From NCBI RefSeq assembly GCF_029910535.1, contig NZ_CP069362.1, positions 310,001-374,000 of the forward strand: a stretch of 64,000 nucleotides of DNA. The letters are read 5' to 3'. Position 1 is the stretch's first letter. The number at the start of each line of letters is the position of its first letter. Shown here piece by piece: positions 1 through 64,000 of this stretch. The translations under genes and the position numbers were made by a program. This DNA is from Marinitoga aeolica (GTDB lineage Bacteria > Thermotogota > Thermotogae > Petrotogales > Petrotogaceae). The notes beneath the pieces were generated by a model. That model made no database searches. It was not told the origin of the DNA and saw only the letters and a list, made by a program, of their open reading frames with translations.

Positions 1-243
1 TCCAAGATGAGCCTTTTTTATATTTTTATCAGAAGTAAAATGGAAGTGAATACTTTTAACTTTTAATATAAGTTTTTTTATCTGTTTTTGACTATTCAAT
101 AAATTTCCATTATCATTTTTTATATATATATTATTATAAAAATATTTATTAAAATTACTATTTAATTTTTTCTCTGTTTTTTTTATTCCAAAAAATTTTT
201 CATATTTCTTATTAAACAAATGAGTTACTACTTTAGTAGTCAT
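1..243 (-). CDS. Unrecognised protein, N-terminal part (runs off the left edge)
   Basis: An open frame of 81 codons starts at ATG 243 and is still open at base 1. A strong ribosome-binding site (AGGAGGG) sits 6 bases upstream of the start, just at the end of the MotE-like gene, so the two are cotranscribed. The visible part is rich in Asn, Lys, Phe and Tyr and shows no signal peptide or motif I can name. In related bacteria, MotE-like genes sit beside flagellar hook genes such as fliK, so a hook-length-control-type protein is possible, but this rests on context only. Confidence 0.6.
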   Translation of the reverse strand, partial: MTTKVVTHLFNKKYEKFFGIKKTEKKLNSNFNKYFYNNIYIKNDNGNLLNSQKQIKKLILKVKSIHFHFTSDKNIKKAHLG

Positions 244-253
244 TTTTTCCCTC

Positions 254-922
254 CTATTTACTTTTCACCTCCCCTATTTTTGAAATAACATTAGCTGCTT
301 TTGTTGGATTAATTTGAGCTAAAGCCTGAATTATTTCAGCTGCTGTATCTGAAGGAAGCATAAGCAATGCATTAACTATTAAATCAATGCTTACTTCATC
401 CCTTGAAAGTGCTATTGCTATTTGTGCTGGTGTTGAGGAGGCAAACCATTCTGCAAGTTTGTTTATTCTATATTTATAATCTTCAAAGACCTTTTTCTCT
501 TTTTCAAAGGCTTCTTTTTCTGCGTTAAATTTCTCCTTTTCTGCTGCTAACTGTTTTGATTCATTCTCTATCTGAGAAGAGAGTTTTTTTAATTCATCTA
601 ATTGACTATTTATTTGTTTTGATTTTAAATCTAATTCTTTTAATCTTTCTTCAATTAATTTTTCTTGTATAGCATAGGCATTTCCTACATCAAGATATTC
701 ATATTTCACCTTATCTTTTAACGCAGGAACTTTTTGTAATATATATGCAACAAAACTTTTCCAATCTTTTTCAACACTAAGATTAAGAGTTTTTATTCTT
801 TTAAATTCAAAATTCACATATACTAAAGCAATTATTATTAAAGTTATAAATATTGACCAAAAAAATAAAGAAATTAATCTTTTTAATCTTCCAGGCTTTT
901 TTTCTTTTTTATCTTTTGCCAT
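254..922 (-). CDS. MotE-like membrane coiled-coil protein (MgtE N-domain-like C-terminus)
   Basis: 222 residues. A basic cytoplasmic start is followed by one membrane segment (about residues 17-39), a long Lys/Glu coiled coil (about 90-150), and a small C-terminal helical domain with SSTPAQIAIAL and LMLPSDTAAEIIQAL. That order matches MotE, the periplasmic chaperone-like partner of the flagellar stator protein MotB, whose C-terminal domain resembles the MgtE intracellular N domain. Upstream lies a terminator, so it heads its own unit together with the partial gene at 1-243. The function is inferred from architecture; a magnesium-transporter fragment is unlikely because the channel part is absent. 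Confidence 0.65.
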   Translation of the reverse strand: MAKDKKEKKPGRLKRLISLFFWSIFITLIIIALVYVNFEFKRIKTLNLSVEKDWKSFVAYILQKVPALKDKVKYEYLDVGNAYAIQEKLIEERLKELDLKSKQINSQLDELKKLSSQIENESKQLAAEKEKFNAEKEAFEKEKKVFEDYKYRINKLAEWFASSTPAQIAIALSRDEVSIDLIVNALLMLPSDTAAEIIQALAQINPTKAANVISKIGEVKSK

Positions 923-1007
923 ATATATTCACTCCTTCTTAATTTTTACCTAACTTATAGTATATCAAATTTTTTCAAAAATTTTAAGCGAATTTTCATA
1001 GTAAATA

Positions 1008-1038
1008 AAAAAGAGGCATTCAAAATGCCTCTTTTTTT
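1008..1038 (-). terminator. Rho-independent terminator after bamA
   Basis: An 8-bp stem (GAGGCATT / AATGCCTC, 1013-1020 and 1024-1031) with a 3-base loop is flanked by an A run and a T run, so it can work on either strand. It lies just past the bamA stop codon and closes the long minus-strand gene run. Confidence 0.85.
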
Positions 1039-3304
1039 AAAACATCGGGCCAAAACCAAATGTCCATTTAAATTTATTTTGTGTATCGAATACCCCTTCA
1101 AATCTTATAGGGCCAATCATTGGTATGGTCAATTTTATTCCAAAACCATATGACCACAAATAATCTTTCATTAAATCTAAATCACTCGCATTCCCTATAT
1201 CAAAAAAAGCATAAAGATCTACAGGAACATTTTCTTTATTTATTTGATATTGAATTTCGGCATTATTTAAAATCATCATGTTACCTGTTCTTGAAGAAAA
1301 ATCATATCCTCTAATAGTATACATTCCACCCAAATAAAAATCATATAAGTCTGCATCATCTATTACATAACCTGTCTTAAATCTATTTGCAAATGTAAAC
1401 TTATAATACGTATAGAATATTTTATTCTCCAAATACCCACCATAATAGTATTCATTCTTATTTAGTGTATTTAAACCACCAAATAATTGAACAGTATTAT
1501 ACAATCCATTATATGGTCTAAATGGATAGTCTAATCTAGAATATGTATATCCCACACCACTACTAATTTCTTTCTTTAACTTATATGTTTCGGGATTATA
1601 TTTTGTTTCGGAATAACTAAAATTCATATTTAAATTATTAAAATCATCTATATCATAATTAGGAGAAATTGAAAAGGATATTTTATTCGAAACAGTTGCT
1701 ATTCCACTAATATTTTCTTGAGGAATTCCTGCATTTTCATCATATAATCCATAACTTAACTTTGTACTAAATGAGAATTTTGAACCATATAAATTTTTAA
1801 TTCCGTATCCACCATTAAATACATATGTTTTAGACAATGGGTTAATATTTGTAGATAAATTAAATGATTGACCATATCCCCACGGATTTGCCCATTGCAA
1901 TTCCAATTGACCTAAAAAGCCCATATACCACGGAGCATTTTCAGGAATTGTATAAGTTACTCCTCCTATAAATTTACCAGGTTTATTTTTCTCTGTTATA
2001 TCAATTTTAAAATCTAACTTATCTCCCTTTTGATTAAACGGATAAACATTCACTTTTTCAAAAAAACCTGTTCCTGATAATGCATAATATGTATCCTGAA
2101 TATCTTTTGTTCTTATTACATTACCAGATATTAATTTTATAGCCGGTTTTATTAAATAATTTTTAGTTTTTTGCTCTGGAGAAAATTTTATTGATATGCT
2201 ACCAACTTTATACTCGGTAATTTGATATGTTAATATGTTTGATTCGTAATTAGAATTAATTTCTACAAAAGGATATCCAAGATTAGTGTAGTATTCTTTT
2301 AATGCTTTTATACTATTCAGAATATCAATATTTGTAACAGTTGAACCTTTTGTTATATTTGAACGTTTTAATTTATCTAAAATTTCAAAATCTTTTATGC
2401 TCTCATTTCCTTTTATTTTTATTTCTTTTATAACTGAGGGTTTTTTGATAATTTTCCTTAAATCACCACTTAAAACAAGGACTAGATCTCCACCAGGAGT
2501 TTTATCAACATTTATAGGTTTTATAGAAATTTGTGTGTCTTTAGAAAAATATGGAAGTTGTTGCAATGATTGAAAAATCTTTTGAATATCTTCAACTTTT
2601 GGATATGTTGCTTTAACATCAGACCTAAATAAGAAAAATTTATTTTCCCAATCTTTTCTAAAATCAAAACCAAAAATTTTTTTTAGTTCAGATTTATTCA
2701 AGTTTTTTATTTCACCATTTAATTCAATATCCCATAAGTCGTATTCTTTTATCACATATACCAATGTATTTTTATCTGTCATTTCATTGTTAATTTTGGT
2801 AGATTCAAAAGTCAGCATGTTCGAATTTAATTTTATATTGCTAAAAACTTCTACATACATATATCCATTTTCATTATAATATTTCTTTAATTCATCTAAT
2901 CCCTTTTTATATTCATTAATATTCAAAGGTTTTTCTTTTTCAGTATATACTTTCGTTGCTATTTTCGAAAGATCTACTAAATTGTCTCCTAAAACTTTAA
3001 ACTTTACTTTTTTTACTATAGGATTTAATTTAAATATAAATTTTAATTCTTTATTTTCTTTTGAGTAATTATAAGATATTGATGAAAAATATGGATAATT
3101 TTTTTGAATATTATCTATTGCTAATTTTATATCAATCTCGCCAACAATAGAATTATTTTTTATATCATACTTTGATAATACATTTCTCAAATCATTTTCA
3201 ATAAAGGATACATTCCCATCAAAAATTATTTTTTCAACATCCATTAATGCGAATATATTGATGAACATCCCTATCAATATAGCTACTAAAAACTTTTTTT
3301 TCAT
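1037..3304 (-). CDS. bamA: Omp85/BamA-family outer-membrane assembly protein
   Basis: 755 residues. An N-terminal signal peptide (MKKKFLVAILIGMF...) precedes a periplasmic region of repeated POTRA-like units (about residues 25-430; for example a unit starting PSVIKEIKIKGNESI) and a C-terminal beta barrel ending in FGFGPMF, with the final aromatic residue expected of the family. The barrel has the GGMYTIRGYDF segment, the lid-lock VRGF/Y-type motif. BamA folds and inserts barrel proteins in the outer membrane. I chose ATG 3304, 7 bases after GGAGG; a GTG lies one codon upstream. The stop of the upstream GHKL gene shares a base with this start. Confidence 0.9.
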   Translation of the reverse strand: MKKKFLVAILIGMFINIFALMDVEKIIFDGNVSFIENDLRNVLSKYDIKNNSIVGEIDIKLAIDNIQKNYPYFSSISYNYSKENKELKFIFKLNPIVKKVKFKVLGDNLVDLSKIATKVYTEKEKPLNINEYKKGLDELKKYYNENGYMYVEVFSNIKLNSNMLTFESTKINNEMTDKNTLVYVIKEYDLWDIELNGEIKNLNKSELKKIFGFDFRKDWENKFFLFRSDVKATYPKVEDIQKIFQSLQQLPYFSKDTQISIKPINVDKTPGGDLVLVLSGDLRKIIKKPSVIKEIKIKGNESIKDFEILDKLKRSNITKGSTVTNIDILNSIKALKEYYTNLGYPFVEINSNYESNILTYQITEYKVGSISIKFSPEQKTKNYLIKPAIKLISGNVIRTKDIQDTYYALSGTGFFEKVNVYPFNQKGDKLDFKIDITEKNKPGKFIGGVTYTIPENAPWYMGFLGQLELQWANPWGYGQSFNLSTNINPLSKTYVFNGGYGIKNLYGSKFSFSTKLSYGLYDENAGIPQENISGIATVSNKISFSISPNYDIDDFNNLNMNFSYSETKYNPETYKLKKEISSGVGYTYSRLDYPFRPYNGLYNTVQLFGGLNTLNKNEYYYGGYLENKIFYTYYKFTFANRFKTGYVIDDADLYDFYLGGMYTIRGYDFSSRTGNMMILNNAEIQYQINKENVPVDLYAFFDIGNASDLDLMKDYLWSYGFGIKLTIPMIGPIRFEGVFDTQNKFKWTFGFGPMF

Positions 3305-3852
3305 CACAAAACCTCCTTAATTTGTTTTTCTAAATTTATTAAATAATTTTTTATTAACATTAAATCTCCTGGATCTGTTAAATCAAAATTATTTTTTAAA
3401 AATTCTGTTTCAATAACATATCCTTCCTTTTTAAAAAATCTTGTGATCTTCCAAGAAAAAGATTGACTCATATTTATAAGTTGCAGGATTGTTTGAGTTA
3501 TATTTCCAACTGGTTGGCAATCTATATTTTTTAAATTAAAAGATGCTATAATAGTTGTGCCTTTATTTTTTTCAGAAAATATTCTGAAATTTCCTTTTGT
3601 TCTTTCAACAGAATATTTTAAGAAAGGTAAACCAAGACCAAACTTTTTTTTTCTTTCTTTTTTAGTAGAAAAAAACGGGTCTAAAACTTTTTTTAATTTT
3701 TCTTTATCCATTCCCCTTCCATTATCTGAAACAACAAATTTGAAAAATTCCTCTGTTTCAATTATCACCAAATATCCTTTATCTCCACCTGACTTTATGG
3801 CATTCTCACATATATCTAGTATGTGATCACTAATTGTTCTCAATGTGGCCAA
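3304..3852 (-). CDS. GHKL-type ATP-binding protein (histidine-kinase-like ATPase domain)
   Basis: 182 residues. The ATP-binding Bergerat fold is visible: N box DICENAIKSG (about residue 13), G1 box DNGRGMD (about 43) and G2 box FGLGLPFLK (about 71). It has no dimerisation/phosphoacceptor domain, so it is not a complete sensor kinase; such stand-alone ATPases act as protein kinases or anti-sigma-like switch proteins. The start is TTG 3852, with GGTGAT 6 bases upstream, and overlaps the PHP gene by 13 bases. In Clostridia and Thermotogae, genes of this type travel with PHP, DRTGG and CBS/ATPase genes, often next to [FeFe]-hydrogenase subunits. The substrate is unknown. Confidence 0.8.
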   Translation of the reverse strand: MATLRTISDHILDICENAIKSGGDKGYLVIIETEEFFKFVVSDNGRGMDKEKLKKVLDPFFSTKKERKKKFGLGLPFLKYSVERTKGNFRIFSEKNKGTTIIASFNLKNIDCQPVGNITQTILQLINMSQSFSWKITRFFKKEGYVIETEFLKNNFDLTDPGDLMLIKNYLINLEKQIKEVL

Positions 3853-4559
3853 ATAGGAATCACCTTTCTTTCTAAAATAGATTTTTTTAATTCTGCAAAA
3901 GTTCTATCTTTAGCTTCTATTTTACACGAAGGGATTAATTGTTCAGGAAAGTGGGCATCTGAATTAAAAAGAAAATTGTTAAATCCTATTTTCATGGATT
4001 TTTCTAATTCTTTTTTATTTTTTATTTCGACGGCATCCAATTTCAAATCTTCAGGTAAAAATCCCAAATTGGTAATTAATCCATTAAATCTAAAGATATG
4101 AGCTGGAACAAAAAGGGAATTATATTTTTTTGAAAGTTTATATATTTCACTTATAGAAAATTTTGAAGAACTTCCTAAAAATGGTTTTTCATATATTTTT
4201 TTAAATTCCCCATTTTTATCACATAATATTTGATATCCTAATTTATCAGGATCATATTCTTTTATTGTAAGACTATTCTCAATAATCTCTCCAAACTCTT
4301 CTGCATCATTTATATTTTCAAAATATATGAGTATATGAACTTCTTCTTTTGATGTTACTTCTATACCTGGTATAACCCTAACATCTATATTTTTTAGAAT
4401 ATCTGAATATATACTTATGTGTTTTGTTGTATTGTGATCTGTTATTGATATCCAATTTACTCTATCAAGATATTCTAAAAAAATGTCTGGCGTCATTGTA
4501 ATATCAGCACATGGAGAAAGTACTGTATGTATATGAAAGTTCGCATAAAACACTGGCAT
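3840..4559 (-). CDS. PHP-domain phosphoesterase (TrpH/YciV-like)
   Basis: 239 residues. Metal-site motifs of the PHP superfamily are present: FHIHTVLSPCAD near the N-terminus, SITDHNTTKH (about residue 38), a central E (PGIEVTSKEE) and the late FNSDAHFPEQ (about 200). TrpH/YciV relatives are 5'-3' exonucleases or nucleoside 3',5'-bisphosphate phosphatases; the substrate here is not predictable. Start ATG 4559 follows GAGGAATAAA. It is cotranscribed between the DRTGG protein (1-base gap) and the GHKL ATPase (overlap). Confidence 0.85.
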   Translation of the reverse strand: MPVFYANFHIHTVLSPCADITMTPDIFLEYLDRVNWISITDHNTTKHISIYSDILKNIDVRVIPGIEVTSKEEVHILIYFENINDAEEFGEIIENSLTIKEYDPDKLGYQILCDKNGEFKKIYEKPFLGSSSKFSISEIYKLSKKYNSLFVPAHIFRFNGLITNLGFLPEDLKLDAVEIKNKKELEKSMKIGFNNFLFNSDAHFPEQLIPSCKIEAKDRTFAELKKSILERKVIPIWPH

Positions 4560-4560
4560 T

Positions 4561-4896
4561 TTATTCCTCTTTCAATTTAGTATATATTATACCTGCTGCT
4601 TTAAAAATATTACATTTACTTTTTAGTAAATTAATGTTATTTTCTTTTGCTTTTTTTATTGTTTCACTCTCAAATTCAAATCCTTCTGGCACAATTATTG
4701 TATTTATTTCAACAATAGAAGCTACAGCAATAATATTTGGATGTGTTTGATGTGTAAGCCATACAGATTCAGCTGGTGCATTTCTCATTATTTCACTGAG
4801 TAAATCACCAATATATCCATTTTTTATATCTACTGTATCATCAAAGATATATACTTTTTCAAAATTCCCATCTTTTAATAATTCTAATAATTTCAA
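4561..4896 (-). CDS. DRTGG-domain protein (second copy)
   Basis: 111 residues from TTG 4896. A GTG three codons further up (4905) is also open, but the extended Shine-Dalgarno GGGGTGAT covers that GTG and sits at the right distance from TTG 4896. The protein is a single small alpha/beta domain (LSEIMRNAPAESVWLTHQTH, then IIAVASIVEINTIIVPEGF) resembling the DRTGG domains found in hydrogenase-linked gene clusters and at the N-terminus of some phosphotransacetylases. No catalytic residues are apparent. A regulatory or ligand-sensing role with the neighbouring CBS/ATPase protein is inferred from the conserved neighbourhood. Confidence 0.75.
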   Translation of the reverse strand: MKLLELLKDGNFEKVYIFDDTVDIKNGYIGDLLSEIMRNAPAESVWLTHQTHPNIIAVASIVEINTIIVPEGFEFESETIKKAKENNINLLKSKCNIFKAAGIIYTKLKEE

Positions 4897-4919
4897 TATA
4901 ATCACCCCAATAATGTAGG

Positions 4920-5855
4920 TTATTTATAAAATAACATTTCTATTATTACTCCTTTTCCAACTTCAGATATTATCGTCATTTTATCAGAAAATCTTTTCAT
5001 ATTTGGTAATCCCATTCCTGCGCCAAACCCTTGCGATCTAACTTCTTCAGATGCAGTTGAAAAACCTTCCTGCATAGCTATTTCAACATTTTCAATCCCT
5101 TTTCCATAGTCCTTTATCAATAATCTTATACTATCTTCAAAATCCCAACAAAAGATTTTACCATAAGATTCTGAGTGAATAACTACATTTGCTTCTGCTT
5201 CATAGGTAGAAATAGAAACTTTCCTTATTAATTTTTCATCGATTCCTTTTTTCTTTAAAAAACTTTTAAGTTTTGTAGCCCCTGTTCCTATTCTTTGTAT
5301 TTCTGTATAATCAATATCAAAATCGAAAGATATTTTTTTGTTATCTAATAATTCACCAGTAAGTCTTGATGTATATTCTTCATGTTCAAGAATTTTCTTT
5401 CTTCTATCATCATGAATATACATAGTACCAAGTCTTTCAAATAACCATGATATAACATCATATTTTGTAATTATTCCTATAACTTTATTTTCATTGTTAA
5501 TAACAGGATATCTCCCAAATTTATACTTTTGTGAAATACTCATAAAATCAGATAATGTATTTTCTTCATATAATACTTTGACATTTTTTGTCATCCATTT
5601 TTTAACTGAATCTTCTAATTTTCCATTTTCAAGTACTTTAATAATGTCTTCTATACTAATAATACCTGTTAATTTCAAACCTCTCTTTACCACTGGTAAC
5701 CCTGAAATTTTTTTTATTTTCATTATATTTTTCACTTGTTTAATTGAAGTTTCAGGAGTAACAACTATGGCTGGTGAGGTCATTATTTCTCCTATTTTTA
5801 TATTAGAAAAAAATTGTGATAATTTCTCCAATAACTTATTACTTTCAGATGTCAT
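4920..5855 (-). CDS. Tandem-CBS plus GHKL ATPase regulatory protein
   Basis: 311 residues. Two CBS repeats (about residues 20-140; IMTSPAIVVTPETS and WMTKNVKVLYEENTL begin the repeats) are joined to a serine-kinase/anti-sigma-like ATPase with N box YEAEANVVIHSES, G1 DYGKGIENVE and G2 GFGAGMGLPNMKRFSD. CBS pairs bind adenine nucleotides, so this is probably an energy-sensing switch protein. The start is ATG 5855 (AAGGAG 5 bases before), not the longer frame to 5885, which lies inside the upstream gene. It overlaps the first DRTGG gene by 11 bases. The target is unknown. Confidence 0.85.
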   Translation of the reverse strand: MTSESNKLLEKLSQFFSNIKIGEIMTSPAIVVTPETSIKQVKNIMKIKKISGLPVVKRGLKLTGIISIEDIIKVLENGKLEDSVKKWMTKNVKVLYEENTLSDFMSISQKYKFGRYPVINNENKVIGIITKYDVISWLFERLGTMYIHDDRRKKILEHEEYTSRLTGELLDNKKISFDFDIDYTEIQRIGTGATKLKSFLKKKGIDEKLIRKVSISTYEAEANVVIHSESYGKIFCWDFEDSIRLLIKDYGKGIENVEIAMQEGFSTASEEVRSQGFGAGMGLPNMKRFSDKMTIISEVGKGVIIEMLFYK

Positions 5856-6222
5856 TTCTATTCTCCTTATCAGTTTCCATTGCATCCTTTATTCCATATT
5901 CATAGAGCTTAGCACATGTATAATACATAGAAAAATCTGTTGTTAAAATAGGAATTTCACATTCTTCAATAATTTCTAAAAAATTTTTAGGTATAGTTTT
6001 CCCACGAACAAATAAAATAGCGCTTGCTTCTATTACTGAAGCAGTTGTAAGAGTCTGCGGTGTAGCTAATCCCGTTATTAAGAGCATATTCGGTTTTGAA
6101 AAAGCTAAAAAATCACTCATCAAATCTGAAGCGCCAGCATATATTATTTCTATATTTTCCAAATCTTTTGATTTATGTAAAATCCTGGCGTTTAATCCTT
6201 TTACAAGATTTGGCAATTTCAT
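5845..6222 (-). CDS. DRTGG-domain protein (first copy)
   Basis: 125 residues starting [15 protein letters not shown], typical of the stand-alone DRTGG proteins of the hydrogenase-associated clusters. The core reads YAGASDLMSDFLAF, LLITGLATPQTLTTASVIEA, ASAILFVRGK. It has no signal peptide or membrane segment. The start shares one base with the thyX stop (TAATG), and the 3' end overlaps the CBS/ATPase gene. It is paralogous in fold to the copy at 4561-4896, so the operon encodes a DRTGG pair around the CBS/ATPase gene. Molecular role unknown. Confidence 0.8.
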   Translation of the reverse strand: MKLPNLVKGLNARILHKSKDLENIEIIYAGASDLMSDFLAFSKPNMLLITGLATPQTLTTASVIEASAILFVRGKTIPKNFLEIIEECEIPILTTDFSMYYTCAKLYEYGIKDAMETDKENRNDI

Positions 6223-6902
6223 TATAATAAATCCCCTCTATATTCATATTTTATGAATGCTTCATATGTCCAGGGTAATTTTTCTTTAAATATTTCTGCC
6301 AATGAAATAGCATATTGCTGTATTTCCCATTGCGCATGAGAGTCCGCTCTCAAATTTAAAAAATTCATCAAAGATCTGGTATTTACAGTCCAATAAAACT
6401 GTGTGTATTGCCCCATTGGTAATACCATCCTTGCCATTTCTCTTGCTACACCCATTTCCAATAATTTATTATAAGTTTCAAATAAATAATCATATGTATA
6501 ATTTATAATATTTATTGCTTTATTTTGCATATGTTCATCATTTGTTCTTATTGATCCCTGTTTATTAACAGTATCCTGTATTCTTATATGATCTGGAATG
6601 TAGAATTCTTCTGCATATTTTGTTGTATATCTTCTTGAAATTTCGTTATAACTACCAATCCTATGCCTCATCCATTGTCGAGCTATAAACATTGGTGTTT
6701 TTACATGAAATGTAAATACCTGATGTTCAAAAGGGCTATGATGTTTATGTTCCATTAAATAATGTATTAATTTCTTATCTCTTTCATCAGTTGAAGTTTC
6801 TTTACCATATGAAACTCTTGCTGCTTTTACTGCTGTTCGATCGTTGCCTAACATATCTACTAATTTAATAAATCCCTTATCCAAAACTTTTTTTTCAATC
6901 AT
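6222..6902 (-). CDS. thyX: FAD-dependent thymidylate synthase ThyX
   Basis: 226 residues. The ThyX signature [14 protein letters not shown] (RHRxxSxNExSxR) is intact and is preceded by [15 protein letters not shown]. ThyX makes dTMP from dUMP using methylenetetrahydrofolate and reduced FAD, replacing the ThyA/DHFR cycle. I place the start at ATG 6902 ([11 protein letters not shown]), 5 bases after GAAGGTGA; ATGs a few codons upstream have no such site. The gene begins inside the last codons of the TPR-protein gene and ends sharing a base with the DRTGG gene. Confidence 0.96.
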
Positions 6903-8097
6903 CTTTTTCACCTTCTTCATCATCTTTTAAGAGAAGTTCTTTTTCCTTTTTCTTTTTTCTTTTCTCATAATAAATCAAAATTCCAAGAGAACCTGATACA
7001 AACAAAATTATCGGTAGCACATAATTTACCATTACTTCTATTTTCACTTTTGTTCTTAAATTTTTGAGAGCTTTCAGAGCTTCTGTTGATATATTAGGAT
7101 CTATCGATATAGCTTTATTCAATGCAATTCTTGCCAATGTTTTATATTTATTTTCATCTACCTTTAGCATTGATAATGCCCATTTTGACAATATTCTTGC
7201 ATTTTCTGAATTATATTTTAATGATTGTTGGTAATAATTCATTTTTTGCACATTGGTATCTGCATAATCTCCTAATAATTCATAACTAAGCTGTAAAACT
7301 CTAGAATTTTTTACATTTGGGATTATTTTATTTATAATTATTTGTTTTGCAAAATCTTTTTTATTACTTTCAAAAAAGTGTTTCGCAATTAGTAACAATA
7401 TATTTTCTTTAACTTCTGGTTCTTTTACATACACTTTAGAAATTTCTTCAAAAATATTTTTATCTTTTTTATCTTTCTCAAGTTGGGCAGCAATTATTAA
7501 ATATATTTCCATTATTTTCTTGTTTTCTGGAAACTCTAAAACTCCTTTTTTTATTATTGTATAGGCTTCTTCTTTATTACCATAAATACTAGATTTAAAA
7601 AGGAAATTAGCTTTATAATACACAACAAATGGGGTATACCCCATTATTTTTTTTATTGATTCAATTTCATTTAATATTTTTTTTGCTAATTTTGGATCTC
7701 CCGTTATTAACCACTGTTTATATTCAAACTCTAAAAGTAATATATTTACTAATTGAAAATTAGGATATTTATTTTTCAATTCTTCTAGCTTTTTTATTGG
7801 ATCTATTGTTGTTTGTGGATTTATCATAGCCATTATATCGAAAATATTTTTCTCCTCAAAGTTTAAAAGTTCATTATATTTTGCTCTTAATTCATTGGCA
7901 GCTCTTAAATATCCACTATATCCCGTTTCAAAATATTTTTTTAAATAACCAAAAATTTTTATATTTACTTTGTTTGAGTTAATCATTTCATCTGTATTAA
8001 AATTCTTTACATAAAAATCAGCAATGTCAACACTAAACGAAAATACAATTAAAAACATTATTAATATAATAAAAAAATATTTTTTCATATTTTTCAT
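6895..8097 (-). CDS. Membrane-anchored TPR-like protein
   Basis: 400 residues. An N-terminal signal or anchor segment ([18 protein letters not shown]) is followed by an all-helical region with spaced repeats resembling tetratricopeptide units, a second membrane segment near residues 355-378 ([19 protein letters not shown]), and a short basic-then-acidic tail. This suggests an extracytoplasmic scaffold held in the inner membrane. The start shares bases with the fapA stop (TAATG), with AGGGGG 4 bases before it. I do not recognise a specific family. Confidence 0.7.
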
Positions 8098-9476
8098 TAT
8101 TCCCCCTGTACATAAGCATAAAGTTTAATTTCATCATTTATATTCATTATTTGAACACTACTTATCCCTTTTTCTGGTGCTAATAATTTATTATTAACTC
8201 TTATTGATACGCCAGGATACAACATTTTTCTGGCAATTACTATTCCTTCACTCTTTGATTCTTCTATCAGTTTTTTTAACTGAATAATCCTTTTTTTATT
8301 TTCTTCAACTCTGGCTTTCACAGTAGTAGCTTTATCAATTAATTTTTTTATATATAAAACCGTTTCATTTTTCACTTTCATTTGTTTTACTTTTTTTAGC
8401 AATGAATTAATCTGTGGAGTTATAGCTTTTAATTCTTCAGTATCTTTTTTTGTAATTTCTATTAAATTTCTATATTCTTCATATAATTTCGGATCAACTC
8501 CAACTTCAACCTCAGTATTTACTCCCATCGGGCTTCCTATATAATAAGCTTCTACCTTTTTCAATGCTTTTATTTTTCCTCCTACTATTTTACTGTTATA
8601 ACCATCTAAGATAACTTCTTTTGCAGAAAGAACTTTACAATTAATCATCGACTTATCTATAGAAATTGCTTCTTCTGCTTCTAATATAGCATTCTCAGCA
8701 AATCTTGCAAAAATATTTTTTGCTTTAATATATCCTTTATTTCCACCTTTTATTCCATTTGTTTTTACAGTTTGTTTTGAAATTACTTTAGCCAGCTCTA
8801 TTTCTCCATATATTTCAATATCTCCATCTGCTTCAACTATAAAATCCGGACGAACTGACCCTCTGATTAAGACTTTTCCTGGAAATCTAATATTCCCCGT
8901 GTTAAAATCAACATCACCATTAATCTCGTAAATCTCCTCAATACTAATATATACTGTTCCATCAATATCCTTTCTTATTTTCAATTCTCCTGAAGCAACT
9001 GCTATAATATTTCCTTTCTCATCTTTTTCAACATTCTTTTCCAAAACAACCTTTGCAGGATTTCCTGGACGTCCGGGAATTTTTTGTCCATATATATCTT
9101 TTCCCGGTTTACCCAATTTTGGTGGATGTATAATCCCTATTTTTTCTCCTATTTCTACTGTAATAATGTTTTTTGCAAATTCCCTAAAATCTATTTTCTC
9201 ATTATTTTTTACTTCTTTTTTTTCATCTAATTTAAACAATTCTACATATCCTGATTCACCTTTTTCTGGTAATGTTGCTTCAGCTACAACAATAGCTTCA
9301 TTATAAACTGGATTTAAAGCCAAACTTCTTAATACATCATATTTTATACCATGCTTTATTCCCGCAGAATGAAGACTTTTCAATAATTCTCTATCTGTTG
9401 GTATTCTTCCATCATATATTAAAGTTAAGTATGCTTTTATTCTATCTTCTGTTGTTTTTATTTTTGTTATCGCCAT
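8097..9476 (-). CDS. FapA (DUF342)-family protein
   Basis: 459 residues. The FapA/DUF342 layout is clear: an N-terminal domain, a Gly-rich linker (HPPKLGKPGKDIYGQKIPG, about 115-133), a central right-handed beta-helix of hydrophobic/Gly repeats (for example VDFNTGNIRFPGKVLIRGSV), and a C-terminal coiled coil. Family members bind polymers or membranes and have been linked to cell-surface regulation; no enzyme activity is established. Start ATG 9476 follows GGGGGACTAGAA, two bases after the stop of the RsbW-like gene. Confidence 0.85.
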   Translation of the reverse strand: MAITKIKTTEDRIKAYLTLIYDGRIPTDRELLKSLHSAGIKHGIKYDVLRSLALNPVYNEAIVVAEATLPEKGESGYVELFKLDEKKEVKNNEKIDFREFAKNIITVEIGEKIGIIHPPKLGKPGKDIYGQKIPGRPGNPAKVVLEKNVEKDEKGNIIAVASGELKIRKDIDGTVYISIEEIYEINGDVDFNTGNIRFPGKVLIRGSVRPDFIVEADGDIEIYGEIELAKVISKQTVKTNGIKGGNKGYIKAKNIFARFAENAILEAEEAISIDKSMINCKVLSAKEVILDGYNSKIVGGKIKALKKVEAYYIGSPMGVNTEVEVGVDPKLYEEYRNLIEITKKDTEELKAITPQINSLLKKVKQMKVKNETVLYIKKLIDKATTVKARVEENKKRIIQLKKLIEESKSEGIVIARKMLYPGVSIRVNNKLLAPEKGISSVQIMNINDEIKLYAYVQGE

Positions 9477-9478
9477 TT

Positions 9479-9889
9479 CTAGTCCCCCAAGTTCTTTTTT
9501 AATATTAATAAATTCCCCTCTTCATTAATATCTTTCCACATCATTTCATCAAAAACCTGAGTTATAATATGAACACCAAGACCATGATCTTTTATATCAT
9601 CCAAATCTCTTGATTTAACTTTTTCTCTATCAATTTTTTCACCAAAATCTCTTATATACACACTAAAAATATTCTTTTCTATTTCAAACTTTATTAAAAT
9701 CTTTTTATTTTCATCAAAATTATATGTATGTTCTATAACATTTGCAATAGCTTCATTTAAAGCTAATTCCATAAAAAATATTTGTTCTTCTTCATCATAA
9801 TCATTTAATCTTAAGAAGTATTTCATGGCTTCTCTAAGAATTTTGATATATTTTGTTTTGCTAAGTATTTCTAATTCTATAATTTCCAT
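9479..9889 (-). CDS. RsbW/SpoIIAB-type serine kinase (anti-sigma-like)
   Basis: 136 residues, a single GHKL ATPase domain: N box ELALNEAIANVIEHTY (about residue 42), G1 IRDFGEKID and G2 DHGLGVHIITQVFD. This is the size and layout of RsbW/SpoIIAB kinases, which phosphorylate a STAS antagonist and hold a target protein. A STAS protein occurs at 44235-44582, but no alternative sigma factor is seen in the window, so the target may not be a sigma factor. Start ATG 9889 follows GGGGGATAAT. Confidence 0.85.
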   Translation of the reverse strand: MEIIELEILSKTKYIKILREAMKYFLRLNDYDEEEQIFFMELALNEAIANVIEHTYNFDENKKILIKFEIEKNIFSVYIRDFGEKIDREKVKSRDLDDIKDHGLGVHIITQVFDEMMWKDINEEGNLLILKKNLGD

Positions 9890-9898
9890 ATTATCCCC

Positions 9899-10696
9899 CT
9901 ATATAACAATAAATTTCGATTTCCAATTCCCAATTTTATTTCTTCCATTTTTTATACCTAAATCTTTTGCTATATCTTTTCGTATTAAAATCATCTTTGG
10001 TTTTAAATCTTTTAATATTTCTAATCCATGTTTATACAAATACTTTGGATATAAATCCTCCGGTATTTTTAATAATTCTCGATCCATTAAATATACAAAA
10101 TCAAAATCCATTTTTTCAGATAAATTTTTTCTTCTTTTTTCAAAGGACTTTTTTCTTAATTCTTCTGCCTCTATTAAAGAAAATTCACATCCACAATATT
10201 GTTGCCTATAAATATTATTGGCTTTACAAAATTTTGCTCCTTTTGAAATTGCATTATTAGATCTGAAATTTTCATAATAAAATTCTATATCATACTTTTC
10301 ACTTAATTCCGAAGCTATTTTTTTTATATCTTCATGATTTTTTCTGGGACTTGATAATAAAGTAGTAGAAAATATTTTATATCCTCTTTTTTTAGCTTCA
10401 ACTACAGCTTTTTCCATTCGAAAATACATACATTTATAACATCTAATATTTTCATTTTTCGTATCAACGTTTTTCATTATATTCAAAAAGTCTCCATGAT
10501 CATAATTATGTTCTATTTCTTCAAATTTCCATATTTTTTTTAATTTCAAAAATGCTTCATATCTTTTTTTATATTCTTCATATGGATATATATTGGGATT
10601 ATAAAAAAAAGCTGTATATTCTATTTTTTTCTTCATTAATTTTTTATGAGCTAATACTAAATCTGGCGCACAACAAACATGTAAAAATATTTTCAA
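9899..10696 (-). CDS. queH: Epoxyqueuosine reductase QueH
   Basis: 265 residues. Cysteine motifs of the QueH (DUF208) family are all visible: LHVCCAPD at the N-terminus, RCYKCMYFRM (about 83), SPRKNHED (about 114) and YRQQYCGCEFSL (about 168). QueH is the non-cobalamin enzyme reducing epoxyqueuosine to queuosine in tRNA, the last step of Q synthesis. It fits with the preQ1-riboswitch-controlled queT at 52980-53447. The start is TTG 10696, overlapping the comEA stop by four bases. Confidence 0.93.
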   Translation of the reverse strand: MKIFLHVCCAPDLVLAHKKLMKKKIEYTAFFYNPNIYPYEEYKKRYEAFLKLKKIWKFEEIEHNYDHGDFLNIMKNVDTKNENIRCYKCMYFRMEKAVVEAKKRGYKIFSTTLLSSPRKNHEDIKKIASELSEKYDIEFYYENFRSNNAISKGAKFCKANNIYRQQYCGCEFSLIEAEELRKKSFEKRRKNLSEKMDFDFVYLMDRELLKIPEDLYPKYLYKHGLEILKDLKPKMILIRKDIAKDLGIKNGRNKIGNWKSKFIVI

Positions 10697-11199
10697 AATT
10701 CCACAACTCCCTTAATTTTATTTATTTGAGAATTGCTAAATCCTATTTTTTTTAATTCATCTAAACTTTCTATCTTTTTTATTTTTCTATATGTAATTAT
10801 TTTATTAGCACTTATAGGACCTATACCCGGTAATTTTAATAACTCACTATATACCGCTAAGTTAATATTGATTTTTTTATTTTCTTTTAGAGTATATGTA
10901 CTTTGAGATAAATAGAAATATTTCTTAATTTTTTGAAATGTTTTTTCGCCAATGCCCGATATATTTTTTAAATCATCTATAGAAGAAAATCCTATATTTT
11001 CACTATATTTCTTTATCTCCTCAGCTCTTTTAAAGCCAATTCCTGGAATTGCAACTAAATCTTCTATTGTAAAATTTGATAAATCTATTTTTTTATATTC
11101 TCTATTTTTTATTTTTAAATTATCTGATGTTTTTATAGTATATAGCAATCCCGCTATAATTATCAATAATGAAATAAAAATTATACTATTTCTTTTCAT
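10693..11199 (-). CDS. comEA: ComEA-like helix-hairpin-helix DNA-binding protein
   Basis: 168 residues. An N-terminal membrane anchor (SIIFISLLIIIAGLLY) precedes two double helix-hairpin-helix units: LVAIPGIGFKRAEEIKKY with LKNISGIGEKTFQKI, and LLKLPGIGPISANKIITY with LKKIGFSNSQINKI. ComEA binds incoming DNA at the outer face of the inner membrane during natural transformation. It is somewhat longer than typical because it carries a second unit. No comEC follows here. It overlaps the SPOR-like gene by 14 bases. Confidence 0.8.
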   Translation of the reverse strand: MKRNSIIFISLLIIIAGLLYTIKTSDNLKIKNREYKKIDLSNFTIEDLVAIPGIGFKRAEEIKKYSENIGFSSIDDLKNISGIGEKTFQKIKKYFYLSQSTYTLKENKKININLAVYSELLKLPGIGPISANKIITYRKIKKIESLDELKKIGFSNSQINKIKGVVEF

Positions 11200-11944
11200 T
11201 ATTCTCTTCCCCTATTAATTCAAAACTTTTTAAAAATCTATCTTTTATGCTTAATCCTGTTAATTGTAATATCTTTTTCTCATTAATATTTTTCATATAT
11301 TCTTTTGCTTCATCTATATCTGCAAATAATCCAGCACATATAGCAAAATAATTCTTACCACTATTTTGAAATCTTCCCCTATATACGAAAACTGGTAATC
11401 CAGCATTTCGCAAAGTTAAAGTTGTAAAAAAGGCATCTTCTTCTGTAAGATATAATCTTAATTGAACAGTAAATACTTTTTGTTCCCCATAATTTGCAGT
11501 TTCAGAATAAAAAGAATATAAATCCGTTGCAATTTTCGTTAAAAAATATCCTTTATTATGCTCTAAAGAATCAACTCCATGAAAAAAAGCGTCTTTTTCT
11601 TTCATCAAGGTTATTCCACCTGTTTCTCTATTCTGAAAACTGCTCTTTGATTCTTTTATTAAATAAAATATGTCAACTTTTTCTTTTTCAATTATACCTT
11701 TAGGTTTTATATTAAGAAATTTATCTATTTCCTCAAGATTAAGATTAAGTACCTGTTGTGAATTATTCCCCTTAATATTTTCTGTTTTACTTGTTTCTTT
11801 TAATTCATTTATTTTAACTTCAAGATTTCTAATTTTATACTTTAAATATAGTGTATATGAGGTAACTATAGCGAGAACCATTGGAATTATTATTAATAAA
11901 GCCGTTATAAAAATTAAACTCCAATTTTTTTTATTTCTTATCAC
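11186..11944 (-). CDS. Membrane protein with a C-terminal SPOR-like domain
   Basis: 252 residues. One membrane segment (about 8-32) is followed by a short coiled region, a linker, and a C-terminal domain of two beta-alpha-beta repeats (TVQLRLYLTEEDAFFTTLTL and YFAICAGLFADIDEAKEYM) typical of SPOR domains that bind denuded peptidoglycan. A role at the division site or in the envelope is possible. It sits between the DHQ-synthase-like gene (4-base overlap) and comEA. The SPOR call rests on pattern, not on a conserved catalytic motif. Confidence 0.6.
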   Translation of the reverse strand: MIRNKKNWSLIFITALLIIIPMVLAIVTSYTLYLKYKIRNLEVKINELKETSKTENIKGNNSQQVLNLNLEEIDKFLNIKPKGIIEKEKVDIFYLIKESKSSFQNRETGGITLMKEKDAFFHGVDSLEHNKGYFLTKIATDLYSFYSETANYGEQKVFTVQLRLYLTEEDAFFTTLTLRNAGLPVFVYRGRFQNSGKNYFAICAGLFADIDEAKEYMKNINEKKILQLTGLSIKDRFLKSFELIGEENNEKK

Positions 11945-12936
11945 AAAAATCCACCTCTAAAATATTCCTTTACTTCTTTTAAAATCGTTTTAAGTTCTTC
12001 GCAGGAGATTTTATATTCTATAAGCTTCCCTGAAGAAGTAAAGAGGACAAATTTATTCGAACAGTTAAATGTTTTAAAATCTATTGTTTCTATCAGTTTA
12101 TAAGAAACATTAAAATTATTTAATATCTCTTTTTCTATTTTCTCAAACGTTTCAAAATCGAGAAAACCATAATACCATGAAATATATAATTCTATTATAA
12201 AACTTATAGCAAAAACCTCAACATAATTTTTATTAAAGCCTGTTTTTTTATTATAAAATAAACGGATAACATTTTCTCCAGGAAATATATTGTTTTCATT
12301 TTTTATATAATAAACCCATTGTTTTATTGAATAAAAAACAAAATCCTGCAAATCAATATTTGAAAAATTCATTTTTGAATAATTTAATGCGAGATTAGCT
12401 ATTTTAGAATTTAAAATTCTACCTAATATATATGGAATAACAAACATATTTCTAAATTCTCGTTGGGGTATAGATTCAAAAAACTTCGTATCTATAATAA
12501 TTTGTTGTGGATACCCTTTTTGAATTAAATAATCTTTTTTCCAATTAAAATTTAGGTAATATTTTCCTTTTATAGGTAACATAATAGCTGAGCTGAGTGT
12601 CGTTGGGAAAAATGAATAATTATTTATACCAATATTTTCAAGCGTATATCCAGAAAAATCCAATACGCTATATCCTCCAAATACATTAACAGAATTTATT
12701 GTAACTTCCGACAATTTCAACAGTAAAGTTAAGTATTTATCAAAACTTTTTAAATTCTCATTTCCTATTAGAGGAATAAAATTATTTAATTTCATTTTGT
12801 TCATCAATTCAATTTTTTTATCATAAATAATATAATTATTATACTTTTTCTCATTAATATATTTATTGTAGTGATTTTCTACAACTAATATTCTGACCTT
12901 TTTTATATCATTTACTTCAAAAAATACTTCCTTCAA
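11941..12936 (-). CDS. Degenerate 3-dehydroquinate-synthase-like protein (probable pseudoenzyme)
   Basis: 331 residues from TTG 12936, which lies 5 bases after GAGGTGA; a GTG at 12945 is inside that site. Order and spacing follow AroB: a nucleotide-fold N-terminus, VFGGYSVLDFSGY where AroB has its GGGxxGDLAGF loop, FPTTLSS for vPTTLLA, and YPQQIIIDTKFFESIPQREF for the QPxxVLIDxxxLxTLPxRE segment. However, the Glu of EVIKYG is replaced (FVIPYILG), the GHTFGHA histidines are gone (FYNKKTGF), and the HGEAV His is Tyr (YVEVFAI). The zinc site is therefore lost, and a catalytic role is unlikely. It may be a structural or regulatory partner of the neighbouring HDAC-like protein. Confidence 0.65.
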   Translation of the reverse strand: MKEVFFEVNDIKKVRILVVENHYNKYINEKKYNNYIIYDKKIELMNKMKLNNFIPLIGNENLKSFDKYLTLLLKLSEVTINSVNVFGGYSVLDFSGYTLENIGINNYSFFPTTLSSAIMLPIKGKYYLNFNWKKDYLIQKGYPQQIIIDTKFFESIPQREFRNMFVIPYILGRILNSKIANLALNYSKMNFSNIDLQDFVFYSIKQWVYYIKNENNIFPGENVIRLFYNKKTGFNKNYVEVFAISFIIELYISWYYGFLDFETFEKIEKEILNNFNVSYKLIETIDFKTFNCSNKFVLFTSSGKLIEYKISCEELKTILKEVKEYFRGGFL

Positions 12937-12946
12937 AATATTCACC

Positions 12947-13915
12947 TCAAATGTTTAATCCATTAAACAAATTATCTACTACTTTTTCATTGATTTGTGA
13001 GTTAAATCCTCCTTCTTGAATTATTAATTTAGGAATATTTAAGTATGAAATCATTTCACCAATTTCTCTATAATCATTATCTTTAAGATTAAAGGTAGTC
13101 GTCAAATCCTTCTCATGAGTATTAGAACCAAATGGTATTATAAGAAAATCTGGATCAAAATCTTCTACTTCCAACAACGCCTTTTCTAATACACGCAAAT
13201 AAGTTCGTCCATTAATTCCATCTTTTAAAGGAAAATTAATATTATATCCTCTACCTTCATTCTCGCCAATTTCCCATTCAAATCCGGAAATATATGGATA
13301 ATGATTAGAAGGATTTCCATGAATACTAATTGTTAAAACAGTGTTATCCTCATAAAAAATTTCTTGAGTTCCATTTCCAGCATAAAAATCCAAATCTAAT
13401 ATTGCTATATAAATATCTCCATTTTTTTGAAGATATCTTGCTGCCAATGCTGCATTATTAAAGTAAGATCTACCACCGCAATATGTAATTCCAGCATGAT
13501 GTCCAAGCGGTCTTGAACACGAATATGCCAATTCTTCACCTTCCAATAATAATGATGCGCCTGTTAAGGAGCATTTTGCGCTTATCCAAGCCATTTCAAA
13601 TGTATTTTTACCAACAGGCGTTTTTGTATCCATACACATATCATATCCAAAAACTTTTGGAAAATATTCTTGATTATCTTCCAGAGTATATTGTTTTTCT
13701 TTAAGCCAATTTACATAATCCGATGAATGAACAAAATATAAATATGATCTTGGATAATCCTTTGATCCAACTATAATATCTCCATATTTTAATTGTAAAA
13801 TTTCTTTAATTGTTTCTATCCTTCCAGGTTTATCTATATTATCTATCATTTCATAACCATTAAGTTCATTTTTAGGTGAATAAAAAACATGCCTTGGATC
13901 ATATACAACTTTCAT
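12947..13915 (-). CDS. Histone-deacetylase/acetylpolyamine-amidohydrolase-like protein with altered metal site
   Basis: 322 residues covering the full arginase-like deacetylase fold. RPLGHHAGITYCGGRSYFNN matches the paired-His and FNN motifs. The metal motif, normally DxDxHHGNGTQ, reads DLDFYAGNGTQ, so the zinc-binding His is Tyr. The second Asp ligand (GxDTH region) is Asn in FGSNTHEKD, and the catalytic Tyr of EGGY is Phe (EGGFN). Ordinary zinc amidohydrolase chemistry is doubtful; acyl-polyamine or acyl-lysine binding without hydrolysis is possible. It overlaps rpiB by four bases (ATGA) and precedes the DHQ-synthase-like gene by 10 bases. Confidence 0.85.
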   Translation of the reverse strand: MKVVYDPRHVFYSPKNELNGYEMIDNIDKPGRIETIKEILQLKYGDIIVGSKDYPRSYLYFVHSSDYVNWLKEKQYTLEDNQEYFPKVFGYDMCMDTKTPVGKNTFEMAWISAKCSLTGASLLLEGEELAYSCSRPLGHHAGITYCGGRSYFNNAALAARYLQKNGDIYIAILDLDFYAGNGTQEIFYEDNTVLTISIHGNPSNHYPYISGFEWEIGENEGRGYNINFPLKDGINGRTYLRVLEKALLEVEDFDPDFLIIPFGSNTHEKDLTTTFNLKDNDYREIGEMISYLNIPKLIIQEGGFNSQINEKVVDNLFNGLNI

Positions 13916-14355
13916 AAATTTTCCTCCATTTCGGATATAATATTAATCCTTCTTTCGTGTCTCCCTCCCTCAAATTCTGTATTCAAAAATGTATCCACTG
14001 TCCATTCAGCAAGTTCAAAGCCCATAGTTCTACCACCTAAAACCAATACATTTGCGTTATTATGTTGCCTTGCAAGTTCAGCCATTTTTGGATAATATGC
14101 AAGCGTTGCTCTAATACCTTTCACTTTATTAGCAGCAATAGACATCCCTAAACCTGTACCACACATTAATATTCCATATTTTGCTTCTCCTTTTATTACT
14201 CTTTCACAAACTTTTTTGGCATATACTGGATAATCAACTCTATCTTCTGTATATGGACCTTCATCTATAACCTCAATCCCTTTACTTTCTAAATAGTCTT
14301 TTAAATGTTCTTTCATTTTATATGCTGCATGATCAGAACCAATAGCTATTTTCAT
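13912..14355 (-). CDS. rpiB: Ribose-5-phosphate isomerase B
   Basis: 147 residues. IAIGSDHAAYKMKEHLK at the N-terminus and ILMCGTGLGMSIAANKVKG (about 62) carry the active-site Cys and phosphate-binding residues of the RpiB/LacAB family, and NNANVLVLGGRTMG follows. It interconverts ribose-5-phosphate and ribulose-5-phosphate in the cytoplasm. Start ATG 14355 has GAGGTGAT 5 bases upstream; that site and the first codons lie inside the end of the LexA-like gene. Confidence 0.95.
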   Translation of the reverse strand: MKIAIGSDHAAYKMKEHLKDYLESKGIEVIDEGPYTEDRVDYPVYAKKVCERVIKGEAKYGILMCGTGLGMSIAANKVKGIRATLAYYPKMAELARQHNNANVLVLGGRTMGFELAEWTVDTFLNTEFEGGRHERRINIISEMEENL

Positions 14356-14797
14356 CTATCATCACCTCTTTTAAATTTATTATTCCTATAATTACGTTTT
14401 TTTCATTAAAAATCAAAAGAGTATTTTTAGGATAATTATTCATGTCATCTTTTACAATTATATTTTTATATTCAGATGTGCTAATTAATTTAATACCAGA
14501 AATACTTTTTATGTATATTGGAGCATCATATAAATTTATTTTTTGTTCAATATACTCACCATCTACTTTTATAATCCCAAAATCTTTTTGATTTAAAACT
14601 TTTATACCTCTAAATTTTCCAGATATTTCTATAAAACCTTTTTTTTCCAGTGATTTTAAATGAGAATAGATAGTCGAAACACTTTTTAAATTAAAATATT
14701 CTTTTATCTCTCTCATTGAAGGCGGATAACCTTTTACTCTGATATAAAATTCTATATATTCTAAAATTTTTTTTTGTTTTTCTGTTATTTTTTTCAT
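14333..14797 (-). CDS. LexA-like repressor lacking the protease serine
   Basis: 154 residues from ATG 14797 (MKKITEKQKKILEYI). The N-terminal winged helix is LexA-like: YPPSMREIKEYFNLKSVSTI with LKSLEKKGFIE. The C-terminal half keeps the outline of the S24 domain (IIVKDDMNNYPKNTLLIF, VIIGIINLKE), but the GDSM box that supplies the catalytic Ser reads DDMN, and no Ala-Gly cleavage site is clear. It may therefore be a repressor that cannot self-cleave in an SOS response. The only good Shine-Dalgarno (AGAGGTG) is 12 bases upstream. Its last 23 bases overlap rpiB. Confidence 0.75.
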   Translation of the reverse strand: MKKITEKQKKILEYIEFYIRVKGYPPSMREIKEYFNLKSVSTIYSHLKSLEKKGFIEISGKFRGIKVLNQKDFGIIKVDGEYIEQKINLYDAPIYIKSISGIKLISTSEYKNIIVKDDMNNYPKNTLLIFNEKNVIIGIINLKEVMIDENSYWF

Positions 14798-14825
14798 AAG
14801 ACAATACTGCACCTCTTCAATTTTC

Positions 14826-15203
14826 TTAAATATCAAATATAACCTTCAACGAAATAGAATTTTCATCTTCTATAACTTTCGGATAAGCTATTGCTTTTAT
14901 TTCCATATCTCCTTTTAATTCTATTATTTCAGAAAAATATATTTTTACATCTTCATTTATAACTTCAACCTTCGATGGAAAAAAACCTTCATATATTTTA
15001 TTTAAGGAATAATTACCTATATCAAATACTATATCATCAATTTCTTTTTTAGATATATTATATATGTATTCTTTTTTTAATCCTCCAACAATTGGATTAA
15101 AGATCTTATTAAATGCATCAAATAAATCTTCCAACATATCTCCTAATGTATTGCCAGATAATTTAAATAATATATCCGCTGGATGGTTTAATTCTTTACT
15201 CAT
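14826..15203 (-). CDS. Archease-like protein
   Basis: 125 residues from ATG 15203 ([20 protein letters not shown]), matching the archease opening HTADIxxxxxGxsLeElFexA, and ending VIFDI like the acidic family C-terminus. Archease activates the RNA ligase RtcB by promoting its guanylylation. No rtcB is in the window. The ATG lies within the last codons of gyrA (8-base overlap), with GGTGGTTG as ribosome-binding site. The family call rests on the two ends and the length. Confidence 0.7.
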
Positions 15204-17625
15204 CTTCAACCACCACTGCTGCATCTGCTACTATATCTTCTTTATCCAATCTAATGGCTCTTACCCCAATTGCATATCTACTCAATGTAGATATTGTAGA
15301 AACTTCTTCTCTAATTGCTTTACCTAATTTTGTAAATACTATAATATGGCTATCTTCATCAACAGTTAAAGCTTTTACTATATCTCCTATGCGTGATGTA
15401 CCTTTAACGCATTTCAATCCTACTCCGCCTCGATTTTGAAGTCTAAAGTCTTCAAAATTTACTCGTTTAGCATATCCATATTCAGTAATTAATAACATAC
15501 TTTTTTCCTCATTTACTTTTACTGCATTTACTACATTATCGTTTTCTCTCAATTTTATAGATCTCACACCAGAAGCAGCTCTTCCCATTGCTCTAACATC
15601 AGAAACTTTAAATCTTAAACTCATACCTTTTTTGCTTATTACTAGCACTTCATCATTGTCATCTACTATTAATGCATCCACAACCATGTCATCTTCTCTA
15701 ATTGTGATTGCCTTTAAGCCATTTTTTCTAATATTTGAAAATTCACTTAATGATGTTCGCTTTACTACACCATTTTTCGTAAATAGCATAATGTATTTAT
15801 TTTCAATATCCTTTTCGTTTTCTATAGGTATTATTGTTTTTATCTTCTCATCATTATCTAAGTATAAATATGTACTTATATGTTTCCCTTTTGTTTCCTT
15901 CGTACTCTTTTCTATATTATATGCATAAAGCTCAAAAGCCTTTCCTTTTGATGTTATAAACAACAATCTTGAAAGACTATTGGTTTGCAAAACCTGAATA
16001 ATAAAATCATTATCAGATTTTTTTATCGCTTTTGAACCTTTACCACCGCGATGTTGAACTTTGTATTCATCACTTTTCATCGCTTTTATATATCCCCACT
16101 GGGTTAATACTATAACAAGATCTTCTTCTTCAATGTTATCCGCTTCTTCTATTTTAGAACCTTGATTAGTAATTTTTGTTCTTCTTTCATCACCAAATTT
16201 TGTTTTTACTTCTTCTAATTCTTCTTTTATTACTTCAAATAATTTTTCTTTATTATTTAAAATTTCCATAGCATTTTTAATTTTTTGAGTTAATTCTGCA
16301 TATTCTTTTTCTAATTTCTCTCCTTCTAGTTTTGATAAACTAATCAACCTCATATCTACTATAGCATTAGCTTGTTCTTTAGTTACGTTTATTATTTCCA
16401 TTAAACTGTTTATTGCATCTTCTCTTCCTTCAGATTGCCTGATTATTTCTATAACAGACTCAATACCTTCTGATGCTTTCATTAACCCTTCCACAATATG
16501 AGATCTTTTTCTTGCTTTATCCAACTCAAATTGTGTTCTTCTTGTTACTACATCTACTCTATGATCAATAAATGCCTGCAATATCTCTTTTAAATTCATT
16601 ACTCGAGGTTTTCTTTTGTCTATAACCGTCATTTGAACTGCAAAAGATATTTGTAAAGATGTATGTTTTAATAATTGGTTTATTATTCTTTGAGGATTTA
16701 CATTCTTTTTTAATTCTATTACTACTCTGATACCTTCTTTATCTGATTCATCTCTGATATTTTTTATCCCTACATCTTTTTTATTTTCCTTTTGTTTTGT
16801 AACATAATTAGCAATTTGAGTTATTAAATCTGATTTTGGAACACCATAAGGTATTTCTTTAATAACTATACTTAATCCATTTTTATTTTCTTCCAACTCA
16901 TATTTAGCTCTTATATGAAAAGAACCTCTACCTGTTTTATAAATATCTTTTAATTTATCTCCATCAACAATGATACCACCAGTTGGTAAGTCTGGCCCTT
17001 TTATGTACTCCATTAAATCGTCTGTTGTTGAATTTGGATTGTCAATTAATTTTTTAATACCTTCAACTAATTCATTTAAATTATGGGATGGGATATTTGT
17101 TGCCATACCAACTGCTATACCATTTACGCCATTCATTAATAAGTTTGGTATCCTTGTTGGCAAAACAGATGGTTCTCGTAAAGAACCATCAAAATTATCT
17201 AACATATCTACGGTATTTTTGTCTATATCCATTAGCATATATTCTGCCAGCTCATGCATTTTAGCTTCTGTATACCTCATTGCAGCTGGAGGATCTCTAT
17301 CTATTGAACCAAAGTTTCCTTGACCTATTACTAATGGATATCTTAAACTAAATGGTTGTGCCATTCTTACAAGTGCATCATAAATTGCAGCATCACCATG
17401 AGGGTGATATTTACCCATTACTTCACCAACAATACGGGCACATTTTTTATAAGCTGCTGTATGTCTTAAATTCAACTCATCCATTGAATACAATATTCTT
17501 CTTTGAACTGGTTTTAACCCATCTCTAACATCAGGAATAGCTCTACTTGTAATTACACTAAGTGAATATAAAAGATATGATTCTTTAAGTTCTTGTTCAA
17601 ACGATCTATTTAAAATATCACTCAT
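15196..17625 (-). CDS. gyrA: DNA gyrase subunit A
   Basis: 809 residues. [19 protein letters not shown] and the active-site Tyr in [10 protein letters not shown] identify the breakage-reunion domain; a coiled-coil gate and a six-blade C-terminal domain follow. The GyrA box ([13 protein letters not shown], about residue 528) argues for gyrase over topoisomerase IV. At the quinolone-determining helix the sequence is [18 protein letters not shown], with Ala where E. coli has Ser83. Start ATG 17625 follows GGAGGGTAATTTTTA; metG ends 19 bases upstream without a terminator. Confidence 0.97.
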
Positions 17626-17644
17626 TAAAAATTACCCTCCTAAA

Positions 17645-19600
17645 TTACGAAATTTTAGCTCCTGGTTCGATATCACCATCAGTTGTTAGTAAAACTAATT
17701 TATCGTTTATTTTTGCTGCTAATAACATTCCGTTTGATTCTATTCCCATTAGTTTAGCCGGTTTTAAATTAGCTACTATAATTATTCGTTTTCCAATTAA
17801 ATTTTCTGGTTCATAATAATTAGCTATACCTGCTACTATCTGTCTTTTTCCTAATTCACCCAAATCTAATTGTAATTTTATTAATTTCTTTGATTTTTTT
17901 ACTTTTTCTGCTTCTAAAATCTTTGCTACCCTTAAATCAACATTTTTAAAATAATCGATGTCTATTAAAACATTTTCCATTATTTCTTCTTTTTTTGCTT
18001 CAACTTTCTTTTCTTCCATTTTTCCTTCCTCCTTTTTCATAACTATTACTTTTTCCCATTTTTTTACATCAATTCTTTTAAATATTGGATCTCCAATGTT
18101 TACTTTTTTACCAGATTGTAGCAATCCTATTTTTATATTTTCATTGTTAATATATTTTTCTGGCTCTTCGATTGATAATTTTTCAAATATTTTAATAGCT
18201 GTATCCGGCATTATCGGAGAAATTAATAAACCAATAATTCTGATAGAATCCATTAAATTATACATAACAGTTGCTAATCTCATCTTTTTAGACTCATCTT
18301 TCCCTAACAACCATGGCTCAGTAAGATCTATATATTTATTTGTAAACCTTACTAATTCCCATAGACTTTCTAATGCATGAGTAAATAAATATTTATCCAT
18401 ATAATTCTCATATTTTTCAATTGTGGAATTTATTAAGTCATGTAATTGATTATCCACTTCTGCTTTTTCGGAGGGCTCTGGTATTTTGCTATCAAAATAT
18501 TTATTTACCATGGACAATGTTCTATGAACAAGATTACTTAAATCATTTACCAAATCCGAATTATATCTTGTAATTAAATTATCTTCTGAAAAATCTCCAT
18601 CTTTGCCAAAAACAATATCTCTCATTAAATAATATCTAATAACATCATTGCCATAGGCTTTTACTAAAACTCTTGGATCTATAGCATTACCTAATGACTT
18701 AGAAATTTTCTGACCGTTTACCGTCAACCAACCATGAGCAAAAACTTTTTTAGGTAATGGTAATCCAACAGACATTAACATCGCTGGCCAAATTAAAGAA
18801 TGAAATCTATTTATTTCTTTTCCAATTAAATGTAAATCTGCTGGCCAATATTTCTCAAATAATTCTTTATTTTCCGGATAACCTAATGCACTTACATAAT
18901 TTATTAATGCATCTACCCAAACGTATATTACATGTTTAGGATCATTGGGCATAGGAACTCCCCAATTGAATGTTGTTCTGGTTATGCTCAAATCTTTTAA
19001 TCCACTTTCTAATATTTTTAACATTTCATTTTTTCTAAATTCCGGTTCTACAAAATCCGGATTTTCTTTAAAATGTTTCTTTAGAGGTTCATTATATTTT
19101 GAAAGTCTAAAGAAATAATTCTCTTCTTCAACCCAATTTACTTCTCTACCACATGATGGACATATTTTTTTACCATCTTTCTCTTCAATTTCTTCATTTG
19201 TCCAATATGTTTCACAAGGAACACAATACCATCCCTCATATTTTCCCTTATATATATCTCCATTTTCCAACATTTTTTCTACAAAAAATTGTACTGTTTT
19301 CATATGTTGCTCATCTGTTGTTCTAACAAAATAATCATTTGTAATTTGTAATTCTTCCCATAATGTTTTAAATTTTCCTGATAATTCGTTACATAACTCC
19401 TGAGGATCTATATTTTTTGCTTTAGCTGCCTGTAAAATTTTTTGGCCATGTTCATCTGTTCCAGTTAAATAAAAAACGTCATATCCTCTCATTCTTTTAT
19501 ATCGTGAAATTATATCTCCTACTATAGTAGTATAACTTGAACCTATGTGTGGTTCAGCATTAACATAATATATGGGGGTTGTCACATAAAATTTTTTCAT
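17645..19600 (-). CDS. metG: Methionyl-tRNA synthetase with C-terminal tRNA-binding domain
   Basis: 651 residues. The HIGH-like PHIGSSYTTIVGD (about residue 18), a zinc knuckle with CVPC and CPSC (about 127-147), and the KMSKS-like QKISKSLGNAID (about 298) define class Ia MetRS of the single-knuckle type. A Lys/Glu linker (about 505-535) leads to a C-terminal Trbp111/EMAPII-like OB domain (DLRVAKILEAEKVKKSKKL), used for dimerisation and tRNA binding. Start ATG 19600 follows AGGAGGATATAAA. It heads the 20-gene run that ends at bamA. Confidence 0.97.
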   Translation of the reverse strand: MKKFYVTTPIYYVNAEPHIGSSYTTIVGDIISRYKRMRGYDVFYLTGTDEHGQKILQAAKAKNIDPQELCNELSGKFKTLWEELQITNDYFVRTTDEQHMKTVQFFVEKMLENGDIYKGKYEGWYCVPCETYWTNEEIEEKDGKKICPSCGREVNWVEEENYFFRLSKYNEPLKKHFKENPDFVEPEFRKNEMLKILESGLKDLSITRTTFNWGVPMPNDPKHVIYVWVDALINYVSALGYPENKELFEKYWPADLHLIGKEINRFHSLIWPAMLMSVGLPLPKKVFAHGWLTVNGQKISKSLGNAIDPRVLVKAYGNDVIRYYLMRDIVFGKDGDFSEDNLITRYNSDLVNDLSNLVHRTLSMVNKYFDSKIPEPSEKAEVDNQLHDLINSTIEKYENYMDKYLFTHALESLWELVRFTNKYIDLTEPWLLGKDESKKMRLATVMYNLMDSIRIIGLLISPIMPDTAIKIFEKLSIEEPEKYINNENIKIGLLQSGKKVNIGDPIFKRIDVKKWEKVIVMKKEEGKMEEKKVEAKKEEIMENVLIDIDYFKNVDLRVAKILEAEKVKKSKKLIKLQLDLGELGKRQIVAGIANYYEPENLIGKRIIIVANLKPAKLMGIESNGMLLAAKINDKLVLLTTDGDIEPGAKIS

Positions 19601-19636
19601 TTTATATCCTCCTATCTTATTTTTCTTGTTTATTAT

Positions 19637-19645
19637 ATTATACCA
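19637..19645 (-). promoter_or_regulatory. Extended -10 promoter for metG
   Basis: On the minus strand TGGTATAAT forms an extended -10 (TGnTATAAT) about 37 bases upstream of metG. No convincing -35 is seen at 17 bases. It is the only clear promoter I found ahead of the metG-to-bamA run. Confidence 0.7.
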
Positions 19646-19731
19646 TATAGAATACTGTGTATAATTAAGAAGTTTTTAAAATTTCAATCATTATTATTTA
19701 TCCCGCTTCATATTTTTTTTACCATTAAAAG

Positions 19732-19760
19732 TTGTATTATTTAAAATGATATGTTAAAAT
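19732..19760 (+). promoter_or_regulatory. Promoter for proS
   Basis: TTGTAT (19732-19737), a 17-base spacer and an extended TGTTAAAAT (-10 at 19755-19760), 36 bases upstream of the proS start. Confidence 0.65.
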
Positions 19761-19796
19761 TAAACAAATCTAAATTCAAAAATAGGAGGAATAAAG

Positions 19797-21542
19797 ATGC
19801 GAATGTCAAAATATTATGCACCTACTTTGAAAGAAGTTCCTAATGATGCTGAAATTAAAAGTCATGAATTATTAATAAGAGGTGGATTTATCAGAAAAAC
19901 CGCCTCAGGAGTTTATACCTATTTACCATTAGGTAATAAAGTCCTCAAAAAAATAGAAAGAATCGTAAGAGAAGAAATGGAAAATATTGAATCACAAGAA
20001 ATATTGATGCCAATTATTCAACCAGCTGAAATATGGCAAGAAAGCGGAAGATGGGATGATTATGGTCCAGAAATGATGAAATTAAAAGACAGACATAACA
20101 GAGACTTTACTTTAGGACCAACTCATGAAGAAATGATTACAACTATAGTTAAAAATGAATTGAGATCATATAAACAATTACCAATATCTTTATTCCAAAT
20201 AGCTAACAAATACAGAGATGAAATAAGACCAAGATTTGGTGTATTAAGAGCCAGAGAATTCATAATGAAAGATGCTTATTCTTTCCACGATTCAGAAGAA
20301 TCATTAGATGAAACATATAAAGCTTTTTATAAGGCTTACGAAAAAATTTTAGAAAGATTAGGTGTGGATTATTTAGTTGTTGAAGCCGATACAGGCGCTA
20401 TTGGTGGAAGTGACTCACATGAATTCCAAGTAAAAGCTGAATATGGCGAAAGTACAATTTATTACTGTGATTGCGGTTATTCCGCTACTGATGAAAAAGC
20501 AGTTTCAAATGTTATTTTCGAAGAATCAAATGAAACAGAACAAGAAATGAAAAAAGTAGATACTCCAGATGTAAAAACTATTGAAGATGTTGCTAACTTC
20601 CTAAATGTTGATAAAACAAAAATTGTTAAATCTCTTCTTTTCAAAGGAAGAGAAGGTTGGGTATTAGCCTTAATTCGCGGAGATTATGAATTAAATACAT
20701 CAAAACTCAAAGCATATTTTGGAGATCAAACTCTATCCATGGGAGAACCAGAAGAAATTAAAAATGAATTCGGGGTAGAAATTGGATTTATTGGTCCTGT
20801 TGGAATTAAAAATGTAAAAATTGTTGCTGATTACAGCATAAAAAATATGAAAAATTTTGTTGTTGGAGGGATGGAAAAAGATAAGCATTATGTAAATGTA
20901 AATATAAATAGAGATTTCAAAATTGATGTTTATACTGATATAAGAATGGTTTCAAAAGGGGAACCATGCCCAAAATGCGGAAAACCTTTAAAAGAAATTA
21001 AGGGTATAGAGGTTGGTCAGGTATTTAAATTAGGAACTAAATATTCAGAAAAATTACATGCATACTACACTGCAGAAGACGGAAAGCAAAAACCATTTAT
21101 AATGGGTTGTTATGGTTGGGGTGTTTCAAGAACATTAGGAGCTATAGTTGAACAATTACATGACGATTATGGTATCATATGGCCAAGAAACATTGCACCT
21201 TTTGAACTTGTAATTATACCTGTTTCTATGAAACAGAAAGAATTATCAGATAAAGCTGAAGAATTATATAAATTATTAAAAGGAAAATATGATGTTTTAT
21301 ATGATGACAGAGATGCTTCCCCAGGATTTAAATTTAAAGATGCCGATTTAATCGGAATACCTCTAAAAATTATTTTAGGTAAAAAAATGAAAGAGGGAAA
21401 AGTTGAAGTTAAATTGAGATATGAAAGGAATTCAGAAGAAGTAGATATAACCGAAGGTTTCGAGGAATTATTAAAAATAATTGAAAAAAAGTTAAACGAA
21501 TACGACCCAAAAATTTACGTAAAAAGTATTGACAAAGAATAA
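19797..21542 (+). CDS. proS: Prolyl-tRNA synthetase (bacterial type with editing insert)
   Basis: 581 residues. Class II motifs are visible: [30 protein letters not shown] (about 100), [22 protein letters not shown] (motif 2 region, about 140) and the [14 protein letters not shown] motif 3 (about 437). Between motifs 2 and 3 lies the YbaK-like editing insert that clears Ala-tRNA(Pro) (about 225-385). Start ATG 19797 has AGGAGGA 6 bases before it; a second in-frame ATG two codons on is less well placed. The last codons contain the -35 of the tRNA promoter. Confidence 0.97.
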
Positions 21543-21557
21543 TATTCATGTTATAAT
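21529..21557 (+). promoter_or_regulatory. Promoter for tRNA-Ser/tRNA-Arg
   Basis: Near-consensus: TTGACA (21529-21534), 17-base spacer, TATAAT (21552-21557) with an upstream TG. The -35 lies inside the last codons of proS. Confidence 0.85.
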
Positions 21558-21568
21558 TGTTTCGCGTC

Positions 21569-21658
21569 GGAGAGGTGGCCGAGTGGCCGAAGGCGCTTGC
21601 CTGCTAAGCAAGTGAGGGTTATTACCCTCCGTGGGTTCAAATCCCACCCTCTCCGCCA
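21569..21658 (+). tRNA. tRNA-Ser (anticodon GCU)
   Basis: Acceptor stem GGAGAGG/CCTCTCC, a long variable arm typical of serine tRNA, the T loop GTTCAAATC, and an encoded CCA. The anticodon loop CTGCTAA gives anticodon GCT at 21603-21605, reading AGC/AGU. Confidence 0.97.
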
Positions 21659-21678
21659 TTTTTTTTACCTATTTTCAT

Positions 21679-21755
21679 GTGCCCGTAGCTCAATTGGATA
21701 GAGCATTGGACTGCGGATCCAAAGGTTGCTGGTTCAAATCCAGTCGGGCACGCCA
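21679..21755 (+). tRNA. tRNA-Arg (anticodon GCG)
   Basis: Acceptor stem GTGCCCG/CGGGCAC with encoded CCA. The anticodon stem TTGGA/TCCAA closes a seven-base loop CTGCGGA, so the anticodon is GCG, reading CGC/CGU. Most bacteria use ACG edited to inosine for these codons. It is cotranscribed with tRNA-Ser. Confidence 0.95.
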
Positions 21756-21762
21756 TCTTAAA

Positions 21763-21795
21763 AAAGCAGGTATTACATTTTGTAATACCTGCTTT
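21763..21795. terminator. Bidirectional terminator between tRNA-Arg and rubrerythrin
   Basis: A perfect 15-bp stem (AAAGCAGGTATTACA and its complement) with a TTT loop, flanked by A and T runs. It serves the tRNA pair on the plus strand and rubrerythrin on the minus strand. Confidence 0.9.
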
Positions 21796-21799
21796 TGTT

Positions 21800-22366
21800 T
21801 TATCTTTCAATTTTTACAAAATACGCTTTAGGATGATTACATGCCGGACATTTTTCTGGCGGTTCGTATCCTTCCATAATATATCCGCATTTTTCACATT
21901 TCCACAAAACCTTATCTTGACTTTTAAATATACTTTCTTTTTCCAATTCTTCCAATAACTCTTTTAAAGTTTCAGCATGATGTTTTTCTGCTACTGCTAT
22001 AGATTTAAAAAGAATCGATATATTTTTAAATCCCTCTTCCTCAGCTATTCTTGCAAATTTAGGATATAATTCTGTATATTCATATGTTTCACCCTCTATT
22101 GCCATTTTTAAATTTTCCACTGTATTTCCAATTTTTCCAGCTGGGAAAGTCGCTTCTATTTTTAAATCCCCACCTTCCAGATGTTTAAAAAAATTCTTCG
22201 CATGTGATCTTTCATTTTCTGCCAATTCTAAAAAAACTTTTTGAATTTTTATATATCCTTCTTTTTTGGCAACACCTGCAAAAAAATCATATCTATTTCT
22301 TGCCTGTGATTCACCTGCAAATGCAATTAATAAATTTCTCTCTGTTCTACTTTTTTTAATTGCCAT
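21800..22366 (-). CDS. rbr: Rubrerythrin
   Basis: 188 residues. A four-helix diiron domain with two ExxH motifs ([10 protein letters not shown] and [10 protein letters not shown]) and the ligand Glu of [12 protein letters not shown] is followed by a C-terminal rubredoxin-like centre ([12 protein letters not shown] and [11 protein letters not shown]). It reduces hydrogen peroxide in the anaerobe's cytoplasm. The start follows GGAGGGAGAAAA. It begins 21 bases after the coiled-coil membrane gene, so the two are probably cotranscribed. Confidence 0.97.
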
Positions 22367-22387
22367 TTTTTCTCCCTCCTAAAATAC

Positions 22388-23908
22388 CTACCAGATATAC
22401 TTTTCCCCCAATATTTCCTTAGTTTTTTCTATTATTTTTAAATATCTTTCTTTAACTCTTTCATTCAAAAGTTCCGGGTTTATTTTTAATATCTTTTCTT
22501 TATACGCATTTATTACTTCTTCTTCAGAAATAAATTTTTTACTGAATAATGCTAAATAACTATCTATTTCATTTATTACCATATTGTTATACTCATTGAT
22601 TTTTTCTACTTCTATTTTCTTTAATTTTTCCAGAGATTGTTTCAGACTATCATATTCTTTTTTATAATCTTTAACCTGAGGAAATTCAGAAACTACAAAA
22701 GTTAAATAGTTTATATCTTTTTTTATGCTTTCATTATATTCCGATTTTTCTACATAACTTATTTCATTATTTATAACGTTAAAAAGTTTATTATGAACTT
22801 TTTCAGATATACTTAAAAATAATTTTTTTACTTCATCATCATTAGGAAATTCTCCATATTCAATTACTATTTTTTTATACATATCAACCATTTCTATCAA
22901 TTTAAATTCTTCACTTTCAATATAATTATTTAATTTTTCAATTTGAGATAGAATGTCTTTTTTATTTAATATATATTCTATTTTTTTATAATATTTATTT
23001 TGTGATTTTTCAAAATAATTTTCAAAATTTAAAATGTCGCTTTCAATGTTTTGAAATCTTTTTTCCAATTCAAGAAACTTATCATTATAATTTTCTATTT
23101 TAATTGCAGATATTTTTTTATCAATCACCATTACTTTATTACTTAAAGATATATATTTTTTATCTATTTCTTTAGACATATCGTTTACCATTACTTTTAA
23201 TGAGCTTGTATTTGAATAAATATTGTCTATTTTTTTATCTATTTCAATACTATTTTTAATTTCTTTATTTAAGCTTTGAGTCAAACTAAAAACATTATTC
23301 TTGATTTCATTTACATCATTTATTATGCCAATGATCTTTGTATTCAAATCTTTAAATCCAGATTGTTCTTGTCTTGTTTCGTTAGGCAAAATGGATATTT
23401 TTTTTAACAATTGATTAAATTTTTTATCTAAAGTTGTATTTAATTCTGTTTTAATTGCATCCTCAAATGTTTTAAACTCATTTGTTAAATTTGAATTATT
23501 ATTCCCCTTAATTCCCTCAATCAGTTTATTAAGTTCATTAAGATTGAAACTTTTTAAGATTTTTTTATTTTCTCCCAATTCTATTAAAATATCCGGTATT
23601 TGTCTTGTGTTAGAATTTATTATATCTAAAATTTGAAAATTATTATTTAACTTTTCAAGATTATTATTTAATCCTTCGAATTCTGTTACTTTATTTTTTA
23701 TTATTCTTATATCTTCTTTCACTGAGACTTTAAATGTAAATTGTTCAAAAAGCAAATAACTAATACCTCCTAATAATAGGAGATTTAAAAATAGCAAAAA
23801 GATTAACAACTTATTATTGTTTTTAGGAATTTTTTCTTTGTCTTTCAGCTCTTTATGAGAAATATTCATTTCTATTTTATTTTCTTTCTTAAATTCTCCA
23901 TCATTCAT
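22388..23908 (-). CDS. Membrane-anchored long coiled-coil protein of unknown function
   Basis: 506 residues. A charged cytoplasmic N-terminus (about 1-33) is followed by one membrane segment (LLIFLLFLNLLLLGGISYLLF) and a very long, Asn/Lys/Glu/Ile-rich coiled-coil region to the C-terminus. No enzymatic motif is seen. Divided by a 260-base AT-rich gap from a divergent chemoreceptor and followed by rubrerythrin. The start ATG 23908 has AGGAGGAATAAT upstream. The long extracytoplasmic coil suggests a structural spacer in the envelope (inference). Confidence 0.75.
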   Translation of the reverse strand: MNDGEFKKENKIEMNISHKELKDKEKIPKNNNKLLIFLLFLNLLLLGGISYLLFEQFTFKVSVKEDIRIIKNKVTEFEGLNNNLEKLNNNFQILDIINSNTRQIPDILIELGENKKILKSFNLNELNKLIEGIKGNNNSNLTNEFKTFEDAIKTELNTTLDKKFNQLLKKISILPNETRQEQSGFKDLNTKIIGIINDVNEIKNNVFSLTQSLNKEIKNSIEIDKKIDNIYSNTSSLKVMVNDMSKEIDKKYISLSNKVMVIDKKISAIKIENYNDKFLELEKRFQNIESDILNFENYFEKSQNKYYKKIEYILNKKDILSQIEKLNNYIESEEFKLIEMVDMYKKIVIEYGEFPNDDEVKKLFLSISEKVHNKLFNVINNEISYVEKSEYNESIKKDINYLTFVVSEFPQVKDYKKEYDSLKQSLEKLKKIEVEKINEYNNMVINEIDSYLALFSKKFISEEEVINAYKEKILKINPELLNERVKERYLKIIEKTKEILGEKYIW

Positions 23909-23952
23909 ATTATTCCTCCTACTTTTAACAAAATTAATATTCTTTTATTTAT

Positions 23953-23961
23953 ATTATATCA
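23953..23961 (-). promoter_or_regulatory. Extended -10 promoter for the coiled-coil gene
   Basis: TGATATAAT on the minus strand (-10 at 23953-23958), about 45 bases before the start of the 506-residue protein. The surrounding 23909-24168 gap is almost only A and T, holds divergent promoters, and I see no gene in it. Confidence 0.6.
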
Positions 23962-24094
23962 TAAAATAAAAAATTAATTACAGCTCAATATTTTCAAGCT
24001 AATATTAATTTTTTTATTTTTTTATAATTATTAGTATTTATATGCATTTATAAGAAATTATATAAGATTATATATTTTTTTCAATATTATATAC

Positions 24095-24124
24095 TTGTAT
24101 TTATATAATATTTTTTGGTATAAT
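24095..24124 (+). promoter_or_regulatory. Promoter for the chemoreceptor gene
   Basis: TTGTAT (24095-24100), an 18-base spacer and TATAAT (24119-24124), 45 bases upstream of the TTG start. A second TATAAT occurs at 24132-24137. Confidence 0.6.
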
Positions 24125-24168
24125 TATTTGGTATAATAAACTAAACTAAAATATAGGAGGGGGCAAAA

Positions 24169-26487
24169 TTGAAAGACTCTAAATTTAAAATTAATTTTTT
24201 TAGCTCAATGGGATTTAAAATTGGGCTTATTATTCTTATTCTTTCCGTAGTTCCTTTATTAATAGTATCTTTTTTCGTGAATAATTCGATTAAATCTCAG
24301 GAAAAATTAATAATAAAAAATGTAAACAACCAAATTTCAAATATTCAAAATAGTTATAAAGAGCAATTTTCAAATTATAATAAACTTTTAGAGAAACAAA
24401 TTAATGACTATAATCAAAATATTTCAGAACAACTAAAAAATTTAAATAATGATGTAAACAAAAAATTCGAAGACTTCTTTATTGAAAATTATGATAAAAC
24501 CCTTTCTACCTTATTTTCAATATTTGAAAATAAAATAAAAGAAAATATCAAAAATTTAGAAGATTTTTTGAATGCTATCAGTAGAAGTACTGATTTAAAA
24601 AGAAAAGCCGCTTCAAAATCTATTTCAATTATAGAAAGATATAGTTTATTACAACCATATGCTGATTTGCAAAAATTAGACGGAATCCAACTGTGGCTTA
24701 TTAACCCTAAAATATTTACAAAGAAAAATGCTTTTGAAATTTCAATAAAAGGAGAAAATTATAAAATTCAAAAGAAAGCTGAAAGTTATGTCCCTGGCAA
24801 AGATAATTTAAAAAACTTAAATATACTTAATTTTGTTAAAATGAATTCTATCCAAATAATTTCAAAAAATCTTTCTTATGGATTAAGCAAGGTTATTTTT
24901 ATAGATAATAAACCTTTTTTTCTAACATTAACCCCAGTTTATGACCCTGTATCAACACAAAAAATTGTTGGAATATTGGCCGGTTTAAAAGAATTCGGAT
25001 ATGATGATATCGTAGAAATAGGTAATTTAATTGATGCATATATAGTAATTTATTCTTCTACAGGAACGCCATTATTTGGCAATATACCTACTTCAAATCT
25101 TAAATTTAATCCATCTAATATAAACAAGTTTATTACAGAAACTATTTTGAAAAAAGAAGCTAGAAGCTTCTATACAACATCTCAAATTTTCCCATTAATG
25201 TACGTTCAAATTTCTAAACCATTAATCAAAACAAAAACAGATTTAAATATCAGCTTGAAAAGTAACTTTACTTTACCTGAATTTAAAACAGCACGTATTT
25301 CTTTAAATTTAAATATTGATATGAGCAAAATTATAAATATGATAATTTATATTATTTTAGTAATAATTTTAATTTCTATAATAATTTCTATTTATATGGG
25401 AAGAAGATTTTCTAAAGACCTACATGTTGTAGTAAAGAATCTCGATAACATATCACAGGGGAATTTAAAAGATATTATTAAATTAGAAAGAAGAAAAAAT
25501 GATGAAATAGGCATCATGATGAGTAAAATACATAGCACACTTGACTTTTTAATTTCTATGTTCAAAGACTTAAACGAAAATATAAATAGATTAAATACTG
25601 CCTCAAAAGAAATTGATACCTCTTCGGAAAAGTTAGAAAATACAAAAATTACAATCGAAAAGGTTGTAGAAAGTGTTAGAAATTTAATGAATGATATGGA
25701 AGAATTTCTATATTCTTTAGATAAAAATATTGAAGTGCTCTTTGATAATAGCAGCAACATATTAAATGAAGCAAATACTATAGAAAATACAATTGATAAA
25801 TTAAGTCAATTTAATACAACAACTAAAAAAATGACAAGCGAAACAAAAGAAACAACAGAATTAATAAACAATTTAATAATGAACTTAGCTTCTAGTTTCG
25901 AAAATTTCAATAAAAAGGTAGAAGAAGTTTTTGATTTTGTAGAGAAAATCACCGATATCTCTAAACAAACCAATTTACTTGCATTAAATGCTGCTATAGA
26001 GGCAGCGAGGGCGGGAGAAGCCGGTAAAGGTTTTGCTGTTGTTGCAGACGAAATAAGAAGTTTATCGGTTGAAACTAACAATATTGCAGAAGATATTTCA
26101 AACCAAATAAAACTGATAGGCGATGATATGAAAATACTCTTAAATGAAGTACAATCTTCAAAAGAAAATATAAATAATCTTGATTCAATAATGAACAGAT
26201 TTGAAAAAGATATGACGGAAATAAACAACCTTACTCTGGAATTAGATAGAGTTTTTGATATTTTAAAAAATATCATAGAAGAACAAAATAGCGTTTTAAA
26301 ATCATTTGATGATAAGAAAATAGAAATCAATAGTTTCTTAAATGTTTCAAAGAATGAAATATTGGAATTCACAAATATTATCAATAATGAAACGGAAGTT
26401 ATAAATACTTTGATTGCTCAATCAGAAAAACTACAAAAAAGTTCAGAAAAATTGACATTCATAATATCCTTTTTTAAAGTCGATTAA
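24169..26487 (+). CDS. Methyl-accepting chemotaxis protein
   Basis: 772 residues from TTG 24169, following AGGAGGGGG. TM1 is at about 14-36, then a long coiled stretch (about 40-120), an extracellular dCache-like sensor region (about 130-385), TM2 ([20 protein letters not shown], about 389-410), HAMP, and a signalling hairpin with the conserved tip [20 protein letters not shown] and [12 protein letters not shown]. It signals to CheA/CheW to steer flagella. The extended coil before the sensor is unusual and may carry the sensor away from the membrane. Ligand unknown. Confidence 0.95.
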
Positions 26488-26516
26488 ATATAATTAAAGA
26501 TGTTTATTATTAGTTA

Positions 26517-26545
26517 TTGAAAAAAATCAAAAAATATGATATAAT
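26517..26545 (+). promoter_or_regulatory. Promoter for glnA
   Basis: TTGAAA (26517-26522), exactly 17 bases, then an extended TGATATAAT (-10 at 26540-26545). Transcription should start near 26551-26553, inside the palindrome that follows. Confidence 0.8.
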
Positions 26546-26571
26546 CCCCCTATAAGATTACTTATAGGGGG
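26546..26571 (+). promoter_or_regulatory. Perfect palindrome over the glnA start of transcription and ribosome-binding site
   Basis: An 11-bp perfect inverted repeat (CCCCCTATAAG, loop ATTA, CTTATAGGGGG). Its left arm abuts the -10 box and its right arm contains the Shine-Dalgarno AGGGGGTG. It could be an operator for a nitrogen regulator or an RNA hairpin hiding the ribosome-binding site. It does not match the GlnR consensus TGTnAn7TnACA. Confidence 0.6.
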
Positions 26572-26579
26572 TGTTTATT

Positions 26580-27905
26580 GTGGAGAGGGATGAAGTTTTA
26601 AAAGTAGTTGAATCTGAAAAAGTCAAATTTATAAGATTGCAAATCACTGATATTAATGGTTTGCTAAAAAATGTAGAAATACCATGGGATGAATTAAAAA
26701 ATTCATTCGAAAAAGGAACAATGTTTGATGGTTCTTCCATTGAAGGTTTTGTCAGAATAGAAGAGTCTGATATGTATTTAAGACCTGATCCTTCAACATT
26801 CGCAATTTATCCATGGACAGACCAAGGTTATAAATCTGCTAGATTAATTTGTGACGTTTATAATTCTAATGGTACTCCGTTTGAAGGTGATCCACGATAC
26901 AGGTTAAAATTGGTATTAAACAAATTAAAGGAAAAAGGATTTTCTGCTTATGTTGGACCTGAACCAGAATTTTTCCTATTACCAAAAGATAGTCAATCAA
27001 ATAAACCTATATTAAAATTTTTAGATAATGGTGGATATTTTGATTTATTACCTATAGATCAAGGAGAAGAAACAAGAAAAGATATTGTATTAGCTTTAGA
27101 AGAAATGGGAATCAACGTTGAAGCATCACACCATGAAGTTGCTCCTTCACAACATGAAATAGATTTTACTTATGATGAAGCTCTTAAAACAGCTGATAAT
27201 ATTCAAACCTTTAAATTAGTTGTAAAAACAATCGCTTTATTAAAAGGATTACATGCCACATTTATGCCAAAACCATTTTTTGGTGAAAACGGATCTGGAA
27301 TGCACACTCATTTAAGTTTATTTAAAGATGGTAAAAATGCTTTTTATGATGAAAATAAAGAATTTGAATTAAGCGAGACATTAAGATATTTTGTTGGCGG
27401 AGTTCTAAAGCATATAAAAGCAATTACTGCAATAGCTAATCCTACAATTAATAGTTATAAAAGACTGGTCCCTGGATATGAAGCACCTGTTAATATTGCA
27501 TGGTCCCCAAGTAATAGAAGTGCCTTAATAAGAGTACCTGCAGCACGTGGAAAAGGTACTAGAATTGAAGTGAGAAGTCCTGATCCTACAGCTAATCCAT
27601 ATTTACTATTGGCTACTTTATTAGCTGCTGGTTTAGAAGGAATTGAAAATAATATAGAACCACCTTCACCTGTAATTTCAAATATTTATCATATGACACC
27701 AGAAGAGAGAGATAAAGTTGGTATTGACCATCTTCCCGGAAATTTAAAAGAAGCTATTGAAGAGTTAAAAAAAGATGATTTAATAAAATCAGTTCTTGGA
27801 AACCATATTTTTGAAAAATATATTGAATTAAAAGAATCCGAATGGAAAGAGTTTTCTATTAATGTAACTGATTGGGAAATTAATAAATATTTATGGATTA
27901 TGTAA
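26580..27905 (+). CDS. glnA: Glutamine synthetase type I
   Basis: 441 residues from GTG 26580, 6 bases after AGGGGGTG; a GTG three codons earlier overlaps that site. The family motifs are [20 protein letters not shown] (about 47), [33 protein letters not shown] and [19 protein letters not shown]. The length and lack of the 25-residue insert and adenylylation loop point to the GSI-alpha group (as in Bacillus and Thermotoga), regulated by feedback and transcription. It forms glutamine from glutamate, ammonia and ATP. Confidence 0.97.
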
Positions 27906-27916
27906 CATTTTTCTAT

Positions 27917-27922
27917 TATAAT
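27917..27922 (+). promoter_or_regulatory. -10 box for SRP RNA
   Basis: TATAAT 12 bases after the glnA stop and about 26 bases before the SRP RNA core; no good -35 at 17 bases (TGGATT). Confidence 0.5.
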
Positions 27923-27948
27923 ACTATTGGTTCTAGGGACCTACTATA

Positions 27949-28045
27949 GGCTGGGTCCCGCGCAACGGGAACCCGCGAACCTGGTCAGGCCCGGAAGGGA
28001 GCAGCCATAAGCGGTACTTCCTGTGTGCCGCGGGGGTGCCCGGCC
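27949..28045 (+). ncRNA. ffs: Signal recognition particle RNA, small bacterial type (4.5S-like)
   Basis: The universally conserved apical domain GGTCAGGCCCGGAAGGGAGC is present at 27983-28002, and the ends pair (GGCTGGG at 27949-27955 with CCCGGCC at 28039-28045). The RNA binds Ffh and targets ribosomes to the membrane. It stands out as GC-rich in an AT-rich region. No terminator follows before the next gene 26 bases on. Exact ends are uncertain by several bases. Confidence 0.95.
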
Positions 28046-28070
28046 ATCTTTAATTTTAAGGGGGATTTTT

Positions 28071-28733
28071 ATGAAAAGGCTTTTTTATTTTTTATTTTTA
28101 TTTATATTTTCTTTATCAGTTTTTTCAGCAAATTTAGGTATATATTCAAATGGAGTTTTTTTAGAATTTCCTATTAGCAATATAAAAGTAAAGGCTGGAT
28201 ATCCAACATTTGGTCTTTCATACAATAAAAATAATAAAAACATAGGATTTAATTTAAACTCTGATTTTAATCTCAATAACCCTCAATTAAATAACTATAT
28301 ATCAACAAATCTAACCATATATTTTAATAATTTAGCTCTTTATTCAGGATTATGGAATACATTTGATTTAAATGATTCAGAAAATGCTACTACTACTAAA
28401 ATTGGAAATTTTGGTTTTTTCACAGGAATAACTACAAACATTCAAAATTTAAAAATGAATATATCTTTAAATCTAAAAATAATGAATTGGATAAAAACAG
28501 GTAATATAGTTACAAGCCTGCCTGCTTTTAAGGGGACTTTTGAAGATGCTGTTTTTTTGGCTATTGGTTTAGATTACACTATTCCTATAAATAAAAATAA
28601 CATTAGCATTTTTTTTAATTTCGGAGCAAATTATATTAACTTTCCGAACGGTTTAACATTATATCAATTTAATAATAAATATAATTTTGGTATATTACTA
28701 ACATTAAATGAATTGTTTAAACAGGAGGAATGA
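28071..28733 (+). CDS. Secreted, barrel-like envelope protein of unknown function
   Basis: 220 residues from ATG 28071 (GGGGGA upstream). A signal peptide (KRLFYFLFLFIFSLSVFSA) precedes a beta-rich sequence of alternating hydrophobic/polar strands with many Asn and aromatic residues, suggesting a small outer-membrane barrel or surface protein. A longer frame reaching back to 28023 runs through the SRP RNA and is not credible. It overlaps nothing, but the methyltransferase starts 2 bases after its stop. Specific function unknown. Confidence 0.7.
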   Translation: MKRLFYFLFLFIFSLSVFSANLGIYSNGVFLEFPISNIKVKAGYPTFGLSYNKNNKNIGFNLNSDFNLNNPQLNNYISTNLTIYFNNLALYSGLWNTFDLNDSENATTTKIGNFGFFTGITTNIQNLKMNISLNLKIMNWIKTGNIVTSLPAFKGTFEDAVFLAIGLDYTIPINKNNISIFFNFGANYINFPNGLTLYQFNNKYNFGILLTLNELFKQEE

Positions 28734-28734
28734 A

Positions 28735-29457
28735 ATGAAAGAAAAAAATGAAAAAATTTTTGGTCCAGAAGACTTAAAAGATTTAACTCCAGAACAGGTT
28801 ATAAAATTATATGGAGAACAAAATAATGAAAAGAAAAAAGAAAAAAGAAAAAAACTGACAAAGTTTCAACATTATTATATTGAAAACCCCGAAACTGAAT
28901 TAACAGTGAAAACATTAACACTTGAGTTAAAAAATGGTCATACGTATATATTTAAAGCACCATCAGGTGTATATGGAAAAAAAGAAATAGACAAAGCTAC
29001 AAAAATACTCTTAGAAAATGTTGAAATTACTGGAAAAAAAATATTGGATATTGGGTGCGGATACGGAGTTATTGGTATTACTTTAAAGAAGGAATATCCT
29101 GATATTGACATTTTTATGAGTGATATTAACAAAAGAGCCGTTGAATTTACAAAAATAAATGCAAAAGATAATAATATTTTTGCTGATATCAGGCAAGGAT
29201 ATCTATTTGAACCATGGAAAAATGAGATATTCGATCAAATTATATCCAACCCTCCAATTGTTGCTGGTAAGAAGGTCTGGATGTCTTTAATAGAAAATTC
29301 GTATAAACATTTAAAAAAAGAAGGCACTTTACAATTAGTTGCTTTTCATAATAAAGGTGGAAGTAGAATAAAAGAATATATGAAAAAAATTTTCGGAAAT
29401 GTTACAGAAATTACAAAAAAAGGCGGTATTAGATTATATAAGTCGGTGAAAATATAA
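28735..29457 (+). CDS. RsmC-like class I SAM-dependent methyltransferase
   Basis: 240 residues from ATG 28735, with CAGGAGGAATGAA before it. After a charged N-terminal stretch, the SAM-binding motif LDIGCGYGVIGITLKK (about 103) and the catalytic SNPPIV (about 165) appear, the NPPY/F-type motif of N2-guanine rRNA methyltransferases such as RsmC. The partner lobe of full-length RsmC is missing, as in the short family members. The target, probably 16S rRNA guanine, is inferred. It shares a base with the next gene (TAATG). Confidence 0.8.
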   Translation: MKEKNEKIFGPEDLKDLTPEQVIKLYGEQNNEKKKEKRKKLTKFQHYYIENPETELTVKTLTLELKNGHTYIFKAPSGVYGKKEIDKATKILLENVEITGKKILDIGCGYGVIGITLKKEYPDIDIFMSDINKRAVEFTKINAKDNNIFADIRQGYLFEPWKNEIFDQIISNPPIVAGKKVWMSLIENSYKHLKKEGTLQLVAFHNKGGSRIKEYMKKIFGNVTEITKKGGIRLYKSVKI

Positions 29458-30236
29458 TGCTTGAAACAAAAAAAATTAATTTTAGTTATAACGAAAAATG
29501 TATATTTAATAATTTAAATATTTATTTTGAAAATAAAATCCCAATTGGAATAGTGGGATCTAATGGAAGCGGAAAATCAACTTTATTACGATTATTAAGT
29601 GGCATATTGTCTCCAGATAGTGGAGAAGTTTATTTATATAATAAAAAAATTAATTTTCATGATAACGAATCGATTTTATTTCTAAAAAAACATGTAGGTT
29701 ATATTTTTCAAAATCCAGAAAATCAAATAGTAGGTGTTACTGTTGAAGAAGATATTGCTTTTGGTTTGGAGAATTTAGGGCTGGATAGAAATGAAATGAA
29801 AAAAAGAATTAACTGGGCTTTAAATGTTACTGATTTAATAGGATTGGAAAAAAAGGATCCAAACACATTATCCGGCGGTCAAAAACAGCGATTAGCTATT
29901 GCTTCTATGTTGGCAATGCAACCTGATTTTATTTTGATGGATGAACCTACAACAATGCTTGACCCAGAAGGTCGTGAAGAAATATACAAGGTTATTAAAA
30001 ATTTAATAACTATCGGAAAAACTATCATTATAGCTTCGCATCATGCAAAAGATTTACAATTTGTAGAAAAAATTGTTGCTCTGGATTCAGGAAAAATTGT
30101 ATTTTATGATAATAGAGATAAATTTTATCACTGGTCAGAAAATAAAAATTTTAATGTTGAAATTCCTTTTGAAAATATAGTAAAAAAATATACTGGTAAA
30201 TCTATAAAAGATTTGGAGAGAAATATATGCCAATAG
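29457..30236 (+). CDS. ecfA1: ECF transporter ATPase EcfA1
   Basis: 259 residues. Walker A VGSNGSGKSTLLRLL, Q loop IFQNPENQIVG (the PENQ form is typical of ECF ATPases), signature LSGGQKQRLAIAS and Walker B FILMDEPTTMLDP. It pairs with EcfA2 to power vitamin uptake by interchangeable S components. The gene for the EcfT scaffold does not follow here. The S component QueT at 52980-53447 is a possible user of this module. Confidence 0.9.
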   Translation: MLETKKINFSYNEKCIFNNLNIYFENKIPIGIVGSNGSGKSTLLRLLSGILSPDSGEVYLYNKKINFHDNESILFLKKHVGYIFQNPENQIVGVTVEEDIAFGLENLGLDRNEMKKRINWALNVTDLIGLEKKDPNTLSGGQKQRLAIASMLAMQPDFILMDEPTTMLDPEGREEIYKVIKNLITIGKTIIIASHHAKDLQFVEKIVALDSGKIVFYDNRDKFYHWSENKNFNVEIPFENIVKKYTGKSIKDLERNICQ

Positions 30237-31027
30237 AAATAAATAATGTTTCTTATACATATGCTGAAGGTACTCCATTTGAAACTATTGCTTTAAAAGA
30301 TATAACTTGGAGAATAAACGAGAATTCCATGTGGGTTGTTTTAGGAAAAACCGGTTCAGGTAAAACAACTTTAATACAAACCTTAAATGGCCTTCTAATA
30401 CCCAAAAACGGTGAAATTTTGGTTGATGGAATATATACAAAAGATCAAAAAAATGATATTAAAAAAATTAGAGAAAAAATTGGTATTGTTTTTCAATATC
30501 CAGAAAATCAATTTTTTTTACCTACAGTATTAGAAGAATTAATGTATGCTCCAAAAAATTTTAATAAAACTATTAGTCAAAATGATATTTATAACATCCT
30601 AAACCTTGTCGGTTTAAATAAAAGTTTTTTAAAGAGAAATCCTTTTACCTTATCTGGTGGTGAGATGCGTAGAGTAGCCATTGCCTCAATTCTCTCCTAT
30701 GACCCTAAATATATTGTATTTGATGAACCTACAGTAGGGTTAGACTATGATGGAAGAAAAAAAATATGGAATATAATAAAAAATCTTCGAAAAATTGGAA
30801 AAACTATAATTATAGTAACTCATTGGATAGACGAATTAATTGAATTTAAACCAAATGTATTGTATATACAAAATCATAAAATAAGTTTTAATGGAACATT
30901 TGATGATTTTATTTTGCTGGGAGAAGAAGAACTTAATAATAAAAGTATTTCCTTTTCAGAAAAACTTAAATTATATTATTGTTCATTAAAAAATAATATA
31001 AAATTAGAAAAATTATTTCATTATTGA
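30227..31027 (+). CDS. ecfA2: ECF transporter ATPase EcfA2
   Basis: 266 residues. Walker A LGKTGSGKTTLIQTL, Q loop VFQYPENQFFLPTV, signature LSGGEMRRVAIAS and Walker B YIVFDEPTVGLDYDG. It overlaps ecfA1 by 10 bases, so the two form a heterodimer gene pair. An EcfT gene would be expected next but tRNAs follow instead, so the scaffold must be encoded elsewhere. Confidence 0.9.
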   Translation: MPIEINNVSYTYAEGTPFETIALKDITWRINENSMWVVLGKTGSGKTTLIQTLNGLLIPKNGEILVDGIYTKDQKNDIKKIREKIGIVFQYPENQFFLPTVLEELMYAPKNFNKTISQNDIYNILNLVGLNKSFLKRNPFTLSGGEMRRVAIASILSYDPKYIVFDEPTVGLDYDGRKKIWNIIKNLRKIGKTIIIVTHWIDELIEFKPNVLYIQNHKISFNGTFDDFILLGEEELNNKSISFSEKLKLYYCSLKNNIKLEKLFHY

Positions 31028-31039
31028 AAAGAATAGGCG

Positions 31040-31068
31040 TTGACTAATTGAAAAAATAATGTTATAAT
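31040..31068 (+). promoter_or_regulatory. Promoter for the tRNA-Gln/Trp/Lys cluster
   Basis: TTGACT (31040-31045), 17-base spacer, TATAAT (31063-31068), 12 bases before tRNA-Gln. It may also supply transcripts for infC downstream. Confidence 0.85.
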
Positions 31069-31079
31069 ACTATCTGTCT

Positions 31080-31153
31080 TGGGAGGTCGTCTAATGGCAG
31101 GACAGCGGACTCTGGATCCGCCGATGGAGGTTCGAGTCCTCCCCTCCCAGCCA
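31080..31153 (+). tRNA. tRNA-Gln (anticodon CUG)
   Basis: Acceptor TGGGAGG/CCTCCCA, anticodon stem GCGGA/TCCGC around loop CTCTGGA, anticodon CTG at 31112-31114, T loop GTTCGAGTC, encoded CCA. The weak U1-A72 pair is typical of glutamine tRNA. Confidence 0.96.
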
Positions 31154-31161
31154 ATAATAAC

Positions 31162-31237
31162 ACGCCTGTAGCTCAATTGGTAGAGCGGCGGTCTCCAAAA
31201 TCGCAGGCTGGGGGTTCAAGTCCCTCCGGGCGTGCCA
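31162..31237 (+). tRNA. tRNA-Trp (anticodon CCA)
   Basis: Acceptor ACGCCTG/CGGGCGT, anticodon stem GCGGT/ATCGC around loop CTCCAAA, anticodon CCA at 31195-31197, encoded 3' CCA. Confidence 0.96.
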
Positions 31238-31247
31238 TATTTAGTGT

Positions 31248-31323
31248 GGGCCATTAGCTCAGCTGGTAGAGCGGCTGACTCTTAATCAGTAGGCCGTGGG
31301 TTCGAATCCCGCATGGCCCACCA
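31248..31323 (+). tRNA. tRNA-Lys (anticodon CUU)
   Basis: Acceptor GGGCCAT/ATGGCCC, anticodon stem GCTGA/TCAGT around loop CTCTTAA, anticodon CTT at 31281-31283, encoded CCA. Confidence 0.96.
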
Positions 31324-31350
31324 GTTTTTGGACATTTGTTTATGTGAAAA

Positions 31351-31454
31351 GCGGAAGCCACCCAGTTGCTTCCCACCTCGGGTAGTTTAGCCGTCAGGGG
31401 TTTTAAGATTAATGGGAAATACTTGGGTGGAGTTTACTCCACCCATTTTAATTT
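31351..31454 (+). promoter_or_regulatory. Structured leader with competing hairpins and terminator upstream of infC
   Basis: A GC-rich stretch between tRNA-Lys and infC. CCACCCA (31358-31364) can pair with TGGGTGG (31424-31430), with an inner stem TTCCCA (31370-31375) / TGGGAA (31413-31418). The same TGGGTGGAG (31424-31432) also forms a perfect 9-bp hairpin with CTCCACCCA (31437-31445) followed by TTTTAATTT, a terminator. Upstream, GGAAGC (31353-31358) can pair with GCTTCC (31368-31373), trapping CCACCCA in its loop. Such three-way competition is the layout of an attenuator controlling IF3-L35-L20 expression. I do not recognise an Rfam family. Confidence 0.6.
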
Positions 31455-31468
31455 ATATATTTATTGTT

Positions 31469-31489
31469 TTCTACACTATAGGTGTAGAA
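31469..31489 (+). repeat. Hairpin just upstream of the infC ribosome-binding site
   Basis: An 8-bp perfect inverted repeat (TTCTACAC / GTGTAGAA) with a 5-base loop ends 7 bases before AGGAGGG. It could be part of the translational operator for this operon. Confidence 0.6.
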
Positions 31490-31508
31490 AAGAACAGGAG
31501 GGATAAGT

Positions 31509-32033
31509 ATTAAGAAATCAAAAGATACAACATTGAGAAACGAAGAGATTAGGGTGAAAGAAGTTAGGGTAATAGGAAAAAGTGGTGAACAATTAGGCAT
31601 AATGGAAACGAAAAAAGCTCTACAGATTGCTTATCAAGAAGGACTCGATTTAGTTTTGGTTTCGCCAAACTCTAATCCGCCAGTAGCTAAAATTATGGAT
31701 TTTGGAAAATACAGATACGAAAAAGAGAAGAGAGAAAAAGAAGCGAAAAAGAAACAAAAGAAGCAAATATTAAAAGAAATGAAATTTAGATTACGAATCG
31801 ACGAGCATGATTTTAACACTAAAGTGAGAAGAATTAGAACTTTTTTAGAGGATGGAAATAAGGTAAGAGTTGTGGTAATGTTTTTAGGTAGAGATATTAT
31901 GTTTACAGATAAAGGGAAAGAAATCTTAAATAAAGTTATTAAAAACGTTGAAGATATTGCTGAAGTGACAAGGGCACCTAAAATGGCTGGAAGAGATATG
32001 GATATGATTTTATCACCAAAAAATAAAAAATAA
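31509..32033 (+). CDS. infC: Translation initiation factor IF-3 (AUU start)
   Basis: 174 residues. The sequence KDTTLRNEEIRVKEVRVIG is the IF-3 N-terminus, with VSPNSNPPVAKIMDFGKYRYE and the C-terminal domain (FRLRIDEHDFNTKVRRIRTFL) following. I place the start at ATT 31509: AGGAGGG lies 6 bases before it, while TTG 31533 has no ribosome-binding site and would cut the usual N-terminus. AUU is the classical infC start and lets IF-3, which rejects non-standard starts, limit its own synthesis. Confidence 0.9.
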   Translation: MKKSKDTTLRNEEIRVKEVRVIGKSGEQLGIMETKKALQIAYQEGLDLVLVSPNSNPPVAKIMDFGKYRYEKEKREKEAKKKQKKQILKEMKFRLRIDEHDFNTKVRRIRTFLEDGNKVRVVVMFLGRDIMFTDKGKEILNKVIKNVEDIAEVTRAPKMAGRDMDMILSPKNKK

Positions 32034-32051
32034 TTAAAAGGAGGATTAATT

Positions 32052-32246
32052 ATGAAAATTAAAAGACATTCTTCATCAGCAAAAAGATTTAAAGTTACAG
32101 GATCAGGAAAAATAAGAATGAGAAGATCAAATGTTGGTCATAACACAAGAATAAGAGGTAAAAAAAGAATGAAAAGGTTGCATCAATATAAAGATATACC
32201 AACAGGTTTGAATGATAAAGTTGAAAGATTACTTGGATTAAAATAA
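32052..32246 (+). CDS. rpmI: 50S ribosomal protein L35
   Basis: 64 residues, strongly basic, with the L35 pattern KRHSSSAKRFKVTGSGKI and an ending of KVERLLGLK. Start ATG 32052 follows AAAGGAGGATTAATT. It lies in the conserved infC-rpmI-rplT order. Confidence 0.97.
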   Translation: MKIKRHSSSAKRFKVTGSGKIRMRRSNVGHNTRIRGKKRMKRLHQYKDIPTGLNDKVERLLGLK

Positions 32247-32279
32247 TTAAAAAAAAATAACCGAAAGGAGAGAATATAG

Positions 32280-32636
32280 ATGAGAGTAAAAAGAGCTGTT
32301 CATGCTAAAAAGAAAAGAAGAAAATATCTTAAAGCTGCTAAAGGTTATAGAGGGGCTCTAAGCAGAAGGTATGTTTTAGCAAAGCAACAATTCTTCAGAT
32401 CAGGAAAATATGCTTATGCTGGCAGAAAACAAAAGAAAAGAGATTTCAGAAGACTATGGATAACAAGAATTAATGCTGCAGCTAGAAATGAAGGCTTAAA
32501 ATATAATGATTTAATTCATGGCTTAAAATTAGCAGGTGTAAATATCAACAGAAAGATGTTATCTGAACTCGCAGTAAATGATTACGAAGCTTTTAGAGAA
32601 TATGTAAATATAGCAAAAGAAGCTTTATCTAAATAA
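32280..32636 (+). CDS. rplT: 50S ribosomal protein L20
   Basis: 118 residues with the L20 signature RKYLKAAKGYRGALSRRY and FRRLWITRINAAARNEGLKY. L20 is needed early in 50S assembly and in several bacteria represses this operon by binding its leader. Start ATG 32280 follows AAAGGAGAGAATATAG. A strong terminator follows. Confidence 0.97.
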   Translation: MRVKRAVHAKKKRRKYLKAAKGYRGALSRRYVLAKQQFFRSGKYAYAGRKQKKRDFRRLWITRINAAARNEGLKYNDLIHGLKLAGVNINRKMLSELAVNDYEAFREYVNIAKEALSK

Positions 32637-32671
32637 TATTTGAGGCACCAAATGGTGCCTCAAATATTATT
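32633..32671 (+). terminator. Terminator after rplT
   Basis: A long stem with GC core TGAGGCACCA / TGGTGCCTCA, extended by AT pairs and flanked by A/T-rich ends, starting at the rplT stop codon. Confidence 0.85.
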
Positions 32672-32713
32672 TAAATGAGACCATAAAAAATTTTGTGTAA
32701 ATAAAAAATAGAA

Positions 32714-32757
32714 CCCTCTTCTTGGTATGGTAAAATAAAACCAAGAAGGGGGTTTTT
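32714..32757 (+). terminator. Hairpin in the IS left end, hiding the transposase ribosome-binding site
   Basis: CCCTCTTCTTGG (32714-32725) pairs over 12 bp with CCAAGAAGGGGG (32741-32752), followed by TTTTT. It can stop transcripts entering from rplT and also buries the GGGGG ribosome-binding site of the transposase, a known way for IS elements to limit outside-driven expression. Confidence 0.65.
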
Positions 32758-32760
32758 AAA

Positions 32761-34008
32761 ATGGCAAAGAGAAAGAAAAAAGAAGAAAGTAACATTGAAA
32801 AGTTAGCAAAGTTAATAGCAAGGGATCCTGAAGTAAATACAATGAAAGATGTATATGATAAGATTAAAGAATTGATGGGACCAATAATACAAGAAATGTT
32901 AGAAGCTGAATTAGAAGATGAGTTAGGGTATGAGAAATACGATAAAGAAAATAAAGAAACAGATAATTCTAGAAATGGATACAGCTCAAAAAAGGTAAGA
33001 TCAAGTATGGGTGAGATGGAATTAAAAATACCCAGAGATAGAAAAGGGGAATATGAACCGAAAATAATACCAAAATATAAAAGAGATATTTCAGATATTG
33101 AAGGTAGAATAATAGGAATGTATGGTTTAGGATTAAGTACGAAAGATATAGCTAAGAATGTAGAAGATATATATGGAGTAGAATTATCAGCTGAAATGAT
33201 AAGTAAAATAACTAATAAGATATTACCCGAAATTAGAGAGTGGCAAAGCAGACCATTAGAAGAGATATATACTTTTGTTTTCATGGATGGAATAGTATTT
33301 AAAGTAAAAGATGATGGTGAAATAATTAAAAAGACTGCATATGTTGTAATAGGAGTAAATATTGATGGATTTAAAGAAGTCCTTGGTATATACATAGGGG
33401 AAATTGAATCATCAAAATTTTGGTTAAGAGTATTGAATGATTTAAAAAATAGAGGAGTTAAGGATATATTAATAGCTTCAGTAGATGGATTAACTGGATT
33501 TCCACAAGCAATTAAAGCTGCATTTCCTGATACTGTAGTACAAAGATGTATAATACATCAAATAAGAAATACATTAAAATATGTTAATTACAAAGATAGA
33601 AAGGAACTTGTAAATGATTTAAAAAAAGTATATAAAGCACCGAATAAAGATATAGCTTATTCAAATCTACAGGATTTAAAAGAAAATAAATGGACAAAAT
33701 ACAAATTAGCATTAGAAAGTTGGGAAAAACACTGGGAAACAATATCGCCATATTTTGATTATGGTGATGATGTAAGAAAAATAATGTACACAACAAATGT
33801 AATAGAATCATTGAATAGACAATATAGAAAAGTGACTAAAAATAAAACTTCATTTCCAAATGATGATGCATTATTAAAAATATTATATTTAGCAACAATA
33901 GATGCAACAAAAAGATGGACAGCTCGATATAGAAACTGGAGTAAAGTCCTAAACGAACTATCCATCTTTTTTAAAGAAAGAATAACAAAATACGTCTATA
34001 ATTCTTAA
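32761..34008 (+). CDS. IS256-family (mutator-like) DDE transposase
   Basis: 415 residues. The family pattern is intact: early ARNGYSSK-like SRNGYSSKKVRS, the first Asp in VFMDGIVFKVKDDG (about 178), the second in ASVDGLTGFPQAIKAAFP (about 240), QRCIIHQIRNTLKYV, and the catalytic Glu in TTNVIESLNRQYRKVTK (about 345). The frame is open from end to end, so the enzyme may be active. Codon use (many AGA, AAA, GAA) is like the host, so the element is adapted or old. Confidence 0.96.
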   Translation: MAKRKKKEESNIEKLAKLIARDPEVNTMKDVYDKIKELMGPIIQEMLEAELEDELGYEKYDKENKETDNSRNGYSSKKVRSSMGEMELKIPRDRKGEYEPKIIPKYKRDISDIEGRIIGMYGLGLSTKDIAKNVEDIYGVELSAEMISKITNKILPEIREWQSRPLEEIYTFVFMDGIVFKVKDDGEIIKKTAYVVIGVNIDGFKEVLGIYIGEIESSKFWLRVLNDLKNRGVKDILIASVDGLTGFPQAIKAAFPDTVVQRCIIHQIRNTLKYVNYKDRKELVNDLKKVYKAPNKDIAYSNLQDLKENKWTKYKLALESWEKHWETISPYFDYGDDVRKIMYTTNVIESLNRQYRKVTKNKTSFPNDDALLKILYLATIDATKRWTARYRNWSKVLNELSIFFKERITKYVYNS

Positions 34009-34289
34009 TACAACTAAATTCAAAAACCTGAAATAATCAATAATACATAAAACTAAATGCTAAAAACTAACACTAAAAATATATTCTCAATTTAATAATG
34101 TTAAATCTTGCAGTTAAAATTGCAAAAGAGTGTTTATTCCCAAAAATCACATCAAAAACTTCTGAAAATTACTACTAAAGCATATTACAATATAGACGAT
34201 AATTCATATGAAAATAATTTAAGAATAATAATCCAATTTAATTAATTTATTACCATCCAAGAAGAGGCATTTACACAAAATTTTACATG

Positions 34290-35117
34290 CTACCATTTAA
34301 ATGTATTTATCACACTACTATAAGCTTTATCTATTTTTTCATTTATATCACTTTTAATTTTTTCTAAATCTATTTCTTTTAAATTCCATACATTTGTTTT
34401 TAATACCATTAAAACTGGTTTTTTTATATTCATATCCGGAATTTTGTATGAATCAAATAAATTTATGTTATTTTTTATTATATAAGTTTTCGCTATTTTT
34501 CCTAACTCAATTATTAATGTTTTATTTATTAATTCTGTGTTTTCATATTGTTCTGGAATATCAAAAACTAAATGTACCTCATTTAAAAAATAATATAAAT
34601 AAATCCCTTGAAAATACCATATATTATATGACTTTAAAATAAAATCTAATAACTCATAATCTATATATTTATATAAAGATATATACCTCAAACCTTTTAA
34701 TCTTTCTGATAATACATACTTTTTTATAAGCCCTTCATCACCTTTAATATAGTAACATGGAATTATAAATGGTGATTGATAGATTGACATAGTTGCTGCA
34801 ACATTTACAGTTTTATTATACTTTCTAGCTAATTTGAAGTATTGCCCTTTAAAAAAGTCAATTGTATCATTTTCTATTTTTTGAGGATATAGTGAGCTCA
34901 TATATCTTGAGGGTTTACCTGGTGTTAAAGCAAAAAAAAATCTTTTTTCATTATCAAAAAAAAGATTTAAACTGGGAAATTTATTATTAATATCAAAAAT
35001 AGAAAAGCCTATCAAATGATCGTATTCATCAGCTAATTTACTTTTTTTTTCTTTAAAATATTTTATAGCTATATCTTTTAATTCTTTAACATTATTTAAA
35101 TCATATTCGAATTTCAA
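34290..35117 (-). CDS. Protein of unknown function (275 residues)
   Basis: Start TTG 35117 with AGGTGAGGTGAT upstream, overlapping the stop of the upstream membrane gene. The protein is soluble-looking with no signal peptide and alternating alpha/beta segments (FALTPGKPSRYMSSLYPQKI, LRYISLYKYIDYELLDFIL, LVFDIPEQYENTELI). I do not recognise a family. The stop codon lies in the base duplication at the right end of the IS256 element, so the insertion landed at or beside its 3' end and may have altered its last residues. Confidence 0.7.
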   Translation of the reverse strand: MKFEYDLNNVKELKDIAIKYFKEKKSKLADEYDHLIGFSIFDINNKFPSLNLFFDNEKRFFFALTPGKPSRYMSSLYPQKIENDTIDFFKGQYFKLARKYNKTVNVAATMSIYQSPFIIPCYYIKGDEGLIKKYVLSERLKGLRYISLYKYIDYELLDFILKSYNIWYFQGIYLYYFLNEVHLVFDIPEQYENTELINKTLIIELGKIAKTYIIKNNINLFDSYKIPDMNIKKPVLMVLKTNVWNLKEIDLEKIKSDINEKIDKAYSSVINTFKW

Positions 35118-35126
35118 TATATCACC

Positions 35127-35558
35127 TCACCTGAATATCATATTTATTAGATTCAAAAAATCTGTATAAAGGATTTTTTTTCCATCAGCAGTGTATTCAA
35201 TAGGCTGTATAGTCTTGGTTTTAATGGTTTTTTTTACATCAAAAACTATCTTAAATCTTGCAAATTCGCCAAAATAATATGCATTGCCTTCAAATACAAC
35301 ATTAATTTTACCAAAATTTCTAATACAATACCACTTTGTATTAGAAAAAAATGAATCAAAATATACACCTATTTTTTTATCTGGATAACCATAAAAAGAA
35401 CTCTCTTTTATTGTATTTATACACTCATCATCTGTTAGATTTATCTGAAATAAATCTTTTAGATAAAAAATATATATAAAGGATACTGTTAATATCAGTA
35501 CAAGAGATGAAACTGATAATATTAATATAAAATATTTAAATGACTTTTTTTCGCTAAT
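35127..35558 (-). CDS. Small membrane protein with an AUU start
   Basis: 143 residues. The frame between an in-frame TAA just upstream and TGA at 35127-35129 has no ATG, GTG, TTG or CTG before its membrane segment. GGGGGTGA lies 7 bases (from the GGGGG core) before ATT 35556-35558, the best start; a neighbouring ATT one codon earlier is too close. The product has one membrane segment (FKYFILILSVSSLVLILTVS) and an extracytoplasmic domain with two Cys (TDDECINTI, KWYCIRNFG), possibly a disulfide. It is cotranscribed with the 275-residue gene. Function unknown. Confidence 0.65.
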   Translation of the reverse strand: MSEKKSFKYFILILSVSSLVLILTVSFIYIFYLKDLFQINLTDDECINTIKESSFYGYPDKKIGVYFDSFFSNTKWYCIRNFGKINVVFEGNAYYFGEFARFKIVFDVKKTIKTKTIQPIEYTADGKKILYTDFLNLINMIFR

Positions 35559-35604
35559 AATGTCACCCCCTAATTATTTTTTCTATAATTTATCAAAAAA
35601 TCCC

Positions 35605-35633
35605 TTGAATTATTAACATCATTAAAGTATAAT
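35605..35633 (+). promoter_or_regulatory. Promoter for valS
   Basis: TTGAAT (35605-35610), 17-base spacer, TATAAT (35628-35633), 33 bases before valS. The leader is too short for a T-box. Confidence 0.8.
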
Positions 35634-35666
35634 TGTATAAATAATAATCGTTTAGGAGGTAAAAGT

Positions 35667-38285
35667 ATGGATATTGGAAAAAGATATACACCAAACGAAA
35701 TTGAAACAAAATGGTATAAATTCTGGATTGATAATGAATTGTTTAAAGCAAAAGGAGAAGGAAATGGAAAATTTTCAATGGTTATACCTCCGCCAAATAT
35801 AACTGGAAAAATACACATGGGACACGCTTTAAATATATCTTTACAGGATATAGTAACACGTTTTAATAGAATGCAAGGGAAAGACACTTTGTGGTTGCCA
35901 GGAGAAGATCATGCTGGTATTGCGACTCAACATGTTGTAGAAAAGTTCTTAATGAAAAGTGAAGGAAAAAGAAAAGAAGATTATGGAAGAGAAGAATTTA
36001 TAGATAGAGTATGGAAATGGGCAAATGAATATAGAGATCATATTAAAAAACAAATAATGGCTATTGGTGCTTCAGTAGATTGGTCAAGAGAAAGATTTAC
36101 TTTAGATGATGGTCTAAATAAAGCTGTTAGAAAAGTTTTTGTTGAATTATATAATGAAGGTTTAATATATAAAGGAAAATATATTGTAAATTGGTGTCCA
36201 AGTTGTGGAACTGTTTTATCCGATGAAGAAGTTGAACACAAAGATGAAAAGGGTGCATTTTATCATATAAAATACCCAATAAAAGGCGAAGATAATTATA
36301 TCATTATTGCTACAACAAGACCTGAAACTATGTTAGGAGATACAGCAATTGCAGTTCATCCATCAGATGAAAGATATAAGGATTATGTTGGCAAAGTTGC
36401 TATTTTACCTCTAGTAGGTAGAGAAATTCCTATTATTGCTGATAAATATGTGGATCCTTCTTTTGGAACAGGTGCGTTAAAAGTTACTCCAGCTCATGAT
36501 CCTAATGATTATTTGATGGGTCAAAGACATAATTTAGAAACTGTTCAAATAATGGACGAATTTGCAAAAATAAATGAAAATGGTGGAAAATATGCTGGTT
36601 TAGATAGAAAAGAAGCCAGAAAAGCCGTAGTAGAAGATTTAGAAAAAGAAGGATATTTAGTTAAAATTGAAGAAATGACACATTCTGTAGGACATTGTTA
36701 TAGATGTAATACAGTTGTTGAACCCTTCTTGTTAGATCAATGGTTTGTAAAAATGAAACCATTGGCAGAAAAAGCCATAGATGCTGTTGAAAAAGCTGAT
36801 ATTAAATTTTATCCTGGTAGATGGAAAAAAGTATATTTAAATTGGATGAATGAAATAAGAGATTGGTGTATTTCCAGACAACTATGGTGGGGTCATAGAA
36901 TTCCTGTATGGTATTGTGATGATTGTGGCCATATAAATGTTTCTGAAGAAGATATACATACATGTCAAAAATGTGGTTCTACAAATATAAGACAGGATGA
37001 AGATGTATTAGATACATGGTTTAGTTCTGCATTATGGCCGTTTTCAACTTTAGGTTGGCCAGAAAATACTGATGATCTCAAAAAATATTATCCTACAGAT
37101 TTACTCGTAACAGGTTTTGATATTATATTCTTCTGGGTAGCAAGAATGATTGTAATGGGTGAAAAATTCATGGAGGATAAACCATTCTCCGATGTATACA
37201 TCCATCAGTTAGTTAGAGATAAATATGGAAGAAAAATGTCAAAATCTTTAGGTAACGGAATTGATCCATTGGAAATTATAGAAAAGTTTGGTGCCGATCC
37301 TATGAGATTCACATTAGCAATATTGGCAGCTCAGGGTAGAGATATAAAACTGGATCCACAAGCGTTTGAATCATATTCTAAATTTGCAAATAAAATCTGG
37401 AATGCCACAAGATTCGTATTGTTAAATATGGATGATTTTGAAAAAATAGACCTTACTCCAGAAATGTTAGAATTAGAAGACAAATGGATGCTGTCAAAAT
37501 TAAATAAAACTATAAACACCGTTACTGATGCTCTTAAAAAATACGAATTTAACATAGCAGCAAGAGCTTTGTATGATTTCTTCTGGAATGAATATTGTGA
37601 TTGGTATATTGAAGCAGTAAAAAATAGATTAAAATCAGAAAATAAAAAAATAGCTCAAAATGTTTTAGTTAGAGTATTGGATTCTTCTTTAAGGTTATTG
37701 CATCCGTTTATGCCATTCTTAACAGAAGAATTATGGCAAAATTTACCACGTATTACTGAAGAAAAATATTTAATAACTGCAAAATGGCCAGAATATATGG
37801 AAGAACATTCATTTATAAAAGAAGAAGAAGAGTTTGAAAAGATAAAAGCATTCATAAGAGGTATTAGAAATGTAAAAGCTGAAATAAACATTCCTCAAAT
37901 TACAAAAGTTGAAGTTGCTTATAAAACATTACGCGATGACAGTTGGATTAAAAACAATCAATCTCTTATTAAAGAATTAGCTTTTGTTACAAAGTTGGAA
38001 ATTGTTGATTCTAAACCGGCCAAGGCTGCTACTTCATATGTTGATGATACAATTGAAGCTTACGTGAAATTAGGGGATTTAATTGATATAGAAGCAGAAA
38101 AAGAAAGATTAAATAAAAAGAAAGAAAAATTAGAAAAAGAATTTATGAAATATGATAAAAAAATAAATAATGCAAACTTCATGGCTAAAGCTCCTGAGGA
38201 TGTTATTGAAGAAGTAAAGGAAAAACATGCATTTGTAAAAAGCCAAATTGAAAAATTAGAAAAATTGCTAGAGGAGTTAAATTAG
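35667..38285 (+). CDS. valS: Valyl-tRNA synthetase
   Basis: 872 residues. HIGH-type PPNITGKIHMGHALNIS (about 44), the editing domain with TTRPETMLGDTAIAVHP (about 220), zinc-type CxxC pairs (CDDCGH, CQKCGS), KMSKS in YGRKMSKSLGNGIDP (about 520), an anticodon-binding domain and a C-terminal coiled-coil arm (about 805-872). It charges tRNA(Val) and clears Thr-tRNA(Val). Start ATG 35667 follows TTAGGAGGTAAAAGT. It heads the valS-folC-ruvA group; folC begins one base after its stop. Confidence 0.97.
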   Translation: MDIGKRYTPNEIETKWYKFWIDNELFKAKGEGNGKFSMVIPPPNITGKIHMGHALNISLQDIVTRFNRMQGKDTLWLPGEDHAGIATQHVVEKFLMKSEGKRKEDYGREEFIDRVWKWANEYRDHIKKQIMAIGASVDWSRERFTLDDGLNKAVRKVFVELYNEGLIYKGKYIVNWCPSCGTVLSDEEVEHKDEKGAFYHIKYPIKGEDNYIIIATTRPETMLGDTAIAVHPSDERYKDYVGKVAILPLVGREIPIIADKYVDPSFGTGALKVTPAHDPNDYLMGQRHNLETVQIMDEFAKINENGGKYAGLDRKEARKAVVEDLEKEGYLVKIEEMTHSVGHCYRCNTVVEPFLLDQWFVKMKPLAEKAIDAVEKADIKFYPGRWKKVYLNWMNEIRDWCISRQLWWGHRIPVWYCDDCGHINVSEEDIHTCQKCGSTNIRQDEDVLDTWFSSALWPFSTLGWPENTDDLKKYYPTDLLVTGFDIIFFWVARMIVMGEKFMEDKPFSDVYIHQLVRDKYGRKMSKSLGNGIDPLEIIEKFGADPMRFTLAILAAQGRDIKLDPQAFESYSKFANKIWNATRFVLLNMDDFEKIDLTPEMLELEDKWMLSKLNKTINTVTDALKKYEFNIAARALYDFFWNEYCDWYIEAVKNRLKSENKKIAQNVLVRVLDSSLRLLHPFMPFLTEELWQNLPRITEEKYLITAKWPEYMEEHSFIKEEEEFEKIKAFIRGIRNVKAEINIPQITKVEVAYKTLRDDSWIKNNQSLIKELAFVTKLEIVDSKPAKAATSYVDDTIEAYVKLGDLIDIEAEKERLNKKKEKLEKEFMKYDKKINNANFMAKAPEDVIEEVKEKHAFVKSQIEKLEKLLEELN

Positions 38286-38286
38286 T

Positions 38287-39603
38287 ATGATTTCTAATTT
38301 AAAAGAAGCTGTTGATTATATATATAATAGACGTGGTGGAACTAGAATAAAATACGGTTTAGAAAGAATAAATAAATTATGTGAATTATTGGGAAATCCA
38401 CAAAAGGATTTCCCCGTTATTCATGTAACAGGAACCAACGGGAAAGGTAGTACTTCGCGTGCTATACACGATATATTGAAAGCACATGGTTTAAAGGTCG
38501 GGATTTTCACTTCACCACATTTAACCCACATATCAGAAAGAATAAAAATAAACGGAAAACCTATAAAAGATACTGAATTTATAGAAACCCTAAATGATAT
38601 GATCATTCCAATTGAAAAGATGGATGCAATGAAAGAAGAAATGTCTCCCTCATTTTTTGAAATAATCACCGCTTTAGCTCTAAAATATTTTTCAAACAAC
38701 AAAATTGACATTGCTGTATTAGAAGTTGGATTGGGTGGGAGACTGGATGCCACAAACGTTGTAAATTCTGATGTTTCTGTAATTACAACCATACAATATG
38801 ATCATATGAATTTATTAGGAAACACTTTAGAGGACATTGCTTTTGAAAAAGCTGGAATAATTAAAAAGAATAACAATCTTGTATTGGGGAAAATAAATGA
38901 ATCGGCTAAAAAAATCATTTTCGAGAGAGCAAATGAAGTTGGAATAAAAAATATTTTTCAATTCGATAAAGATTTCTATTTTAATGACTGTGCATTTTCT
39001 TTAAATTGGAATTCTATCAATTATAAGAGTCCTTATAATGAAATAGATAATTTAGTATATAAGGCTAACGGAACTTATCAACCATATAATGTTTCAACCG
39101 CTATTATGGCTGTAGAAAGTTATTTCGAAAAAATAGGGAAAAATCTTGATATAGCCAAAACAAAAAAAGCTTTAAAAAATTTTATTTGGGAAGGTCGCTT
39201 TGAATTAGTTGAATATAAAAATAAAAATGTTATTCTTGAAGGTGCTCATAATATATCAGGTGCTTTAGCATTAAAAAATTCGATTAAAACATACCTCAAA
39301 AATTTCAAAAAAGCTGCATTAATTGGAATTTTAGATGATAAGGATATCGATGGAATGGTAAAAATAATAGCAAATGAGTTTGAATATATAATAGTTACTC
39401 AAGTTCCAAATAAAAGATCAACTAACCCCGAAAATGTCTATAACTTGTTTAAAAATATTACAAATAATGTAATATTTATAAAAAATCCTATTGAAGCTTT
39501 CAATAAATTGATATCAATACCTTTTGACTATTATTTTATAACAGGATCTCTTTATTTAGTTGGCAAAATTCGTGGTTATATGTTTAACCTGGAGGAAATT
39601 TGA
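38287..39603 (+). CDS. folC: Folylpolyglutamate synthase / dihydrofolate synthase
   Basis: 438 residues of the Mur-ligase superfamily. P loop HVTGTNGKGSTSRAIHDIL (about 47), FTSPHLTHISERIKING (about 75), VLEVGLGGRLDATNVV (about 145) and the C-terminal LEGAHNISGALAL. It adds glutamate to folates, keeping cofactors such as the methylenetetrahydrofolate used by ThyX in the cell. The stop TGA shares its last base with the ruvA start (TGATG). Confidence 0.95.
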   Translation: MISNLKEAVDYIYNRRGGTRIKYGLERINKLCELLGNPQKDFPVIHVTGTNGKGSTSRAIHDILKAHGLKVGIFTSPHLTHISERIKINGKPIKDTEFIETLNDMIIPIEKMDAMKEEMSPSFFEIITALALKYFSNNKIDIAVLEVGLGGRLDATNVVNSDVSVITTIQYDHMNLLGNTLEDIAFEKAGIIKKNNNLVLGKINESAKKIIFERANEVGIKNIFQFDKDFYFNDCAFSLNWNSINYKSPYNEIDNLVYKANGTYQPYNVSTAIMAVESYFEKIGKNLDIAKTKKALKNFIWEGRFELVEYKNKNVILEGAHNISGALALKNSIKTYLKNFKKAALIGILDDKDIDGMVKIIANEFEYIIVTQVPNKRSTNPENVYNLFKNITNNVIFIKNPIEAFNKLISIPFDYYFITGSLYLVGKIRGYMFNLEEI

Positions 39604-40160
39604 TGATAAGAAAAATAAAAGGAATCATAAATAAATTAGATTCAAGCGAAATAATCATACAGACGGGCAATTTCTTTTTTGAAAGTATTCCTACTTATAG
39701 AATATTAAAAAATTGTAAAGAAAATGAAGAATATACTTTTGAATCATTTTTAGATGTCAACGAAAGAAATATCTCTTTATACTTATTTTATGATGATCTT
39801 GAAAGATCTATATTTATTAATTTAAAAAAAGTTTCTAAACTTGGTGCTAAAAGTGCATTAAGAATATTACAAAATGCAGATGCAGAAAGTATTGCCACTA
39901 TGATATCTGCAAATGATATTAGTGGTTTATCTAAATTACCGGGAGTTGGTAAAAAAACTGCTGAAAGGATTGCAAATGAGCTTAAAAATAAATTTGATTC
40001 TTTCATATCTTCCAGTAACAATAACAAATTAAATGACGCTTTGGATGCACTTGAATCTTTGGGATTTGACAGGAATAAAATATATAAAGTTTTAAAAAAC
40101 ATGGATATAGAAAATATTCCTTTAGAGAATATTATTACACAAGCTTTGAAGAAATTGTGA
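39603..40160 (+). CDS. ruvA: Holliday junction helicase subunit RuvA
   Basis: 185 residues from ATG 39603, 7 bases after GGAGG; a TTG one codon earlier is too close. An N-terminal OB fold (MIRKIKGIINKLDSSEIIIQ) is followed by helix-hairpin-helix units (LSKLPGVGKKTAERIANEL, about 107) and a C-terminal three-helix domain (DALESLGFDRNKIYKVL) that contacts RuvB. It binds four-way junctions during recombination. No ruvB or ruvC is adjacent. Confidence 0.93.
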   Translation: MIRKIKGIINKLDSSEIIIQTGNFFFESIPTYRILKNCKENEEYTFESFLDVNERNISLYLFYDDLERSIFINLKKVSKLGAKSALRILQNADAESIATMISANDISGLSKLPGVGKKTAERIANELKNKFDSFISSSNNNKLNDALDALESLGFDRNKIYKVLKNMDIENIPLENIITQALKKL

Positions 40161-40207
40161 TAATATCTTAATTTTAATTAATGAAAATAATGTTAAAATA
40201 TATACTG

Positions 40208-40213
40208 TATAAT
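40208..40213 (+). promoter_or_regulatory. -10 box for glmU
   Basis: TATAAT 20 bases before the glmU start, preceded by CTG; no good -35. It would initiate the glmU-prs-rplY-pth group. Confidence 0.5.
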
Positions 40214-40232
40214 ATTGTGTCGGGGGTGTATT

Positions 40233-41582
40233 ATGAGAGTTTTAATTTTAGCTGCGGGATTGGGTAAAAGGATGAAATCAAAATACCCTAAAGTAATGCA
40301 TAAAATAATGGGAAAAGAATTGATAAATTGGGTTATTGATACTGCAAAAAAGCTTAATCCTTCTAAAATAGGTGTAGTTTTAGGTCACAAAAGTGAAATG
40401 GTAAAAGAAATTTTACCATCTGATGTGGAAATTTTTTACCAAAATAAACAATTAGGAACTGGTCATGCTGTAATGTCAGCTAAAGAATTTATAACTGATG
40501 AAGATGTTTTAATATTATATGGTGATACTCCTTTAATTACAGAAAACACATTAAAAAAACTTATCGATAAACATAAAAATACAAATGCGGATGCAACAAT
40601 ATTAACAGCTATTTTAGATAATCCAACAGGTTATGGTAGAATTATAAAAAATGAAAAAGGTGAATTTATAAATATAGTAGAAGAAGCTGACACAACAGAT
40701 GATCAGAAAAAAATAAAAGAAGTGAATTCAGGTTTTGTTGTTTTCAAAGGATCTAAATTATTAGAAGGTTTATTAAAAATAAAACCAAATAATAATCAAG
40801 GTGAATATTATTTAACAGATGTACCTAAATATTTAGATAATGTTGAAACCTATATTTTAGAGGATTTTTCTGAATCATTAGGAATAAATAATAGAATTCA
40901 ATTAGCAGAAGCTGAAAAGATAATGAAAGAAAAAACATTGAAAAACTTAATGCTTAATGGTGTTACAATAATTGACCCTGATACTACATATATTTCGCCA
41001 GAAGTAAAAATCGGGCAGGACACAATTATACATCCAATGACTTTTATTTTTGGAAAAACCGAAATTGGTGAAGATTGTGAAATTGGGCCAATGACAAGAG
41101 TAATAAATTGTAAAATTGGTGATAATGTAAAGATTTTACGTTCAGAATGTGAAGAAGCTACTATAGAAAATAATGTTTCAGTTGGGCCATATTCAAGATT
41201 AAGAACAGGAACTGTATTAAAAAACAATGTAAAAATTGGTAATTTTGTAGAAACAAAAAAAACCATTATAAATAAGAATACCAAAGCACAACATTTGACA
41301 TATTTAGGTGATGCTGAAATAGGAGAAGATACAAATATTGGTGCGGGTACTATAACATGCAACTATGATGGAAAAAATAAACATAAAACATATATAGGAA
41401 ATAGAGTATTTGTAGGTAGCAATAGTGCATTAGTTGCACCTTTAAAAATCGATGACGATTCTTTAATAGGCGCAGGTTCAACAATCACACAGAATATCCC
41501 AAAAGGTGCTTTAGCTCTTGGTAGAGCTAAGCAAATAACAAAAGAAGAATGGGTATTCAAAAAGAGGGAGAAAGGAGAGTAA
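40233..41582 (+). CDS. glmU: Bifunctional GlcNAc-1-phosphate uridylyltransferase / acetyltransferase
   Basis: 449 residues from ATG 40233, after GGGGGTGTATT; an upstream in-frame start at 40215 is not supported. The uridylyltransferase domain has LAAGLGKRMKSKYPKVMHKI, GTGHAVMSAKEF and LYGDTPLI; the C-terminal left-handed beta-helix has hexapeptide repeats with the acetyltransferase segment HLTYLGDAEIGEDTNIGAGT. It makes UDP-GlcNAc for peptidoglycan, which MurB (58929-59837) later uses. Confidence 0.97.
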   Translation: MRVLILAAGLGKRMKSKYPKVMHKIMGKELINWVIDTAKKLNPSKIGVVLGHKSEMVKEILPSDVEIFYQNKQLGTGHAVMSAKEFITDEDVLILYGDTPLITENTLKKLIDKHKNTNADATILTAILDNPTGYGRIIKNEKGEFINIVEEADTTDDQKKIKEVNSGFVVFKGSKLLEGLLKIKPNNNQGEYYLTDVPKYLDNVETYILEDFSESLGINNRIQLAEAEKIMKEKTLKNLMLNGVTIIDPDTTYISPEVKIGQDTIIHPMTFIFGKTEIGEDCEIGPMTRVINCKIGDNVKILRSECEEATIENNVSVGPYSRLRTGTVLKNNVKIGNFVETKKTIINKNTKAQHLTYLGDAEIGEDTNIGAGTITCNYDGKNKHKTYIGNRVFVGSNSALVAPLKIDDDSLIGAGSTITQNIPKGALALGRAKQITKEEWVFKKREKGE

Positions 41583-41586
41583 AAAA

Positions 41587-42543
41587 ATGCCTTTTTCAAT
41601 GGCCCACGAAATTAAAATTTTTAGTGGTAGTTCCAACAAAACATTGGCTGAAAAAATTGTCCAATACTTAGGTATAAGATTAAGTGAAGTTGAATTAAAA
41701 AGATTCGCAGATGGAGAGGTAAATTTAAGAATAGGTGAAACTGTAAGAGGGTTGGATACTTTTGTTATACAATCTACTTCAGCACCTGTAAATGATAATT
41801 TGATGGAATTATTAATTATGATAGATGCTTTAAAAAGAGCATCCGCCAATTCTATTGCTGTAGTTATACCATATTTTGGTTATGCAAGACAAGATAGAAA
41901 AGCAAGAGGAAGAGACCCAATTTCAGCAAAATTAGTTGCTAATCTATTAACTGTTGCTGGAGCATCAAGAATTGTTACATTAGATTTACATGCTGAACAA
42001 ATCCAAGGTTTCTTTGATATTCCAGTTGATAATTTAATGGGATTTCCTGTTTTCGTCAATTACTTTAAAAATGAATGTAATGATTTTGACTCAGAAAGCT
42101 CTGTTGTTGTTTCACCAGATGTTGGTGGAGTTAAAAGAGCTCGAAAATTAGCAGAAAAAATGAATTTACCATTAGCTATATTAGATAAAAGAAGACCCAA
42201 AGATAACGTAGCTGAAATTGTAAATATTATTGGTGACGTTGATGGAAAAACCGCCATAATATTCGATGATATAATTGATACAGGAGGATCTCTTGTAGGA
42301 GCCGCTGAAATGTTAAAGAAAAAGGGTGCAAAAAAGGTTATTGCATGTGCAACACATGGTGTTCTTTCCAAAAACGCAAAGGAAAAGTTACAAAATTCAG
42401 TGATTGAAAAAATATATGTTACAGATACAATATATCATAATGATTTGCCAGATAAATTTCATGTATTGTCTGTTGCTTCACTGCTTGGTGAAACTGTTGC
42501 AAGAATTAAAAACAATTTATCTGTAAGTATATTATTTAAATAA
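41587..42543 (+). CDS. prs: Ribose-phosphate pyrophosphokinase
   Basis: 318 residues. FADGEVNLRIGETVRG, the flexible catalytic loop YFGYARQDRKARGRDP (about 97) and the PRPP loop IIFDDIIDTGGSLVGAA (about 219) are all standard. It makes PRPP from ribose-5-phosphate (a product of RpiB) for nucleotide synthesis. Start ATG 41587 follows GGAGAGTAAAAAA, four bases after glmU. Confidence 0.97.
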   Translation: MPFSMAHEIKIFSGSSNKTLAEKIVQYLGIRLSEVELKRFADGEVNLRIGETVRGLDTFVIQSTSAPVNDNLMELLIMIDALKRASANSIAVVIPYFGYARQDRKARGRDPISAKLVANLLTVAGASRIVTLDLHAEQIQGFFDIPVDNLMGFPVFVNYFKNECNDFDSESSVVVSPDVGGVKRARKLAEKMNLPLAILDKRRPKDNVAEIVNIIGDVDGKTAIIFDDIIDTGGSLVGAAEMLKKKGAKKVIACATHGVLSKNAKEKLQNSVIEKIYVTDTIYHNDLPDKFHVLSVASLLGETVARIKNNLSVSILFK

Positions 42544-42581
42544 GATATTATAAATAATAATTTATTATAGGAGGGATTCAA

Positions 42582-43205
42582 ATGGCAAAAGTATATCAAC
42601 TAAAAGCTATTGAAAGAAAAGAAGGAGAAAAATCTAATCACGTAAAAAAAGAAGGGTTTATCCCGGCTGTAGTATATGGACCTGGTTTAGAAGGTGAAAA
42701 TGTACATTTGAAAATTTCATTGGTTGATGCGATGTTAATGATTGAAAAAATTGAAGAAACAACTCCAATCCAGTTAAAGGTTGAAAAAGAAAATGGTGAA
42801 GTATATACACTTACAGCATTTTTAAAAACTATTCAAAGACATAAAGTATCTGATAAACCTATTCATGCAGATTTTTACATTCCTGCTGCAGGACACAAAA
42901 TGCACCTTAACATTCCTATTGAATTTGTTGGGGAAGCTAAAGGGTTATCAAAAGGTGGTATGCTAGAAATTCATCATCATGAATTGCCTGTAGAAATTTT
43001 ACCAAAAGATATTGTTGAAAAATTTGTTGTTGATATTTCAGAATTAGATGTAAATGATCATTTAACTGTAAAAGATTTAAATATCGCTGAATCAATTGAT
43101 GTATTATTAGATCCAGAAGAAATTGTTGTAGCTATTCCTGTTGCAGGTAGAATTTCAGAAACTACTGAAAGTACAGAAGAAGAAACAGAGGGAGAAGAAG
43201 CTTAA
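42582..43205 (+). CDS. rplY: 50S ribosomal protein L25 (CTC type)
   Basis: 207 residues. An N-terminal 5S-rRNA-binding domain (FIPAVVYGPG, HADFYIP) is followed by the TL5/CTC C-terminal domain (PVEILPKDIVEKFVVDISEL) and an acidic tail (STEEETEGEEA). Start ATG 42582 has AGGAGGGATTCAA upstream. The glmU-prs-rplY-pth order is widely conserved in bacteria. Confidence 0.95.
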   Translation: MAKVYQLKAIERKEGEKSNHVKKEGFIPAVVYGPGLEGENVHLKISLVDAMLMIEKIEETTPIQLKVEKENGEVYTLTAFLKTIQRHKVSDKPIHADFYIPAAGHKMHLNIPIEFVGEAKGLSKGGMLEIHHHELPVEILPKDIVEKFVVDISELDVNDHLTVKDLNIAESIDVLLDPEEIVVAIPVAGRISETTESTEEETEGEEA

Positions 43206-43208
43206 TCT

Positions 43209-43781
43209 ATGAAAATAATAATTGGTTTAGGAAATCCTGGCCCACGTTATGTTTTTACAAAACATAACGTGGGGTTTTTGGTTATAGACAGATATTATGA
43301 ATTAAACAAAAATAAATTCAAAAGAATTGAAAAAAGAACTTTTGAAGGATATTATAATGATGATTTGATGTTAATAAAACCGCTTACATACATGAATTTA
43401 AGCGGAAAAGTTTTTTATGAATTAAAAAAATATTATGTTAATACTAAAGATATTATAGTAATATATGATGATGTTGCATTAAATTTAGGAAAAATAAGAA
43501 TAAGACCAAATGGTTCCGCTGGAGGACACAATGGTTTAAAATCTATTATTTCTGTATTACAAAGTACAGAATTTCCTAGAATTAGAGTTGGTATTGGTCC
43601 AAAACCAGAATATATGGATCTTGCGGATTTTGTTTTAAGTGAATTTTCAAATGAAGAATATTATAAAATAAATAAAGTAATAGATAAGATTATTCCAGCA
43701 ATTAATTTAATTATAGATGGAAAAATAACAGATGCAATGAATAAATTTAATAACAAAGATTTAACAGGAGATGAAGTATAA
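43209..43781 (+). CDS. pth: Peptidyl-tRNA hydrolase
   Basis: 190 residues. GLGNPGPRYVFTKHNVGFLV carries the catalytic His and the binding Asn, with LTYMNLSG, VIYDDVALNLGKIRIRPNGS and AGGHNGLKSI following. It releases tRNAs from stalled peptidyl-tRNA. It starts 3 bases after rplY. Codons 11-22 contain a perfect 15-bp inverted repeat followed by TTTTT (see separate entry). Confidence 0.96.
   Translation: MKIIIGLGNPGPRYVFTKHNVGFLVIDRYYELNKNKFKRIEKRTFEGYYNDDLMLIKPLTYMNLSGKVFYELKKYYVNTKDIIVIYDDVALNLGKIRIRPNGSAGGHNGLKSIISVLQSTEFPRIRVGIGPKPEYMDLADFVLSEFSNEEYYKINKVIDKIIPAINLIIDGKITDAMNKFNNKDLTGDEV
43241..43279 (+). terminator. Terminator-like hairpin inside the start of pth
   Basis: A perfect 15-bp inverted repeat, CCCACGTTATGTTTT (43241-43255) with its complement at 43259-43273 and loop TAC, followed by GTTTTT. 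It lies wholly in coding sequence, 32 bases into pth. It may lower transcription past rplY or be an RNA-processing site. Confidence 0.6.
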
Positions 43782-44212
43782 TGAAATGCAATTTATGTCA
43801 TAAAAATGATGCTGAAATTATTCAAAGTTTTGATTACGATGGAATTGAAAAAAAAATAGGATATTGCCATAAATGTATAAAAGATATAGTAAAATTTCAT
43901 ATTTCTCCTGTTAATAATAAAATCTTAAAAATATATAATACAAATGTTTTTTTTAAAAATAATTTTCCTTTTAAAAAAGATAATATTGAATTAAAAAATA
44001 TAAGAGGAAGAATTTTAATAGAACTTCCTGTTTCTATTAAAAGAATGCTATTTGTAGAAGATGACAATTCCACTTTACGTGATGCTCAAGCCATTATAAA
44101 AAGAGGGTTAGATTATTGGCAAAATGAATATGAAAAAGCTAAAGAAGAATATAACACAGAAAAAATGAAAGCTATTGAAGATATTATTAAAAAAATCAAA
44201 AAATTATTATAA
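43781..44212 (+). CDS. McsA-like zinc-binding protein with UVR-type motif
   Basis: 143 residues. MKCNLCHKNDAEI and YCHKCIKDI form a CxxC/CxxC zinc site at the N-terminus, and the C-terminus ends in a UvrB/UvrC-type helical hairpin (YEKAKEEYNTEKMKAIEDII). This is the layout of McsA, activator of the McsB arginine kinase, but only one zinc site is present and no mcsB is nearby. The start shares a base with the pth stop (TAATG). Confidence 0.65.
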   Translation: MKCNLCHKNDAEIIQSFDYDGIEKKIGYCHKCIKDIVKFHISPVNNKILKIYNTNVFFKNNFPFKKDNIELKNIRGRILIELPVSIKRMLFVEDDNSTLRDAQAIIKRGLDYWQNEYEKAKEEYNTEKMKAIEDIIKKIKKLL

Positions 44213-44236
44213 AAATCCAGCTTGGGCTGGATTTTT
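44211..44236. terminator. Bidirectional terminator between the McsA-like and STAS genes
   Basis: AAAAATCCAGC, loop TTGG, GCTGGATTTTT: a perfect 11-bp stem with A and T runs, overlapping both stop codons of the convergent genes. Confidence 0.9.
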
Positions 44237-44582
44237 ATAATGCCATTGCATATTTTTTTGCTTCTTCATAAGTATCTAATATATTCATTAATCTATTAAC
44301 TTTTGTTATATCCAAAATATTTTTTATTAAAGAATTTACATTTATAAAAATTAATCTATTATTATATTTTCTTGCTCTTTGAATAAGTGAAATGATAACC
44401 CCCAATCCATTGCTATCAATAAAATATACATCTGAAAAATCTATTATAATCTCCTTATTTTCAAAAGATAAAAATTTTTCTAATCTTTCTTTAATATAAC
44501 CACTATTTTCTACTGTTATATTTGTGAGAAACCTTAAAATTTTTATATTATTTTCCTCATTAAATATACAATATCTATTCAT
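44235..44582 (-). CDS. STAS-domain anti-sigma-factor-antagonist-like protein
   Basis: 115 residues, one STAS domain. The phospho-acceptor region IDFSDVYFIDSNGLGVIISL matches RsbV/SpoIIAA (DSSGLG or DSTGLG), with the Ser kept. It is a plausible partner of the RsbW-like kinase at 9479-9889. It is convergent to the pth group and divergent from hppA. Start ATG 44582 has GAGGTGGAAAT upstream. Confidence 0.88.
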   Translation of the reverse strand: MNRYCIFNEENNIKILRFLTNITVENSGYIKERLEKFLSFENKEIIIDFSDVYFIDSNGLGVIISLIQRARKYNNRLIFINVNSLIKNILDITKVNRLMNILDTYEEAKKYAMAL

Positions 44583-44653
44583 ATTTCCACCTCACCTCGA
44601 TTTATTAAATCGTCTAAAAAATCTTTCCCTTTAACAATTTAAATAATTTTATT

Positions 44654-44683
44654 TTGTTATCAATCAAATATTTATGATATAAT
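44654..44683 (+). promoter_or_regulatory. Promoter for hppA
   Basis: TTGTTA (44654-44659), 18-base spacer and extended TGATATAAT (-10 at 44678-44683), 36 bases before hppA. Confidence 0.65.
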
Positions 44684-44718
44684 ATGGTATAAATTATAAT
44701 AGTGGAGGGAGGATTCTA

Positions 44719-46698
44719 ATGCATATTCTCAACTTAAGTGGGATTATTTTTGGTTTAATAGGGATTATATTTACTGTATTCCTTACTTTTAAAGTACTGG
44801 AAAATTCTCCAGGTAATGAAAAAATGCAAAAAATTTCCGGAGCAATCCAAATGGGAGCAAGGGCATTTTTAATATCAGAATATAAAATATTATATGTCAT
44901 AGTTCTCATTATTTTTGTGTTACTAGGTTTAATAAATGGGTGGAAAATGGCTTTATCTTTTTTTCTTGGCTCTACTCTATCTGTTTCAGCTGGTTTTTTT
45001 GGTATGAGTATAGCGACAAAGGCTAATACCAGAACAGCTCATGGTGCAATTGAATCTTTAAGTAAAGGATTAAAAATTGCTTTTAATGGTGGAGCAGTTA
45101 TGGGAATGACTGTAGCTTCACTTGGTCTATTTGGATTAGGATTAATCTTTTACTTAACCAATGGTGACACTGTATCAATGAGCGGTTATGCTATGGGAGC
45201 CTCTTTAGTCGCATTGTTTGCAAGAGTTGGTGGAGGTATATTTACTAAGGCTGCAGATGTTGGAGCAGATTTAGTTGGAAAAACTGAAGCAGGCATCCCT
45301 GAAGATGACCCAAGAAATCCTGCAGTTATTGCTGATAATGTTGGAGATAATGTTGGAGACGTTGCCGGAATGGGAGCAGATTTATATGAATCTTTTGTTG
45401 GATCAATATTTTCTGCTTCCGCTTTAGGTGTACTGGTTTATGATAAAGAAGGGGCTGTATTCCCATTTTTAGTCGTATCTATTGGAATTTTATCCGCAAT
45501 AATCGGTATACTTGTTTTCAATTTTAGTTTAAAAAATAAAGATGATGTAGATCCTTCAAAAGCTTTGCATTTTGGAACATATATTGCAAATGGTTTAACA
45601 TTACTGGGTGTTTTATTTTTATCCTTAATGATCCTAAAAACCATTAATCCATTTTTTGTTATATTCTTGGGTATGATAGTTGGTATGATCATAGGAAGTA
45701 TTACAGAATACTATACTGCAAAAAGTCCTATAAAACATCTTGCTAATAGTGCGGTAAGTGGTGCTGCGCCTTTATTGATTAGTGGCATGGCAGTTGGAAT
45801 GGAATCAACAGCTATACCAGTTGTTTTAATTTCCATTGCTACAATAATTTCATATAATTTACTTGGTTTATTCGGTATTGCATTAGCAGGTGTAGGTATG
45901 TTAGCTACTCTTGGTATAACTCTAGCTATAGACGCTTACGGTCCTATAGCTGATAATGCTGGTGGAATTGCACAAATGGCAGAACTTGAATCTTATGTAA
46001 GAGAAAGAACTGATCAATTAGATGCTGTTGGAAATACTACTGCTGCCATAGGAAAAGGCTTTGCTATAGGATCTGCTGCTTTAACTGCTTTAGCATTATT
46101 TGCTTCTTATACCAAAGTTACCGGATTAAATATTATAGATCTTTCAAAATCACAGGTATTTATCGGTGCTTTAGTAGGTGGTATGTTGCCATTTTTGTTT
46201 TCCTCAATGGCCATGAAAGCCGTTGGTGAGGCTGCAGAAATAATGGTACAGGAAGTTAGAAGACAATTTAAAGAAATTGTAGGATTAATGGAGGGTAAAG
46301 CAGATCCAGATTATTCCTCTTGTGTTTCTATTGCCACAAAAGGGGCTTTAAAAAAAATGGTTTTCCCTTCATTATTAGCTGTATTTATGCCTATTATAAT
46401 GTTTTTCATCCTAGGAAAAGAATCTGTTGCAGGGATGTTAGTGGGAACTACAGTTTCAGGTGTCATGCTTGCTATATTTATGGCCAACGCTGGTGGAGCA
46501 TGGGATAATGCAAAAAAATATATTGAAGAAGGCAATTTTGGTGGAAAAGGTAGTTTTGCACATAAAGCCTCTGTTATTGGTGATACTGTTGGTGATCCTT
46601 TTAAAGATACCGCTGGACCTGCAATAAATATATTAATAAAACTTATGTCTATCGTTTCTATTGTCGTAATTCCAATATTAATGAAAATTTTTAAATAA
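44719..46698 (+). CDS. hppA: Membrane-bound ion-pumping pyrophosphatase
   Basis: 659 residues with about 15-16 membrane segments. The pyrophosphate-binding loops are complete: KAADVGADLVGKTEAGIPED and DNVGDNVGDVAGMGADLYES (about 178-225), and later DAYGPIADNAGGIAQM and DTVGDPFKDTAGPAIN. AVGNTTAAIGKGF has Ala where K+-independent enzymes have Lys, so it should be K+-dependent. It pumps Na+ or H+ using pyrophosphate. It is shorter than the Thermotoga enzyme. The phosphofructokinase-like gene starts 12 bases later. Confidence 0.95.
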   Translation: MHILNLSGIIFGLIGIIFTVFLTFKVLENSPGNEKMQKISGAIQMGARAFLISEYKILYVIVLIIFVLLGLINGWKMALSFFLGSTLSVSAGFFGMSIATKANTRTAHGAIESLSKGLKIAFNGGAVMGMTVASLGLFGLGLIFYLTNGDTVSMSGYAMGASLVALFARVGGGIFTKAADVGADLVGKTEAGIPEDDPRNPAVIADNVGDNVGDVAGMGADLYESFVGSIFSASALGVLVYDKEGAVFPFLVVSIGILSAIIGILVFNFSLKNKDDVDPSKALHFGTYIANGLTLLGVLFLSLMILKTINPFFVIFLGMIVGMIIGSITEYYTAKSPIKHLANSAVSGAAPLLISGMAVGMESTAIPVVLISIATIISYNLLGLFGIALAGVGMLATLGITLAIDAYGPIADNAGGIAQMAELESYVRERTDQLDAVGNTTAAIGKGFAIGSAALTALALFASYTKVTGLNIIDLSKSQVFIGALVGGMLPFLFSSMAMKAVGEAAEIMVQEVRRQFKEIVGLMEGKADPDYSSCVSIATKGALKKMVFPSLLAVFMPIIMFFILGKESVAGMLVGTTVSGVMLAIFMANAGGAWDNAKKYIEEGNFGGKGSFAHKASVIGDTVGDPFKDTAGPAINILIKLMSIVSIVVIPILMKIFK

Positions 46699-46710
46699 AG
46701 GGGGAGAATT

Positions 46711-47718
46711 ATGAAAAGAATTGCTGTTATGAATGTTGGTGGAGATTGTCCTGGGCTTAATAGCGCTATTAGAGCACTAGTTAGGAAATCTGCTATTGAA
46801 GATATTGAAGTTTTAGGCGTTTATGATGGTTTTAAAGGCTTTTTAGAAGATAGAGTTTTTGTTATGACAAAAGAACATGTATCTGGAATTCTGGAACGTG
46901 GTGGAACTATTTTGGGTTCATCTAAATTTGATCCAACAAAAAATCCTGATGATTTTACTAAATTAAAAGAAAATTTTGAAAAATATCAAATAACCGCATT
47001 TGTAATAATGAGTGGTCACACAGGTACAGAAATTGCTTTAAAAATTTCTGATGAAGGAATGCCATCAATTGTAATTCCAGCAACAATAGATAATGATTTA
47101 CCCTGGACTGACTTTAGTATAGGGTTCTTTACTGCATTAGAAACAGTAACAAAAACCCTGGATGCATTGCACTCAACTGCCAGTGCTGGTCATAGGGTTA
47201 TTGTTGTAGAAGTTGGTGGAGATGAAGCTGGTTGGTTAGCTACTCTTGGTGGATTAACAGGTGGTGCAGATTATATTTTAATTCCCGAAATAAAATTTAA
47301 CCCTGACAAACTAATAGAAAATATTAAAAAAAGATATGATGAGGGAAAGAAATTTTCAATTGTCGTAGTTCAAGAAAAATGTCCATTATCAGAAAGATTA
47401 AAATTAATACAAGATCAGTATCCTGAAAGTTCTCCATCTGAAATTGTATCAAAATATATTAAAGAAAATATCGAAGGTGTTGAATGTAGAAATGTTAATT
47501 TAGGATATATGCAACGTGGTGGAACACCTGTTTCATTTGATAGATTAATTGCAACTATGTTCTCAACTAAAGCTGTTGAGTATGTAAAAAAAGGTAAAGT
47601 AAATATTGCTCTATCTCTTAAAGGTTTTGATATAACCGATGTTCCTCTTACACCAGATTTATTAAAAAATAAAGAAATTGATTCAAGAATCTATGAAATA
47701 GCAAAAATATTCTTTTAA
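46711..47718 (+). CDS. Phosphofructokinase-like protein with altered phosphoryl-donor site
   Basis: 335 residues of the PfkA family: MNVGGDCPGLNSAIRALV at the N-terminus, TIDNDLPWTDFSIGF (about 128, catalytic Asp kept) and LGYMQRGGTPVSFDRL (about 268). The GGDGS/GGDDS motif that holds Mg and the donor phosphates instead reads MSGHTGTEIA, the Arg of SSR is Lys (GSSKF), and the MGR motif is VGGDEAGW. The donor-type position after P is Ala (PATIDND), neither the ATP-type Gly nor the PPi-type Lys. Activity is uncertain. Next to hppA, a pyrophosphate-linked role is suggested by context. Confidence 0.8.
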   Translation: MKRIAVMNVGGDCPGLNSAIRALVRKSAIEDIEVLGVYDGFKGFLEDRVFVMTKEHVSGILERGGTILGSSKFDPTKNPDDFTKLKENFEKYQITAFVIMSGHTGTEIALKISDEGMPSIVIPATIDNDLPWTDFSIGFFTALETVTKTLDALHSTASAGHRVIVVEVGGDEAGWLATLGGLTGGADYILIPEIKFNPDKLIENIKKRYDEGKKFSIVVVQEKCPLSERLKLIQDQYPESSPSEIVSKYIKENIEGVECRNVNLGYMQRGGTPVSFDRLIATMFSTKAVEYVKKGKVNIALSLKGFDITDVPLTPDLLKNKEIDSRIYEIAKIFF

Positions 47719-47751
47719 TCATGGTCCCATCATTGATGGGACCATGATTTT
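47717..47751 (+). terminator. Terminator after the phosphofructokinase-like gene
   Basis: A perfect 15-bp stem (AATCATGGTCCCATC, loop ATT, complement), starting at the stop codon; only a short T tract follows. Confidence 0.8.
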
Positions 47752-47767
47752 ATAGTCAAACAAACTT

Positions 47768-48069
47768 AATCAGACCATAATAGGTCTGATTTCAGTATGT
47801 AGACAAAGTGCAAAATAAAATATTCAAAATAATATTCGTTCATCCGGTGAAAATTCTTATTCCTCAAAAATGCTCATGAACATATTTTTATATATTAAAA
47901 AAATACAATAATTAATATAGGTTATAAATAAAGCAATATTTTAGTTTATAATATTTAAAATTTCGCGAAGCGAAAGTTTGGGAATTTCCAAGGATTCTCT
48001 CATATTATTTTTTCATATTTTATTTTGCCAACAGTCTGAATCGACCATAATAGGTCTGATTTTTTTTTA
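47768..48069. repeat. MITE-like inverted-repeat element of about 300 bp
   Basis: Both ends carry the palindrome CAGACC-ATAAT-AGGTCTG (47770-47787; the copy at 48040-48058 has changed bases), and inside them GCAAAATAAAATAT (47810-47823) recurs inverted at 48015-48028, with further similarity around each. The centre has no credible reading frame but holds a small hairpin (TTTCGCGAAGCGAAA, about 47970). This matches a non-autonomous transposable element or a relic, and fills most of the 480-base gap before livJ. Confidence 0.6.
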
Positions 48070-48126
48070 TTTCTTATGTTAATAAAATACGACAATTTTT
48101 AATATATATTGAAAAATATTTCATAC

Positions 48127-48155
48127 TTGACAATAATATTAAAATATAGTAAAAT
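48127..48155 (+). promoter_or_regulatory. Promoter for livJ
   Basis: Consensus TTGACA (48127-48132), 17-base spacer, TAAAAT (48150-48155), 48 bases before the start of livJ. Confidence 0.75.
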
Positions 48156-48202
48156 ATAAACAAGTTTTTACATTGTTGAAAATTAGAATAAGGAGGGATT
48201 CT

Positions 48203-49309
48203 ATGAAGAAATTTTTATTGGCCTTGGTTTTAGTTCTTTCGTTGGTTTTGTTTGCAAATATTAAAGTTGGTGTTGTATTACCAATGACTGGTGGGATCGC
48301 AGCTTTTGGTGAAATGTCATGGCAAGGTATTGAATTAGCTCATGAAATGTATCCTAAAGTATTAGGTGAACAAATTGATTTAGTATTGGTTGATAACAGA
48401 TCAGAAAAAACAGAAGCTGCCAATGCTGTAAGTAGGGTAATAGATAAAGAAAAAGTTGTTGCAATTATTGGTGAGGTAGCAAGTGCTCACTCATTAGCTG
48501 GTGGAGCTGTTGCAGAAAGAAAACATATACCTATGTTAACTTCTTCTTCAACAAATCCATTAGTTACAAATAGAAAAAAATATGTATCTCGTGTTTGTTT
48601 TATAGACCCTTATCAAGGTGCTGCTGCTGCTATATTTGCATATAAAAATTTAAATGCAAAGAAAGCTGCTGTATTTATCGATGTTGAACAAGATTATAGT
48701 GTTGGTTTAGCTAATTTCTTCAAAAAGAAATTCCAGGAATTAGGTGGAAATTATTTCATCGAATTCTTTAAAACTGGCGACCAGGAATTCAGTGCTCAAT
48801 TAACAGATGCAATTAATAAAAATCCTGATGTATTATATATTACAGGTTATTATCCAGAAATTTCATTATTTGCAAGACAAGCTAGAATGTTAGGATTTAA
48901 AGGACCTATCTTAGCTGGTGATGGTGCAGAAGCTCCTGAATTAATTAAAATTGGAGGAGATGCTGTAGAAGGATTATATTACACAACTCATTTCCATCCA
49001 AAAGGTGCTGCAACAGATATGACAAAAGTATTTGTTGAAAAGTTCAAAGAAAAATATGGTTCCGAACCTGGTGCAATGCATGCTTTGGGATTTGATGCAT
49101 ATTTAGTATTAAGAAAAGCTATTGAAATGGCGGGGAAAGCTGATCCTAAAGCTATAGCTAAAGCAATTAGAGAAGTTAAAAACTTCCCAGGTGCTACTGG
49201 TATGATTACTATCAATAAAAACGGAGATGCTGAAAAATCCGTTGTTATTGATATGGTTAAAAATGGAGAATTCACTTATGTAACAACAATTAATCCTGCA
49301 AATTATTAA
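48203..49309 (+). CDS. livJ: Branched-chain amino-acid ABC transporter, substrate-binding protein
   Basis: 368 residues from ATG 48203, after AAGGAGGGATTCT; the longer frame to 48173 adds only codons before the signal peptide. The signal peptide (KKFLLALVLVLSLVLFA) has no lipobox Cys, so the protein is free in the periplasm. The mature start IKVGVVLPMTGGIAAFGEMS and LTSSSTNPLVT, GYYPEISLFARQA are typical of the LivJ/amide-binding family. It delivers Leu/Ile/Val or a related ligand to LivHMGF. Confidence 0.93.
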   Translation: MKKFLLALVLVLSLVLFANIKVGVVLPMTGGIAAFGEMSWQGIELAHEMYPKVLGEQIDLVLVDNRSEKTEAANAVSRVIDKEKVVAIIGEVASAHSLAGGAVAERKHIPMLTSSSTNPLVTNRKKYVSRVCFIDPYQGAAAAIFAYKNLNAKKAAVFIDVEQDYSVGLANFFKKKFQELGGNYFIEFFKTGDQEFSAQLTDAINKNPDVLYITGYYPEISLFARQARMLGFKGPILAGDGAEAPELIKIGGDAVEGLYYTTHFHPKGAATDMTKVFVEKFKEKYGSEPGAMHALGFDAYLVLRKAIEMAGKADPKAIAKAIREVKNFPGATGMITINKNGDAEKSVVIDMVKNGEFTYVTTINPANY

Positions 49310-49326
49310 TTTATTAAAAATTCTTT

Positions 49327-49350
49327 CCCCGGTTCTTCCGGGGTTTTTTA
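49327..49350 (+). terminator. Hairpin terminator/attenuator between livJ and livH
   Basis: CCCCGG, loop TTCTT, CCGGGG followed by TTTTTT. It would let livJ be made in excess of the permease genes. Confidence 0.8.
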
Positions 49351-49371
49351 TTAAAAATGGAGGTGTCGGCA

Positions 49372-50280
49372 TTGAGTGGAGCTACTTTTCTACAAAACTT
49401 ATTCAACGGATTAATGTTTGGCGGGTTATATGCACTTCTAGCAGTAGGTTATACTATGGTGTATGGAATCTTAAGACTTATTAATTTCGCACATGGAGAC
49501 ATTATGATGATGGGCGTATATTTTGCGTTTTATGCTTCTTTAATGGGCTCTCCTTTATGGCTATCCATTATTATAGGAGTTTCAGGTGCTGCTATTTTAG
49601 GTTTTTTAATTGATAGAATAGCTTATAAACCTTTAAGAAACGCACCAAGAATTTCTGCTTTAATAACAGCTATTGGTATGAGTTTCTTTTTAGAAAGCGT
49701 TGCTGTTGTCGTTTTTGGTGCAGTTCCAAAATCATTTACATCTGTATTTAATGATAACAATAAATGGATAATGGACAAAACGTGGAATATTTTAGATGCA
49801 AGGATTCCTGTAATGACATTTTTAATTTTCTTTGTAACAGCCATTATATTTTTGATCTTATTCTGGATTGTATATAGAACAAAAATTGGTATGGCTATGA
49901 GAGCTATATCATCCGATATTCCTACAACTTCTTTAATGGGTATCAATGTTGATATGGTTATAGGTTTCACATTTGCTCTTGGTTCTGCAATGGCTGCTGC
50001 TGGGGGAATCATGTGGGCTATGAGATATCCTAATGTATTCCCATATATGGGATTTATGCCTGGTTTAAAAGCCTTTATCGCTGCTGTTTTAGGTGGTATA
50101 GGATCAATTCCAGGTGCTGTAGTGGGAGGATTTCTATTAGGGTTGCTTGAAATTTTCCTTGTTGCTTTAATGCCAGGTGCTGCAGGTTATAGAGATGCAT
50201 TTGCATTTATCATTCTTATTGTAATATTGTTAATAAAACCAGACGGACTATTAGGTAAAAAATCCGTAGTAAAGGTGTGA
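49372..50280 (+). CDS. livH: Branched-chain amino-acid ABC transporter permease LivH
   Basis: 302 residues from TTG 49372; GGAGGTG lies 6-8 bases before it, while ATG 49357 has that site downstream of itself. About eight membrane segments, with LFNGLMFGGLYALLAVGYTM and RLINFAHGDIMMMGVY at the start and FKAFIAAVLGG-type sequence (LKAFIAAVLGGIGSIPGAVV) near the end, which is the family EAA-like loop. Confidence 0.94.
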   Translation: MSGATFLQNLFNGLMFGGLYALLAVGYTMVYGILRLINFAHGDIMMMGVYFAFYASLMGSPLWLSIIIGVSGAAILGFLIDRIAYKPLRNAPRISALITAIGMSFFLESVAVVVFGAVPKSFTSVFNDNNKWIMDKTWNILDARIPVMTFLIFFVTAIIFLILFWIVYRTKIGMAMRAISSDIPTTSLMGINVDMVIGFTFALGSAMAAAGGIMWAMRYPNVFPYMGFMPGLKAFIAAVLGGIGSIPGAVVGGFLLGLLEIFLVALMPGAAGYRDAFAFIILIVILLIKPDGLLGKKSVVKV

Positions 50281-50284
50281 GAGT

Positions 50285-51373
50285 ATGAAGAAAATAAATT
50301 GGACTTTAAATTTGATAACAATCGTATTATTTACCTTATTCCTTTCTTATGCACAGGGAAATTTTGATGATTATACCTTGAGAATAATCACATTGATTCC
50401 TATTTATGCTATTATGTCTGTTAGTTTAAATCTTATTAATGGTATAACTGGTATATTCTCACTTGGACATGCCGGATTTGTATTATTAGGAGCTTATACC
50501 TCTGCTTTATTGACCCTTGAACCATTTCAAAAAGAATTATCTTATATTATAGTTCCAATTCAACCATGGTTGTTAAATCTACATGCTAACTTTTTGGTTG
50601 CAACATTAGCTGGTGGAGTTATTGCTGCTATTTTTGCATTTTTAATTGGTTGGCCTACTTTAAAATTATCTGGAGATTATTTAGCAATTGCTAGTTTAGG
50701 TTTTGCAGAAATTGCAAGAGTTTTAGCAAATAATTTAATCAGTGTAACTAATGGGCCATTAGGTTTAAAAGGTCTTCCTAATTATACAAATGTATATTGG
50801 TCATGGGGTTGGCTTTTAGTAACATTAATTGCTATTATTAGTCTTGTAAAAAGTTCATATGGACGTGCTCTTATAGCTATTAGAGAAGATTCAATAGCTG
50901 CAGAATCAATGGGTATAAATGTATTTAAACATGAATTAATGGCTTTTGTTTTTGGTGCATTTTTTGCTGGAATTTCCGGATCATTATATGCACATTGGTT
51001 AACTACTATTGATCCAAGAATTACTACATTTGGTCCTTTACTAACTTTCTATGTATTAATTATGGTTGTTCTTGGTGGTTTAGGTAGTATCACTGGTTCT
51101 ATTATCGGAGCAGGAGTTTTTGCATTAATGTTTGAATACTTGAGATCATTAGAAGAACCATTTGATATATTTGGAATTCATGTTCCTGGAATACCTGGTA
51201 TGAGAATGTTAGTTATCTCTGCAATATTTATTTTTATAATGATTTTCTGGCAGAAAGGTATTATGGGGAGAGCAGAATTTTCATGGGAGAAATTATTAAA
51301 ATTATTTGGAATAAAGATAAAGAAGCCATCATTAGTTGAAATATATATGAAAAAAGAAGGTGAATCCAAATGA
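50285..51373 (+). CDS. livM: Branched-chain amino-acid ABC transporter permease LivM
   Basis: 362 residues, about nine membrane segments. LNLINGITGIFSLGHAGFVLLGAYT and the coupling-loop region RALIAIREDSIAAESMGINV are typical, followed by VVLGGLGSITGSIIGA. It pairs with LivH. Start ATG 50285 is five bases after livH; the 3' end overlaps livG by four bases. Confidence 0.94.
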   Translation: MKKINWTLNLITIVLFTLFLSYAQGNFDDYTLRIITLIPIYAIMSVSLNLINGITGIFSLGHAGFVLLGAYTSALLTLEPFQKELSYIIVPIQPWLLNLHANFLVATLAGGVIAAIFAFLIGWPTLKLSGDYLAIASLGFAEIARVLANNLISVTNGPLGLKGLPNYTNVYWSWGWLLVTLIAIISLVKSSYGRALIAIREDSIAAESMGINVFKHELMAFVFGAFFAGISGSLYAHWLTTIDPRITTFGPLLTFYVLIMVVLGGLGSITGSIIGAGVFALMFEYLRSLEEPFDIFGIHVPGIPGMRMLVISAIFIFIMIFWQKGIMGRAEFSWEKLLKLFGIKIKKPSLVEIYMKKEGESK

Positions 51374-52212
51374 AAAAAATCCTAGAAATGAATCATATCA
51401 CAATGCAATTTGGAGGTTTAATCGCAGTAAATGATTTTCATAATCAGTTATATGAAGGCGAACTATTAGGATTAATTGGCCCTAATGGTGCTGGTAAAAC
51501 TACAGCTTTTAATGTTATCACTGGTATTTACATACCAACAAAAGGTAAGGTTATATTTGATGGTATAGATATTACACCTTTAAGGCCACATGAAATAACT
51601 CATTTAGGTATATCAAGAACATTTCAAAATATAAGACTTTTCCAGGATATGTCTGTTTTAGAAAATGTTATTGTTGCACAACATCATATGCTTGCAAATC
51701 ATGATGTTGATAAAATATTAAAAAAACACGGAAAAAAAATGAAAGGAAGTTCTCCATTATGGTTTTTTAAAGCTTTAACCAAACTTGGTTATTTAAACAA
51801 AGAAAAAGAAATGATAAAGGAAGGTTTACTTTTACTAGAAAAGGTGGGTTTATTACATTTAGCTGAAGAAAAAGCATCAGCTTTACCCTATGGATTACAA
51901 AGAAAGTTAGAAATTGCAAGGGCATTGGCTACACATCCTAAAGTTTTATTATTGGATGAACCAGCTGCAGGTATGAATCCTCAAGAATCAGAAGAATTAA
52001 TGCATTTTATTAAACAAATTAGAGATGATTTTAATCTTTCTATATTATTAATAGAACACGATATGAAAGTTGTTATGGGGGTATGCGAAAGAATATTAGT
52101 TTTAGATTATGGAGCTATTATTGCTGAAGGGAAACCAGAAGATATTCAAAAGAACCCAAGAGTTATTGAAGCATACCTAGGAGAGGAGTGGAAGAATGCA
52201 AAAGCAGAATGA
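51370..52212 (+). CDS. livG: Branched-chain amino-acid ABC transporter ATPase LivG
   Basis: 280 residues. Walker A GLIGPNGAGKTTAFNVITG, signature variant ALPYGLQRKLEIARALA, Walker B VLLLDEPAAGMNP and H loop IEHDMKVVM. It powers the LivHM channel. A segment of about 30 extra residues (about 110-145, HDVDKILKKHGKKMKGSSPL) sits between Q loop and signature, as in other LivG proteins. Confidence 0.95.
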   Translation: MKKILEMNHITMQFGGLIAVNDFHNQLYEGELLGLIGPNGAGKTTAFNVITGIYIPTKGKVIFDGIDITPLRPHEITHLGISRTFQNIRLFQDMSVLENVIVAQHHMLANHDVDKILKKHGKKMKGSSPLWFFKALTKLGYLNKEKEMIKEGLLLLEKVGLLHLAEEKASALPYGLQRKLEIARALATHPKVLLLDEPAAGMNPQESEELMHFIKQIRDDFNLSILLIEHDMKVVMGVCERILVLDYGAIIAEGKPEDIQKNPRVIEAYLGEEWKNAKAE

Positions 52213-52924
52213 TATTGTTCTTGAAGTTAAAGATCTAAATATATTTTATGGAGCTATACATGCTGTTAAAGGGATTAACATAAAAGTTCCAAAAGGAAAA
52301 ATCGTTACTTTGATTGGAGCAAATGGAGCTGGAAAAACTTCCACTCTTTCAGCTATTGCTGGAATGGTTAAACCCAAAAAAGGAGAGATTATATATAAAA
52401 ATAATAATATTGCTGGTAAGTCTCCTCATGAAATAAATAGAATGGGTATCGCCTTGGTCCCTGAAGGGAGAAGAATTTTCCCAAATCTTACAGTATATGA
52501 AAATTTAATGATGGGTGCATTTAATAGAAAAGATAAAGAAGAAATAGAAAGAGACTTAAATTGGGTTTATAATTTATTTCCAAGATTAAAAGAAAGATTA
52601 AAACAGCTTGGAGGTACTTTATCTGGTGGAGAACAACAGATGCTTGCCATTAGTAGAGCTTTAATGAGTAAACCAGATGTAATTATGATGGATGAACCAT
52701 CTTTAGGATTAGCACCTGTTTTGGTCTCTGAAGTATTTGATATCATTAAAGTTATAAACGAAAATGGTGGAACTATCCTTTTAGTAGAACAAAATGCTGC
52801 ACAAGCATTAAAAATTTCTCATTATGGTTATGTTTTAGAAACAGGAAATATTATACTTGAAAATGATTCAGATTTATTGTTAAAAGATGAAAATGTACAA
52901 AAAGCATACCTAGGTATGGCATAA
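52196..52924 (+). CDS. livF: Branched-chain amino-acid ABC transporter ATPase LivF
   Basis: 242 residues. Walker A TLIGANGAGKTSTLSAIAG, LVPEGRRIFPNLTVYENL typical of LivF, signature LSGGEQQMLAISRAL, Walker B VIMMDEPSLGLAP and H-loop position LVEQNAAQAL. Overlaps livG by 17 bases. Last gene of the livJHMGF group. Confidence 0.95.
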   Translation: MQKQNDIVLEVKDLNIFYGAIHAVKGINIKVPKGKIVTLIGANGAGKTSTLSAIAGMVKPKKGEIIYKNNNIAGKSPHEINRMGIALVPEGRRIFPNLTVYENLMMGAFNRKDKEEIERDLNWVYNLFPRLKERLKQLGGTLSGGEQQMLAISRALMSKPDVIMMDEPSLGLAPVLVSEVFDIIKVINENGGTILLVEQNAAQALKISHYGYVLETGNIILENDSDLLLKDENVQKAYLGMA

Positions 52925-52951
52925 TACGCCGTCATACTCCATTTGTATAAC

Positions 52952-52985
52952 GCAACAGCTCCCAAAATGGGAGCTGTTGCTATTT
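52952..52985. terminator. Bidirectional terminator between livF and queT
   Basis: A perfect 13-bp stem GCAACAGCTCCCA / TGGGAGCTGTTGC, loop AAA, followed by TATTTTT on the plus strand. It overlaps the queT stop. Confidence 0.85.
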
Positions 52986-53447
52986 TTCTATTCTTTTAAA
53001 TATACCTCTTTTTTCCAATAAAATCATTAAAGGTAATCCTAAAGCATAACAGGCTATTGCTTCTCCAACGCCAATCCAAAATACTGTCGGCCAATAAGGA
53101 ACTTTTGCTAGAGGTGCTACATATGCTGAAACACCAAATGCATTAACTATTACTGGTGGAAGTGGAGCTAAATATTTATTGGGCATTTTATAAGTCAAAT
53201 ATGCCGCTAATAATGTTAATGCGCTACCTAAAAAAATATCTATCGCCCCAAAACCTCCAAAAACATTGGCCAACATAGCTCCTACATATAATGCAGGTAT
53301 AAAAATAGGATTGAAAAATGGCAATACCGTTAATGCTTCTGAAATACGAACCTGCATAGGACCATAACTAATAGGCTGTAAAATAACTGTTAACGCTACA
53401 TATAATGCTGCTACTACACCTGCCAATACTAAGTTTTTTGTTTTCAA
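52980..53447 (-). CDS. queT: QueT-type ECF transporter S component for a queuosine precursor
   Basis: 155 residues, five or six membrane segments. MKTKNLVLAGVVAALYVALT, the characteristic YGPMQVRISEALTVLPFF (about 28) and NVFGGFGAIDIFLGSALTLLAAY match QueT (DUF988). It takes up preQ1 or preQ0 using a shared ECF module such as EcfA1A2 at 29457-31027. The start is TTG 53447, with AAGGAGGTG upstream that overlaps the end of a preQ1 riboswitch. Confidence 0.93.
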   Translation of the reverse strand: MKTKNLVLAGVVAALYVALTVILQPISYGPMQVRISEALTVLPFFNPIFIPALYVGAMLANVFGGFGAIDIFLGSALTLLAAYLTYKMPNKYLAPLPPVIVNAFGVSAYVAPLAKVPYWPTVFWIGVGEAIACYALGLPLMILLEKRGIFKRIEK

Positions 53448-53454
53448 CCTAAAA

Positions 53455-53492
53455 CACCTCCTTGTTTTGTTAAGGCGGGTGCCGCGACCGCC
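53455..53492 (-). promoter_or_regulatory. preQ1-I riboswitch controlling queT translation
   Basis: On the minus strand GGCGGTCGCGGCACCCGCC is followed by TTAACAAAACAAGGAGG. P1 is GGCGG/CCGCC, the A-rich tail is TTAACAAAACAAGG, and the final AAGG belongs to the ribosome-binding site. This closely follows the translational preQ1-I riboswitch of Thermoanaerobacter tengcongensis. Ligand binding would form the pseudoknot and hide AAGGAGG. Confidence 0.92.
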
Positions 53493-53499
53493 AAAGCAT

Positions 53500-53505
53500 A
53501 TTATA
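53500..53505 (-). promoter_or_regulatory. -10 box for queT
   Basis: TATAAT on the minus strand, placing the transcription start just at the first bases of the riboswitch; the -35 (TTTCTA at 17 bases) is poor. Confidence 0.55.
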
Positions 53506-53538
53506 TATAAAATTTATTATTATAGAAATAATTTTATG

Positions 53539-53730
53539 TTAAAATAAAGAAGTTATAATAAAAAAAATTATTCCAATGCCAAGAGATATAAAAGCCCGTT
53601 TATCACTCTTCTTTATTCTTTCTTCATTTTTCATATATCCTTTTCGCGTTTCCTTAACAGATATATTAAACAAATAAATACTATTTATGGTAAAAATAAC
53701 TCCTAAAAAGAAAAATATATTTGCCCACAT
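53539..53730 (-). CDS. Small membrane protein, two helices
   Basis: 63 residues from ATG 53730 (GGGAGG 7 bases before); an ATG five codons earlier also has a possible site. Two membrane segments (MWANIFFFLGVIFTINSIYLF and AFISLGIGIIFFIITSLF) flank a basic loop (KETRKGYMKNEERIKKSDKR). No family recognised. It lies divergent from dnaB. Confidence 0.6.
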   Translation of the reverse strand: MWANIFFFLGVIFTINSIYLFNISVKETRKGYMKNEERIKKSDKRAFISLGIGIIFFIITSLF

Positions 53731-53753
53731 TCTTATACCTCCCATTCTCTCCT

Positions 53754-53781
53754 TTGAATTTTTACATTAAAGTATTATAAT
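53754..53781 (+). promoter_or_regulatory. Promoter for dnaB
   Basis: TTGAAT (53754-53759), 16-base spacer, TATAAT (53776-53781), 32 bases before the TTG start of dnaB. Confidence 0.65.
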
Positions 53782-53813
53782 TATATCATGTGTTATAAAA
53801 GGAGGTATTAAAT

Positions 53814-55208
53814 TTGAATAAAGAATTAACACCACCTCATAATATCGAAGCAGAAGAGGCATTGTTAGGTAGTATATTTTTAGATCCACAAATTTTACCA
53901 GATATATTGGAAGAAATTAGATCAAACGATTTTTATAATCAACAGCATCAAATAATTTTTAGAATTATAGAAGATTTGTTTGATAGGGGACTACCTGTTG
54001 ATGCTATTTCTGTTATGGAAAACTTAAGAAATGCAAATTTGCTTGAAAAAGCTGGCGGTGAAGATAAGCTTATATATTTAGCTGAAGTTGTTCCCACACC
54101 TGCTAATGCATTATATTATGCGAAAATTATAAAGGATAAATCTCTTTTGAGAAGTTTAGTAAGCGCAAGTACTGAGATCGTCGAAGCAACACGTACCATT
54201 GGAGAAGCAGAAGAAATTTTAGATTTTGCAGAAAAAAAGATATTTGAAATTGCTGAATCAAGAGCTACAAGAACATACGATTCTGTTCCAAATATTGTTC
54301 ATGATGTTTTTGAAAAATTAGATGAATTAAAAAAACGCGCTTCAGTTGAACCAAATGCTCTTGTAACAGGTTTACCCACTGGTTTTATATCTTTAGATAG
54401 ATTAACTTCCGGATTTCATAAATCAGATTTAATTATTATAGCTGCCAGACCATCTATGGGTAAAACTGCATTTGCTCTTAATGTTGCAAGTAATTTAGCT
54501 ATTAAATATAAAACTCCAATTGCAATGTTTAACTTAGAAATGTCAAAAGAACAACTAGTCCAAAGAATATTATGCGCAGAAGCACAGGTAGATTTACAAA
54601 AAGTTAGAACTGGTATGTTAAACAATGAAGATTGGAATAAATTGGTTAATGCTGCTCATAAATTATCCCAATCCAAAATAGTTGTTGATGATGAACCAGG
54701 ATTAGACCCTCGAACACTGCGAGCAAAAGCCAGAAGAATGAAAAGGGAATTTGGAATAGAGGCCATTTTTATTGACTATTTACAATTAATGTCTTCAAAA
54801 AATAGAGGTTCAGAAAGCAGGCAGCAAGAAATTTCCGAAATATCTCGTTCATTAAAACTATTAGCCAGAGAACTTAACGTTGTGATCGTAGCTCTCTCGC
54901 AGTTATCAAGGGCTGTTGAACAAAGAGAGGACAAAAGACCCAGATTAAGCGATTTGAGAGAATCTGGAGCTATAGAACAAGACGCAGATATGGTTATGTT
55001 TTTATATAGAGATGCTTATTATAAAAGAAAGAAAGAGAGCGATAAAAAAGACAAAAACAATGAAAACTTGATTTTAAACCACCCTCATGAATCAGAGCTA
55101 ATTATCGGAAAACAGAGAAATGGACCTGTCGGTACTATAAAGCTCATGTTTGATCCAAAAGTTACATTATTTTATGAAAAAGATAGCATACATAAAGAAG
55201 TATATTAG
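53814..55208 (+). CDS. dnaB: Replicative DNA helicase DnaB
   Basis: 464 residues from TTG 53814, after GGAGGTATTAAA. N-terminal primase-binding domain opening PPHNIEAEEALLGSIFLD, then the RecA-like motor with Walker A AARPSMGKTAFAL (about 206), FIDYLQLMSS, and SDLRESGAIEQDADMV. It unwinds DNA at the fork. rnr follows 11 bases later. Confidence 0.96.
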   Translation: MNKELTPPHNIEAEEALLGSIFLDPQILPDILEEIRSNDFYNQQHQIIFRIIEDLFDRGLPVDAISVMENLRNANLLEKAGGEDKLIYLAEVVPTPANALYYAKIIKDKSLLRSLVSASTEIVEATRTIGEAEEILDFAEKKIFEIAESRATRTYDSVPNIVHDVFEKLDELKKRASVEPNALVTGLPTGFISLDRLTSGFHKSDLIIIAARPSMGKTAFALNVASNLAIKYKTPIAMFNLEMSKEQLVQRILCAEAQVDLQKVRTGMLNNEDWNKLVNAAHKLSQSKIVVDDEPGLDPRTLRAKARRMKREFGIEAIFIDYLQLMSSKNRGSESRQQEISEISRSLKLLARELNVVIVALSQLSRAVEQREDKRPRLSDLRESGAIEQDADMVMFLYRDAYYKRKKESDKKDKNNENLILNHPHESELIIGKQRNGPVGTIKLMFDPKVTLFYEKDSIHKEVY

Positions 55209-55219
55209 GAGGAGAAAAA

Positions 55220-57439
55220 ATGAAACAAAATATAAAAGAAAAAATATTAAAATTACTACAAAAAAAACCATTATTACAAAAGGAGATATATGAAAAATTA
55301 AAAGCACAATCAAAAGAAGAAAAACGAAAAATACGAACTATATTGAAAGAATTACAGGAAGATGGAGAATTATATAAAAATTCAAAAAATAGATTTTGTA
55401 CCTTAGGAAAAAATATGAAAATTGGAATAATTGAATTCACCAGAAGAGGTAGCATGGCTTTTGTAACAACTAAAAATGGAGACGAAATTGCAATTACACT
55501 AGAAAATGCAAAAGATGCCATGCATAAAGATACTGTTTTAATTGAAATAATCGGGACATGGAGGGATATCCCAAAAGGTAAGGTCTTAAGAGTATTAAAA
55601 AGAGGAATAACAAAAGTTGTTGGAATATTTGAACCTAAAAAATTATTTGGTTTTGTTTTACCTATAGATCAAAAAATAAACACCGACTTTTATGTTTCAC
55701 CTGAAAACTTTAATAAAGCAAAACCCGGTCAAATTGTTGAAGCAGAAATAATAAAATACACCAGAAAAAACCCAGAAGTTAAAATAACAAGAATTATAGG
55801 TAATGTTAATGATCCAAAAGTGGATTTACCTATTGTTATTATAAAACACGATTTACCAGAACCCGGAAAATTTCCAGAGAAAGTGATGAAAGAAGCTTTA
55901 GCAATACCTCAAACAGTTCAAAAGAAAGATTTAAAAGGTCGAAAAGATTTTAGAAATGAAATCATAGTTACAATAGATGGAGATAATGCTAAAGATTTTG
56001 ATGATGCTGTTCAGGTAAAAAAATTAGATAATGGAAATTATCTACTTGGAGTGCATATTGCTGATGTTTCTCATTATGTGAAAGAAAATTCCAATCTTGA
56101 TAAAGAAGCTTTTCAGCGTGGTACAAGCGTTTACTTAATAGATACTGTTATTCCTATGTTACCTCATGAGCTTTCTGATTGGATATGTTCTTTAGTTGAA
56201 GGCGAAGATAGATTAACAATGTCTTTAATTATGGAAATAGATGAAAATGGTGATGTTGTAAATTTTGACGTTTACAATGGAGTTATAAACAGTAAAAAAA
56301 GACTTACCTATAACAAAGTTAATAAATTATTAAATAATGAAGCCGACGAAGAATTAGAAAAAGAAATTGGCTGGTTAAGACCAAACTTGGAACTTATGAA
56401 AGAACTTATGGAAATAATAAGAGAAAATAGGAGAAGACGTGGAGCTATTTTAGATATAGAAGGTGGGGAAGTTCAATTTATATTCGATGAAAATGGAAAT
56501 GTTAAAGATATTATTCCTGTTGAACGCGGAATTTCAGAAGTTATTATTGAAGAGTTTATGATAAAAGCAAATGAAACAATTGCCTCTATTTTTGATTCTC
56601 AGGGATTGCCATTTATCTATAGAATCCACGAAGAACCTGATCCTGACATGCTATTACAATTAAAAAACTATCTGGAAATAATGGGATTGAGATATAAATT
56701 CCCAAAAAATATACATCCAAAATTATTACAAGATATGTTAGAACATTTAAAAGAGCATCCTCTAAGAAAAAGTATACAAAAACTATTAGTTCGTTCTTTA
56801 AAACGAGCTGTATATTCTGACTTAAATGTTGGTCATTTTGGTTTAGCTTCTCAAAATTATACTCATTTCACATCTCCTATAAGGAGGTATCCAGATTTAA
56901 TTGTGCACAGATTGTTAAAGAAATACTTAAAAAATAAAGGAACTTTAAAAAACAGTGAAATTGAAAAATATACAGAATTACTTCCAGAAATAGCTTCTCA
57001 TAGTTCAAAAAGAGAAAGAGTTGCTAATGAAGCTGAATGGGATTTAGCTGATATGAAAAAAGTAGAATATTTAATGGGACATATTGGTAAAACTTTTGAT
57101 GTTTATATTACTAATATAACAAAATTTGGTATATTTGTTGAAATACCCGAAAAGCTTATTCAAGGATTAATTCATGTTTCTACAATGGATGATTATTATG
57201 TATATAATGAAAAACAAAATGTCTTAATTGGAGAAAGAACTAAAAAAGTTTATAAATTAGGAGATAAACTCAAAGCTAAAGTAGTAAATGCAAACAAATT
57301 AACTGCAGAGATTGATTTTGAAATTGTAAACAAAAATGACGATAATTTAGAAAAAGAATTAAAAAAGACATATCCAAACGCTAAAGTCAAAATAAAGAAA
57401 AATAAAAAAAGAAAAATAAAAAAAGAAAAAAGTAATTAA
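55220..57439 (+). CDS. rnr: Ribonuclease R (RNB-family 3'-5' exoribonuclease)
   Basis: 739 residues. An N-terminal winged helix (KILKLLQKKPLLQKEIYEKL), cold-shock-like OB domains, the RNB catalytic core with TIDGDNAKDFDDAVQ (about 253, active-site Asp residues) and HFTSPIRRYPDLIVHRLL (about 550), a C-terminal S1 domain (ITKFGIFVEIPEKLIQGLIH) and a very Lys-rich tail. It degrades structured RNA and assists tmRNA-linked decay. The basic tail is longer than average for a thermophile-like protein. Confidence 0.95.
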   Translation: MKQNIKEKILKLLQKKPLLQKEIYEKLKAQSKEEKRKIRTILKELQEDGELYKNSKNRFCTLGKNMKIGIIEFTRRGSMAFVTTKNGDEIAITLENAKDAMHKDTVLIEIIGTWRDIPKGKVLRVLKRGITKVVGIFEPKKLFGFVLPIDQKINTDFYVSPENFNKAKPGQIVEAEIIKYTRKNPEVKITRIIGNVNDPKVDLPIVIIKHDLPEPGKFPEKVMKEALAIPQTVQKKDLKGRKDFRNEIIVTIDGDNAKDFDDAVQVKKLDNGNYLLGVHIADVSHYVKENSNLDKEAFQRGTSVYLIDTVIPMLPHELSDWICSLVEGEDRLTMSLIMEIDENGDVVNFDVYNGVINSKKRLTYNKVNKLLNNEADEELEKEIGWLRPNLELMKELMEIIRENRRRRGAILDIEGGEVQFIFDENGNVKDIIPVERGISEVIIEEFMIKANETIASIFDSQGLPFIYRIHEEPDPDMLLQLKNYLEIMGLRYKFPKNIHPKLLQDMLEHLKEHPLRKSIQKLLVRSLKRAVYSDLNVGHFGLASQNYTHFTSPIRRYPDLIVHRLLKKYLKNKGTLKNSEIEKYTELLPEIASHSSKRERVANEAEWDLADMKKVEYLMGHIGKTFDVYITNITKFGIFVEIPEKLIQGLIHVSTMDDYYVYNEKQNVLIGERTKKVYKLGDKLKAKVVNANKLTAEIDFEIVNKNDDNLEKELKKTYPNAKVKIKKNKKRKIKKEKSN

Positions 57440-57447
57440 ATTATAAT

Positions 57448-57517
57448 AAAAAAGAGCCGCACGGCATACGTTACCAATGCGGCGGCCCCTATACCCCCCT
57501 AGGTATTTTTATTTTCA
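57448..57517 (-). ncRNA. Possible small RNA between fur and rnr
   Basis: On the minus strand an extended -10 (TGGTATAAT, 57524-57532) predicts a start near 57517. The next 65 bases are far more GC-rich than the surroundings and end in a hairpin (GCCGCA at 57478-57483 / TGCGGC at 57456-57461) followed by TCTTTTTT, a terminator. No reading frame fits. It lies after the fur terminator, so it would be its own unit. Alternatively the block is just a terminator for rnr; on the plus strand a second small hairpin (ATACC/GGTAT) followed by TTTTT is also present. Confidence 0.4.
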
Positions 57518-57583
57518 TTACATATTATACCATAAAAATACAAAAAAGTAACACTTCATATTATAAAGTCAAAAATCTGTAAC

Positions 57584-57610
57584 AAAAAATAGCTCTGCAT
57601 AGCAGAGCTA
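57584..57610 (-). terminator. Terminator after fur
   Basis: TAGCTCTGC, loop ATA, GCAGAGCTA, followed on the minus strand by TTTTTT, just past the fur stop. Confidence 0.85.
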
Positions 57611-58042
57611 TCATTTTTCCATCTTTTCAAGGCATTCTTTACAATATCCTCTAATATATAGCTGTTGATCAATAATTTTGTTTTCTTTTTCCAGATTTGA
57701 ATCAATTTTTATTTCTTTAATTTCAAAATCAAAAATCTTTCCACAATTAATACATTTAAAATGTCCGTGAAGATGTGTATTAATATCAAATCTTGCCTCA
57801 TTTTCTTCAATTGTTATGACAGAAATTAATCCTTTAGATTGAAATAATTTTAAAGTGTTATAAACTGTAGTTTTTGATAATGTTGGTATTCTTTTTACTA
57901 ATTCTTTATAAATCATATCAACATTGGGATGATTTTGATTATCCATTAAATACTTATAGATTTGAATTCTTTGCAAAGATGGAGAAATATTTTGTTCTTT
58001 CAATATTTCGCTAATATATTCTATTTTTTCCAAGTCACTCAT
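57611..58042 (-). CDS. Fur/PerR-family metal-dependent repressor
   Basis: 143 residues from ATG 58042 (MSDLEKIEYISEIL); the frame to TTG 58060 lacks a ribosome-binding site. Winged helix with SPSLQRIQIYKYLMDN and TLSKTTVYNTLKLFQSKGLI, the hinge metal ligands in ARFDINTHLHGHF, and two CxxC pairs (CINC, CKEC) for structural zinc. The Asp/His arrangement resembles PerR, a peroxide sensor, which fits the rubrerythrin in this window, but Fur proper cannot be excluded. Confidence 0.88.
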   Translation of the reverse strand: MSDLEKIEYISEILKEQNISPSLQRIQIYKYLMDNQNHPNVDMIYKELVKRIPTLSKTTVYNTLKLFQSKGLISVITIEENEARFDINTHLHGHFKCINCGKIFDFEIKEIKIDSNLEKENKIIDQQLYIRGYCKECLEKMEK

Positions 58043-58063
58043 ATAATCACATCCTTTCAATTC

Positions 58064-58095
58064 TAAATTGATTATAATTCTATTTTAATTTTATA
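58064..58095 (-). promoter_or_regulatory. fur promoter with possible Per/Fur box
   Basis: Extended TGGTATAAA (-10 at 58090-58095) on the minus strand, followed by TAGAATTATAATCAA at about 58066-58080, which resembles the 7-1-7 Per box (TTATAATnATTATAA). This would allow autoregulation. Confidence 0.5.
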
Positions 58096-58119
58096 CCATT
58101 TTCATTCAAAAATCAAGTC

Positions 58120-58151
58120 TTGATACAATATTTTAATTTTTGTGATATAAT
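58120..58151 (+). promoter_or_regulatory. Promoter for the TPR-protein gene
   Basis: Extended TGATATAAT (-10 at 58146-58151); a TTGATA lies 20 bases upstream, wider than usual, so the TG element probably compensates. Confidence 0.5.
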
Positions 58152-58185
58152 TGTATTAATTAAATCTTATTCTGGAGGGGAAAAT

Positions 58186-58899
58186 ATGAAAAAAATATTC
58201 ATCTCTATTTTACTATTTATATTCATTTTTTCAATAGTCTATTCTCAATCTTTTACAGAACTTTATACCAAATTTAAAGTTATTAATAGCTATCACAAAA
58301 TTTCTGAAATGAAAAATTTATTATCAGAACTTGAAAAATATACCGATGATGCATCTTTACTTGCTTTATACTGTAATGCTCTTACTGAATATGCTAATTG
58401 GGGCGTTTCGGAAAACCAGAAAGAAAATATATATAATAAAGCAGTAGATATTGGAAAGAAAGCTGTTAAATTAGATGAAAAAAACGGATATGCACATTAC
58501 GCTTTAGGCGCAGCCATTGGAAGACTTGCACAATATAAAGGTATTGTTTCCAGTTTATTTATGCTAGGTGATTTTGATGAACATATTAAAAAAGCTATAA
58601 AACTAGATCCAAATCTATATACTGCTTATATTGCACTGGGTATGAGATATAGAGATGTTCCATGGCCTCTGTATAACTACAAAAAGTCTGAACAGTATTT
58701 GCTAAAAGCTGCTGAAATTGAACCAAGTTACGTAAATGCTTATTATGAATTGGGAGTTTTATATAAAATATGGAAAAAATATGATAAAGCAAAAGAAATG
58801 TTTGAAAAAGTCATAAATATGCCCTTACACCAAGATTGGATAGAGCAAGGGAAAGAAGCAAAAGAAGATGCAAAAAAAGAACTCGAATCTCTAAAATAA
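58186..58899 (+). CDS. Periplasmic TPR-repeat protein
   Basis: 237 residues from ATG 58186 after GGAGGGGAAAAT. A signal peptide (KKIFISILLFIFIFSIVYS) precedes at least three tetratricopeptide-like units: AVDIGKKAVKLDEKNGYAHY, IKKAIKLDPNLYTAYIALG and YLLKAAEIEPSYVNAYYELG. It probably acts as an extracytoplasmic scaffold; no partner is indicated by context, since a terminator follows and the neighbours are convergent. Confidence 0.8.
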   Translation: MKKIFISILLFIFIFSIVYSQSFTELYTKFKVINSYHKISEMKNLLSELEKYTDDASLLALYCNALTEYANWGVSENQKENIYNKAVDIGKKAVKLDEKNGYAHYALGAAIGRLAQYKGIVSSLFMLGDFDEHIKKAIKLDPNLYTAYIALGMRYRDVPWPLYNYKKSEQYLLKAAEIEPSYVNAYYELGVLYKIWKKYDKAKEMFEKVINMPLHQDWIEQGKEAKEDAKKELESLK

Positions 58900-58928
58900 G
58901 AAGATGCATAATGCATCTTCTTATTTTT
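58895..58928. terminator. Bidirectional terminator between the TPR gene and murB
   Basis: A 14-bp perfect stem (AATAAGAAGATGCA / TGCATCTTCTTATT), loop TAA, then TTTTTTT on the plus strand and A-rich sequence before it. Confidence 0.85.
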
Positions 58929-59837
58929 TTACCATATTTCTGGTTCTACTTCTAAATCTTCTCCATATTTTTCTTTCACTGTTTTTTTTACATGTTCTAT
59001 TATATTCATCACATCCGAAAATGTCGCATTCCCTTTATTAATAATAAAACCTGCATGCTTATTTGATATTTCCGCATCTCCTATCGAAAAACCTTTTAAC
59101 CCTAATTTTTCTATAGTTGTTCCAACATAAAAATCCGGTTTTGGTCTTTTAAAAATGCTTCCTGCACTTGGATATTCCAATGGCTGTTTTTCCCATCTTT
59201 TCAAAGATAATTCTTTCATCTTTTTCTCTATATTTTCTTTTTTATCTTTAAAGAGCTTTAATTTAGCCCTTAGAGAAATATATCTTCTTTTTTGAAAAAT
59301 ACTTTTTCTATAATCAAAACCTATTTCTTTTTTATTCAACAATATTATCTTTTTCTCTTTCAAATCATAAGCTTCTACTTCTTCTATAACATCACTTATT
59401 TGTCCATTATAAGCACCTGCATTCATAAATAATGCGCCACCCAAGCTTCCTGGAATGCCTGCTGCAAATTCTAAACCAGATAATCCATTTTCCATTGCAA
59501 AATATGATAACCTTGAAATCGGTACGCCACTTTCTGCAAAAATATATTCATTTCCCAAAGTTATATTCGTTAAATATTCTGTACTAACTACAATAAAATT
59601 TAAATCATTATCATTAATAATTAAATTGGCGCCTTCGCCAATTATTTTAAAATTTATTCTTTTTTCAATCAAATAATTTAGTGTTTTTACAAAGATATTT
59701 TTTGTTTTTGGTATAACAAAAAGAGGAACCTTCCCACCTATTTTAAATGTCGTGTGCAACTTCAAAGATTCATTTTTTAAAATATTACAACCTAATAAAT
59801 ATAACTCTTTGGCTACATCATTCACTTTAACATCCAC
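58929..59837 (-). CDS. murB: UDP-N-acetylenolpyruvoylglucosamine reductase
   Basis: 302 residues. FAD-binding GEGANLIINDND, GLEFAAGIPGSLGGALFMNAGAYNG segments (about 125), YRKSIFQKR, the proton-donor Ser in SAGSIFKRP (about 222) and the late catalytic Glu in LEVEPEIW. It reduces the enolpyruvyl group in peptidoglycan precursor synthesis. The GTG at 59837 overlaps the HEAT gene by 16 bases; a GTG at 59825 is an alternative start with a better-spaced GGAG. Confidence 0.95.
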   Translation of the reverse strand: MDVKVNDVAKELYLLGCNILKNESLKLHTTFKIGGKVPLFVIPKTKNIFVKTLNYLIEKRINFKIIGEGANLIINDNDLNFIVVSTEYLTNITLGNEYIFAESGVPISRLSYFAMENGLSGLEFAAGIPGSLGGALFMNAGAYNGQISDVIEEVEAYDLKEKKIILLNKKEIGFDYRKSIFQKRRYISLRAKLKLFKDKKENIEKKMKELSLKRWEKQPLEYPSAGSIFKRPKPDFYVGTTIEKLGLKGFSIGDAEISNKHAGFIINKGNATFSDVMNIIEHVKKTVKEKYGEDLEVEPEIW

Positions 59838-60436
59838 TCCAACATTTCAAATATTTCTTCACCGGCTGGGTGTTTTTTTACTTCTTCTAACAAATCATTA
59901 TTTTTAAATGTCATTTTTTGAATAGAATCCAAAATTAATGCTTTTTCTGATTTAGAAATATTATCTAAATACTTATTCAATAAATAATTTATTCCTTTTT
60001 TCGTTGGTAATTCTGCCAATGCCATTATAGCTAATTCCTGAATATCTCCTGTATCATCTAAAAAGGTAGCTAAAATATCTATGTATTTTTCATCTTTAGT
60101 GATTCTTAATAATGCTTCTAAAATTATTGGAAAAGCTCTTTCATCAGAATATAAATTCATCATTCTTTCAAGATATGGTTTTATTTCCTGGCATTCCATC
60201 TCAGATAAAACATCGATTAAGTAAAGCATTACTACATCATCAAAAGATTTCTTTTCAAATCTTTTTAAAAATTCCTCAAATAAATAAGCTTTTGCTTCTG
60301 TCCCCATAACATCTATTATATCCGTAATTAAAGAATATGTATCGGCATCACTATCTTCCATCATTTCTATCAAAATTGGTATAGCTTTAACTCCTTTTTC
60401 TTCAATAATCCTTTGAATAACGTCTTCTCTTTTCAT
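59822..60436 (-). CDS. HEAT-like repeat protein
   Basis: 204 residues, all alpha, made of about five two-helix units (for example AIPILIEMMEDSDADTYSLI, IKPYLERMMNLYSDERAFPI, IDILATFLDDTGDIQELAIM). HEAT-like repeats bind other proteins. It is cotranscribed between recN (2-base gap) and murB (overlap), which gives no clear hint of a partner. Start ATG 60436 follows GAGGTGGAATAAAA. Confidence 0.75.
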   Translation of the reverse strand: MKREDVIQRIIEEKGVKAIPILIEMMEDSDADTYSLITDIIDVMGTEAKAYLFEEFLKRFEKKSFDDVVMLYLIDVLSEMECQEIKPYLERMMNLYSDERAFPIILEALLRITKDEKYIDILATFLDDTGDIQELAIMALAELPTKKGINYLLNKYLDNISKSEKALILDSIQKMTFKNNDLLEEVKKHPAGEEIFEMLEWMLK

Positions 60437-60438
60437 TT

Positions 60439-62040
60439 TTATTCCACCTCTTTAAATACTATTTCCCCATACATTTCTCTTATCTCTTTTGATCTTTCTT
60501 CCTCGTTTAGTTCCTTTATTTGGGAATATACTTCACTATTTTCTTCAGTTTTAAATATTTTAAAATGCTTATCTGCAAAATTTGCAACCTGAGGCATATG
60601 TGTAATTACAATTAATTGTTTTAATTCTGAAAATTCTTTAAGTTTCTTCCCTATAACATCAGCAATTCTCTGACCCACACCAGAATCTATTTCATCAAAT
60701 AACATGGTTTCAACCATATGGATCTCACCTAAAGTTTTTTCTATTGATAAAATAATTCTGGATAATTCACCACCTGATGCAACTTTTTCTAAAGGCAAAT
60801 AAGGAGATTGCGGCGTAGTTTTTGCCAGAATTCTTATATTATAAGTGCCATATTTACCTGGTTCATTAAGTTTTTTAAATTCAAATTTAATTTCTGCATG
60901 TTCCATATTTAAAGATATTAATTCTTCCTTTATTCTTTTTTCTAATTCATATAATATTTTTTCACCCTTTTTCTTTATCTTTTCTCCTAAATCAAATAAT
61001 TCTTTTTTCTTTTTATCTATTAAAGGGGTTATTTCATTCATTATTTTTTCTAAATCATTTAATTCGGATAATTCTTTTCTAAATTTTTCCAAATTCTCAA
61101 AAACATCTTCAAGAGATGGCCCATACTTTCTCTTTAAATTCATTATATCGTTTAGTCTATTGGATACTTCTTCTAATCTTTGAGGATCCAAATCAAGATC
61201 ATATAATTTTGATTCCAAGCTGCCATATAAGTCATTTAGCATATCCTGTATAGATGATGCCATATCCAATTCATCATTAAATCCATAATCAGCAATATAT
61301 GATAAATCTTCAACAATCTCTCCAATTAAAATATCTATATTTTCTTCATTATCTTTTAAAATAGCCATAGATTTTTCTAATTTTGTTTTTATTTCCTCAA
61401 TATGACTTAATTTTTTATATTCTTTTTTTAATTCTTCATCTTCATTTTCCTGAGGATTTACATTTTCTATTTCATCAATTTGAAAATTTAAAATATCAAG
61501 TTTCCTGTATATTTCAGAAGCATCTGATGGGATGTTACTTAATTTCTCTTTTAAATCCATATATTCATTATATTTTCTTTCGTATTCAAACATTAACTTT
61601 TCAAAATTATCTTTAAAAATTTTATAAGCTATTTGATTATGGTATTTTGGATTTCTCAATAAAACTTGCGAATCCTGAGTATGCACTTCCATTATATATG
61701 AACCTATTTTTTCTAAAAATGATCGTGGTATTATAGTTCCATTAGCTCTAAAAACAGCTCTTTTCTCATTAAAATTGACATTTAAAACAATTTCATTGCT
61801 ATCAACAACTTCACTCAACTCTTTTTTTATTTCATCGTTAACAGTAATATAAGCAGAAATAGCTCCATTTTTATTTCTTAAATTTTTGGGTATATTTCCA
61901 TTCAATAATGAAATTAATGCTTTAATAAGCATGGATTTACCGGCACCAGATTCACCTGTAATTACATTTATTCCCTCTGAAAAATCTATATTAACTTCTT
62001 TAAATAATCCAAAATTCTTAATGGATAATGAATGAATCAT
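60439..62040 (-). CDS. recN: DNA repair protein RecN
   Basis: 533 residues, SMC-like. Walker A TGESGAGKSMLIKALISLL near the N-terminus, two coiled-coil arms (about 150-370), then the signature SGGELSRIILSIEKTL and Walker B MLFDEIDSGVGQRIAD. It joins DNA ends during double-strand break repair. Start ATG 62040 follows GGAGGTGCCAT. It is part of the recN-HEAT-murB group on the minus strand. Confidence 0.95.
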   Translation of the reverse strand: MIHSLSIKNFGLFKEVNIDFSEGINVITGESGAGKSMLIKALISLLNGNIPKNLRNKNGAISAYITVNDEIKKELSEVVDSNEIVLNVNFNEKRAVFRANGTIIPRSFLEKIGSYIMEVHTQDSQVLLRNPKYHNQIAYKIFKDNFEKLMFEYERKYNEYMDLKEKLSNIPSDASEIYRKLDILNFQIDEIENVNPQENEDEELKKEYKKLSHIEEIKTKLEKSMAILKDNEENIDILIGEIVEDLSYIADYGFNDELDMASSIQDMLNDLYGSLESKLYDLDLDPQRLEEVSNRLNDIMNLKRKYGPSLEDVFENLEKFRKELSELNDLEKIMNEITPLIDKKKKELFDLGEKIKKKGEKILYELEKRIKEELISLNMEHAEIKFEFKKLNEPGKYGTYNIRILAKTTPQSPYLPLEKVASGGELSRIILSIEKTLGEIHMVETMLFDEIDSGVGQRIADVIGKKLKEFSELKQLIVITHMPQVANFADKHFKIFKTEENSEVYSQIKELNEEERSKEIREMYGEIVFKEVE

Positions 62041-62119
62041 ATGGCACCTCCATTTTTTCTTTCTATTTATATTTTACATCATTTTCTTTAAAAATAAAAA
62101 TATAAAAATCAAAACTAAT

Positions 62120-62148
62120 TTGACCAAATATTAGATATATGTTATAAT
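62120..62148 (+). promoter_or_regulatory. Promoter for the DUF402 gene
   Basis: TTGACC (62120-62125), 17-base spacer, TATAAT (62143-62148), about 30 bases before the start. Confidence 0.75.
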
Positions 62149-62178
62149 ATTTTTAATATAATGAAAAGGAGAAGAAAA

Positions 62179-62703
62179 ATGAAACACTACAGATTTGATA
62201 TGAAAATAAAAAAAGAATTTTTAAATTCCCCAACAAGAGAAGTTAAGGTTGACATTGAGAATATATATAAATTCAACAATTCTTTCGGTATAGAAAGAAA
62301 TTGGATGATTTTAGATAAACATAATTCTATAAAAAAAATCAAAAGATTACTCCTTCCAGATAAAATGATTATGCTTACCTCATTTCTTACACATGATAAT
62401 TCCATCATAAAAGATTATCTGATTTATATTGATTTTGGCAAATATTTAACAAATGGTAATATAATCGAATTCGAAGATTTAGAATTAGATATTATTATAA
62501 AAAAGGATGGAAGTTTTGAAATAGATGATATTGATGAATTAATAGATGAATATGAAAAACATCATATAAAGAAAAACGAATTTTTTACTATATTAAAATA
62601 CGAAACTAATCTCATAAACAAATTTGAAAAATTTAATCCTATAAATACTTTAATAGAAGAAACAAATGACATAGCATTAAAATGGCTGATAAATTTAGGA
62701 TAA
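62179..62703 (+). CDS. DUF402-family protein
   Basis: 174 residues from ATG 62179 (GGAGAAGAAAA upstream); the frame to 62161 starts within the ribosome-binding site. The C-terminal half has the DUF402 pattern: DYLIYIDFGKYLT, FEDLELDIIIKKDGSFEIDD, IDELIDEYEKH. Acidic residues in this pattern bind metal in relatives that hydrolyse nucleoside di/triphosphates, such as FomD. The exact substrate is unknown. Confidence 0.7.
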   Translation: MKHYRFDMKIKKEFLNSPTREVKVDIENIYKFNNSFGIERNWMILDKHNSIKKIKRLLLPDKMIMLTSFLTHDNSIIKDYLIYIDFGKYLTNGNIIEFEDLELDIIIKKDGSFEIDDIDELIDEYEKHHIKKNEFFTILKYETNLINKFEKFNPINTLIEETNDIALKWLINLG

Positions 62704-62768
62704 TAACAATTGATCATCAAATTATAAATTGAGAATAACTTTTTCATAAATTTTTACAGGGTGAAAAA

Positions 62769-63629
62769 ATGATAAAATATTTGGTTATCGGAAGAAAAGA
62801 AGATTTTGAAGATATTACAAATGAAATCGAAAAGAAAGCAAAGGGTTATATTAGATTTGGGGACTTTTTAAATCCAAGTCCTGATGTTTTTTTAGAAAAA
62901 ATAAAATATCATGATAGAGTCTTAATTGCCGATCCTGATCTAGAACATTATATATCCAAAGAATTAGAAAATTTAAAAAAGAATGGAATAATCATAGAAA
63001 TTTTACCAGAATTAGTTGAAAAGTACCTTCAAAGAATTCCCTTAAACGTTTTCAAAAAATTTGAGTATTATTATTCTGAATTCTTTTTGAAAAAAGACGA
63101 AAATCGTTTTTTTGATGTATTTTTAGCACTAATTTCGTTAATTTTGACCTCTCCCCTATTTTTAATAATATCAATACTAAATTACTTAATTATAGGAAAA
63201 CCTATTATATTTAAACAAATTAGAGTCGGAAAAAACAAAAAGAAATTTTTAATGTTTAAGTTCAGAACAATTCACAATGATAATATTCATTCTTTTGGAA
63301 AATTTTTAAGAAAAACAAGATTAGATGAAATTCCACAATTTATAAATGTGTTAATTGGTAACATGAATTTTATTGGACCAAGACCAGAAATGATTTCCTT
63401 TCATGAAATGTGCGAAGAAAATATAGAGTTTTATAATTACAGACTATATGTAAATCCTGGTATAACCGGTTGGGCTCAGGTAAAATTTAAATATACAACA
63501 TCATTAGAAGACTATAAAACAAAAACAGAATATGACCTATATTATGTAAAAAACAAAAGTTTTTTACTTGACTTAAAAATATTATTATTAACTTTTTTAG
63601 CAATTTTTAAAGATAATGGTTCATTGTGA
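62769..63629 (+). CDS. Polyprenyl-phosphate hexose-1-phosphate transferase
   Basis: 286 residues. After a soluble 95-residue N-terminal domain (LVIGRKEDFEDITNEIEKKA) comes one re-entrant membrane helix (FFDVFLALISLILTSPLFLI), then the catalytic domain with MFKFRTIHNDN, RKTRLDEIPQFINVLIGNMN (Asp-Glu dyad), FIGPRPE and PGITGWAQVKFKY. It starts glycan assembly by moving a sugar phosphate to undecaprenyl phosphate. The usual four-helix N-terminal membrane domain of WbaP is absent. Confidence 0.92.
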   Translation: MIKYLVIGRKEDFEDITNEIEKKAKGYIRFGDFLNPSPDVFLEKIKYHDRVLIADPDLEHYISKELENLKKNGIIIEILPELVEKYLQRIPLNVFKKFEYYYSEFFLKKDENRFFDVFLALISLILTSPLFLIISILNYLIIGKPIIFKQIRVGKNKKKFLMFKFRTIHNDNIHSFGKFLRKTRLDEIPQFINVLIGNMNFIGPRPEMISFHEMCEENIEFYNYRLYVNPGITGWAQVKFKYTTSLEDYKTKTEYDLYYVKNKSFLLDLKILLLTFLAIFKDNGSL

Positions 63630-63631
63630 TA

Positions 63632-63660
63632 TTTACAAAATGTATTTTTTATGATATAAT
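63632..63660 (+). promoter_or_regulatory. Promoter for tRNA-Glu
   Basis: TTTACA (63632-63637), 17-base spacer and extended TGATATAAT (-10 at 63655-63660). Confidence 0.8.
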
Positions 63661-63672
63661 ATATATGCTTTT

Positions 63673-63747
63673 GGCCCCATAGGATAACGGCTAGTCCATC
63701 GGATTCTCAGTCCGAGAGTCGGGGTTCGATTCCCCGTGGGGCTACCA
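63673..63747 (+). tRNA. tRNA-Glu (anticodon CUC)
   Basis: Acceptor GGCCCCA/TGGGGCT (first pair G-U), anticodon stem TCGGA/TCCGA around loop TTCTCAG, anticodon CTC at 63706-63708, T loop GTTCGATTC and encoded CCA. It reads GAG. Confidence 0.93.
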
Positions 63748-63777
63748 GTGAATATGAATACAAGTATTTATTTTGCG

Positions 63778-63807
63778 AACAGCCCTCATGATCGAGGGCT
63801 GTTTTTA
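63778..63807 (+). terminator. Terminator after tRNA-Glu
   Basis: ACAGCCCTC, loop ATGATC, GAGGGCTGT, then TTTT. Confidence 0.85.
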
Positions 63808-63808
63808 T

Positions 63809-63939
63809 AATATCTTATGTAATTCTGGACATTTTGATAAATCATCTGGACTTACAAATTCAAGATTCTTTTTTGTAGGTTTATTATTGGATTTATTTGC
63901 TGGTTAAGAAACCCTAAGGCTCCTTCGTTATTTATATAC
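63809..63939 (-). pseudogene. Degenerate coding remnant
   Basis: On the minus strand two overlapping frames look protein-like but lack starts: one ends KKNLEFVSPDDLSKCPELHKIL at stop 63809-63811 and is cut upstream by TAA; another reads NEGALGFLNQQINPIINLQK. This suggests the eroded 3' part of a gene or a frameshift. I cannot name it. Confidence 0.35.
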
Positions 63940-64000
63940 TTATTTTATATACTTTTTTATAAATTCTTTTATAATCTTTTCTAATTTTTCTTTATCTTCA
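63940..64000 (-). CDS. C-terminal end of a gene running off the right edge
   Basis: A minus-strand frame ends EDKEKLEKIIKEFIKKYIK at TAA 63940-63942. Only 19 residues are visible: a charged, helical tail. It could belong with the remnant downstream if a frameshift separates them. Identity unknown. Confidence 0.4.
   Translation of the reverse strand, partial: EDKEKLEKIIKEFIKKYIK

Follow-up and report, generated by a model that had tools for sequence, protein, structure and literature searches.

A closely related system is the L20 leader of Bacillus subtilis (RF00558), located upstream of the infC-rpmI-rplT operon. In B. subtilis, L20 regulates this operon through a terminator that is stabilised upon L20 binding, and the L20 site is the junction between two hairpins, H1 and H2 (PMC6097659, PMC10931766). 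In the translational operator of the Escherichia coli rpmI-rplT genes, binding of L20 to an mRNA mimic of 23S rRNA represses L35 and L20 (PMC10931766). The E. coli operator acts on translation, involves a long-range pseudoknot and a hairpin, and leaves infC uncontrolled. An L20 motif in Thermotogales was reported in 2013, and its transfer from Firmicutes was proposed (Sun et al. 2013, PMC3766115). That paper treats the same motif family and the same bacterial group as the leader described here, and the passages considered contain neither an antiterminator analysis nor a tRNA linkage. The switch itself is therefore known in kind.

The leader studied here lies in the window, the whole stretch of 64,000 nucleotides of Marinitoga aeolica DNA that was analysed, and all features are on its forward strand. 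The leader as a whole (31343–31456) matches the Rfam family L20_leader (RF00558) with 41.9 bits (E-value 2.8e-7 in a short-region search), and the alignment spans the full length of the model, positions 1–127 of 127. The Rfam gathering score for this family is 58.7 bits. The leader falls about 17 bits short of this cut-off; standard scanning of the window therefore reports no hit at this place, and we name it a homologous, divergent L20 leader rather than a cut-off hit. RF00558 is the sole significant family on the leader. An unknown riboswitch or a 6S-like RNA, suggested by the G+C-rich core, was therefore rejected, and even with the threshold relaxed to E ≤ 5 the leader gave no match to a T-box family.

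The comparison with the Bacillaceae supports this assignment. The B. subtilis leader precedes the same operon and has the same order of H1, H2, linker and terminator. The Bacillaceae leaders also share the AAG before H1, the GA...UC closing H1, the CACC starting H2 and the AGG on the 3′ side of H2, and the CACCC/ACCC loop of H1 in the B. subtilis-type leader is likewise complementary to the GGGUG of the terminator. In contrast, the letters of H2 differ from those of the B. subtilis type, and the score of 41.9 bits compares with 62.6–89.2 bits in 15 Bacillaceae loci. In one of the compared genomes, that of Sutcliffiella halmapala (L180:2740-3039), pieces of a group II intron were seen downstream of infC. 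Unlike the E. coli operator, the leader in the window precedes infC and ends in a terminator. It occupies the 5′ leader of infC-rpmI-rplT with no other gene between, it contains H1, an irregular H2, a linker and a terminator with covariation, and it can form antiterminator and terminator as alternative structures. The preliminary description had stated that the structure matched no recognised leader, which is contradicted by the significant full-length RF00558 match and by the Bacillaceae-like layout and conserved letters. Its hint at autoregulation by L20 was probably right. We conclude that the leader is a real regulatory element and, as judged from its sequence, a divergent member of the known L20 leader group. 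The region is very likely an L20-leader-type transcription attenuator controlling infC-rpmI-rplT.

The low score is not peculiar to this genome. Matches to RF00558 with E ≤ 1, at any genomic position, were found in 97 of 103 Thermotogota genomes, Thermotoga maritima giving the control match. Among the relatives, G041 reaches 58.7 bits and G002 57.8 bits. When 40 infC-leader loci were scanned directly, in two sets of 20, the match lay exactly at the leader with E ≤ 0.01 in 28. This pattern indicates that the window genome represents the normal case of a divergent branch. The Rfam cut-off misses the L20 leader in nearly all Thermotogota, with only one of the 103 genomes over it.

The pairings proposed in the preliminary description were recovered, with some extension. 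An invariant AAG (31349–31351), which is conserved in alignments A1 and A3 and in the RF00558 consensus, precedes H1 (31353–31373). In this hairpin, which matches hairpin 1 of RF00558 and would act as the anti-antiterminator, GGAAGC (31353–31358) pairs with GCTTCC (31368–31373) and encloses, as described, CCACCCA (31358–31364), which forms the end of the 5′ strand and the loop. The irregular hairpin H2 (31374–31401) follows, with an outer stem of ACCUC and GGGGU (31375–31379/31397–31401). By analogy with B. subtilis, H1 and H2 together form the presumed L20 binding site. The CCACCCA of H1 is complementary to TGGGTGG at 31424–31430, and the resulting antiterminator is longer than had been described: its 5′ arm (CCACCCAGUUGCUUCCCA, 31358–31375) overlaps H1, its 3′ arm (UGGGAAAUACUUGGGUGG, 31413–31430) contains the terminator 5′ arm, and the two arms of 18 nt are 78% complementary. 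Since the antiterminator also uses the 3′ strand of H1, the two structures truly exclude each other.

The second CCACCCA (31439–31445) forms, as proposed, the 9-bp terminator stem (31424–31432/31437–31445). The intrinsic terminator extends over 31424–31449 and a terminator hairpin is present in nearly all relatives; its loop is TTTA (UUUA in the RNA), followed by TTTTAATTTA. The T tract is short, consisting of four T (UUUU), then AATTTA. Of the dinucleotide shuffles, 1.45% showed Watson–Crick pairing of 7 bp or more between the terminator 5′ arm and the leader upstream of it. The fold of the whole leader, taken by itself, is no more than mildly unusual (z = −1.9). A further hairpin, which is AT-rich (TTGTTTTCTACAC/GTGTAGAAAAGAA, 31464–31494), immediately precedes the ribosome-binding site of infC. 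Comparable hairpins with other letters were observed in G003, G004 and G005, and are not evident in G001, G002 and G006 of the same genus.

Further support for the alternative pairings comes from the relatives. Of the 103 Thermotogota genomes, 99 yielded infC; we compared the DNA upstream and parsed 97 of the 99 leaders, leaving out one at a contig end (L111) and one with no clear H1 (L158). Because MAFFT alignments A1–A3 misregistered the terminators and the 3′ ends of H2, pairs were counted by a script with fixed anchors in place of a covariance model. All 97 parsed leaders contain H1, H2 and the terminator, together with a stretch that can pair with the terminator 5′ arm. Pairs 1–4 of H1 and pairs 1–3 of H2 are standard in every one of them, and pairs 4–5 of H2 in 94–95, shares that lean upwards because the partners were found by a complementarity-seeking script. 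For this reason, the two-sided exchanges and a shuffled control constitute the evidence for the two hairpins. Exchanges in H1 include G-C, A-U, C-G and U-A: pair 1 is either G-C or A-U, and pair 4 occurs as A-U, G-C, G-U, U-A or C-G. In the outer pairs of H2, A-U is replaced by G-C at pair 1, and C-G/U-A/A-U exchanges occur. An H2 of at least 5 bp is present in 95% of the leaders, compared with 7% when the downstream sequence is shuffled. The covariation on which the preliminary description had made its reading depend is present in the parsed leaders upstream of infC across the phylum.

The antiterminator itself is illustrated by concerted changes. The H1 loop and the terminator arm change together, as in CCACCC/GGGUGG, UCACCC/GGGUGA, GCGCCC/GGGCGC, CCGCCC/GGGCGG and CCAUUCG/CGAAUGG. 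The duplex between a leader's own core and its own terminator had a mean energy of −19.2 kcal/mol, compared with −15.0 (sd 0.29) for permuted pairs, and none of 1000 permutations among 84 distinct leaders was as low, a figure that overstates independence since the leaders share ancestry and that we take as support, not as a probability. In most families, the H1 loop region supplies the best contiguous partner of the terminator 5′ arm. This search has the correct register for family f5, in which the fixed anchor of the pair-counting script lies one position out and causes the mismatches counted there. In family f2, the role of antiterminator strand has passed to the 5′ strand of H2: the complementarity of the H1 loop is lost, and CCCGCC in the H2 5′ strand pairs with GGCGGG of the terminator (e.g., L091, L097 and L100). 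In 3 of the 16 leaders of this family, only a run of 4–5 bp was found. Together with the strand shift, these short runs indicate that the switch is not uniform.

It could be argued that the hairpin at 31424–31445 simply ends the tRNA operon constitutively, with some transcription running on into infC, and that its match to the upstream segment is incidental. The tRNA cluster with a strong promoter lying upstream would fit such an arrangement. However, a constitutive terminator would not need an upstream H1 and H2 that covary in every parsed leader; the upstream segment tracks the terminator arm, and the RF00558 match covers H1 and H2 as well as the terminator. We consider this explanation very unlikely.

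Folding supports, at the level of predicted energies, a co-transcriptional switch in which the antiterminator wins before the terminator 3′ arm emerges and the terminator wins afterwards. For an RNA ending at 31430, constrained folding at 37 °C gave −25.1 kcal/mol for the antiterminator and −22.4 kcal/mol with H1 forced. At full length, H1 plus terminator reached −33.7 kcal/mol, compared with −29.5 kcal/mol for the antiterminator, and the order of the energies was the same at 55 °C. Folding and covariation together thus bear out the logic of attenuator, antiterminator and anti-antiterminator put forward earlier. We propose that RNA polymerase would start upstream of the tRNA cluster and proceed through tRNA-Gln, tRNA-Trp and tRNA-Lys into the leader. 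At low levels of free L20, 31358–31375 would pair with 31413–31430 once the latter emerges; the antiterminator would capture the terminator 5′ arm, and the polymerase would read into infC-rpmI-rplT. Excess L20 would bind the H1/H2 junction and keep H1 closed, leaving the terminator 5′ arm free for 31437–31445, and transcription would stop near 31449. Both the choice of L20 as the ligand and its favouring of termination are inferred from B. subtilis. By the same analogy, L20 probably switches off its own operon through the leader.

The region upstream of the leader contains three tRNA genes called by ARAGORN: tRNA-Gln(CUG) at 31080–31153, tRNA-Trp(CCA) at 31162–31237 and, directly before the leader, tRNA-Lys(CUU) at 31248–31323. 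They are preceded by a sigma-70-type promoter (31040–31068, TTGACT-17-TATAAT with an extended −10 and 11 of 12 consensus matches), which is likely the promoter of the whole unit of tRNAs, leader and operon. In 79 of 89 relatives, the 100 nt preceding the tRNA cluster contain a promoter match of at least 10/12, compared with 4% in shuffles. The last tRNA before the leader is tRNA-Lys(CUU) in 97 of 97 parsed Thermotogota leaders, including one at a contig end (L079) in which only the 3′ half of the tRNA is present, without an ARAGORN call, and whose junction position was taken from the sequence. The tRNAs upstream of tRNA-Lys(CUU) vary by family. In the Bacillaceae, in contrast, a tRNA was found within 1.5 kb upstream in none of 80 loci. 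The spacer between the tRNA 3′ end and the AAG/H1 measures 4–65 nt (median 14) in the 97 leaders, and a promoter-like site was found in none of these spacers. The leader is therefore probably transcribed from the tRNA promoter, and the L20 leader of Thermotogota seems in every case to form the tail end of a tRNA transcript.

Alternatively, infC might be expressed mainly from a promoter inside the leader or 3′ of the terminator, in which case the attenuator would hardly matter. A weak site, TTTACT-17-TATATT (9/12), does lie at 31433–31461; the shuffles predict a match of this kind by chance. Terminator and infC are only about 20–50 nt apart in many relatives, a distance that includes the ribosome-binding site, and, as noted above, the spacers on the tRNA side are all free of promoter-like sites. 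A main promoter at this place has, in our estimate, an even smaller chance than a constitutive terminator.

The genes that the attenuator would control follow directly. infC (31509–32033; TIGR00168, 201.4 bits), encoding IF3, starts with AUU (31509–31511) after AGGAGG, in keeping with the rare start codon of IF3, and apparent ATC, ATT or ATA starts were found in 95 of 99 relatives (AUC in 38, AUU in 30 and AUA in 27). rpmI (L35; 32052–32246) scores 38.6 bits against TIGR00001, below the NCBIfam cut-off of 51.2, and its position and length are normal. rplT (32280–32636; TIGR01032, 149.3 bits, cut-off 65.65) encodes L20, the presumed repressor. Directly 3′ of rplT, an open reading frame of 415 amino acids (32761–34008) resembles, by reading only, a mutator-type (IS256-like) transposase. 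That the same switch responds to IF3, L35, a small molecule or an uncharged tRNA instead of L20 is the least probable of the alternatives: infC is the first gene and a tRNA adjoins every parsed Thermotogota leader, but the core shows the conservation of an L20 leader, Rfam riboswitch and T-box families are unmatched near it, and control by IF3 is usually translational via the AUU codon, here present separately.

The formerly unrecognised leader is thus settled as an attenuator of the L20 type, and probably an autoregulatory one. The present analysis adds that such an attenuator precedes infC in every leader parsed in the phylum, that its antiterminator covaries, that one family has shifted the antiterminator strand into H2, that the Rfam cut-off fails on these leaders and that the junction with tRNA-Lys is conserved. 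In many relatives, loop and terminator arm change in lockstep, which provides clean comparative evidence for the antiterminator. In the open part of the searchable literature, we found no report of a tRNA linkage of the L20 leader, and the T. maritima transcriptome paper contains no passage on infC or attenuation. Since the attenuator lies behind the tRNA cluster in what is probably one transcript, we propose that it also forms the 3′ end of the tRNA transcript. A broader reading is tentative and rather unlikely to hold in full: throughout the phylum, the L20 attenuator might be the shared 3′ boundary of the tRNA-Lys(CUU) unit, with one promoter driving both the tRNA and IF3-L35-L20 and L20 deciding only the distal part. 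The 5′ end of the leader might then arise when the tRNA is processed, and maturation of tRNA-Lys might in this way be coupled to the switch. The arrangement of tRNA-Lys(CUU), L20 leader and infC, with its apparently promoterless junction, would join tRNA synthesis to a ribosomal-protein operon in one transcript.

Follow-up and report, generated by a model that had tools for sequence, protein, structure and literature searches.

The window analysed here, a stretch of 64,000 nucleotides from Marinitoga aeolica (NZ_CP069362.1, positions 310,001 to 374,000), carries on its reverse strand at 35127–35558 a gene for a membrane protein that very probably has a genuine AUU start, replaced by AUC in one related species. 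The weak codon most likely keeps the output of the gene low, and this output may rise when proofreading by IF3 is weak.

Re-reading of the region bore out the preliminary description as to the frame of 143 codons, its coordinates and strand, and its lack of a standard start. The frame opens past a TAA at 35576–35574, reads TTA GGG GGT GAC ATT ATT AGC GAA AAA AAG and ends at a TGA at 35129–35127. ATG, GTG and TTG are all absent from the first 40 codons, and the earliest CTG is codon 21, within the membrane helix. Two neighbouring ATT triplets are found (35561–35559 and 35558–35556), the second of which is at normal spacing and is kept in all relatives. The strong ribosome-binding site that had been described at the correct distance is indeed present: the Shine-Dalgarno sequence GGGGGTGA, in its extended form AGGGGGTGA (35563–35571, reverse strand), lies 4 nt 5' of this second ATT. 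A scan of the 64 kb looked for frames in which the best Shine-Dalgarno sequence stands before a non-standard codon. With frames inside other genes set aside, only infC and the membrane gene join a strong Shine-Dalgarno sequence and a non-standard start to a genuine coding frame. RNA structure that might mask the AUU was also sought in the leader, where nothing notable was detected (z 0.31), and this idea was rejected. The leader itself (35574–35625, reverse strand) is strongly conserved in the alignment of seven species and is likely to hold the promoter, with TTATAGAA as a candidate −10 element. Part of this conservation is due to the opposite strand, where the leader overlaps the promoter of the divergent valS gene (TTGAAT-17-TATAAT, 35605–35633, forward strand).

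An orthologue of the membrane gene is found in all seven of the Marinitoga genomes examined (G000–G006), with identities of 59–100%. The dN/dS values of 0.10–0.36 across all pairs place it under purifying selection. The start codon is ATT in six of the species, ATC in one (G002) and ATA in none, counts which are not independent as the species are related. At the seven invariant internal Ile columns of the same gene, the codons are ATA 34 times, ATT 12 times and ATC 3 times; being never ATA, the start position behaves like an initiation codon rather than like an Ile codon within the frame. The GGTGA core of the Shine-Dalgarno sequence is kept in all seven species and is followed by a spacer of 4 nt in G000, G001, G002 and G006 and of 5 nt in G003, G004 and G005. 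Since the spacer varies by 1 nt between species, it is the distance from the Shine-Dalgarno sequence to the ATT that is conserved and not the frame upstream. AUH (AUU, AUC or AUA) is thus conserved at a constant position with respect to the ribosome-binding site, and the earlier assignment of AUU as the start codon is backed by the comparison across species.

The gene is tightly coupled to its downstream neighbour, as had been proposed. This neighbour (34290–35117, reverse strand) matches DUF4895 (PF16236) at 26.3 bits against a gathering cut-off of 25; its TTG start lies 9 nt past the stop of the membrane gene, which falls inside the DUF4895 gene's Shine-Dalgarno sequence. On the other side, valS (35667–38285, forward strand) adjoins the membrane gene in 7/7 genomes. 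The order infC-rpmI-rplT, then the convergent pair of DUF4895 and membrane genes, then the divergent valS is the same throughout the seven genomes, except that the DUF4895 gene, present in six of the species, is absent in G002. Both valS and the DUF4895 gene are broken up into several frames or pieces in the assembly of M. lauensis, probably by assembly indels. The proximity to infC (31509–32033, forward strand) noted in the preliminary description is therefore real and kept in every genome, but a diffusible factor does not require it. The gap of 3.6 kb seen in the window is due to the insertion of a Mutator-family transposase gene (32761–34008) between rplT and the DUF4895 gene, which is absent from this place in the other six genomes. 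A likely L20 leader lies ahead of infC-rpmI-rplT at 31343–31456 (41.9 bits, below the gathering score of 58.7).

The predicted product has a single-pass anchor, with the helix at about residues 9–32, followed by an extracytoplasmic domain, some 100 residues long, whose sequence pattern is FYGYPDKKIGxYFDxFFxNxxW...VVFEG...FKIxFD. A structure model of low confidence (pLDDT 65.6) has a helix at residues 2–37 and then an alpha-beta4-alpha domain. The fold search with this low-confidence model gave no match with E below 0.001, and there were weak hints of cystatin-like and NTF2-like folds. Among solved structures, tryptophanase matched the sequence best (E 0.0054), a hit that we do not believe. No Pfam or NCBIfam family matched the protein up to E = 1. 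In a different family of the order, the domain occurs in three tandem copies in secreted proteins that have ordinary starts; these three-domain homologues matched no Pfam or NCBIfam family either. The product thus appears to be a membrane-anchored extracytoplasmic module, and it may act together with the DUF4895 protein.

AUH starts with an extended Shine-Dalgarno sequence are a small class in the heat-loving genus Marinitoga, as seen from a genome survey made up of pattern searches and the reading of selected stretches. We searched the genome for GGNGGTGA followed by 3–6 nt and ATH, and read the matches in context. With identical strict Shine-Dalgarno criteria and frames of at least 100 codons, nine ATH frames were found genome-wide against one for the control TTH, where nine is an upper figure because several of these frames have other possible starts. 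A second Shine-Dalgarno pattern added infC and no further convincing gene among the 30 of its 81 sites that were read, and a third added cheB and a holB-like gene. The infC start is ATT in 7/7 Marinitoga genomes, following an invariant AGGAGGGATAAGT (the base preceding which varies), and the aligned position is ATA in 14 genomes of the family's other genera, most of which have no standard start there. The gene encodes an IF3 with both domains (IF3_N and IF3_C), so that the fidelity factor is itself AUU-started. Compared with E. coli IF3, the Marinitoga protein has Arg replaced at positions 116 and 131 of the C-domain and often differs at 147 (Lys; numbering of the PDB alignment); an effect of these changes on start-codon proofreading is possible.

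Other genes of the genus have AUH in some species and AUG or UUG in others, with the start position unchanged. In a HAD-hydrolase gene (G000 C1:2080752–2081369, reverse strand), four species have ATT and two others have ATG in exactly the same place. For a TetR gene (G000 C1:1044768–1045358, reverse strand), the start is ATT in four species and ATA, ATC and TTG in one species each, at one position and constant Shine-Dalgarno spacing; 5' of its start is the palindrome TCGAACGTTCG, which may be its own operator. A polysaccharide flippase starts at ATA in the single genome that was read, where no other start is available. The AUH codons of cheB and the holB-like gene are ambiguous, the 5-nt spacer putting the GTG of the Shine-Dalgarno sequence in frame, and the two were not accepted as firm members of the class. 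Similarly, for a 293-codon frame behind GGAGGTGATTAAATTA (G000 C1:229966–229980, reverse strand), the sole upstream in-frame standard codon is the Shine-Dalgarno GTG. Candidates resembling DUF47/PhoU and hydE (family names assigned by eye) were rejected for an available in-frame ATG, and a transposase-like candidate with ATG or TTG in frame upstream was not counted.

How such a start might work can be outlined from known systems. The extended Shine-Dalgarno sequence would hold the 30S subunit so that AUU sits in the P site and meets fMet-tRNA; initiation there would be weak and subject to proofreading by IF3. The weak codon would most likely keep the membrane protein low and, in part, the coupled DUF4895 protein as well, and output may climb when IF3 is scarce or its proofreading is weak, as it does for infC. 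For the membrane gene, we infer initiation by fMet-tRNA, low output and dependence on IF3; the preliminary description's proposal that expression occurs mainly at low IF3 is plausible by analogy. A competing explanation, to which we give not quite an even chance, is that AUU is simply a weak start by which a protein that does harm in excess is held at a constant low level, some 10% of that from AUG, with IF3 conveying no signal. Precedent comes from Staphylococcus aureus, where AUU and AUA starts occur with extended Shine-Dalgarno sequences and give about 10% of AUG expression, and where the AUU of cvfC1 acts without an effect of medium (PMC13009471). The interchange of AUH with AUG or UUG in the HAD and TetR genes also fits a loose tuning of output; orthologues that switch in this way indicate that AUH is not always needed. 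Against this, in all seven species, AUG, GUG and UUG never occupy the start position of the membrane gene, which in this respect is like infC and unlike the HAD and TetR genes. An IF3-responsive step and a constant low output without IF3 signalling are about as likely as each other. The wider proposal, that the fidelity or level of IF3 co-tunes infC, the membrane gene with its DUF4895 partner, the TetR, HAD and flippase genes and possibly cheB and holB through AUU, AUA or AUC with an extended Shine-Dalgarno sequence, we consider rather unlikely.

Whichever way output is set, the AUU reading must be weighed against a start at a standard codon, either the GTG embedded in the Shine-Dalgarno sequence or another codon upstream or downstream. 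Such codons do exist in single species: the Shine-Dalgarno GTG is in frame in G003 and G005, G006 has an in-frame ATG 5' of the Shine-Dalgarno sequence and, five codons downstream of the start, a TTG occurs in G002. Taken by themselves, these four copies would therefore be no proof of an AUH start. The remaining three, G000, G001 and G004, are without any in-frame ATG, GTG or TTG before the end of the helix and contradict a standard start; in G004, a TAA stands immediately 5' of the ATT and the frame begins at the ATT itself. None of the alternative codons is common to all seven species, and we regard a standard start as very improbable. The relatives, to which the preliminary description had pointed as a place where a standard start might come to light, thus leave the AUU start standing. 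That a sequencing error or decay of the gene has cost a base and hidden a standard start is more improbable still: although the M. lauensis assembly does have frameshifts in neighbouring genes, the same state is found in seven independent genomes and under purifying selection, and their agreement, together with the TAA before the ATT in G004, excludes the sequencing error that the preliminary description had named as a possible objection. A start at the Shine-Dalgarno GTG in another frame, with the main frame then reached by frameshifting on the A-rich run, can be drawn for G000 (GTG ACA TTA TTA GCG AAA AAA AGT) but is scarcely credible, given that the GTG frame differs across species and meets a stop two codons on in G004, and that the A run is not conserved.

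The AUU start of the membrane gene therefore withstands these comparisons. To our knowledge, well-supported AUU starts are very rare among bacterial genes other than infC. No report on Marinitoga start codons came up in the literature searched. The AUU starts of infC, pcnB, Borrelia pncA and S. aureus cvfC1 are already known; what is new is a genus that has several AUH genes and in whose sister species AUU and AUG replace each other at a single position. The occurrence of AUU or AUC throughout the genus, together with the sharing of one position by AUU and AUG, is direct evolutionary evidence for AUH starts. It also points to a systematic gap in gene calling, in which AUH-started frames are missed or wrongly trimmed, and supports the earlier expectation that callers restricted to ATG, GTG and TTG are likely to miss or mis-start the membrane gene. 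The question of a set of IF3-controlled genes beyond infC becomes directly testable in one genus.

Comparison with the known cases shows that AUU starts are, as the preliminary description held, very rare, but that their near-restriction to infC and pcnB was too strong a statement in view of the demonstrated AUU starts of cvfC1 and Borrelia pncA and of the further Marinitoga genes. The closest likeness is to infC of E. coli, Bacillus and Marinitoga, which shares the conserved AUU, the strong Shine-Dalgarno sequence and the absence of a standard start at the site; infC encodes the fidelity factor itself and is autoregulated, whereas the membrane gene could be no more than a target. AUU is likewise the start codon of pcnB in E. 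coli and of pncA (bbe22) in Borrelia burgdorferi, the latter mis-annotated by databases or gene callers (PMC1780047, PMC13398362), but these genes encode unrelated proteins, and the evidence for the Marinitoga start is comparative. In S. aureus, cvfC1 (AUU) and ccpN (AUA) resemble the membrane gene in their conserved AUH codon and in an extended Shine-Dalgarno sequence close to it, and cvfC1 is also the first gene of a small operon; they differ in belonging to another phylum, in encoding unrelated proteins and in that their starts have been demonstrated experimentally, by Ribo-Ret and reporters (PMC13009471). Finally, sigR of Streptomyces, where IF3 represses the GUC start of a gene in a coupled pair (PMC5472188), is like the proposed mechanism in that the upstream gene of such a pair has its output limited by a non-canonical start, although the codon there is GUC and not AUU, and the dependence on IF3 that has been shown in Streptomyces is proposed for the Marinitoga gene.
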